A stretch of DNA of 34,369 bases from Burkholderiales bacterium. GTDB lineage: Bacteria; Pseudomonadota; Gammaproteobacteria; Burkholderiales; Burkholderiaceae_C. The stretch covers positions 1-34,369 of the forward strand of contig JANYEE010000087.1 in NCBI GenBank assembly GCA_025363275.1. Reading direction: 5' to 3'. The notes beneath the pieces are model-generated. The model did not search any database, had not been told where the DNA came from, and was given only the letters and a program-made list of their open reading frames with translations. Positions 1 to 34,369 of the stretch are shown in pieces (within the stretch, counting starts at the first letter, position 1; each line of letters opens with the position of its first letter). The position numbers and the translations under genes were made by a program.

Positions 1-1
1 C

Positions 2-247
2 AAGGAACGCGACATCCGAATAATTGGCACAAGCGACCAAGCCACCCAGACCCTGTACCAGGCCGACCTGAAAGGCCCTGTGGCCCTGGTGCTGGGTGCC
101 GAGGGCGATGGCATGCGCCAGCTTACCGCCAAGACCTGCGATGCGCTGGTGAGTATTCCCATGCGCGGCGCGGTGGAGAGCCTGAACGTGTCGGTGGCCA
201 GCGGCGTGTGTTTGTACGAGGCTGTGCGCCAGCGCACGACGGTTTAA
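2..247 (+). CDS. rlmB: 23S rRNA 2'-O-ribose methyltransferase (SpoU/TrmH family), C-terminal fragment
   Basis: The reading frame is open from the window edge to a TAA at 245-247 and gives 81 residues. It carries the two C-terminal SPOUT (trefoil-knot) signatures: a glycine-rich [11 protein letters not shown] block around residues 31-41 and the [15 protein letters not shown] block around residues 53-67. These form the SAM-binding knot and the catalytic Asn-bearing loop in SpoU-family enzymes. RlmB methylates G2251 of 23S rRNA, and the spacing and wording of the motifs fit RlmB better than TrmH, but the N-terminal RNA-binding part lies outside the window, so the exact paralogue is an inference. 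The gene ends about 110 bp before the Tricorn-type protease, with a dispersed repeat in between. Confidence 0.85.
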
Positions 248-262
248 GGGTTCTGCGATGAG

Positions 263-328
263 TTGCTATTAAATAGATAGCTACTCAGGCATGTTTCACC
301 AGGGCCCCAGCCCGATTTTATTAAAAAA
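263..328 (+). repeat. Dispersed intergenic repeat, copy A
   Basis: This is one of three related elements of about 66 bp in the window; the others are at 14465-14531 (+) and 18905-18971 (-). Shared blocks in order are TGCTA with an AT-rich stretch, AGCTACYCAGG, a variable core, CCWGGGCC, and a closing TTAAAAA. The core can pair imperfectly (CTCAGG with CCAGGG). Copy A fills most of the gap between the rlmB-type gene and the protease gene, so it is part of the protease leader or just upstream of it. The similarity to copy C is clear along the whole length. No open frame is apparent in it. Confidence 0.75.
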
Positions 329-359
329 CTGCGATTTTCAGGCAATTCAGGAGACAAAA

Positions 360-3300
360 ATGGTGAGTTTGCTTTTCCCCGTGCTGCGCCGCTGCGCAAC
401 GCTGTTGGCGGCCATTGGCTGTATGGCGTTGACCGCGCAAGCGGCATCGGCCCAATTGTTGCGCCAGCCCACCGTATCGCGGGACCATTTGGCATTTGTG
501 TACGGTGGCGACATCTGGGTCAGTAACCGCGACGGGGGCAACCCGGTGCGCCTCACCTCGCATCCGGCAGACGAGTTTGCACCGGCGTTCTCGCCGGATG
601 GCAAGTGGATTGCATTCTCCGCGCGCTACGACGGCAATACCGATGTGTATGTCGTGGCGGTCAGCGGCGGCCAGCCCAAGCGCCTGACCTGGCATGCCGG
701 TGTGGACACGGTGAACGGCTGGAGCGTGGATGGCAAACGCGTGCTGTTTGCTTCCCCCCGCGAAATTGGCAACGGCCGCAGCAACCAGTTGTATGAGGTG
801 TCGGTAGAGGGCGGCTTCGAGACCAAAGTGATGCTGGCCCAGGCTTTTGAAGGCGCCTGGTCTGAGGACGGCAAGCGCCTGGCCTACCGGCCCTACGGCG
901 CGGCCCATGCTGGCACGGCGGGCTGGCGCCAAAGCCGTGGTGGCAGTACGCCGCCGGTCTGGATCATGGACCCCGTCGCCAATACGTGGGAGCAAGTACC
1001 TCACGTCAATGCCAGCGACACCAACCCGATCTGGCTCGGCCAGCGCGTAGTGTTCATTTCTGACCGTAACGACGGTGCAGCCAACCTGTTTGTGTACGAC
1101 CCGCAAACCAAGGCCGTGCAGCAGCTCACCAAAGAGACGGTGTGGGATGTGCGCAGTGCGCGTGCGGTGGGTGACACGGTGGTCTACGAAGTGGGCGGCC
1201 GCTTGAAAGAAATCAACGTGGCCACCGGTGCTAAGCGCGACATCGTGGTGAACCTAGCGGCCCAGGCGGCGCAAACCCGCACGCAGTGGAAGGATGCCAG
1301 CTCCCAAATTACATCAGCGCGCCTCTCTGCCACTGGCAAGCGCGTAGTGGTGTCTGCGCGGGGGGATGTGTTCACGGTGCCGGTCAAAGATGGCTCGGTG
1401 CGCAATCTGACGCAGACCTCCGGTGTGCGCGAAAAAGACGCCCTGTGGAGCCCTGATGGCAAGAAGGTAGCTTACATATCCGACGCCGGTATGCACCATG
1501 TGCTGATGCTGCGCGACCAAAACGGCCTGGAAAAACCCCAATCGCTGGAGTTGGGCAAAGAGGGCTACTACACGCTGCTGAACTGGTCAGCGGACGGCAA
1601 GTTCATTGTTTACAACGACAACCATTTGAATCTGTTTCTCATTGCGCTGGACAAGGGCGTGGTGACCTTGGTGGACAACCGTAAACGCCGCGGGCCATTT
1701 AACGTGTCCATCTCGCAAGACAGCCGCTGGCTGGCTTACAGCGTGTCGGCTGAGAACTATTTCAGCCGTATTCGCATTCGCGACCTGACCACTGGCGCCA
1801 CGGTAGATGCTACCGATGGTTTGAGCCATGCGGACAACCCGGTGTTTGGCGGCACCGACTACCTGTATTTCACCTCGTCCATCAACACGGGCCCTTCGCA
1901 GGTGGGGCTGGATATGTCGTCCCAGGAGCGGCCGGTGCGCGATGGTATCTACGCGCTGGTCTTGGCGGCAGATGGCAAGTCACCGATGGCCGCGTTGACC
2001 GGTGATGAGAACGACAAAGGCGACAAAGGCGACAAGTCGGATAAATCTGAAAAGTCGGATAAGAAAGATGCTGCCAAAGACGGTAAGGACGGTAAGGAGG
2101 CCTTACCCAAGCCACCCAAGCCTGTGCGTATTGATTTTGAAGGTCTGCAGCAGCGCGTGGTGGCGCTACCGGTGCCTGAGCAAGGCTATGACTCATTAGC
2201 GGTGTCTGCCGATGGCTCGCTGTGGTACCTGGAGACGCGTGCTCCGGGCGTGCGCGTGGACGCGCCAGACTTTGAGTCCAGCGGCAGCAATGATCTGGTG
2301 CGATTCAGCTTTGAAGACCGCAAGCCCAAAACCCTGAAACACAATTTGGAGAGCTTTAGCCTGAGTGCCGACGGCAAAAAAATTCTGCTGCAGTTCAACA
2401 AGGGCAAGCTGGAGATTTCGGATGCCGTGGAGAAGATGGACACCAAGCCGATTGACACCGCGCAGGTGGGCATGGTCATTGACCCGCGCCAAGAATGGCA
2501 GCAGATTTTTGATGAAGTGTGGTGGATGGAGAAAGAGTATTTCTACGACGCCAACTTGCATGGACTGGATTGGACCGCCGTGCGTGCCCGCTACCAGGCT
2601 CAACTGCAATACGTGCAGCGCCGAGAGGACCTGAACGAGCTGCTGCGCGAAATGATTGGCGAATTGCAGGTGGGACATAACCGCATAGGCGGCGGTGATG
2701 TCCACCGCGAGAAGCCCGTCGCCACCGGCCTGTTGGGGGCTGACTTTGCGGTGGAAAGCGACCGCTACCGCATCAAGACAATTTACGCCGCGGATCGTTG
2801 GAATCCATTCATGAAAGCGCCGCTGGCAGTGCCAGGCTTGGGCGTTAAAGAGGGCGACTACCTGCTAGCCATCAACGGGCAGGCGCTAACGGGCAAACAA
2901 AACCTGTACGCACTGTTGGAAAACACCGTGGGTAAACAGGTGACGCTGACAGTTGCAACCGATATCTCTGGCAAAGGCACGCGCACTGTGGTGGTGCAAC
3001 CGATTGCCAATGAAACGTCATTGCGCCAATGGAACTGGATTGAGCGCAACCGCCAGATCGTGGACAAGGCATCGGGCGGCAAGGTCGCCTACGTGTACCT
3101 ACCAGACACGGGTGGTGAGGGCTACAAGTATTTCAATCGCATGTTCTTTGCGCAGGCTGAAAAAGCCGCACTGATAGTGGACGACCGCCGCAACAGCGGA
3201 GGCCAAGCCGCGAACTACATCATCGACGTCCTGTTGCGGCCTTATTTGTCGGGCTGGAAGGACCGCGACGGTTTGGTGTTTGACACGCCCGGCGGCGCCA

Positions 3301-3683
3301 TCTATGGTCCCAAGGTGATGTTGATTGACCAAGATGCGGGCTCGGGTGGAGACTTCTTGCCCTATGCCTTCAAGCGTACGGGCCTGGGCCCCCTGGTTGG
3401 TAAGCGCACCTGGGGCGGTTTGATTGGTATTTCGGCCAACCCCTCATTGATAGACGGCGGCAACCTGGTGGTGCCTTTCTTCCGCTTCTACACGCCAGAG
3501 CGTGAATGGCGTGTGGAAAACGAAGGCGTGGCACCTGATTTGGATGTGGAGTTGGATCCGACCGAGGTCAACAGGGGCCGTGATATGCAGCTGGATGCAG
3601 CCATCCAGTCCGTGCTGCAAAGTCTCAAAACCAGCAAGCCCACACGCGTGCAACCCCCGCCCGCCGCTGTGCTGGGTAAATAG
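360..3683 (+). CDS. Tricorn-type S41 family peptidase, exported
   Basis: This 1107-residue protein resembles bacterial Tricorn protease homologues, which degrade short peptides. Residues 1-31 form a signal peptide (RR, then a hydrophobic run, then ASA before the cleavage site), pointing to the periplasm. Residues about 40-530 contain repeated SPDGK-type blades of WD40/PD40 beta-propellers. Residues about 552-580 are a low-complexity Asp/Lys stretch. Then come the Tricorn C1 region, a PDZ domain (about 790-880) and the S41 protease core. The catalytic serine is probably Ser995 in DAGSGGD, the histidine His773 in GELQVGHN, and a glutamate lies in VENEGVAPD (1053-1055). The start at 360 is chosen because GGAGA lies just upstream and the signal peptide begins there; an in-frame ATG at 291 falls inside the dispersed repeat and adds an unlikely tail. 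No neighbour suggests an operon. Confidence 0.9.
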   Translation: MVSLLFPVLRRCATLLAAIGCMALTAQAASAQLLRQPTVSRDHLAFVYGGDIWVSNRDGGNPVRLTSHPADEFAPAFSPDGKWIAFSARYDGNTDVYVVAVSGGQPKRLTWHAGVDTVNGWSVDGKRVLFASPREIGNGRSNQLYEVSVEGGFETKVMLAQAFEGAWSEDGKRLAYRPYGAAHAGTAGWRQSRGGSTPPVWIMDPVANTWEQVPHVNASDTNPIWLGQRVVFISDRNDGAANLFVYDPQTKAVQQLTKETVWDVRSARAVGDTVVYEVGGRLKEINVATGAKRDIVVNLAAQAAQTRTQWKDASSQITSARLSATGKRVVVSARGDVFTVPVKDGSVRNLTQTSGVREKDALWSPDGKKVAYISDAGMHHVLMLRDQNGLEKPQSLELGKEGYYTLLNWSADGKFIVYNDNHLNLFLIALDKGVVTLVDNRKRRGPFNVSISQDSRWLAYSVSAENYFSRIRIRDLTTGATVDATDGLSHADNPVFGGTDYLYFTSSINTGPSQVGLDMSSQERPVRDGIYALVLAADGKSPMAALTGDENDKGDKGDKSDKSEKSDKKDAAKDGKDGKEALPKPPKPVRIDFEGLQQRVVALPVPEQGYDSLAVSADGSLWYLETRAPGVRVDAPDFESSGSNDLVRFSFEDRKPKTLKHNLESFSLSADGKKILLQFNKGKLEISDAVEKMDTKPIDTAQVGMVIDPRQEWQQIFDEVWWMEKEYFYDANLHGLDWTAVRARYQAQLQYVQRREDLNELLREMIGELQVGHNRIGGGDVHREKPVATGLLGADFAVESDRYRIKTIYAADRWNPFMKAPLAVPGLGVKEGDYLLAINGQALTGKQNLYALLENTVGKQVTLTVATDISGKGTRTVVVQPIANETSLRQWNWIERNRQIVDKASGGKVAYVYLPDTGGEGYKYFNRMFFAQAEKAALIVDDRRNSGGQAANYIIDVLLRPYLSGWKDRDGLVFDTPGGAIYGPKVMLIDQDAGSGGDFLPYAFKRTGLGPLVGKRTWGGLIGISANPSLIDGGNLVVPFFRFYTPEREWRVENEGVAPDLDVELDPTEVNRGRDMQLDAAIQSVLQSLKTSKPTRVQPPPAAVLGK
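2013..2066 (+). repeat. In-frame 9-bp repeats encoding (D/E)K(G/S) tripeptides
   Basis: Six consecutive 9-bp units (the first two are identical gacaaaggc) encode DKG DKG DKS DKS EKS DKK, followed by further Asp/Lys/Gly residues to about 2098. The stretch sits between the second propeller and the C1 region of the Tricorn-type protease. It is a highly charged, probably disordered linker, and the array is a candidate for length variation by slippage. Confidence 0.7.
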
Positions 3684-3817
3684 GAAGCCCTTCGTGCCAA
3701 GCCCGGTTGTAAGGGTTCCCGAGCCATAGTCTTCTGTCAAGATACAACGGCACCCACGTACACCGCCAGACAGATAACTTTCCTTCAATCGAACAACATG
3801 CGATTTTTGGAGAATAA

Positions 3818-3967
3818 ATGGAACCCGAACAACTTGCGGCGATAGAGCTGGTGCGGGAGCAGGTTCGCTTTCGCTATTTTCTGACTACGCTGTTTCCGCT
3901 GTCTCCGCAATTGCTCCACATTTGCACTTCAGACTCCGCTGCATCGCTGGTAAATCCCAGCGTGTAA
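3818..3967 (+). CDS. Possible small protein, 49 residues, unknown
   Basis: An ATG at 3818 follows GGAGA with a 4-base spacer (GGAGAATAAATG), and the frame runs 49 codons to TAA at 3965-3967. The product begins MEPEQLAAIELVREQVRF, mixed charged and hydrophobic (…YFLTTLFPLSPQLLHIC), with one Cys-His pair and no recognised domain. It ends 35 bp before the YHYH lipoprotein start, so it could be a leader peptide or a small first gene of that unit. The start signal is the only strong evidence; it may equally be non-coding. The 134 bp between the protease stop and this ATG show no clear promoter or terminator. Confidence 0.3.
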   Translation: MEPEQLAAIELVREQVRFRYFLTTLFPLSPQLLHICTSDSAASLVNPSV

Positions 3968-4002
3968 GCGGGATTCACCCGCGCCCCCCAGGAAGGATGA
4001 GT

Positions 4003-4974
4003 ATGAAGCTGCACAGCATTTATTTAGTCGCCATCACCGCGTTGGTGGCATCTGCATGCGGCGGTGGCGGTGGTTCTACCAGCACTGCTGAAGCTGCGAC
4101 CCCACCAACGACCCCGGCGCCTACTTCGCCGCCTTCTGGCACCGCAACGTCTACCGCTGGCGTGAAATGTCCCTTGAGCTACAGCGCCTACAACGCCAGC
4201 GCCAAAGTCATGGCAACCAGCAGCTATGGCTGGGCGTGTGCCACCTCGCGCACATTAACGGCGAATGGCATTCCTGACCACGATGTGACGGATGGCAGTT
4301 TTGCGACACCTATCTCGGCGCAAAATGTATCTGTTACTTTCAAGCTCTCCCCGGCTGTTGTCAGCGCTACGGGTACGAATTTAAATAAGACAGCATCGGG
4401 TTATGTGCTCAATGGTGTGAAGCTGGATCCGGGAACTGCAGGTACCTGCGCCAGCAATGCCACTTCGACCGCCAACGGCGGCGGTTGTGTAGCAGCCAAT
4501 GGAACCGATCCCTGGACGCTGGAGGCTTTGGGTGGCGCCTTCAAATTTGGCACAGACTCCAGCAATGGCCATGTTCAGCCCAACGGCCAATACCACTACC
4601 ACGGCTTGCCTGTGGGCTACATCACCCGGGTGAGTGGTAGCGCGCAAGCGATGACGCTGGTGGGCTTTGCGATCGACGGTTTTCCCATCTACGCCCAGTA
4701 CGGCTACGCCAGCCCCCTGAACGCGCAATCTGGGCTGGTGGCGATGAAATCGAGCTACCAAAAGAAGGCATCACCTATTGCTGGGCGGCCCAATACAACC
4801 AGCTTTCCGCTGGGCACATTCACCCAAGATTACGAATACTCGGCTGGATCGGGGGATTTGGATGAGTGCAACGGACGCACAGGGGTGACGCCAGAGTTCC
4901 CCCAGGGCATTTATCACTACTACATCACCGATGCCTTTCCCTACATTCAGCGCTGCGTAAAAGGTGGCGTGTAG
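4003..4974 (+). CDS. YHYH domain-containing lipoprotein
   Basis: The 323-residue product has a lipoprotein signal peptide (hydrophobic residues 6-18, then ASA-Cys19), a Gly/Ser/Thr/Pro-rich tether (about 20-50), and a C-terminal YHYH domain. The naming motif is at residues 197-200 (QYHYHGLP), and a second HYY motif lies near the C-terminus (GIYHYYITD). The family is widespread, and its biochemical role is not established; the His/Tyr clusters suggest metal binding, which is inference. AGGAAGG at 3990-3996 is 6 bases before the ATG at 4003, so this start is preferred over the in-frame ATG at 3997, which directly abuts the AGGAAGG. The stop is two bases before the HupE/UreJ-type gene, so the two are surely co-transcribed. 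Confidence 0.85.
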   Translation: MKLHSIYLVAITALVASACGGGGGSTSTAEAATPPTTPAPTSPPSGTATSTAGVKCPLSYSAYNASAKVMATSSYGWACATSRTLTANGIPDHDVTDGSFATPISAQNVSVTFKLSPAVVSATGTNLNKTASGYVLNGVKLDPGTAGTCASNATSTANGGGCVAANGTDPWTLEALGGAFKFGTDSSNGHVQPNGQYHYHGLPVGYITRVSGSAQAMTLVGFAIDGFPIYAQYGYASPLNAQSGLVAMKSSYQKKASPIAGRPNTTSFPLGTFTQDYEYSAGSGDLDECNGRTGVTPEFPQGIYHYYITDAFPYIQRCVKGGV

Positions 4975-4976
4975 TT

Positions 4977-6059
4977 ATGTGTATGCGGTTGAATACCAAT
5001 AAGCCACGGTGGCTCCTGCGCTTAGCGACAGGCGTCAGGTTACGGGTGGCAGTACTCTTCCTTTGCGCTGGAATGGGTGCCGCCAGCGCCCATGTGATGG
5101 TGGCCCAACGCGGCACCTTGAATCTGCAAGGTGAGGGCGCTTTTTTGGTGGTGTCTTTGCCGGTTTCGGCCTTTTCAGATGTGGATGATGATCGCGATGG
5201 GAAGTTGTCCTTTGTGGAACTGCGGGCGCACCAAAAGACAATTACTGAAGCAGTTCAACAGGGAATACGTTTGCAGGGCGGCGATGCAAAGATGGCCTTG
5301 CTACAGGGTCTGATGCTGAGTTTGGCGCAGCCCGATGAAGCAACAGACCAAGCCGCGACGCAACTCCTGGTGATGGGGCGGTTTGGTATAGCGAACTTGA
5401 AGGCGCCGGTAGCACTAGAGATAGACCTGTTCGGTCACGGGGCCGACGCACAAACCCTTCAGATCCAGGCGACACGGGGCGATGAGGCCCAGTGGTTGGT
5501 GTTCACACCGGAGCATACCCACAGGACGTTGTTTGCTTCTGCGGCGCAGACACTCTGGGACTTCATGCAGTTGGGGACCCTGCACATTCTGACGGGATGG
5601 GACCATCTGCTGTTCCTGTTGTTGGTCTTGGCGTCTAAGCCCGCTTGGCGATCTGCCTTGTACGCTTTAAGTAGCTTCACACTGGGGCACGCTGTAACCT
5701 TGGTGGTTTGCGTTTTCGGCGGCCTTACATTTTCATCCGCTTGGGTTGAGCCATCGATTGTTATAACGATTGTGGCCTTTGGATTGTTTGAACTACAGGC
5801 CCGCAGGCTGCAGCGACCCATGGGCTCAGCGCTTCGCTTGGCACTGGTGTTTGCGTGTGCGCTTATCCATGGCTTGGGTTTGGGAAATTCCTTGCTGGAG
5901 ACGGGCCTAGACAGTCGCTACCGAGCGCTCAGCCTGGTGGGCTTCAATGTAGGAATCGAGCTGGGGCAGATCGTGCTGGCTTTGTGCGTTTTGACATGCC
6001 TGGCTAAGGGGCGCTTAAACCCAACCCAAAGCTCCCAACAGCGCTCCGCCGCCCAGTAG
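4977..6059 (+). CDS. HupE/UreJ family membrane protein with EF-hand loop
   Basis: This 360-residue protein has an N-terminal signal segment (about 20-38, ending ASAH), a periplasmic domain, and about six C-terminal membrane helices from residue 185 on. The helices carry HupE/UreJ signatures: LHILTGWDHLLFLL, FTLGHAVTL, ALIHGLGLG and FNVGIELGQ. His and Asp in these helices are the expected metal-path residues of this permease group (nickel/cobalt in characterised relatives; metal here unknown). Residues 70-81 form a canonical EF-hand loop, with Asp at 70, 72 and 74, Gly75 and Glu81, which suggests calcium binding in the exported part. The start follows the lipoprotein stop by two bases. The 3' end overlaps the convergent chromate-transporter gene by 45 bp. 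Confidence 0.85.
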   Translation: MCMRLNTNKPRWLLRLATGVRLRVAVLFLCAGMGAASAHVMVAQRGTLNLQGEGAFLVVSLPVSAFSDVDDDRDGKLSFVELRAHQKTITEAVQQGIRLQGGDAKMALLQGLMLSLAQPDEATDQAATQLLVMGRFGIANLKAPVALEIDLFGHGADAQTLQIQATRGDEAQWLVFTPEHTHRTLFASAAQTLWDFMQLGTLHILTGWDHLLFLLLVLASKPAWRSALYALSSFTLGHAVTLVVCVFGGLTFSSAWVEPSIVITIVAFGLFELQARRLQRPMGSALRLALVFACALIHGLGLGNSLLETGLDSRYRALSLVGFNVGIELGQIVLALCVLTCLAKGRLNPTQSSQQRSAAQ

Positions 6060-6611
6060 CCACAGCATATGAAGGCGGGTCTTCCAGACCAAAACGGTGA
6101 CAACTACAGTAAGTAGCCACAGGGGCCAGTGGTCCAGACCACTACCGTGACTGGCGGCCAGTATCCAGCCGGTGGCGGCTAACAACGCAATGACGATAGG
6201 TGCCATGCCCTGTTTGAACGCGCGCACGGCGCGCAGCTCGCGGTTTTTGTGGCCCCAGCGGGCCACGGCAAAGGTGAGGGTGGTACTGGGCAACATGATG
6301 CCCAGCATCGCAAGCAGCACGCCCAGTCCGCCCAAGCCTGCGGCGGCCCAGCCCGCGCCCAAGCCACCCGCGGCATTGACACCCACATTCCAGCCTAATA
6401 ACGCGATGAACAATACGTTGGGACCAGGTGCTGCTTGCGCCAGCGCAATGCTGCCGGTGAACTGGCCATCGCTCAGCCACTGCCGTTGGTCCACCAGGTA
6501 GCGGTGCATATCGGGCGCGGTGGTAATGGCCCCACCGATGGCCAACAAAGACAATGACAAAAAATGGGTCAACAGATCGAACCAATCACTCGGGGCCATG
6601 GTAATGCTCAT
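6015..6611 (-). CDS. chrA: Chromate transporter (ChrA), second short subunit
   Basis: This 198-residue membrane protein is a single CHR domain, about half of a full-length ChrA. It shows the conserved ALAQAAPGPNVLFIALLGW region (about residues 50-70), a GGLG-rich loop and about five to six hydrophobic helices. Paired short ChrA proteins (SCHR type) work together as a chromate/sulfate-type anion exporter. The ATG at 6611 overlaps the upstream half (6608-7183) by four bases (ATGA), and a GGGGG run lies just before it, so translational coupling is expected. The 3' end overlaps the HupE/UreJ-type gene for 45 bp on the opposite strand. The substrate is inferred from the family only. Confidence 0.88.
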   Translation of the reverse strand: MSITMAPSDWFDLLTHFLSLSLLAIGGAITTAPDMHRYLVDQRQWLSDGQFTGSIALAQAAPGPNVLFIALLGWNVGVNAAGGLGAGWAAAGLGGLGVLLAMLGIMLPSTTLTFAVARWGHKNRELRAVRAFKQGMAPIVIALLAATGWILAASHGSGLDHWPLWLLTVVVTVLVWKTRLHMLWLLGGGALLGALGWV

Positions 6612-7183
6612 GTTGCCCCCAGCTTGCGGTACGCCAGGCTGCAAGCCACGCTGCCGCAGCCCAAGATTACCCATATCAAGGGAAGTCTTAACCAGGCTAC
6701 TGCTACAAAAGTAATAGCTGCCAAGGCAATGCACACCAGGGCATCAAGCACATTTGACCTTAAAGTACCGATTAACTTGAGCCCGGTAGCTGTAATCAAG
6801 CCAGCAGCCACCGCACCCATACCGCGCAGCGCACCCTGCACCTGTGGTTGGTCTGATACGCCCGCAAACAGGGCAGCCAGCGCGATCACGACGATCAATG
6901 GAAAAGTCAGCATGCCCGCTAGCGCGGCCAACGCACCACGCATACCAAAGTAGCGGTCACCAATCATCAGCGACAGGTTGACAACATTGGGGCCCGGCAG
7001 AATTTGGGCCACCGCCCAGTCTTCCAGAAACTCCTCGCGGGTGAGCCACTGCTTTTTTTCTACCAGCTCGCGTTGCACGATGGCCAGCACCCCACCAAAG
7101 CCCTGCAGCGCCAGTATCGAGAAGGATACGAATAAATCCGTTTTGGACTGCGGCCCCGGGTGCTGCAGCAAAGCGTCGGGCAT
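6608..7183 (-). CDS. chrA: Chromate transporter (ChrA), first short subunit
   Basis: This 191-residue single-domain CHR protein has the N-terminal signature LQGFGGVLAIVQRELVEKKQWLTREEF and the AQILPGPNVVNLSLMIG motif (residues about 60-76), followed by five hydrophobic segments. It is the N-terminal-type half, and the following gene is the C-terminal-type half. Its ATG shares one base with the stop of the WS/DGAT gene (TAATG), so it is read on the same transcript as the lipid genes and probably by re-initiation. This is an unusual place for a chromate exporter, and no chromate regulator (ChrB-like) is visible nearby. Confidence 0.88.
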   Translation of the reverse strand: MPDALLQHPGPQSKTDLFVSFSILALQGFGGVLAIVQRELVEKKQWLTREEFLEDWAVAQILPGPNVVNLSLMIGDRYFGMRGALAALAGMLTFPLIVVIALAALFAGVSDQPQVQGALRGMGAVAAGLITATGLKLIGTLRSNVLDALVCIALAAITFVAVAWLRLPLIWVILGCGSVACSLAYRKLGAT

Positions 7184-8667
7184 TAGGCTTTTGAGGCTTT
7201 CTTGGTGGGCGCCTTTTTCACAGGTGCCGCCTTGGGCCTGGCTGGGGTCGTAACGGCGCGCTTAAGAGATGGAGAACGCGAAGGCGCGGCGATAGGCGAG
7301 GGCGAGGGCAAGCCCAGCGCGCTCTCCAACTCGCGGATGGCGTTGTCGGTGTAATCTAACATGCGCTGCAGCGCGGGCACGGAGCGGCGGCAGGCGATAT
7401 AGCCAAAACCCAGCGTATCGCGGTAACCGCTGATGGTGATGTTCAGCGCCAGGTAATGCGTAGGAATGGACACCGGATACACCTCGTCCAGGTGTGCGCC
7501 GTTCAGGTAGAGCGACTCTTTGGGCCCTGGCACGTTGGAGATGACCAGGTTAAAGGGCGGGTACTTTTTGGCAGAGCCTGTGACCATGCCGGCTCCTAAA
7601 GGCGATACCGAAGACATACCGTGCGCCATCTTTTGCAGGCGTGGCATGGCCATTAAGCGCTGTTTGGCCTGGGCCGTCGACGCCACGATGCGCTGCAGTC
7701 GCTTACGCGGATCGGCCATGTGGGTGGCCAAATTGGCCAGTAGCAGGGATACCTGGTTGCCACCCTCTGTGGTTTCGCCATGCAGGGACACCGGCACCAT
7801 GGCGACCAGCGGTTTGGCGGGCAACTTGTTTTGCACCAGCAGGTATTCGCGCAGTGCGCCAGCACAAATGGCCAGTGTCACATCGTTGATGGTGGCCGAC
7901 GCAGCTTGGCCAATCGCCTTCAGGCGTGTAATGGGGTACGACTGCGAAGCAAACCGGCGTGAGCCAGAGATCTCGACATTGAACGGTGTGGGTGGCGCCT
8001 GAAAGGGTAGTGCTGCCGAGTCTTGGCTGGTAGCCGGGCGCACCACGTCCCATAAACCGCTGGCAATGCCGGGTAGTATTTGCTTACCCGCCTGCACGGC
8101 GCTTTGGAATTGCTCGACTAGCCCAGGCGCTGCCTTGGCGGACCGTGCACCCGGTGCGCGGCCATACGTTTGGTCCCACAACGGTGGCTTTTGTTCTTTC
8201 GCAGTCAAGGCCAGTGAACTTGCCATCATGCGTGCGCCGCTCACGCCGTCAACCAGCGCATGGTGCATCTTGATATACGTGGCAAAGCGACCGCCTGGCA
8301 GGCCCTCGATCACATAAGCCTCCCACAAAGGGCGGTTGCGGTCCAGCAGGTTGCCATGCACCCGCGACACCATGGCCAACAACTCGCGGATGCGTCCGGG
8401 TTGGGGCAGCGCGACATGGCGCAGGTGGTAGTCCAGTTCAAAGTCTTTGTCTTCTTGCCAATGCCACAAGCCCATGCGCAGTACAGGCCGCAAATTAAAC
8501 GGCGTTTGAGCCCGAATGTGCTGGCCCCATTCGGCCAGCATCTTGGGTATGAAGTCGGGCCCGGCACCGGGTGGCGGTGTGTAGATGTTCAGCCCGGCCA
8601 CATGCATGGGCTGATTGCGGGTCTCCATCCACAAGAAGGCGGAGTCGGTGGGGCTGAGAGCTTTCAT
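7183..8667 (-). CDS. Wax ester synthase / diacylglycerol acyltransferase (WS/DGAT)
   Basis: The 494-residue product begins with the usual MKALSPTDSAFLWMET segment and has the active-site motif HHALVDG at residues 135-141 (HHxxxDG, acyl transfer to an alcohol or diacylglycerol). The PLW motif (RNRPLWEAYVIEGL, about 111-124) and the INDVTLAICAGALR motif also mark WS/DGAT family members. Such enzymes make wax esters or triacylglycerol from acyl-CoA. Residues about 453-494 form a Pro/Ala/Lys tail with PAxKKA-like repeats that the core family does not need. The gene lies in a run of lipid genes, with 66 bp to the upstream metal-dependent hydrolase, and its stop overlaps chrA by one base. GGAAA precedes the start. 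Confidence 0.9.
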   Translation of the reverse strand: MKALSPTDSAFLWMETRNQPMHVAGLNIYTPPPGAGPDFIPKMLAEWGQHIRAQTPFNLRPVLRMGLWHWQEDKDFELDYHLRHVALPQPGRIRELLAMVSRVHGNLLDRNRPLWEAYVIEGLPGGRFATYIKMHHALVDGVSGARMMASSLALTAKEQKPPLWDQTYGRAPGARSAKAAPGLVEQFQSAVQAGKQILPGIASGLWDVVRPATSQDSAALPFQAPPTPFNVEISGSRRFASQSYPITRLKAIGQAASATINDVTLAICAGALREYLLVQNKLPAKPLVAMVPVSLHGETTEGGNQVSLLLANLATHMADPRKRLQRIVASTAQAKQRLMAMPRLQKMAHGMSSVSPLGAGMVTGSAKKYPPFNLVISNVPGPKESLYLNGAHLDEVYPVSIPTHYLALNITISGYRDTLGFGYIACRRSVPALQRMLDYTDNAIRELESALGLPSPSPIAAPSRSPSLKRAVTTPARPKAAPVKKAPTKKASKA

Positions 8668-8733
8668 GGCTTTTCCGGTTGGGCTGCTACGCTTGCAGTA
8701 TCGCGCAGATCAGCGGACGATTTTCAGTCTGAC

Positions 8734-9558
8734 TCAGGCGGCTTGGCCGACGGGCGTAAATTGGTCGCTGTTGTTGTGCAACCATCGTGTGGACAAGCTT
8801 GCGTCTTGCTGGCGCGGGTGAAAGTCTGCGGCCTTATAGGCGCGCCACTGTGCATAGTTACCGCGAAACATGCCGTCTTTTGACATCAATACATTCCAGG
8901 CGCTGCGCCACGTACTCCAGTTGAACAACGCTTTGTCATGCCCTAGGTTACGAATAGTTTGGCGCGTCACGTCTGCCAAAAACGTGATGGTGATGTAGTG
9001 AAACAGGCGGACCCGCCAGCGGTGGCTGCCCTGCAGAGCCTGGTAAATATCAAATGCGGTGCTGCGGTGTTCGGACTCTTCTGCGCTGTGCCATAGCCAC
9101 AGGGTTTGCAGGCGGGGCTCAGCGCCCTGCAGCACCTGTGGGTGGCCCAGCATCCAGTCAGCAAAGATCGCGGTCAGGTGCTCGGTGGCGGCTGTAGCAG
9201 CCACATGCAGGCGTACATCCCGATGGGCGTTGGCTTGAATGCGGTGGGCCGCACGCGGCTCCAGCGCATTGGTAAAACCTTGTTTTTGCAGGTGACCATT
9301 GAACAGCGCGTGAATACGACGGTGCGTAGCTTCTTGCCCTATAAAACCTTGCACCTCTGCCGCTAGCGGCAGGCGCGCTGCTTCGGGCAATGCCCTAAGT
9401 CCCGCGCGTACCGAGTCGATGAAATATTGCTCCCCCACAGGAAAGCTCATGGACAAGGCATTGAAAAATGCAGAGCGAAAAGCGTCCTGCCCGTTCCACC
9501 GCACATCAAAGGGTGTGTTCAGGTCAATCAGCAGTTTGCGAACCGTCAGATCAGTCAT
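8734..9558 (-). CDS. Predicted metal-dependent hydrolase (ferritin-like di-metal type)
   Basis: This 274-residue protein matches the PF10118-type predicted metal-dependent hydrolases. Helical segments contain the carboxylate/histidine ligands expected for a di-iron centre: GEQYFID (about 42-48), GQEATHRRIH (about 73-82), TEHLTA (about 124-129) and WHSAEESEHRS (about 155-165). The natural substrate is unknown for the family, though members often lie beside fatty-acid and lipase genes. A strong GGGGAG precedes the ATG. It lies between an alpha/beta hydrolase 20 bp upstream and the WS/DGAT gene downstream, so co-expression with lipid metabolism is likely. Function beyond the family is not claimed. 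Confidence 0.8.
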   Translation of the reverse strand: MTDLTVRKLLIDLNTPFDVRWNGQDAFRSAFFNALSMSFPVGEQYFIDSVRAGLRALPEAARLPLAAEVQGFIGQEATHRRIHALFNGHLQKQGFTNALEPRAAHRIQANAHRDVRLHVAATAATEHLTAIFADWMLGHPQVLQGAEPRLQTLWLWHSAEESEHRSTAFDIYQALQGSHRWRVRLFHYITITFLADVTRQTIRNLGHDKALFNWSTWRSAWNVLMSKDGMFRGNYAQWRAYKAADFHPRQQDASLSTRWLHNNSDQFTPVGQAA

Positions 9559-9578
9559 GGTGGTCTCCCCAAAAAGTG

Positions 9579-10400
9579 TCAGGCCGCAAAAGCCGCATGG
9601 TGGTCGTCAATACCGTACAGCGCGCGTGCGGCCCCGCGCGGCACAAACGGCTTCCAGTGCTCGGGAGCCTGTGCCAACCGGTCGGCCAATAAATACAAAG
9701 CGGCAGGACTACAGGCCATGCCACAGTGAGTGGCGCCGCGCAAGTGGACGTTTTCGGTCAGCGCCCCAGCCGCTTCAATGCTGCACTTCCAGGCCACGAT
9801 ACCGTCGAGTTTGCTGTAGACCGAAGTCGTGGGCACGGATGGAGTAGAGCGTATGGCTTGGTGACGATTAAAGTCCAGATCTTCGATGTTGTGTCCAGAC
9901 AGCCATTCGTAAAAGCGAATGCCAGTCGATGCCAAGGGATGGCCTGAGAACGGCGACCCCAAGGTGATGACTTGGCGCACTTGTGATGGTGCCACTTTGG
10001 CCAGCTCCCGCGCGTACACGCCACCCAAGCTTTGACCGATCACACTCACCTTTTGGCGATGCTGGTGGTGAATGTTATTTAGACGGTTTTGCAAGGCCGC
10101 ATGGGTCTCATCCTGAAACCCGCGGTTACGGCCCATGTCCCAGGCGTACGTGGCATAGCCCAAATCTTCTAAAAACTTGCGTAGCAAGCTAGTGGACACA
10201 TCTGTCGCGCCTAAGCCAGGCAGTACCAATACAGGATGACCATCGCCGCGCGCAGACAGGCGCTTGACTGGCAGGTACATCGCCAAGCCGGCCCACAATT
10301 CCCACACCGCACGGGCCTCTGAGGCGAACAGCCACGAGGAGGGTGGTTCGATATCCGGAAACTGGGTCAGTGATTTGCGCAGGCGTTGAAGACGGGACAT
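9579..10400 (-). CDS. Alpha/beta hydrolase, lipase-like
   Basis: This 273-residue alpha/beta hydrolase has an oxyanion-loop segment PVLVLPGLGATD (56-67) and a nucleophile elbow GQSLG (122-126, Ser124). A likely acid lies in SKLDG and a likely base in GATHCGM near the C-terminus. No signal peptide is seen, so it is probably cytoplasmic or inclusion-associated. It resembles PGAP1/lipase-class esterases that act on acyl esters. It stands 44 bp after another alpha/beta hydrolase with a different sequence, so these are not a recent tandem copy. The start is the first ATG, and the ribosome-binding site is weak. Substrate unknown. Confidence 0.8.
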   Translation of the reverse strand: MSRLQRLRKSLTQFPDIEPPSSWLFASEARAVWELWAGLAMYLPVKRLSARGDGHPVLVLPGLGATDVSTSLLRKFLEDLGYATYAWDMGRNRGFQDETHAALQNRLNNIHHQHRQKVSVIGQSLGGVYARELAKVAPSQVRQVITLGSPFSGHPLASTGIRFYEWLSGHNIEDLDFNRHQAIRSTPSVPTTSVYSKLDGIVAWKCSIEAAGALTENVHLRGATHCGMACSPAALYLLADRLAQAPEHWKPFVPRGAARALYGIDDHHAAFAA

Positions 10401-10444
10401 ACGAGTTGCTGTTAGTAAAAATTATTTCGGCATGACCACTGTGT

Positions 10445-11341
10445 CTAGGCCGCAGCTGGCAAATCATTGAGTTGGCTTTGCACCCAGGCAATCACCGACG
10501 CGTCCAGGCACATTTGCACATGGCCTATGCCTTCAAAAATCTGAGCCTTCACGCCTGGCAGTACTTGCGCGCGTTGTGGGTAAACGATGTTGTCTTGCGG
10601 CGTTATGGCAATGCGAAATAGTTGGTGGACGGCATCGGTCTCCTGTGCTGTCAACTGCTGCAACCACGCGCTATCCCAGGCCATTTGGACACCGTTTTTG
10701 GTGGGCATGTGCTGGGGGATTTGCGTACCCCGATGGGGCGTTCCCAGCGTGACGATGCGTGCAACACGGTCAATGCCGTGCACGCGCAACCAGGCGCGTG
10801 TGGCCAGTCCGCCCATACTGTGGCCCACGATGGCAACGCGCTGTTGGCCGCTGTGCGCCAGCAAAGCGTGCACTGCCGATTCAATGGTGGGCGCGTAATG
10901 GTCAATAGAGGTGTACAGCGGCTCCAGGTCGACTGCAAACACGGCATGCCCTTGGGCTCGCAACGCGCCTGAAATTTCATCCCACATGCGGTGGTTGCAC
11001 ATATAGCCATGCACCAGGACGACGGGAACCCGGGCCTGGTTACCCGTGGCTGGCAGCAAACGGGGTGGACTGGTTGCCCAGGGCTGGCGCAATATGAAGA
11101 AGATACAACCCGCACGGTATTCACCCAGCACTGATTTCAGCCACGCACCCCAAGGCTCTGGGCCCTTGGAGATGATGGCGCTGTACGTATCCACCAGCGC
11201 CATGGTGGCAAAGGGCAAGGCTAAACCGCAAAGTACCGCAATCCACAGTGGCCAGCCCTGCCATACAGCCAATACCAATCCGAACAGGGTGCCGACCAGT
11301 AACTGGATTGCTATGACGGTTCTGAGTAATTTTGCGAGCAT
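10445..11341 (-). CDS. Membrane-anchored alpha/beta fold lipase/esterase
   Basis: This 298-residue protein has two hydrophobic segments at the N-terminus (residues about 8-28 and 32-50), then an alpha/beta hydrolase fold: VVLVHGYMCNHRMW (oxyanion HG at 111-112), GHSMG elbow (173-177, Ser175), TLGTPHRGT, and a terminal GIGHVQM histidine. The pattern fits triacylglycerol lipase/esterase EstA-like proteins tethered to the inner membrane, with the catalytic side not certain. AGGAAG precedes the ATG at 11341. It lies 49 bp after the SDR gene and 44 bp before the second hydrolase on the same strand. Confidence 0.82.
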   Translation of the reverse strand: MLAKLLRTVIAIQLLVGTLFGLVLAVWQGWPLWIAVLCGLALPFATMALVDTYSAIISKGPEPWGAWLKSVLGEYRAGCIFFILRQPWATSPPRLLPATGNQARVPVVLVHGYMCNHRMWDEISGALRAQGHAVFAVDLEPLYTSIDHYAPTIESAVHALLAHSGQQRVAIVGHSMGGLATRAWLRVHGIDRVARIVTLGTPHRGTQIPQHMPTKNGVQMAWDSAWLQQLTAQETDAVHQLFRIAITPQDNIVYPQRAQVLPGVKAQIFEGIGHVQMCLDASVIAWVQSQLNDLPAAA

Positions 11342-11390
11342 GAATCTTCCTAGGTAGGGGCGTGGACCAGCGAGCGTTGCGCAGGCCCAA

Positions 11391-12236
11391 CTATCGCTTT
11401 TTGGCGTGTAGTCGCAGGCGTTGGCTTAGCAGGGTAAACCAGAATGAGGCTCGGGTGGGGAACAGACGAAACAGCCAATCCAGCAATTTGGCATCACCGC
11501 CAATCAGCACGCGCGTTTTGCGCGTCTGCATGGCGCGAATGATGACGGCGGCCGCTTGCTCCGGGCTGGTGCGGGCCAGCCGGGTGAAGGCGTCGCGCAT
11601 CTCTTGATCGGTGTCGGCCACCATAGACACATCGGTGATGCGCGCGGTATTGGCAATATTGGTACGAATGCCACCGGGGTGAACGCACAGGACATCGATG
11701 CCAGGCGCACGCAGCTCTTCACGCAGCGCATCACTGAAACTACGTACGGCAGCTTTGCTGGCGTTGTAAATGCTTTGTGTGGGCATGGACACCATCGCAA
11801 AGATGCTGGAAATATTGACCAACAATGCGTCGGGTTTATGGCTGAGCTGCGCAATGAAGGCACGACAACCGTGCACCACACCCCAGAAGTTGATGTTCAT
11901 GAGCCAGTGCGCGTCAGCGGTGTGGAGCTGGGCCACGGGAGCCATCAGGCCTACGCCAGCGTTGTTGATCACCATGTCAGCACCGCCCAGTTGACGCAAG
12001 GCCTCTTGGGCCAGGGCCGCGATGGCCGCCTCAGAGCCCGTATCTGTCACCAGGCTGTAGCACGGCGTACCCTGCGCTTTAACGGCGGCCATAACGCGGC
12101 CCAGACCTGGTGCATCAATATCAGCCAGCAGCAGCCGGGCTCCCTGCTTGGAGAGCCCCAGGGCCAGGGCCTCACCAATGCCAGAGGCCGCGCCGGTGAT
12201 AACGATGGCTTTGTCTTTGAGTGGTCTTGGGATCAA
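11391..12236 (-). CDS. SDR family oxidoreductase
   Basis: This 281-residue classical short-chain dehydrogenase/reductase has the cofactor motif TGAASGIG (14-21), NNAG at 91-94, serines at 143-144 and the YNASK catalytic pair Tyr157/Lys161. An Asp after the second strand (LLLADID, 38) favours NAD(H). The C-terminal 50 residues are basic and hydrophobic, as in SDRs that act on long-chain or membrane lipids. The only reasonable start is a TTG at 12236, because the fadB-type stop TGA lies in the same frame 9 bp upstream and no ATG occurs before the cofactor motif. Translation is therefore probably coupled to the upstream gene. Substrate unknown; a fatty aldehyde, acyl-CoA or sterol-like role is inference. 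Confidence 0.85.
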   Translation of the reverse strand: MIPRPLKDKAIVITGAASGIGEALALGLSKQGARLLLADIDAPGLGRVMAAVKAQGTPCYSLVTDTGSEAAIAALAQEALRQLGGADMVINNAGVGLMAPVAQLHTADAHWLMNINFWGVVHGCRAFIAQLSHKPDALLVNISSIFAMVSMPTQSIYNASKAAVRSFSDALREELRAPGIDVLCVHPGGIRTNIANTARITDVSMVADTDQEMRDAFTRLARTSPEQAAAVIIRAMQTRKTRVLIGGDAKLLDWLFRLFPTRASFWFTLLSQRLRLHAKKR

Positions 12237-12245
12237 TGGGATAAC

Positions 12246-14405
12246 TCAGTACGTGGGCTGGTATGTGCGGATGGCGGCCCGTACATCATCGGTCAACACA
12301 AAGCCGGGGCCGAACTGCGCGGCCAGCGATGCCGCGCGCTTCTCGAACGCCTCAATGCCCATGCCATAGATGAACTGCATGGCGCCACCCGTCCAGGCCG
12401 GGAAACCAATGCCAAAGATCGAGCCGATGTTGGCATCGTGCACGCTGGTCAACACGTTCTCAGCCAGGCAGCGGGCGGTCTCTACCGCCTGGCGGTACAG
12501 CAAGCGGTCTTTCAGGTCGGTGATATTCCACGGTGCGTCTGGCTTTTCGAACAAGCCCGTGAGCTCGGGCCACAGGAATTTCTTGGCGCCTTTTTCTGTG
12601 GGGTAGTCATAGAAGCCTGCACCACCGGCGCGGCCAGGGCGGTTGTGTTGCTTGACCATTCTCTCGACGACCAACTCGCCCGGTGTAGCGGTGTAGGTCT
12701 TGCCCTCGGCTTCAAAGTCTTTGCGGGTTTGTTCCATCACATGCAGGCTCAGCGTCAAAGCGGTTTCGTCCAGCACGGCCAGCGGGCCGACCGGCATACC
12801 CGCCTGAATGCCCGCGTTCTCAATGGCGGCGGCGGGAATACCTTCGCCCACCATGGCTGCGCCCTCCATCACAAAGGTGCCAAATACGCGGCTGGTGAAA
12901 AAACCGCGCGAGTCGTTCACCACGATGGGCAGCTTGCCCAGGGCCTGCACGTAGTCGTAAGCGCGGGCCACGGTCTCGTCGTCGGTTTCTTTGCCCTTGA
13001 TGATTTCCACCAGCTTCATCTTGTCCACGGGACTGAAGAAGTGGATGCCGATGAATTTCTTGGCGTCCGTGCTGGCTTTGGCCAGACCGGTGATGGGCAG
13101 GGTGGAGGTGTTGGAGGCGAAGAAACCGCCCGATGCCAAGAGCGGCTCAGACTCTTGTGTCACCTTGGCCTTGAGTTCGCGGTTTTCAAACACAGCTTCA
13201 ATGATCAGGTCGCAACCCTGCAGGTCGGCCACGTTGCCGGTGGGCTGGATCAGATCCAGAATCTTTTGCTGGGCGTCGGCTTTCATGCGGCCCTTGTCCA
13301 CGCGGCCCTGGGTGATCTTGGCGGCGTAGCCCTTGCCGGTGTCGGCCTTCTCCTGGCTCACATCTTTGAGCACTGTGGCGATGCCTTTGCTGGCCTGGCT
13401 GTAGGCGATGCCCGCACCCATCATGCCGGCGCCCAGCAGGCCTACTTTGGCGGGCTTGAAGCGGGGTACGCCGGCCGGGCGGCTGGTGCCGCTCTTGATG
13501 GCGTTCAAATTAAAGAAAAAGGTGTTGATCATCGCCTTGGCGTTGATGCCGGTCATCAGCTTTGCCAAGTAGCGGCTCTCGATGCGCAGCGCGGTCTCCA
13601 GATCGACCTGCAGGCCTTCAACCATGCAGGCGATGATGGCCTCGGGCGCGGGGTAAAGGCCGCGGGTTTTGCTCTTAATCACTGCGGGGGCCACCACCAG
13701 CATTTGCGCTACCGCGGGTGATGAGGGTAGGCCGCCTGGTACTTTGTAGCCCTTGGCTTCCCAAGCGTGTTGGGCCGTGGGGTTGGCGGCAATCCAAGCC
13801 AGGGCTTTGGTTTTCATCTCGGCGGCGGCGTTGTCGCCCGGGGCGACCAGATCGTGCACCAGGCCCAGGCCTTTGGCCTCGGCGGGGCTAAAGGTTTTGC
13901 CTTCCACCAGGTAAGGCTGCGCGCCCATCAGGCCTAGGTGGCGGGTCATCTTGGTCACGCCGCTGGCGCCGGGCAGCAAGCCCAGGGTCACTTCGGGCAA
14001 GCCAAACTGGGTCTTGCGATCGTCGATAGCAATGCGGTGGTGGCCTACCAACGCCACTTCCCAGCCGCCACCCAGCGCCGTGCCATTGAGCAAACTGACC
14101 ACCGGCTTACCTAGCGTTTCAATCGCGCGGAAGTTCTTTTTGACGCGCTCGATCTCTTCAAAAATCTTAGGCGCGTCGCTGGGCTGCAAGCGCATCGCGC
14201 CCTTCAGGTCGGCACCGGCAAAAAACGTGGTCTTATTGGAAGCCAGCAGGATGCCCTTGATAGCGTCTTTGTCTTGCAACACCTGGGCCGCCACGGCGTC
14301 CATGTCTTCCTGCCACTGCAGGCACATGGTGTTCACGGGCGAATTGGGTTCGTCGAAGGTGATAGTGGCAATGCCATCGGCCAAGTTGTAGGAAATAGTT
14401 TTCAT
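12246..14405 (-). CDS. Bifunctional enoyl-CoA hydratase / 3-hydroxyacyl-CoA dehydrogenase
   Basis: This 719-residue beta-oxidation protein of FadB/FadJ architecture has an enoyl-CoA hydratase domain at 1-190, with FAGADLKGA (62-70) and the two catalytic glutamates Glu116 (LGGGWE) and Glu138 (GLPEVTLG). The 3-hydroxyacyl-CoA dehydrogenase follows: NAD site GAGMMG (325-330), catalytic His455 in GIHFFSPVDKM, and NDSRGFFTSR, then the C-terminal domain. It hydrates 2-enoyl-CoA and oxidises the 3-hydroxy product, passing 3-ketoacyl-CoA to the thiolase encoded just upstream. The fadB or fadJ name cannot be settled from sequence alone. The gap to the thiolase (130 bp) is filled with repeat-like DNA, while the SDR follows after 9 bp. 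Confidence 0.95.
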   Translation of the reverse strand: MKTISYNLADGIATITFDEPNSPVNTMCLQWQEDMDAVAAQVLQDKDAIKGILLASNKTTFFAGADLKGAMRLQPSDAPKIFEEIERVKKNFRAIETLGKPVVSLLNGTALGGGWEVALVGHHRIAIDDRKTQFGLPEVTLGLLPGASGVTKMTRHLGLMGAQPYLVEGKTFSPAEAKGLGLVHDLVAPGDNAAAEMKTKALAWIAANPTAQHAWEAKGYKVPGGLPSSPAVAQMLVVAPAVIKSKTRGLYPAPEAIIACMVEGLQVDLETALRIESRYLAKLMTGINAKAMINTFFFNLNAIKSGTSRPAGVPRFKPAKVGLLGAGMMGAGIAYSQASKGIATVLKDVSQEKADTGKGYAAKITQGRVDKGRMKADAQQKILDLIQPTGNVADLQGCDLIIEAVFENRELKAKVTQESEPLLASGGFFASNTSTLPITGLAKASTDAKKFIGIHFFSPVDKMKLVEIIKGKETDDETVARAYDYVQALGKLPIVVNDSRGFFTSRVFGTFVMEGAAMVGEGIPAAAIENAGIQAGMPVGPLAVLDETALTLSLHVMEQTRKDFEAEGKTYTATPGELVVERMVKQHNRPGRAGGAGFYDYPTEKGAKKFLWPELTGLFEKPDAPWNITDLKDRLLYRQAVETARCLAENVLTSVHDANIGSIFGIGFPAWTGGAMQFIYGMGIEAFEKRAASLAAQFGPGFVLTDDVRAAIRTYQPTY

Positions 14406-14423
14406 GTTTTCTCAATCAGTTGA

Positions 14424-14454
14424 GGACAGAGCTTCGCTGCGCTACGGTCTGTCC
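14424..14454. repeat. Hairpin-forming inverted repeat in the fadA-fadB gap
   Basis: GGACAGA (14424-14430) and TCTGTCC (14448-14454) are perfect inverted arms of 7 bp around a 17-base loop. The element lies in the leader of the fadB-type gene (transcribed leftwards), next to the dispersed repeat copy B. No U-run follows on either strand, so it is not a standard terminator. It may be an mRNA-stability hairpin or another small dispersed palindrome. Confidence 0.55.
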
Positions 14455-14464
14455 CGCAAGGTTA

Positions 14465-14531
14465 ATGCTACGAAATTAGGAGCTACTCAGGTAAGTAATA
14501 CCTGGGCCACAGGCTTGTTTGGCTTAAAAAA
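14465..14531 (+). repeat. Dispersed intergenic repeat, copy B
   Basis: This element is related to copies A and C: TGCTA, AT-rich stretch, AGCTACTCAGG, core, CCTGGGCC, then TTTGGCTTAAAAA. In this copy the core forms a clear hairpin, with CTCAGGT and ACCTGGG around a 7-base loop. It sits between the thiolase and fadB-type genes on a minus-strand transcript, where such a hairpin could lower or stabilise the distal message. Confidence 0.75.
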
Positions 14532-14535
14532 TGCC

Positions 14536-15741
<1,206 letters not shown>

Positions 15742-15799
15742 GGAAATTCACTCCGGGTGGGTCTTGGTGCAAGGGAGAAGCCCAATGGCATGCCGCTGG

Positions 15800-15814
15800 A
15801 CTGCTGAATGCAGT
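15800..15814. promoter_or_regulatory. Inverted repeat in the divergent beta-oxidation promoter region
   Basis: ACTGC (15800-15804) and GCAGT (15810-15814) are perfect 5-bp arms around TGAAT. The element lies 9 bp from the larger palindrome at 15823-15846 and directly abuts a TATATT that could serve as a -10 box for the rightward gene. Its function is inferred from position only. Confidence 0.4.
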
Positions 15815-15822
15815 ATATTCTT

Positions 15823-15846
15823 TTCACCAAGCAAATGCTTTGTGAA
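15823..15846. promoter_or_regulatory. 24-bp near-perfect palindrome, candidate operator
   Basis: The arms are TTCAC-N-AAGCA (15823-15833) and TGCTT-N-GTGAA (15836-15846) around a central AA, with a single mismatched pair. It sits between the divergent thiolase (start 15741, minus) and acyl-CoA dehydrogenase (start 15867, plus), just downstream of TATATT at 15814-15819. A dimeric repressor such as a TetR-family fatty-acid regulator bound here could block both promoters. No regulator gene lies in the window, so the protein is unknown. Confidence 0.6.
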
Positions 15847-15866
15847 ATTAAAACTCAAGGTACACC

Positions 15867-17030
15867 ATGATTGAACGCACCCTTTTTTCCCCTGACCACG
15901 AAGCTTTTCGCGACAGTTTTCGCAAGTTTGTCGACAAGGAGATCGCTCCTTTTCATGCGGATTGGGAAGAGCAGGGCTATGTCGCCCGCGAGGTGTGGAA
16001 CAAGGCCGGCGAAAACGGTTTCTTGTGCATGAGCATGCCAGAGGACTACGGCGGATCAGACGCCGATAAGCTGTACTCGGTGATCCAGTTTGAAGAAGTA
16101 TCGCGCGCCGGAGTGACAGGTATTGGATTCAGTCTGCACAGCGAAATTGTGGCTCCCTATATTCTGCATTACGGCACGCCCGAGCAAAAAGCCAAATACC
16201 TGCCCAAGCTGGCTACTGGCGAAATGATTGGTGCGATTGCGATGAGTGAGCCCGCAGCGGGCTCCGATTTGCAGGGCATCAAGACCACGGCGATCGAGCA
16301 GCCCGACGGCAGCTATTTGCTCAACGGCAGCAAGACTTTTATTACCAATGGCTGGCATGCGGATTTAGTGATTGTGGTGGCCAAAACCAACCCGGCTGCG
16401 GGCGGTAAGGGCACCAGTTTGATGCTGGTAGAGCGCGGTATGCCTGGCTTTAGCGTCGGCAAGCGCCTCAAGAAATTGGGAATGAAGGCCCAGGACACGT
16501 CCGAGCTGTTTTTTGACAACGTGAAGCTGGGCCCGGAGCAGTTGCTGGGTGGCAAGCCGCAGGAGAACCGCGGTTTCATCTGCCTGATGGAGCAACTACC
16601 CTGGGAGCGCCTGCAAATTGCCATCAGCGCCGTGGCCGCAGCCCAGGCGGCCATTGACTGGACCGTGGCCTACGTTAAAGACCGCAAGGTGTTTGGCCAG
16701 CCCGTGGCCAGCTTCCAAAACACCCGCTTCACACTGGCTGAGCTGCAAACTGAGGTGCAGGTGGCCCAGGTGTTTGTGGATAAATGCTCGGAACTGGTCT
16801 GCCAGGACAAACTGGACACGGCGACGGCCAGTATGGCCAAGTACTGGACGACCGATCTGCAATGCAAGGTCATGGATGAGTGTGTACAGCTGTTTGGTGG
16901 CTACGGCTATATGTGGGAATACCCCATCACCCGGGCGTATGCCGATGCCCGCGTGCAGCGCATCTACGGCGGCACGAATGAGATCATGAAAGAGGTGATC
17001 ACCCGGTCTATGGGCCTGGGCGGCAAGTAG
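15867..17030 (+). CDS. Acyl-CoA dehydrogenase, long-chain/isovaleryl-like active site
   Basis: This 387-residue flavoenzyme has the family signature AMSEPAAGSDLQ (125-136), the KTFITNGWHADL block and the C-terminal IYGGTNEIMKEVITRSMGL. The usual YEGT glutamate is absent (Gly368 in YGGT); instead Glu247 in LPWERL is at the position used by long-chain and isovaleryl-CoA dehydrogenases. It makes trans-2-enoyl-CoA with FAD and passes electrons to ETF, which is the first step before the fadB- and fadA-type enzymes encoded opposite. AAGG lies 6 bases before the ATG. The chain-length preference is not decided by the sequence. Confidence 0.93.
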   Translation: MIERTLFSPDHEAFRDSFRKFVDKEIAPFHADWEEQGYVAREVWNKAGENGFLCMSMPEDYGGSDADKLYSVIQFEEVSRAGVTGIGFSLHSEIVAPYILHYGTPEQKAKYLPKLATGEMIGAIAMSEPAAGSDLQGIKTTAIEQPDGSYLLNGSKTFITNGWHADLVIVVAKTNPAAGGKGTSLMLVERGMPGFSVGKRLKKLGMKAQDTSELFFDNVKLGPEQLLGGKPQENRGFICLMEQLPWERLQIAISAVAAAQAAIDWTVAYVKDRKVFGQPVASFQNTRFTLAELQTEVQVAQVFVDKCSELVCQDKLDTATASMAKYWTTDLQCKVMDECVQLFGGYGYMWEYPITRAYADARVQRIYGGTNEIMKEVITRSMGLGGK

Positions 17031-17051
17031 CACCCGTCCGGGCCGTAGCGT

Positions 17052-18083
17052 CTAGGTCTTGAGCCCGTGCCGCGCCACGGTTTTTTGGCGTGTGCGTTTG
17101 ACTTCGTACATGGCGGTGTCGGCCAGTTGCACGGCGTCGGCCGCCTTGATCAGGGTGGGGTCCACCGCCACCACGCCGGCACTGGCTCCACCATAGTCAA
17201 TCACTTGGGCACCCAGCGCGATTTGGCCGACCGTGGAGTCAGTGATGCGCTTTTTGAAAGCCAATATAGCGGGTTGAAAGTCTTCCGTTATCGCGGGGCC
17301 GTAGCCCACCAATACAAATTCGTCTCCGCCCAGGCGAGCCAAATAGTCGCCGCCGCGCAAGGCTGAGGATATGCGTTTGGCAATGGCGGCCAAAAATGCG
17401 TCGCCTACGTCATGGCCGTAGACGTCGTTGATATGTTTGAAGCCGTCCAGATCTAAAAAGCAGACCAGAACCCGAGACTTGGTACGTATTCCTTGGGCTA
17501 GCATGCGGTCCAGGGTTTCCAGCAGAGCCCGGCGGTTGGGAAGTCCGGTGAGTGCATCGGTAGAGGCATAGGCGGCCAGTTCGGCGTTGGCTTTTTCCAG
17601 CCTTTCCACCAGTTGCTCGCGCTGTACTTGTTGACCAATTAAAGCGGCAAATAGTTTCAACAGGTCTTGCGCGTTGTCGGGCAGCGGGCGCTGGTTGGCG
17701 CTTGCCGCACATAAGGTGCCGTAAAGCGCGCCGCCATCGGTGCGCACCGGTGTGCTGGCATAGGTCTGTATGCCCAGTTGTTTGGCCGCCTCAGAGTCGC
17801 CCCACACTTCAGCTACGTTGTTGGTGTAGGGTCGCCCTTCCTCGAGGGCACGTTTGCACAGGGTGTCGGCCCAGGGCACGCTGAGCCCCTCCGGTATTTG
17901 CAGTTGCTGGGTGTTGCGCGAGTACAAAATGAGCTGCATGCAGTTTTCAGTATCCACGATGGTCAGGTAGGTGGATTCCATACCAGTGGCGCTCTCCAAC
18001 ATTTCGAGCATCGGGCGGGTCACGTTTTCCAGCGTTTGTGCCGCGTTGAGGGACTGTGAAAGTCTGGAGAGTAGGTTGTCCAT
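17052..18083 (-). CDS. GAF-GGDEF diguanylate cyclase
   Basis: This 343-residue soluble protein has an N-terminal GAF sensor (about 15-150), a short coiled-coil linker (about 152-172, EQLVERLEKANAEL) and a GGDEF domain starting at ALTGLPNRR. The active-site motif is intact GGDEF (252-256), and an RxxD inhibitory site (Arg243-Asp246) lies exactly five residues before it, so c-di-GMP synthesis with product feedback is expected. The GAF ligand is unknown. It converges on the acyl-CoA dehydrogenase (21 bp between the stops) and diverges from the YebC gene. No terminator is seen between the convergent stops. Confidence 0.92.
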   Translation of the reverse strand: MDNLLSRLSQSLNAAQTLENVTRPMLEMLESATGMESTYLTIVDTENCMQLILYSRNTQQLQIPEGLSVPWADTLCKRALEEGRPYTNNVAEVWGDSEAAKQLGIQTYASTPVRTDGGALYGTLCAASANQRPLPDNAQDLLKLFAALIGQQVQREQLVERLEKANAELAAYASTDALTGLPNRRALLETLDRMLAQGIRTKSRVLVCFLDLDGFKHINDVYGHDVGDAFLAAIAKRISSALRGGDYLARLGGDEFVLVGYGPAITEDFQPAILAFKKRITDSTVGQIALGAQVIDYGGASAGVVAVDPTLIKAADAVQLADTAMYEVKRTRQKTVARHGLKT

Positions 18084-18191
18084 GGCGAAATGACTGTGAA
18101 TCGACGACAGCTATTAGCCTACCGCATAGTGACGTACTGCGGGGTGACGGTTGGTTAAACTCAGTGAATAAATTTTCAAGGAATCTGACCC

Positions 18192-18905
18192 ATGGGCGCG
18201 CAATGGAAAGCAAAAGGCAAGGAACTGGCCGCTAACGCCAGAGGCAAACTGTTTGGTCGACTGGCCAAAGACATCATGATTGCGGCGCGCGGCGGCGCAG
18301 ACCCGGCGGGTAACTCGCGCTTGCGGTTGGTGCTGGAACAGGCCCGCAAGGTGTCCATGCCCAAAGACACGCTGGACCGGGCCATCAAAAAAGGCGCAGG
18401 TTTGACCGGCGAGACCGTCAACTTTGAAGCCGTGATGTACGAGGGCTACGCACCCCACCAGGTGCCGGTAATGGTGGAATGCCTGACCGATAACGTAAAA
18501 CGAACCGCCCCCGAAATGCGCGTGTTGTTCCGCAAAGGCCAATTGGGCACCTCGGGCTCCGTCGCTTGGGAATTTGACCACCTGGGCATGATTGAGGCTG
18601 AAGCCACCACACCGGGTGCCGATCCGGATGGCGCTGCCATTGAGGCGGGTGCCCAAGATCTGGAGCCAGGTGATGAGGCCGGCACAACGCTTTTTTATAC
18701 CGACCCGGCCGAGCTGGACCTGGTGAGCCGCGCGCTGCCAGGCCAGGGCTTTACGGTGCTGTCGGCTAAGCTGGGCTACAAGCCCAAGAACCCGATCGAC
18801 CCCAGTAGCTTGAGCGCTGAGGCACTGGAAGAGGTGGAAGCTTTCTTGGCGGCCATCGATGGCAATGACGACGTGCAACACGTCTACGTGGGGCTGGCAG
18901 GCTAA
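18192..18905 (+). CDS. YebC/PmpR family DNA-binding or translation factor, YeeN-like
   Basis: This 237-residue protein is of the YebC/TACO1 family. Its N-terminus, [21 protein letters not shown], lacks the AGHSKWANIKH opening of canonical YebC and looks like the YeeN branch. Other blocks are conserved: [45 protein letters not shown], and the C-terminal [10 protein letters not shown]. Family members are described as transcription regulators and, more recently, as ribosome-associated factors for hard-to-translate sequences; which applies here is open. AAGGA at 18178-18182 lies 9 bases before the ATG. The gene ends within a dispersed repeat. Confidence 0.9.
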
Positions 18906-18971
18906 TTTTTAAGCCAAACCAGCCCGGGGCCCAGGTGAAACCTGCCTGGGTAGCTATACTTTATATAGCAA
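18905..18971 (-). repeat. Dispersed intergenic repeat, copy C
   Basis: Read on the minus strand, this copy follows copy A almost base by base: TTGCTAT, AT-rich stretch, TAGCTACCCAGGCA, GGTTTCACC, TGGGCCCC, then TTTGGCTTAAAAA as in copy B. The core CCCAGG…CCTGGG can form a hairpin. The element fills the gap between the convergent YebC-family and 2OG-oxygenase genes and includes the final base of the YebC-family stop codon. It may act as a bidirectional transcription barrier, but no U-run is present. Confidence 0.75.
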
Positions 18972-18976
18972 AAGCT

Positions 18977-19819
18977 TCAATTCTTGCCGCGCAACTCTTG
19001 CATGCGTTCGTTGAAATAACTCTGCACGGTGTAGCGCTCAGACAGCACCACTTCACGCCGAGGATGTAGAAACAACGGCAGCGAAATGCGCGATTTCTGG
19101 GTGCCTTCACCGTTAGGGTTGAGCACGCGGTGCACGGTAGACGGGTAATAGTGGCCTGAAGCCTCCTGCAGCATGTCGCCAATATTGACGATCAACAGTC
19201 CGAAGTCACACGGCACGTCGTGCCAGGCTTCGTCTTTACCCAACACCTGCAGGCCCGGCTCTGTCGCTGCGGGCAGGATGGTTAGCAAATTAATGTCGGT
19301 ATGGGCTGCGGCGCGCACGGCACCTGCTTCCTCATCGCCCACCAGCGGCGGGTAATGCAACACACGCAACAAGGTTTGGTCGCAGCCGTCAATCATCCTG
19401 GGCAGCGGCATGGCGTAGCGGGCTTTGACTTCGTCAGGCGAGTTGTCCTCCACCCAGCCCAGCAGCGTCGCCGCCAGTGCGCTGCCCTGGCTGTAGTAGC
19501 GTCGCGCAGCGTCCGACACCTCAACCGGGTAGCGGCCGTCGGGGTAGATGTGGAAAAACTCTTTCAGATCGCGTTTGGTGTTGCCCTTGGCGGTCTCAGA
19601 CACCGCTGGCGAGAAATAGCCGTCCAGGCGCACCGGGTCCTGTGGGTACCTGTTCTTGGCTTCGGTCTTGAAAAAAAACAGCCATTCAGCGTAAATACCT
19701 TCGACCAGAGACTGGTTCAGCGGGTGGTTGCGCAGCACGCCAAATCCGGTTTCGTGCAGGCTCTTGCAAAATTCCTGTGGCGCGGTGGGGCTCTGAAAAT
19801 CAACGACTGGCAAATGCAT
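18977..19819 (-). CDS. 2-oxoglutarate/Fe(II)-dependent oxygenase, isopenicillin-N-synthase-like
   Basis: This 280-residue protein has the N-terminal DIOX_N pattern (LPVVDFQS…GFGVLRNHPL) and a complete 2OG-oxygenase core: His173-x-Asp175 (AHTDINLLTIL), distal His230 (STVHRVLNP) and Arg244-x-Ser246 for 2-oxoglutarate. It hydroxylates or desaturates a small molecule not identified by sequence. The start at 19819 is chosen because AAGGA precedes it by 9 bases; this Shine-Dalgarno lies in the last codons of the nucleoside hydrolase, whose stop is only 5 bases upstream. That tight link, plus thymine-7-hydroxylase belonging to the same superfamily branch, suggests nucleobase oxidation, which is inference. 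Confidence 0.88.
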   Translation of the reverse strand: MHLPVVDFQSPTAPQEFCKSLHETGFGVLRNHPLNQSLVEGIYAEWLFFFKTEAKNRYPQDPVRLDGYFSPAVSETAKGNTKRDLKEFFHIYPDGRYPVEVSDAARRYYSQGSALAATLLGWVEDNSPDEVKARYAMPLPRMIDGCDQTLLRVLHYPPLVGDEEAGAVRAAAHTDINLLTILPAATEPGLQVLGKDEAWHDVPCDFGLLIVNIGDMLQEASGHYYPSTVHRVLNPNGEGTQKSRISLPLFLHPRREVVLSERYTVQSYFNERMQELRGKN

Positions 19820-19824
19820 GATTG

Positions 19825-20820
19825 CTATTCCTTCTCGAGCCAAGGGCCCATCAGAGTGGATTCAAAAACGTGAAGGACAGCATCGGACTGCACCTGCATG
19901 CAAACCAAGGTGTCGGGCGTATCGCCCCAGCCTATCTGCGGATAGGTAACTGATTCACGGCGGTTCATCATGGTCTGGCCTTGCGCGATACCCTCGGTCG
20001 CCACGCGTATGCGACCGGATTGCACGCTAAACAACCCGGGGTTGGTCAGGTAAATGAAGGCTAGTACGTCATGGCCGAAGCAGCCATAGATTTTGGCCAC
20101 ATGTGGGTAAATGCCGCTGTAGAAGTCGGCATAAAACTTCACTGCGTGCACCAGGGTGTCGGTGGCTGGGTGGTGGTGCTGGTCGGCAATTTTCTGAATC
20201 AGGGCGACTGACACGATCACCTGGTGGGTCACGTCCAGGCCGACCATAGTGAGCTTCCAGCCAGCGGTAAATACCTTATCCGCGGCGTGCGGGTCGTTCC
20301 AGATATTGGCCTCGGCTACGGGCGACACATTGCCGGGCTCCAGGATGGTGCCACCCATGATGATGACTTCTTGCACCAGACGTGGCAGCTCAGGCTCCAG
20401 CATCAGCGCTGCAGCCAGGTTGCCCAGGGGGCCAACTGCAACTAGCGTGATTTCACCAGGGTGGGCACGCGCCATGTCCACAATGAACTGTGCTGACGAG
20501 CGTGGGTCGATCTGGTTCGTGGTGGCGTGGCGGCTGGGCAGGTTGCCCAGGCCGTCAGCGCCGTGGATAAAATCTGGCGGCGCTTCACCGGGCTTGAACC
20601 ACGGGGTTTTGACGCCCTGGGTGACGGGGATATTGCGGTTGGCAATCGCCGTCAGGTAGAGCGCATTGGTCGCAGCCTGATGCACCGACACATTGCCAAA
20701 GGTAGTGGTAATGCCCACCATCTCAATGCCGGTGTGGGCCAGCGCGTAATACAGCGCCATTGCGTCATCAACACCGGGGTCGGTATCAAAAATGACTTTG
20801 CGGGCAGGGGAGATGCTCAT
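19825..20820 (-). CDS. Nucleoside hydrolase (IUNH family)
   Basis: This 331-residue enzyme has the calcium-binding signature DTDPGVDDAMAL (Asp12, 14, 18, 19), the GPLGNLAAAL block, GLDVTHQV, and a C-terminal His250-Asp251 in GHDVLAF. It splits ribonucleosides into base and ribose. A His at position 250 is typical of active family members. Base preference cannot be read off safely. ATG at 20820 is preferred; an in-frame TTG at 20835 is possible, and neither has a good Shine-Dalgarno, so coupling with the ribokinase 28 bp upstream is likely. The 2OG-oxygenase follows after 5 bases. Confidence 0.93.
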   Translation of the reverse strand: MSISPARKVIFDTDPGVDDAMALYYALAHTGIEMVGITTTFGNVSVHQAATNALYLTAIANRNIPVTQGVKTPWFKPGEAPPDFIHGADGLGNLPSRHATTNQIDPRSSAQFIVDMARAHPGEITLVAVGPLGNLAAALMLEPELPRLVQEVIIMGGTILEPGNVSPVAEANIWNDPHAADKVFTAGWKLTMVGLDVTHQVIVSVALIQKIADQHHHPATDTLVHAVKFYADFYSGIYPHVAKIYGCFGHDVLAFIYLTNPGLFSVQSGRIRVATEGIAQGQTMMNRRESVTYPQIGWGDTPDTLVCMQVQSDAVLHVFESTLMGPWLEKE

Positions 20821-20848
20821 GGTGTTGTTAATCAATTTCTAAAAAAGC

Positions 20849-21790
20849 TCAGGCGCTAGGGCTAAGGCCGCAAAACTGACGCAAGGCTTGAACTACGCCA
20901 TCGCCATGGGGCGCCTGTGCGGCCAAAAAGCGGCTGACTTCGGCCGAGGTGGGTATACTTGATTGTGCCCCCAAGCGGGTGCATGCCAGAGCGCCAGCGG
21001 CACTGGCCTGGCGCAAGGCCAAGGCCATGTCTGCGCCTTGGCTGAGCGCGGCCACCAGGCAACCGCAAAAGGTGTCGCCAGCCGCGGTTGTGTCAACTGG
21101 TGTGATGGGGAATGCAGGCTGCAAAACCCACTGACCTCGCACCCGCGCGCAGCAGCCGTGGTGCCCCAGCGTGACCACCACGATGGGCACGGCAATACGT
21201 TCCAGGCATTCGGCAATGCTGCCTTGGTGATTGGCCACGGTGGTCAATTCACCTTCGTTCACCACCAGAATATCGACCGACTGCAAAAGCGCATCGGGCA
21301 GGGCTTGCGCCGGTGCGGCGTTTAGCACCACGCAGACGCTCTCAGCGCGAGCCGCCTGGGCGTAGGCGGCTACGCTGTCCAGTGGCGTCTCCAACTGCAA
21401 AAGCAAATGAGTAAAGCCCTGCAACGCGGGCAGGTGCTCCGGCCGTAGACCGTGGTTGGCGCCAGGAGCTACGGTGATGGCATTTTCGGCATCGTCAGAC
21501 ACGCAAATGAAAGCAGTGCCAGTAGGCTGATCGCTAACACGCACGGCCTGTAAGACCACTCCTGCCTCGGCCAATGAAGCTTCAATGGGTGTAGCAAACG
21601 CATCATTGCCCAAGCCCGCCAACAGCGTGGTGGCTACTGCGCCCGCACGTGCAGAGGCGACAGCTTGGTTAGCCCCTTTACCGCCAGGAAAGGTTTTAAA
21701 GTCGCGCCCGAGTACGGTCTCGCCGGGCTGGGGAATGTGGTTGGCCCGGACCACAAAGTCCAGGTTCGCTGATCCTGCCACCAGTATCAT
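20849..21790 (-). CDS. rbsK: Ribokinase (PfkB family)
   Basis: This 313-residue sugar kinase has the first PfkB signature FPGGKGANQAVASARAG (34-50) and the second DTTAAGDTFCG with catalytic Asp239. The N-terminal MILVAGSANLDFVV and the GxGxN pattern fit ribokinase more than fructokinase or pseudouridine kinase. It would phosphorylate the ribose freed by the nucleoside hydrolase encoded next. The start at 21790 matches the family start; upstream in-frame codons run on to 21949 but add residues without family likeness and overlap the psuK remnant. It is the first gene of the three-gene minus-strand unit. Confidence 0.9.
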   Translation of the reverse strand: MILVAGSANLDFVVRANHIPQPGETVLGRDFKTFPGGKGANQAVASARAGAVATTLLAGLGNDAFATPIEASLAEAGVVLQAVRVSDQPTGTAFICVSDDAENAITVAPGANHGLRPEHLPALQGFTHLLLQLETPLDSVAAYAQAARAESVCVVLNAAPAQALPDALLQSVDILVVNEGELTTVANHQGSIAECLERIAVPIVVVTLGHHGCCARVRGQWVLQPAFPITPVDTTAAGDTFCGCLVAALSQGADMALALRQASAAGALACTRLGAQSSIPTSAEVSRFLAAQAPHGDGVVQALRQFCGLSPSA

Positions 21791-21869
21791 GTTTTTTCTT
21801 TCTTGGATTTTGAACCCCCATTTTGCCATCCGCATCCTCCGGAACACGGCAGCCCCAACACTTTGCCGT

Positions 21870-22040
21870 ACGGGTTCCGTTGGCGTCGATATTTCGGCGG
21901 TGCACACCCCTGCGGATGCGCTGCTGGCCGGACAAGTAGTTGGCCACACGCCGAGCTAACGCTGGGCCACCCCGGTGCTACCCTGGTGCCACCGTGGTGT
22001 CAATGCCCCGAGCTTGAGTGCAGAGTCAGCGCAAAGGCAT
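21870..22040 (+). pseudogene. psuK: Remnant of a PfkB-type pseudouridine kinase gene (psuK), C-terminal end
   Basis: Only the last part of a kinase can be read. One frame gives VGVDIS…ADALLAGQVVG (about 21875-21940), like the second PfkB signature, with the TGAGD core altered to HTPAD. A shifted frame gives AELTLGHPG, and the first frame again gives VNAPSLSAESA. If two of the three 11-bp units at 21967-21999 are removed, the latter two join as AELTLGHPGVNAPSLSAE, a normal PfkB C-terminus. The N-terminal three-quarters are missing. It lies just upstream of the psuG pseudogene on the same strand, as in psuK-psuG operons. The kinase assignment is fair; the exact substrate is inferred from psuG. 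Confidence 0.55.
21967..21999 (+). repeat. Three tandem 11-bp units
   Basis: CCACCCCGGTG, CTACCCTGGTG and CCACCGTGGTG follow one another without a gap. Taking out 22 bp restores a continuous kinase-like frame across this point, so slipped-strand duplication explains one frameshift of the psuK remnant. The units already differ at several positions, so the event is not recent. Confidence 0.7.
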
Positions 22041-22093
22041 TCGCCAACACGGCATCCTTCGCAGGGCATTAATGGGTCCGCCCACAACCAGCC

Positions 22094-22633
22094 ATGACAG
22101 CCTTCGTTGACACCACTCACCTTGCGATAGCCCCTGAAGTTCAGCAGGCTCCGGCCAACCGGATCCCGGTGGTGGCTTTGGAGTCCGCCATTATTTTCCA
22201 CGGCGTGCCCTACCCAGACAACGTGGCCACTGCGCTGTGCCCGCCACCGTTGCCAGTCTGGACGGCAAGCTGATAGCGGGCTTGTCGCCCGCGCAGTGGT
22301 CAAGCTCAAATCGATACGGGATTTGCGATTGACCCAGGATACCTGGAGTTCCTAGAGACCCATGGTGTGCCCGTCGTGGGCTATCAAACGGACAGCTCTT
22401 CCGTCTTCTTTACTCGGACCAACAGCATGGCGGTCAACTACCGGATCGATATTCGCGTTGAAATGGCGCGGGTCTTGCATACCGAGTGGGCTTTGGGTCT
22501 GCAAGGGGGGGTGGTCATTGCCAACCCTGTCCTTGAGCAGTATGCGATGCCAGAAGCTTTGATCGATCATGCGATCAACCAAGCGCTGGCCGCAGCTGTG
22601 GCATGGGAGCTGGTGGCGCTCTCCGGGCGGTGA
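22094..22633 (+). pseudogene. psuG: Pseudouridine-5'-phosphate glycosidase pseudogene (psuG)
   Basis: Three blocks of PsuG are recognisable in order. The N-terminus starts at ATG 22094 and reads [26 protein letters not shown]. From 22240 a -1 frame reads [19 protein letters not shown], with about 12 residues lost between them. From about 22325, back in the first frame, comes YLEFLETHGVPVVGYQTD and GLQGGVVIANPVLEQYAMPE, ending at TGA 22631. About 100 central residues, including the catalytic lysine and GGIGGVHRGA regions, and the C-terminal Asn region are deleted. PsuG splits pseudouridine 5'-phosphate into uracil and ribose 5-phosphate; this copy cannot. It lies between ribokinase and the nucleoside transporter. 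Confidence 0.82.
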
Positions 22634-22736
22634 ACCTTTGTTATGCTTTGCCCATTCGAAAATCAAGGCAAAACCAACCGGAAGTACTGCTAGTGCCTGG
22701 AGTTTTGTATGGAACAACTGACCAATGAGAGATGCT

Positions 22737-23717
22737 ATGAACTTGACTAAAAAAGCCCATTGGGCTCTAGTGGTAGCTGCGGTAGCAGCCAGCCTGAATG
22801 CAGTTGCTGACCCCGCCGTGGTATTCGACATGGGTGGAAAGTTTGACAAATCTTTCAACGAAGCGGCGTTTCGCGGCATGGAGCAATGGAAGAAGGAAAC
22901 CGGCAAGAACTACCTGTCGTTTGAAATTGCCAACGAATCCCAACGCGAGCAGGCCCTGCGCCGCATGGCCGAAAAGGGTGCTAGCCCCATCATCGGCATC
23001 GGCTTTGGTCAAGCTTCCAGCATCGAGAAAATTGCCAAAGAATTCCCCAAACTGAAGTTCGCCATTATCGATATGGTGGTCAACCAGCCCAATGTGCAGT
23101 CCGTCGTATTTAAAGAACAAGAAGGCAGCTTCTTGGTCGGCGTGATGGCCGCGATTGCCAGCAAAACTGGCAAGGTGGGTTTTATTGGTGGCATGGATAT
23201 TCCATTGATCCGCAAGTTTCAATGTGGCTTCGAGCAGGGCGCTAAATACGCCAACCCCAAGGCAGATATTTTCAGCAATATGACCGGTACTACCGGTGCT
23301 GCCTGGAACGATCCTGCGCGGGGCGGCGAGCTAGCCAAGGCGCAATTTACCAAGGGTGCAGACGTGGTGTTCGCCGCTGCTGGCGGAACCGGTATGGGTG
23401 TGTACCAAGCCGCCAAGGACGGCGGCAAGCTGGCCATTGGTGTGGACAGCAACCAGAACTATGTACAGCCCGGCACCATGCTGACCAGCATGGTCAAGCG
23501 CGTAGATCTGGCGGTTTATAACGTTGCGAAGAATCACACTGCGGGTGTGTCAGTGCTGGGATTGAAGGAGGGTGGCGTGGACTATGCAACTGATGAATTT
23601 AACGCCAAGATGATCACGCCTGACATGAAAAAGCGCGTGGAAGCCGCCAAGGCCGATATCGTTAGCGGCAAGGTCAAAGTGGCCGACTACATGGCCGACA
23701 ACGCTTGCAAATTCTGA
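22737..23717 (+). CDS. BMP family ABC transporter, nucleoside-type substrate-binding protein
   Basis: This 326-residue periplasmic binding protein has an N-terminal signal peptide (residues 1-26, ending NAVA before D) without a lipobox cysteine, unlike many lipoprotein BMPs. The mature part has BMP/Med/PnrA features: FDMGGKFDKSFNEAAFRG, GFGQASSIEKIAKEFPKLKFAIID, GFIGGMDIPLIRKFQCGFEQGA and AAGGTGMGVYQAAK with GVDSNQ. Characterised relatives bind purine or pyrimidine nucleosides. The start at 22737 uses the GAGAG just upstream; an ATG at 22725 is in frame but less likely. It is the first gene of a four-gene transporter unit. Confidence 0.92.
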   Translation: MNLTKKAHWALVVAAVAASLNAVADPAVVFDMGGKFDKSFNEAAFRGMEQWKKETGKNYLSFEIANESQREQALRRMAEKGASPIIGIGFGQASSIEKIAKEFPKLKFAIIDMVVNQPNVQSVVFKEQEGSFLVGVMAAIASKTGKVGFIGGMDIPLIRKFQCGFEQGAKYANPKADIFSNMTGTTGAAWNDPARGGELAKAQFTKGADVVFAAAGGTGMGVYQAAKDGGKLAIGVDSNQNYVQPGTMLTSMVKRVDLAVYNVAKNHTAGVSVLGLKEGGVDYATDEFNAKMITPDMKKRVEAAKADIVSGKVKVADYMADNACKF

Positions 23718-25252
23718 TGTCGGTCGCACCATCCGCCATGGCTGTGCGCATGGTGGGCATCCACAAGCGTTTTGGTGCGGTGGCTGCAAACGTTGACGTT
23801 AATCTGAGTATTGCAGCGGGCACGGTGCATGGCATCGTGGGCGAAAATGGTGCGGGCAAGAGCACATTGATGTCCGTGTTGTACGGCTTCTACCAGGCGG
23901 ATAGTGGCTCCATTGAAGTGGCGGGACTTCCAGCCCAAATCCGTAATTCAGACGACGCTATTGGCTTGGGTATTGGCATGGTCCACCAGCACTTCATGCT
24001 GGTGGATACCTTGACTGCGCTGGAAAACGTCATGTTAGGCGCAGAGCCGCATTGGCTGCTCAGACGTGCCGATGCCCTGGTGCGCAAACAACTGGAAATC
24101 CTGATGCGGGATACCGGATTGCATGTAAACCTGGATGCGCTGGTCAGCGATTTGCCTGTGGGTGACCAGCAACGTCTGGAAATTCTGAAGGCGTTGTACC
24201 GCGGCGCCAAGGTGTTGATTCTGGACGAGCCCACTGCGGTGTTGACGCCCCAGGAAACGACCCATTTGTTTAAGGTACTTGCACACCTGCGCTCGCAGGG
24301 CACTACCATATTGCTGATCACCCATAAGCTAAAAGAAGTGATGGGCTTGTGTGATGGTGTGACGGTGATGCGCGCTGGACGCGTGGTGCAAGAGATGCCG
24401 ATTTCGCAAGCGTCGATTGAAGGCTTGGCGGAAGCCATGGTGGGGCGCAAGGTGCAAATGGGCCGCGTGCAGGAGGTCGAAAAACCTGCGGGTGAGGTGC
24501 TGTTGTCACTGCGCAAAGTGCAAGTGCGCGATGCGCAAAATGTGGTACGACTGGCGGATATTGACCTGGATCTGCGAGCCGGCGAAATCGTCGGTGTGGC
24601 GGGCGTTTCGGGCAACGGCCAGAGCGAGCTGCTGGATGTGCTAGCAGGTCTATTGGCGCCCGCTGAGGGAGAGATGCAGTTGGGCGGCCAGATTTTTGGT
24701 CAGGCGGCATGGCTCGACCCGCGCACGGCCCGCTCGCTGGGCCTGGCCCATGTGCCCGAAGACCGGCACGCACGCGCGATGGTGATGGAATTTTCGGCGC
24801 GAGAGTCTGCGGTGTTGGGCTATGACGGTTTGCCTGCCTATACCCGGCGCGGTTGGATGAATCACGCCAGCATGCGCAGCGCCACCGCGCAGATGATGGA
24901 GCGCTTTGATGTGCGCCCGCGCGACCCGGAGCTAGGCAGCAGCAAGTTTTCTGGTGGGAACCAGCAGAAGTTAGTGCTGGCGCGCGAGTTGGGTCAAGCG
25001 CCCAGGGTGCTGTTAGTGGGCCAGCCCACGCGCGGTGTGGATATTGGAGCCATCGAGTTTATTTATTCGCAACTGCGCGCCATGCGCGATGCAGGCTGCG
25101 CTGTTTTGGTCGTGTCCAGTGAGCTGGACGAAATCTTGGCGCTGTCCAATAGGGTAATCGTGATGAATCAGGGACGGCTGACTGGCGAATTGTCGATTGA
25201 GGAATGCACCGAGGCGAATTTGGGCTTACTGATGACCGGAGGTGCCCATTGA
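23717..25252 (+). CDS. Nucleoside ABC transporter ATP-binding protein (two ABC domains)
   Basis: This 511-residue tandem ATPase has Walker A GENGAGKST (42-50) and Walker B LILDEPTAVLT in the first domain, with an unusual signature LPVGDQQRLEIL. The second domain has the degenerate Walker A GVSGNGQSE, a canonical SGGNQQK signature and a divergent Walker B (LLVGQPTRGVD). This one-good, one-degenerate layout is normal for RbsA/NupA/YufO-type importers. The ATG overlaps the BMP stop by one base (TGATG), and there is no strong ribosome-binding site, so coupling is likely. Confidence 0.94.
   Translation: MSVAPSAMAVRMVGIHKRFGAVAANVDVNLSIAAGTVHGIVGENGAGKSTLMSVLYGFYQADSGSIEVAGLPAQIRNSDDAIGLGIGMVHQHFMLVDTLTALENVMLGAEPHWLLRRADALVRKQLEILMRDTGLHVNLDALVSDLPVGDQQRLEILKALYRGAKVLILDEPTAVLTPQETTHLFKVLAHLRSQGTTILLITHKLKEVMGLCDGVTVMRAGRVVQEMPISQASIEGLAEAMVGRKVQMGRVQEVEKPAGEVLLSLRKVQVRDAQNVVRLADIDLDLRAGEIVGVAGVSGNGQSELLDVLAGLLAPAEGEMQLGGQIFGQAAWLDPRTARSLGLAHVPEDRHARAMVMEFSARESAVLGYDGLPAYTRRGWMNHASMRSATAQMMERFDVRPRDPELGSSKFSGGNQQKLVLARELGQAPRVLLVGQPTRGVDIGAIEFIYSQLRAMRDAGCAVLVVSSELDEILALSNRVIVMNQGRLTGELSIEECTEANLGLLMTGGAH
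25238..25243 (+). promoter_or_regulatory. Shine-Dalgarno GGAGGT fixing a TTG start
   Basis: A full GGAGGT lies 5 bases before the TTG at 25249. The TTG overlaps the TGA of the ATPase gene (TTGA), and no ATG is near, so this site decides the permease start. Confidence 0.7.
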
Positions 25253-26376
25253 GCGCGCCACAAGCTTTGCCCCGTTGGGCTGATTTGGTGTTGCTGCCGG
25301 TGGTTTGCCTGGCCGTGGCACTGGCCGTGGCTGCCGGCGTGGTGGCGCTGGTGGGGCAGAGCCCGACGGAAGTCATCACCGTGTTGATCAAGGGTGCCTT
25401 TGGCACGGCGCGCGGTATCAGCTACACCTTGTATTACGCCACCACGTTCATCTTTACCGGCCTGGCTGTGGCTGTGGCTTTTCATGGTGGACTGTTCAAT
25501 ATCGGCGGTGAAGGCCAGTCGGTGATGGGCGGCCTGGGCACTGGCCTGGTGGCTATGTGGCTAAGTGCTAGTTTGCCCGCCTGGGCCATGCTGCCGCTGA
25601 TGCTGGTGGCAGGCGCACTGTTTGGCATGGCATGGGCGGCAGTGCCGGGCTACCTGCAGGCCTACCGCGGCAGCCACGTGGTGATTACGACCATCATGTT
25701 TAACTTCATTGCCAGCACTGTGCTGGTGTATTTGCTGGTGAATCACCTGCGTCCGGCAGGCTCCATGTCGGTCGAATCTGCACCATTTGCTGAATCGGCA
25801 AAACTGCCCAGCATGCAGGATGCTTTGGCATGGATTGGCGTGGATTGGCCTGCATCGCCCCTGAATTTGAGTGTGTTGCTGGCGCTTATCGCTGCAGTGG
25901 GCGTGTATTTGTTTTTGTGGCGCACCCGGCGCGGCTACCATGTGCGCGCCGTTGGCTCCAGCCCCAGCGCCGCGGAATACGCAGGTATTAACTCCCGCCA
26001 CCAGATCCTGGTAGCCATGGGTCTTTCGGGCGCATTGGCCGGCCTGGTGGGAATGAATGAGATTGCGGGCGTCAATGGCAAGCTGCTGCTGGAGTTTGTA
26101 AGCGGTGCAGGCTTCACCGGCATAGCGGTGGCACTGATGGGGCGTAACCACCCGGTGGGCATTGTGTTCGCCAGTCTCTTGTTTGGCGCCTTGTTCCAGG
26201 GCGGGGCTGAAGTGGCATTCGATGTGCCGGGCTTTAGCCGCGACATGGTGGTGATGCTGCAGGGTTTTATCGTGTTGTTCTCCGGTGCGATGGTCTATGT
26301 GATTGCGCCCAGATTGGCGTGGGTACTGAGCAAGTTACCTATACGGAAAGCCCCAGCGGGTGCCGCCCATGGATGA
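25249..26376 (+). CDS. Nucleoside ABC transporter permease, first subunit
   Basis: This 375-residue integral membrane protein of the BPD_transp_2 class has about ten hydrophobic segments. Family features are FIFTGLAVAVAFHGGLFNIGGEGQ (about 75-98), a long loop, and RAVGSSPSAAEYAGI…GLSGALAGLVGMNEIAG in the cytoplasmic-loop region, as in YufP/NupB. It starts with TTG at 25249, overlapping the ATPase stop, with a strong Shine-Dalgarno. It forms the import channel with the next permease. Confidence 0.92.
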   Translation: MSAPQALPRWADLVLLPVVCLAVALAVAAGVVALVGQSPTEVITVLIKGAFGTARGISYTLYYATTFIFTGLAVAVAFHGGLFNIGGEGQSVMGGLGTGLVAMWLSASLPAWAMLPLMLVAGALFGMAWAAVPGYLQAYRGSHVVITTIMFNFIASTVLVYLLVNHLRPAGSMSVESAPFAESAKLPSMQDALAWIGVDWPASPLNLSVLLALIAAVGVYLFLWRTRRGYHVRAVGSSPSAAEYAGINSRHQILVAMGLSGALAGLVGMNEIAGVNGKLLLEFVSGAGFTGIAVALMGRNHPVGIVFASLLFGALFQGGAEVAFDVPGFSRDMVVMLQGFIVLFSGAMVYVIAPRLAWVLSKLPIRKAPAGAAHG

Positions 26377-27337
26377 AGCCCTGTTTGGCGCCTTGCTCGC
26401 CTCCACGCTGCGGGTATCAACGCCTCTTATTTTGTGTGCGATGGCGGGCCTGCTGTCGGAGCGCTCTGGCGTGGTGGACATTGGTCTGGAAGGCAAGATG
26501 TTGGCGGCTGCCTTTGCCGCTGCCGCGACGGGGGCGACCTACAATTCCACAAGTCTGGCTCTTTTTGCCGGGGTCGCGGTCGCAGTCGTTTTGTCGTGGA
26601 CGCATGGCCTGGCCTGCGTGAGCCACAAGGGTGATCAGGTGGTATCGGGGGTGGCGATCAATATCATCGCCTCGGGGTTAACCGTGGTGCTGGGCATTGC
26701 CTGGTTTGCACAGGGGGGGCAAACGCCGCCGGTGTCGAATGCGGTGCGCATTCAGCCCTTGTGTCCGCAACTGGCAGATGCTTTGCAAAGCATTCCTTGG
26801 GTCGGCTCCATCATCGGGCAAGGTCTGTTCGGTCACAACGCGCTGGTGTATGCGGCGCTGTTGCTAGTGCCAGGTGTGTGGTGGCTGGTGTTTAGAACCC
26901 GCTTCGGCCTGCGGCTGCGCGCCGTGGGTGAGAACCCGCAAATGGTGGATGCTGCCGGTGTCTCCGTGTCAGGTTTGCGCTATGCGGCGCTGACTTTGAA
27001 CGGTGTGCTGTGCGGTTTGGCGGGCGCCTATTTGGTGCTGGCCCAAAGCGCAAGTTTTTCTCCGAATATGACCGCCGGGCGGGGCTTTATGGCTTTGGCG
27101 GCGCTTATTTTTGGCCGTTGGTACCCCTTTACTGCGCTGTGGGCTTGCCTGTTGTTTGGGTTCTTAGATGCTGCGGCCATTCGCCTGCAAGGCGTATCTT
27201 TGCCGGGCATTGGTGAAGTGCCTGTGCAGGCCATTCAGGCGCTGCCTTATGTGCTAACTGTAGTGCTGCTGGCGGGTTTTATCGGCAAAGCGGTTGCACC
27301 ACAAGCGCTCGGCAAGCCGTATAGTAAAGAACGCTGA
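26369..27337 (+). CDS. Nucleoside ABC transporter permease, second subunit
   Basis: This 322-residue integral membrane protein of the YufQ/NupC permease class begins MDEALFGALLASTLRVSTPLILCAMAGLLSERSGVVDIGLEGKML, which is the usual opening of this subunit. It has a further seven or so hydrophobic segments, LRLRAVGENPQMVDAAGV and AQSASFSPNMTAGRGFMALAALIFG. The ATG at 26369 lies 8 bases inside the end of the first permease gene. It ends the transporter unit; 62 bp of plain sequence without a terminator separate it from the next gene, so read-through is possible. Confidence 0.92.
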   Translation: MDEALFGALLASTLRVSTPLILCAMAGLLSERSGVVDIGLEGKMLAAAFAAAATGATYNSTSLALFAGVAVAVVLSWTHGLACVSHKGDQVVSGVAINIIASGLTVVLGIAWFAQGGQTPPVSNAVRIQPLCPQLADALQSIPWVGSIIGQGLFGHNALVYAALLLVPGVWWLVFRTRFGLRLRAVGENPQMVDAAGVSVSGLRYAALTLNGVLCGLAGAYLVLAQSASFSPNMTAGRGFMALAALIFGRWYPFTALWACLLFGFLDAAAIRLQGVSLPGIGEVPVQAIQALPYVLTVVLLAGFIGKAVAPQALGKPYSKER

Positions 27338-27399
27338 GGCTAACGCGCCGTGCCGATTCGCACAGTTTTCATTAATACTGACCTGGAAGGGGGCTGCCT

Positions 27400-28140
27400 G
27401 TGACATCTTCCGTCATGGTGAAGGTGATGGGTTTTAGTGATGTGGAGCGTCATTCGCTCAACACATTGTTTCGCCTGTCCAGTCGGCAAACTCCCAGCTA
27501 CCAGTTATGGACCCCGGAGTCCGCATCACCGCCCCACGTGGCTTTGATCGACGTGGATAGTTACGAGGCCACGCTGGAGCTGGAGTCGCCCAACTTCAAT
27601 CCCAACCTCAAAGTCATTGCCGTTGGCGCTGAGGCGCCCGCCCAGGCGTGGCGCTTTATGCCACGGCCGGTGGATTGGGTGGGCTTGGTGCGGGAATTGG
27701 ATGCCCTGTTTGCCACGATGGTGGAAGTGGATATTGATATCGGCCTGGGCGGCGATGCTTCAGACCGCGTGGCTCCGCCCGGAGTAACTGTGTGCCTCGT
27801 GGTGGGTTTAGCGCCTGAGCAGCGTCTGTATTTGCGCGCGCGCCTGGCCCTGGCCGGGCATACCGAAATGGATGAGGCGGATTCGGCGGCGCAGGCCTCG
27901 AAGTTGCTGTCGCAGCGGCATTACGATTTGACGATTATTGGCTTGGATTTGGTGGATGCCGATCCATGGGTACTGGTCGAGGCGCTGAAAGACATGCAGG
28001 CGCCACCCCGGTCGGTGGTGTTGGCAACAGCATCACCGACCTGGTCGGTGATGGAACGGGCTGACAGGTCAGGCTGCGCGGGCCTGTTGGAAATCCCGTT
28101 TATCCCACGCCAAGTGTTGGGTATTTTGCAAAAGATTTAG
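27400..28140 (+). CDS. Unknown protein with two degenerate receiver-like halves
   Basis: This 246-residue soluble protein starts with GTG, with AAGGGGG at 27387-27393 six bases upstream. The second half (about 127-246) has a CheY-like pattern: VCLVVGLAPEQRLYLRARLALAG, then HYDLTIIGLDLVDAD, VVLATAS and LEIPFIPRQVLGIL. The phospho-acceptor position carries Gly and the usual Lys-Pro is Ile-Pro, so it is a pseudo-receiver. The first half (VALIDVDS, LKVIAVG, MPRPVDWVGLVREL) may be a second such fold. No output domain is present. It could be a protein-interaction module without phosphorylation; the role is unknown. Confidence 0.7.
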   Translation: MTSSVMVKVMGFSDVERHSLNTLFRLSSRQTPSYQLWTPESASPPHVALIDVDSYEATLELESPNFNPNLKVIAVGAEAPAQAWRFMPRPVDWVGLVRELDALFATMVEVDIDIGLGGDASDRVAPPGVTVCLVVGLAPEQRLYLRARLALAGHTEMDEADSAAQASKLLSQRHYDLTIIGLDLVDADPWVLVEALKDMQAPPRSVVLATASPTWSVMERADRSGCAGLLEIPFIPRQVLGILQKI

Positions 28141-28148
28141 CCTTGGGT

Positions 28149-29975
28149 TCAGTTGACGCGCTGACGGCGCAGGCGGTGCAAGTCCAGACTTTTGGCTAGG
28201 CGGGCCTCTATCGGTAAGGGCTCTGCCGCCAAGCGCGCGGCCAGCAGCTCGGCACACAACGCCGCAAAACTCAAACCCCTGGAGCCCATGGCTATGCTGA
28301 GCCACAAGCCGGATGACGCATTGGGATGTGCGGGCCCGATCAGAGGCAGGCGGTCGTGGCTGACGCATCGGGTACCAGCCCATTGCATAGGCGCGCTTGC
28401 GAATTGGGGTGCGAGTGCGTTCGCTGCCGCGGGCAGCAGGGTGTTCAATCGCTCCCAATTGGCTGTGTGTTGTTGGGCGATATCTTGTAACCGGGCGGCT
28501 TCTGTCTCATAGGTGGCACCGGCATACCACTGCGGGCCGAACTCGGTAGGCACATGCGCTACCAAACTACCACTGCCATTCAGTGCAAAGGGCGCAAAGG
28601 CCGGGTCATCGCTGTTTGGCATAGGCCCATGACTGACCGTTCCGTGCAGGGCTTGCAGCGATTGCAGTTTGTCTAAAACCGCGGATGACAGCGACCACGG
28701 CGCAGCCAGGTTTTGTAGTAAGGGTAGGGCGCCCATCGCATTGGCCACGACGACCAATTCCGCCTCAGCCACGGTTTGCCCTAAAGCGTTTTGCAACTGC
28801 CACGCGCTACCGGTGCGTTGCATATGCGTTACCTGCGTGCTGAGTGACACCTGTATCCCGGGCTGGGCCAACCAAGCTGCGACCAAGCGGGCGGGCTTGA
28901 TCCAGCCTGCATGTGCATGCCACAGGCTGGTCGTGTCGTCGCGCCCGGCACCCCAGGTATCTGACGGCACGCGGGAATGGCCTGGCGCGAGCCACCCCGC
29001 GTCCATCAGCAGCCCGGACGCGGCAATGCAGCGGTTTGCTTCTGGGTCAAATTCCAGTACGCCGTTATCGTTCCAGTCCTGGCCGCGCCTCAACAGGCGC
29101 TCGGCGTGCTGCAGCGTCAGGCGCGTGCCCACGCGCGACAGGCGGGATCGCGGGCTATCGTCTACCGAGGCATGCGACACCACCAGCCCAACCGGTAAAC
29201 CCGAAGCGCCTTGGGCCGCTTGGGACTGGCTGTCCAGCACGGTGACCTGCCAACCGCGTAGTGCCAAAGCCTGGGCCACGCTGGCACCCGCCAGACCCGC
29301 GCCTACCACTGCGCAGCGCTGCGGCAGTGCGGTAGCCGTGCTAAGAGGCGCGCGGGTGGTGCGTAACTCCCAACGGGGCGCATAGGTGGCAAGCTGGGTG
29401 TGCTGTGTATTGAACTTTATGGCCTCTTGTGTCTCAGTCGCCTCTGCAAGCCACTCAAATCCCTGTGTCACCAAGTGCGCTTGCAACGCCTTCCAGTCAG
29501 GCTTACCTTGCTCAATCTCAATTTTTACGGCAGTGCCTCGGCGGCAACGGCGTGCCAGCAGTTGGATGGTCCACTTGTCCCAGCGGGCGGGCGCAGCGGG
29601 TCCGTCGTCTGTAAGCGCTAAGCGGACCTCGTCTGCTTGAAAGGATTGCTCCGATAGCGTGGTTTGTAATGGGCCTGCGCACAAGGTTAGGCTGATACGC
29701 CCATTGGCCAGTAGCAGCCGCTGAATGCCGGGCAGGGCGCTGGCGCATGCGGCGCACAGCTCTGCTCTAAGGGCGCCAGGCTGGGAATCACCGGGAGAGG
29801 CAGTCTGGCGCCACTGGGCTAAATCTTCCACTTCGCACAGCGCTACGTAATGCAGCACCGTAGCATTGGGTTCAGCGCGCAGCCATGCCTCGGCGGATTC
29901 CAAAAAAGCTTGGCCGCTAGAAAAGTGGGTATCGAGAATGGTGTGGGTGGCCCGCGGGGGCAGCGAGCTTGGCAT
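28149..29975 (-). CDS. mnmC: MnmC-type tRNA modification protein with intact FAD domain and degenerate methyltransferase domain
   Basis: The C-terminal two-thirds (from about 220) is a DAO-type FAD oxidoreductase with GAGLAG at 225-230 and GASGLPVGLV, as in MnmC2, which removes the carboxymethyl group from cmnm5U34 in tRNA. Residues 1-195 align in shape with the MnmC1 methyltransferase but are broken: the ETGFGxGxNF SAM loop is DTHFSSGQAF (15-24), and the LDGFAP motif is altered to LTDDGPAAP (121-129). About 60 N-terminal family residues are missing because yggX begins there. The start at 29975 is preferred; an upstream ATG at 30101 only reads yggX out of frame. The methylation step would need another enzyme. 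Confidence 0.8.
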   Translation of the reverse strand: MPSSLPPRATHTILDTHFSSGQAFLESAEAWLRAEPNATVLHYVALCEVEDLAQWRQTASPGDSQPGALRAELCAACASALPGIQRLLLANGRISLTLCAGPLQTTLSEQSFQADEVRLALTDDGPAAPARWDKWTIQLLARRCRRGTAVKIEIEQGKPDWKALQAHLVTQGFEWLAEATETQEAIKFNTQHTQLATYAPRWELRTTRAPLSTATALPQRCAVVGAGLAGASVAQALALRGWQVTVLDSQSQAAQGASGLPVGLVVSHASVDDSPRSRLSRVGTRLTLQHAERLLRRGQDWNDNGVLEFDPEANRCIAASGLLMDAGWLAPGHSRVPSDTWGAGRDDTTSLWHAHAGWIKPARLVAAWLAQPGIQVSLSTQVTHMQRTGSAWQLQNALGQTVAEAELVVVANAMGALPLLQNLAAPWSLSSAVLDKLQSLQALHGTVSHGPMPNSDDPAFAPFALNGSGSLVAHVPTEFGPQWYAGATYETEAARLQDIAQQHTANWERLNTLLPAAANALAPQFASAPMQWAGTRCVSHDRLPLIGPAHPNASSGLWLSIAMGSRGLSFAALCAELLAARLAAEPLPIEARLAKSLDLHRLRRQRVN

Positions 29976-30009
29976 CACCGCGGGGGCTACGGAAAGTCGG
30001 GCTGTAGGA

Positions 30010-30282
30010 TCAGGCCGGCGGCGGTACGTAGCCCTGTGCAGCGTCGGCACCGGCGCCGAAGAAGTGGTTTTCCATCTGGCGAGCCAGGTACTGGCGGGCA
30101 CGCAGGTCAGCTAGGTTCAGGCGGTTTTCATTGACGAGCATGGTCTGGTGCTTGATCCAGGCAGCCCAGGCTTCTTTGCTGACGCTTTCCCAGATGCGTT
30201 TACCCAGATCACCTGGGTAGGGCGGGAAATCCAGGCCTTCGGCCTCTTTGCCGAGTTTGATGCAATTAACTGTGCGTGCCAT
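30010..30282 (-). CDS. yggX: Oxidative damage protection / Fe(II) trafficking protein YggX
   Basis: This 90-residue protein matches YggX along its whole length: [24 protein letters not shown] with the conserved Cys7, then [27 protein letters not shown] and [11 protein letters not shown]. It is linked to iron trafficking and protection of iron-sulfur clusters. The ATG at 30282 is preferred over an upstream extension because it matches the family start and AGG lies about 7 bases before it. The gene diverges from dsbB and ends 34 bp before the mnmC start. Confidence 0.95.
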
Positions 30283-30328
30283 GACGTAACCTATGAATGA
30301 GAGAGTGGGCGCATAAATGCACCGAGGC

Positions 30329-30343
30329 CCGAATCTTATTCGG
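30329..30343. promoter_or_regulatory. Perfect inverted repeat in the yggX-dsbB divergent region
   Basis: CCGAAT (30329-30334) and ATTCGG (30338-30343) flank CTT. The site lies about 47 bp upstream of yggX and over 100 bp upstream of dsbB. It could be an operator for a dimeric regulator, or a chance dyad. No further copies are evident in the window. Confidence 0.35.
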
Positions 30344-30458
30344 TTTGCAAAAGCCGGGAACTTACCTGCCAAAATCTACCCCAACTAGCGCTCAAACCTG
30401 AGTGAGCCGTGGGTTGGCTGCACATGCATTTGTAAGGACGACAATTTTGAACTCGGCA

Positions 30459-30971
30459 ATGAATTTGGTGATGAACTGGTTGGACAAGGCACCGCGTCGC
30501 GTCTTGGTGGCGATTTGCTTGGCAAGTATTGGCCTATTGGCCTTTGGCATGTACTTGCAACTGGTGGTGGGCTTAGAGCCTTGCCCCATGTGCGTGGTAC
30601 AGCGTTACGCTCTCATTTTGATAGCGGCGGTGGCAGGTATTACGTCGGCTACAGGCCGAAAAGGCTTGCAAATCACCGGACTCAGCCTGCTGACGCTGCT
30701 GGCGGTGGCGGGCGCGTATGTAGCTGCACGCCAGAGCTGGCTGCAGTGGTACCCGCCCGAGGTGGTGTCCTGCGGGCGTGACATCTACGGCATGATTGAG
30801 AACTTTCCGCTGCAGCGCGCCATCCCGATGATTTTCAAAGGCGGTGGTGATTGCACCAAGGTTGACTGGACCTTTTTGGGTGGGTCGATTGCCAACTGGT
30901 CTTTTTTGTGGTTTTGCGGCATGGCCTTGGTGGGGGCTCTCCTGATCTGGCGCGGCACGCGCAAAGCCTGA
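30459..30971 (+). CDS. dsbB: Disulfide bond formation protein B (DsbB)
   Basis: This 170-residue inner-membrane protein has four hydrophobic segments and both cysteine pairs: Cys42-Cys45 (PCPMC) and Cys105 with Cys132. It re-oxidises DsbA and passes electrons to quinone. QRY after the first pair carries the conserved Arg for quinone interaction. The start is uncertain: ATG at 30459 is given, but TTG at 30447 has an AAGGA 8 bases upstream and would add four residues. It is followed 52 bp later by the DUF3297 gene. Confidence 0.93.
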   Translation: MNLVMNWLDKAPRRVLVAICLASIGLLAFGMYLQLVVGLEPCPMCVVQRYALILIAAVAGITSATGRKGLQITGLSLLTLLAVAGAYVAARQSWLQWYPPEVVSCGRDIYGMIENFPLQRAIPMIFKGGGDCTKVDWTFLGGSIANWSFLWFCGMALVGALLIWRGTRKA

Positions 30972-31023
30972 CTTGGCTCGGGCGCAGCTTGCACTACCAT
31001 AGCCCCCTTTTTGAAGAATTTGT

Positions 31024-31272
31024 ATGACAGACACCACCACGCGCCCGGCATTGCCCGACCATTTGTCCATAGACCCCCGCAGTCCGCACTATGTGGCTGC
31101 CGTGTTTGAGCACGACATCGGCATCCGCTTGAACGACAAAGAGCGCAATGACGTGGCCGAATACTGCATCAGCGAGGCTTGGGTCAAAGTGCCTGCTGGT
31201 AAAACCGTAGACCGCAAGGGCCAGCCGATGCTGATCAAGATCAAAGGTAAGGTTGAGGTTTTTTACAAGTAA
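31024..31272 (+). CDS. DUF3297 family protein
   Basis: This 82-residue protein matches DUF3297, a small proteobacterial family without a known function. It contains LPDHLSIDPRSPHYVAAVFEHDIGIRLN and the GKTVDRKGQPMLIKIKGKVEVFY tail. It is soluble, without Cys clusters or a signal peptide. GAAGAA lies just upstream of the ATG. It follows dsbB on the same strand and is closed by a strong terminator. Confidence 0.88.
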   Translation: MTDTTTRPALPDHLSIDPRSPHYVAAVFEHDIGIRLNDKERNDVAEYCISEAWVKVPAGKTVDRKGQPMLIKIKGKVEVFYK

Positions 31273-31295
31273 GACCTGTGCGCGAATAAAAAAAA

Positions 31296-31318
31296 GCCGC
31301 TTGAGAGCGGCTTTTTTA
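31296..31318. terminator. Bidirectional intrinsic terminator
   Basis: GCCGCT (31296-31301) and AGCGGC (31306-31311) form a 6-bp GC-rich stem with a TGAG loop, followed by TTTTTT on the plus strand and preceded by an eight-base A-run that gives a U-run on the minus strand. It separates the convergent DUF3297 and argA genes and should stop transcription from both sides. Confidence 0.92.
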
Positions 31319-31321
31319 ATA

Positions 31322-32671
31322 TCAGGCCAGCTTCTTAACCAGCACCTGGCTCTTGCGATCCCAGTTGTATTTGCGTTTGCGTGCCTCGGGCAACCAGTCG
31401 GGATCGACCTGCACGAAGCCACGCTTCAAAAACCAGTGCATGGTGCGGGTCGTCAGCACAAAAATACTGTCCAGCCCAGCCGCTTTGGCGCGCTGTTCTA
31501 CGCGTTTAAGTACCCGCTCGCCGTCGCCTTGACCTTGTACGTCCGGTGACACGGTGAGTGCGGCCATTTCGGCTGTTTTGGCCTCCGGGTACGGGTACAG
31601 CGCCGCACAGGCAAAGATAACACCGTCGTGTTCAATGATCGTGTAGTTGCCGACGTCGCGCTCAATCTCGGTGCGGCTGCGTTTGACGAGGGTGCCATCG
31701 CGCTCAAACGGCTCGATCAGTTGCAGGATGCCGCCCACGTCTTCTTCAGTAGCCTCGCGCAGACTTTCCAGCTTCTCGTCCACCACCATAGTGCCAATAC
31801 CATCGTGGACGTAGACCTCCAGCAGGATGGCGCCATCTACGGCATACGGAATGATGTGGCTGCGCTCTACGCCGCTCTTGCAGGCCTTGACGCAATGCTG
31901 CAGGTAGAAGGCGACGTCGGTCGGGTTATTGGCTGCGGGCAGTTGGGTCAGCAGCCGCTCCGCCGCTGCCAGCGGCAGCTCAGTGTCGATGGGGTTGTCC
32001 TCGCTGGCGGGCTGGGTCGGGTCCATGTGGATGCCGGGCACTTCTGTCAAAAAAATCAGCTTGTCCGCCTGCAAGGCGGTAGCCACGCTGGTGGCCACCT
32101 CTTCCATGGTCAGGTTAAAGGCTTCGCCGGTAGGTGAAAAGCCAAAGGGAGACAGCAAGACCATGGCCCCCATGTCCAGCGTGGTGGTGATGCCGGCAAT
32201 GTCCACCTTGCGCACCAGGCCGCTGTGCTGGAAGTCCACCCCATCCACAATGCCCACGGGCCGCGCGGTGATGAAGTTACCCGAGATCACGCGTACCGTG
32301 GAATCCGCCATGGGCGTGTTCGGCAGTCCTTGGCTGAACGCGGCTTCAATCTCGTAACGCAACTGGCCGGCGGCTTCTTGCGCGCAGTCTAGTGCCACTT
32401 CATCCGTAATGCGAATGCCGTGGCTGTACTTGGGGGTGTGGCCCTTGGCCTGAAGCTGCTCGTTCACTTGAGGGCGAAAGCCATGCACTAGTACGATTTT
32501 TACGCCCATGCTCTGGATCATCGCTAGGTCCTGCGCCAAGTGCGGCAGCTTACCCGCGGCGATGGCCTCGCCTGCAATGCCCACCACGAAGGTCTGGTTG
32601 CGGAACTTGTGGATGTAGGGCGCCACCGACCGAAACCAAGGGACGAAAGTGAAATTGAAGACAGAGGTCAT
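31322..32671 (-). CDS. argA: Amino-acid N-acetyltransferase (N-acetylglutamate synthase)
   Basis: This 449-residue ArgA has an N-terminal amino-acid-kinase-like domain (KIVLVHGFRPQVNEQL near residue 60, VRVISGNFITARPVG, GAMVLLSPFGFSPTGEAFNL) and a C-terminal GNAT domain from about residue 300 (AALTVSPDVQGQGDGERVL for acetyl-CoA, then FLKRGFVQV). It acetylates glutamate in the first step of arginine synthesis and is usually feedback-inhibited by arginine through the kinase-like domain. The ATG at 32671 gives the common family length; an upstream ATG at 32734 is less likely. It diverges from hrpA across 66 bp. Confidence 0.93.
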   Translation of the reverse strand: MTSVFNFTFVPWFRSVAPYIHKFRNQTFVVGIAGEAIAAGKLPHLAQDLAMIQSMGVKIVLVHGFRPQVNEQLQAKGHTPKYSHGIRITDEVALDCAQEAAGQLRYEIEAAFSQGLPNTPMADSTVRVISGNFITARPVGIVDGVDFQHSGLVRKVDIAGITTTLDMGAMVLLSPFGFSPTGEAFNLTMEEVATSVATALQADKLIFLTEVPGIHMDPTQPASEDNPIDTELPLAAAERLLTQLPAANNPTDVAFYLQHCVKACKSGVERSHIIPYAVDGAILLEVYVHDGIGTMVVDEKLESLREATEEDVGGILQLIEPFERDGTLVKRSRTEIERDVGNYTIIEHDGVIFACAALYPYPEAKTAEMAALTVSPDVQGQGDGERVLKRVEQRAKAAGLDSIFVLTTRTMHWFLKRGFVQVDPDWLPEARKRKYNWDRKSQVLVKKLA

Positions 32672-32737
32672 TGCAGTGGGGTCCGATGGGGCGTGCCAGG
32701 GCTGGGATAATCCGCAATTCTCTACGAAGACCACGCC

Positions 32738-34369
32738 TTGACAGCCAGTACGCTAAAAATCGAATTCCCAGAGTCGCTCCCGGTGTCGGGCAAACGCGAC
32801 GAAATCATGGACGCTATTGCGGCCCACCAGGTGGTCATCGTCTGTGGTGAGACCGGTTCGGGAAAGACCACGCAGTTGCCCAAGATAGCGCTGGCCATGG
32901 GCCGCGGTAAGCTGAATTACCCCATCGGTGTGCGCGGCAAGCTGATTGGGCACACCCAGCCGCGCCGTATTGCTGCCAGCAGCGTGGCCAAGCGCATTGC
33001 CGAAGAGCTGCAAACGCCGCTGGGTGATGTGGTGGGCTTCAAGGTGCGGTTCCAAGACCGCCTGTCCAAAGATGCTTCAGTCAAGCTGATGACCGACGGT
33101 ATTTTGCTGGCCGAGACGCAGACCGACCCGCTGCTGAACGCCTACGACACCATCATCATCGACGAGGCGCACGAGCGCTCTCTGAACATTGACTTCTTAC
33201 TGGGCTACCTGCGTCAGATTTTGCCGCGCAGGCCAGACCTGAAGATCATCGTCACGTCCGCCACGATCGATGCGCAGCGCTTTGCGGACCATTTCGCCAG
33301 TAGCAAGGGCCCGGCGCCCGTCATCATGGTGTCCGGGCGCATGTTCCCGGTGGAGCAGCGCTACCGGCAGTTTGAAGAATCGCGCGAGTACGACCTCAAT
33401 GATGCGATTGCCGACGGTGTGGACGAACTCTGGCGCGACCCGCACAACCAAGGCGACATTCTGGTGTTTCTACCCGGCGAGCGCGAGATTCGTGAAGCCG
33501 CCGACCACCTGCGCAAGCACGTGAGCCACCAACCGGTGATGCGCGATGTCGAGGTACTGCCCTTGTTTGCGCGCCTGAGCCCAGCCGAGCAGGATCGCAT
33601 TTTTGATGGCCACACCGGTCGGCGTATTGTGCTGGCCACCAATGTGGCCGAGACTTCGCTTACCGTGCCGGGCACGCGCTATGTGATTGACGCCGGCACA
33701 GCGCGCATCAAGCGCTACAGCTTCCGCAGCAAAGTGGAGCAACTGCTGGTAGAGCCCATCAGCCAAAGCTCGGCCAACCAGCGCGCGGGGCGCTGCGGGC
33801 GTGTGGCTAATGGTATTTGCATCCGGCTCTACGACCAAAAGGACTTTGATGGGCGGGACAAGTTCACCGATCCGGAAATTCTGCGGTCGTCCTTGGCGGG
33901 CGTTATCTTGCGGATGAAGTCGCTTCATTTGGGAATCGTCGAAGACTTTCCATTTTTAGAGCGGCCCAGTGGGAGGGCGATTGCCGACGGCTACCAGTTG
34001 CTCAACGAGTTGGGCGCCGTGGACGATGCCAACGAGCTGACGCCACTAGGACAAGAGCTAAGCCGCTTGCCACTGGACCCCAGGGTGGGGCGTATGTTGC
34101 TGGAGGCGCGGAGCCGCGAGGCGCTGGACGAGGCACTGGTGATTGCATCGGCCCTAAGCGTGCAGGATGTGCGCGACCGACCGATGGAGGCCCAGCAGCA
34201 AGCCGACGCCGCGCATCAGAAGTTTGATGACGAGAAGAGTGAGTTTTCGGGCTACCTGAAGCTCTGGAAGTGGATCAACGATGCACGCGGCGGTTCGCCC
34301 ACCACGGCACCGGGAGTTGAGGCGCTGGGGCGTTCTGCGCAGGTAAAAGGAGGAGGCCGCAGGCCGGGG
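32738..34369 (+). CDS. hrpA: ATP-dependent RNA helicase HrpA, N-terminal part
   Basis: The frame is open through the window end and shows 544 residues of a DEAH-box helicase. Motifs are Walker A GETGSGKT (37-44), QPRRIAA, DEAH (142-145), [16 protein letters not shown] and QRAGRCGR, followed by winged-helix and ratchet regions. HrpA acts on mRNA and ribosomes. A TTG at 32738 is the likely start, since an in-frame stop lies at 32708-32710 and the first ATG at 32807 would remove the conserved [16 protein letters not shown]. The last 25 or so residues are Gly/Arg-rich and unlike the usual continuation, so an in-frame insert may begin near 34290. Confidence 0.93.

Follow-up and report, generated by a model that had tools for sequence, protein, structure and literature searches.

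Enzymes of the AdaV type (7fh5) are biosynthetic halogenases that take a nucleotide as substrate; AdaV acts at C2' of a deoxynucleotide. In the fungal thymidine pathway, 2'-hydroxylation of deoxynucleosides provides a route that needs no phosphorolysis. Nucleoside hydrolases split ribonucleosides, and ribokinase yields ribose-5-phosphate. Thymine-7-hydroxylase (T7H) of Neurospora (5c3p) is a 2OG oxygenase whose substrate is free thymine. The FJS/PHYHD1 enzymes (PF05721) are 2OG enzymes that act on free modified nucleosides. They are reported to demethylate free 2'-O-methyl nucleosides, and the same source describes the bacterial breakdown of these compounds as largely unexplored (PMC12709175). 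No description of an operon joining an importer, a nucleoside hydrolase, a kinase and an oxygenase of this kind was found in the literature searched.

Here we analyse such a cluster in a stretch of 34,369 nucleotides from a Burkholderiales bacterium (hereafter the window). Its oxygenase, OXY, is a recurring partner of a nucleoside import and hydrolysis unit in related bacteria. The conserved importer-hydrolase-kinase-oxygenase operon gives a short, testable list of substrates for an enzyme that is widespread and has a solved but unassigned relative, and it ties OXY to pseudouridine genes and PHYHD1-like genes.

Layout and gene families of the cluster

A tight three-gene unit on the minus strand faces a complete BMP-type ABC importer on the plus strand. 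The unit begins with RK, a PfkB kinase and probable ribokinase (20849..21790, 313 aa from its ATG), continues with NH, a nucleoside hydrolase (19825..20820, 331 aa; PF01156, 7.3e-86), and ends with OXY, a predicted Fe(II)/2OG-type oxygenase of 280 aa (18977..19819). The likeliest RK start codon is the ATG near 21790 (MILVAGS), not the GTG of a longer open reading frame; NH has an ATG at 20820 and a TTG upstream at 20835. The close spacing and internal Shine-Dalgarno sequence pointed out in a preliminary description of the window are both present: 5 bases separate the NH stop codon (19827-19825) from the OXY ATG (19819-19817), and the likely OXY ribosome-binding site, AAGGA (19829..19833, minus strand), lies inside the NH gene, 9 bases ahead of that ATG.

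The importer consists of consecutive genes in the arrangement typical of BMP-type systems. A BMP/PnrA-type substrate-binding protein (22725..23717, with an ATG at 22725 and another at 22737; PF02608, 1.3e-60) is followed by a two-domain ABC ATPase (23705..25252; two stretches matching PF00005) and by two BPD_transp_2 permeases (25204..26376 and 26360..27337; PF02653, 4.2e-37 and 8.1e-34, respectively). The gene families assigned earlier were thus all recovered for OXY, NH, the PfkB kinase and the four importer components.

Finer assignments were less sharp. NH, the sole PF01156 match in the genome, is well above the cut-off of that family (288.9 vs 34.2 bits), and the solved chain closest to it is Nucleoside N-ribohydrolase 1 (4kpn, 1.1e-60), but it reaches the cut-off of none of the NCBIfam hydrolase equivalogs, RihC coming nearest (195.3 vs 382). 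For RK, the earlier name of ribokinase holds as the best match among 21 families (TIGR02152), although its score of 264.3 bits is under the cut-off of 299.65 bits. The importer is below the cut-offs of the nearest curated NCBIfam family, a putative B6 transporter (ATPase, 421.7 vs 670). Because NH and the importer are below curated cut-offs, we infer their substrates, and for the importer the neighbouring genes point to a nucleoside. That such cut-offs assign a substrate to none of NH, RK and the importer counts against the function proposed below for OXY.

OXY and its relatives

OXY exceeds the cut-offs for both DIOX_N (PF14226; 65.4 vs 23 bits) and 2OG-FeII_Oxy (PF03171; 40.3 vs 27.3 bits), which are its only Pfam matches. 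It has no PF05721 (PhyH) match and no NCBIfam family was found for it. It therefore differs in Pfam family from FJS/PHYHD1, for which the demethylation reported in PMC12709175 is a precedent in another 2OG family, and the two types coexist in the window's genome and in one other (L316). The OXY iron ligands H173, D175 and H230 and the 2OG residues R152, L154, Y156, L182, V232, R244 and S246 are invariant in 24 aligned relatives. In alignment with T7H, the iron ligands correspond to H214, D216 and H271, and the 2OG residues, in the order given, match all seven T7H contacts named in PMC4787775 (Arg190, Leu192, Tyr194, Leu223, Val273, Arg286 and Ser288).

In a Foldseek search with the predicted structure of OXY (pLDDT 87.6), 3on7 and 3oox came out on top, with a mixed list below that singles out no substrate. 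Both of these nearest solved relatives are unassigned, a point against the function proposed below. The first-ranked entry, 3on7, which is also a full-length relative in sequence (phmmer, 2.8e-106), is the oxygenase SO_2589 of Shewanella oneidensis, the entry titles of which name no function. AdaV, also related in fold, is a more distant solved relative (7.5e-9), and OXY has no close kinship to isopenicillin N synthase proper (1bk0, just 2.5e-4).

Conservation of the gene order

We investigated whether OXY is kept beside NH in relatives, a check suggested in the preliminary description. NH directly precedes OXY in 72 of 80 named loci. Within the window's family, 47 genomes have OXY, and in 16 of them NH is directly ahead of it, on the same strand and at a distance of 8-206 nt. 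The full RK-NH-OXY order was found in all 14 of the loci L003-L016. Four alphaproteobacteria (L157, L181, L183 and L184) carry RK, NH, OXY and BMP genes in one run, and L185 has NH-OXY-BMP. Conservation of the unit is far greater than chance would give, and the conserved adjacency to NH supports the earlier placement of the oxygenase in a nucleoside import and hydrolysis unit.

None of the nucleoside genes sought was found within 8 kb of OXY in 62 of 92 OXY genomes, which counts against a nucleoside role. Linked OXY genes occur in scattered lineages and are interleaved with unlinked ones on a quick tree, on which the nucleoside label needs at least four changes, indicating repeated gain or retention of the association.

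Other nucleoside genes around OXY

Linkage to nucleoside genes also takes a second form. In seven genomes of other orders, the genes ahead of OXY encode a uridine kinase and the nucleoside transporter NupC, and the surrounding 8 kb contain no hydrolase gene; in L188, OXY adjoins a NupC relative. The NupC of L121 and the Udk of L146 score above the cut-offs of TIGR00804 and TIGR00235, respectively. Among the alphaproteobacterial clusters, L157 includes a cytidine deaminase above its family cut-off, and in L181 the gene for PreA (uracil reduction) adjoins RK.

Counterparts of the psuG and psuK genes of E. coli type are found near OXY in relatives, psuG being within 10 kb in 18 of the 80 named loci and psuK in 19, and psuG and psuK-like genes stand between the importer and RK. 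In L033, psuG is intact (Pfam Indigoidine_A, 1.6e-132) and psuK is under its NCBIfam cut-off (196.7 vs 540). In the window, a broken psuG (pseudouridine-5'-phosphate glycosidase) that was previously overlooked lies in pieces and in two frames between the two facing units (22118..22603, plus strand); tblastn with the L033 protein recovered residues 6-45, 52-84 and 171-257. No psuK remnant was found in the window.

PHYHD1-like genes, too, lie near BMP importers in alphaproteobacteria: of the 28 alphaproteobacterial genomes having such a gene, 14 carry it no more than 10 kb from a BMP importer. L316 combines a PHYHD1-like gene with OXY in one cluster. A PHYHD1-like match was present in 7 of 20 genomes with linked OXY, including that of the window.

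Proposed function of OXY

Gene content, order, conservation and intact metal and 2OG residues are established for the cluster. The NupC-uridine kinase-OXY clusters that have no NH within 8 kb indicate that OXY probably acts on a nucleoside rather than on the base released by NH. We place the action of OXY before that of NH in the pathway, where it would oxidatively turn an imported modified pyrimidine nucleoside into a plain ribonucleoside, an assignment that we consider to have nearly an even chance of being correct. OXY may thus repair unusual nucleosides ahead of their splitting. Ribose- or base-methylated nucleosides as its specific substrates are a more doubtful proposition.

In such a pathway, nucleosides would be imported by the BMP-type ABC transporter, and OXY would hydroxylate the methyl carbon of a modified (most probably methylated) pyrimidine nucleoside. 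The hydroxylated methyl would depart as formaldehyde and leave a plain ribonucleoside, which NH would cleave to base and ribose, with RK converting the ribose to ribose-5-phosphate. In lineages without NH, the udk-nupC-OXY arrangement suggests that the OXY product would pass to uridine kinase.

Given the PHYHD1-like genes in the L316 cluster and in genomes with linked OXY, 2'-O-demethylation may already be covered, which weighs against the proposal. We tentatively suggest, as a scheme that is somewhat short of an even chance, an undescribed bacterial island for modified nucleosides, in which one importer serves pseudouridine (through psuG/psuK), 2'-O-methyl nucleosides (through the PHYHD1-like enzyme) and a third kind of pyrimidine nucleoside, either modified or deoxy, which OXY would convert to a plain ribonucleoside before hydrolysis. 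OXY would then be the first enzyme of its subfamily to act on nucleosides, and in other orders it would have been coupled independently to uridine kinase and NupC.

Alternatively, OXY could be a bacterial 2'-hydroxylase that turns deoxyuridine, deoxycytidine or thymidine into a ribonucleoside for NH or uridine kinase, and DNA-derived nucleosides could then be used without phosphorolysis; we consider this proposal unlikely. The presence of AdaV among the solved relatives is consistent with it, as are the low counts over cut-off in the 20 linked-OXY genomes for PYNP_C (deoA-type; 0 of 20, with linked genomes alone counted) and deoC (1 of 20). However, deoC is no scarcer with linked OXY (3 of 16 genomes) than in the family's OXY-negative genomes (39 of 252; Fisher p 0.72, such values being merely a guide as genomes of the same clade are not independent). 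It is common in genomes with unlinked OXY (30 of 31 and 18 of 22), in which a 2'-hydroxylation route would be redundant. By genus, deoC occurs in 14 of 15 with unlinked and 3 of 9 with linked OXY. Considered at one point as the leading reading, 2'-hydroxylation was lowered because of this distribution.

The preliminary description suggested that OXY may act on the base freed by NH, for example thymine, and related it to T7H. The latter comparison stands at the level of the broad fold: T7H is a structural match (rank 13, E 5.2e-19), and the two enzymes have the iron and 2OG residues and a stacking Phe (Phe292 in T7H, F250 in OXY) in common. Base oxidation itself now appears improbable and was lowered from leading reading, owing to the NupC-udk-OXY clusters and to the absence of the T7H Tyr217, which covers thymine according to PMC4787775. 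Its counterpart in OXY is Ile176, invariant in the 24 aligned relatives, and T7H Asn294 is replaced by His252, nearly invariant in relatives. Sequence similarity between OXY and T7H is also weak (2e-11), and a closer T7H relative occurs in other BMP loci. The oxygenase of L211 is a better bacterial T7H candidate (3.8e-47 to T7H), and a comparable BMP locus that includes RutA is present in L208, of the same genus (g72).

A general role of OXY outside nucleoside metabolism, with its frequent placement beside nucleoside genes merely positional, would suit the 62 genomes without linkage and the unrelated neighbours of unlinked OXY, for example sucA (L109), msrAB (L126) and DnaJ-related and DUF2238 genes (L132 and L135), but is unlikely given that the association is seen repeatedly, in two or more distinct nucleoside settings and in lineages as scattered as Kaistia and Formosimonas. 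We also inspected 20 more distant oxygenases, which were intended as a negative control but did not behave as a clean one: 11 were in neither of the following settings, 6 were near weak BMP relatives and 3, from one genus, were themselves in RK-NH-BMP clusters.

Conservation of the oxygenase-hydrolase unit

ORF and Pfam searches placed a PfkB kinase (RK, probably a ribokinase), a nucleoside hydrolase (NH) and an Fe(II)/2OG-type oxygenase (OXY) on the minus strand of the window, facing a BMP-type substrate-binding protein (BMP), an ABC ATPase and two permeases on the plus strand. The sequence confirmed both the 5-base NH-OXY gap and the OXY ribosome-binding site within NH, and NH is the sole PF01156 match in the genome. 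Because RK, NH and the importer fall below curated cut-offs (ribokinase, hydrolase equivalogs, importer), we infer their exact substrates.

OXY matches (E 0.001) occurred in 123 of 299 genomes of the window's family, 47 of which carry clear orthologues (1.6e-84 or better; next match 2.2e-29). Within 8 kb either side of OXY, where contigs were long enough, 16 of these 47 encode NH and RK on the same strand, with 8-206 nt between NH and OXY; in all of them OXY is at least 71% identical to that of the window, and eight have BMP as well. The remaining 31 (OXY 60-64% identity) had none of the sought genes within 8 kb. Among the best 80 named loci, which overlap with the family and census genomes such that counts are not additive, NH was adjacent to OXY in 72, while RK was present in 65, BMP in 47 and cytidine deaminase in 12; of the eight lacking adjacent NH, one contig (L100) begins at OXY and a Kaistia locus (L108) has the importer and NH 1.4-7 kb downstream. 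The oxygenase-hydrolase link proposed in the preliminary description is thus borne out in both sets. This nucleoside-catabolism unit with an oxygenase is real and conserved, and it varies an operon type that is already known; in open PMC papers, the scope of our search, we found no description of an RK-NH-OXY operon or of the function of Shewanella oneidensis SO_2589, a solved OXY relative. A nitrite/sulfite reductase gene, found near OXY in L101 (5654-7459, plus strand) and 27 other loci (28 in the clustered set), is probably a neighbour only.

Between the two units of the window lies a broken psuG (22118-22603, plus strand), whose pieces, spread over two frames, align with residues 6-45, 52-84 and 171-257 of the query; no psuK remnant was found beside it. 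Intact psuG and psuK-like genes fill the same place in relatives (for example, L032-L034 and L306). The psuG of L033 matches Indigoidine_A (1.6e-132), and the PfkB gene at this site is nearest to pseudouridine kinase (196.7 bits, below the cut-off of 540). Within 10 kb, psuG was present in at least 18 and psuK-like genes in at least 19 of the 80 named loci, lower bounds because many contigs are short.

Phylogenetic distribution

Of 398 genomes sampled across the phylum, 31, including that of the window, encode OXY (1e-40). Seven of the 30 others have a NupC nucleoside transporter and uridine kinase (udk) beside OXY, in one (L157) the order is RK-NH-OXY-BMP-cytidine deaminase, and in the other 22 no sought nucleoside gene lies within 8 kb. 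The class to which L157 belongs, presumably Alphaproteobacteria, gave matches in 16 of 289 genomes. Among the 15 apart from L157, RK, NH and BMP lie near OXY in L181, L183 and L184, NH and BMP in L185, BMP in L190 (whose contig stops at OXY) and a NupC relative in L188; the remaining nine, which include L191, whose orthology is doubtful, have no sought genes near OXY. Overall, 30 of 92 census genomes were linked within 8 kb and 62 were not. The Udk of L146 and NupC of L121 passed NCBIfam cut-offs; the others were identified from tblastn hits of 55-75% identity.

A quick, midpoint-rooted tree with several long branches, covering 110 oxygenases (92 from census genomes, three divergent comparison-set members and 15 others, with 17 comparison-set members excluded), placed the window in a 23-row set whose members are all NH- or BMP-linked (support 97). 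The nucleoside label requires at least four changes, and Formosimonas falls amid unlinked rows.

Substrate of the oxygenase

Nucleoside import is the sole constant over the linked settings. With no NH within 8 kb of OXY, the NupC-udk setting does not need a free base, and its uridine kinase would accept a ribonucleoside product of OXY. We infer that OXY acts on the nucleoside rather than the base, and that the order of steps first proposed, hydrolysis followed by base oxidation, is probably wrong. The presence of cytidine deaminase in L157 and of PreA in L181 suggests pyrimidines.

Aligned to thymine-7-hydroxylase (T7H), OXY matches its iron ligands and each of the seven 2OG contacts listed in PMC4787775, residues that are invariant in 24 OXY relatives. 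The stacking Phe is retained (F250), whereas Tyr217 and Asn294 of T7H are replaced by Ile176 and His252. The nearest solved proteins, 3on7 (SO_2589; 2.8e-106) and 3oox (6.5e-31), have no assigned function.

A deoxynucleoside substrate was probed through deoC and PYNP_C. Among 20 linked genomes, PYNP_C exceeded its cut-off in none and deoC in one, a scarcity whose weight is lessened by family controls: deoC was present in 3 of 16 linked genomes, against 39 of the 252 that are OXY-negative (p 0.72), and in 30 of 31 unlinked genomes (p 3e-20 versus OXY-negative; kinship ignored in both). Outside the family, it was absent from all seven NupC-linked and all seven linked alphaproteobacterial genomes; unlinked genomes had it in 18 of 22 and 3 of 8 cases, and OXY-negative ones in 7 of 44. 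Unlinked OXY thus co-occurs with deoC, strongly so within the family, where this is possibly a clade effect; if OXY replaced deoC, such co-occurrence would not be expected.

As for 2'-O-methyl nucleosides, enzymes of another 2OG family (FJS/PHYHD1) demethylate the free forms, according to PMC12709175. PHYHD1-like genes (3.4e-67 to human PHYHD1) occur in 28 of 289 alphaproteobacterial genomes (for example, L224 9107-9937, minus strand), and in 14 of the 28 a BMP importer lies no more than 10 kb away, which shows that modified-nucleoside demethylases associate with this importer type. Such importers stand with cytidine deaminase and with genes that, by eye, resemble purine and thymidine phosphorylase. 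Because a PHYHD1-like gene shares a cluster with OXY in L316 and occurs in 7 of 20 linked-OXY genomes, including that of the window (elsewhere, contig C235, 26909-27661; 6.5e-67), OXY may be directed at a different modification, a base methyl for instance, or at a different substrate.

Other oxygenases beside BMP importers

In L192-L194, from one genus, a divergent 3oox-like oxygenase (L192 7881-8852, minus strand; 1.4e-74) terminates a BMP-ABC-permease-permease-RK-NH cluster, with a TRZ/ATZ hydrolase next; it is a second oxygenase subfamily in the RK-NH-BMP setting. Genus g72 (L211, L208) has BMP-type importers with two 2OG oxygenases, and in L208 RutA, over its cut-off, accompanies such an importer. 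The L211 oxygenase (7875-8864, minus strand) is much closer to T7H (3.8e-47) than OXY is, and equally close to ethylene-forming enzyme (3e-49); by sequence, it is the better candidate for a bacterial T7H.
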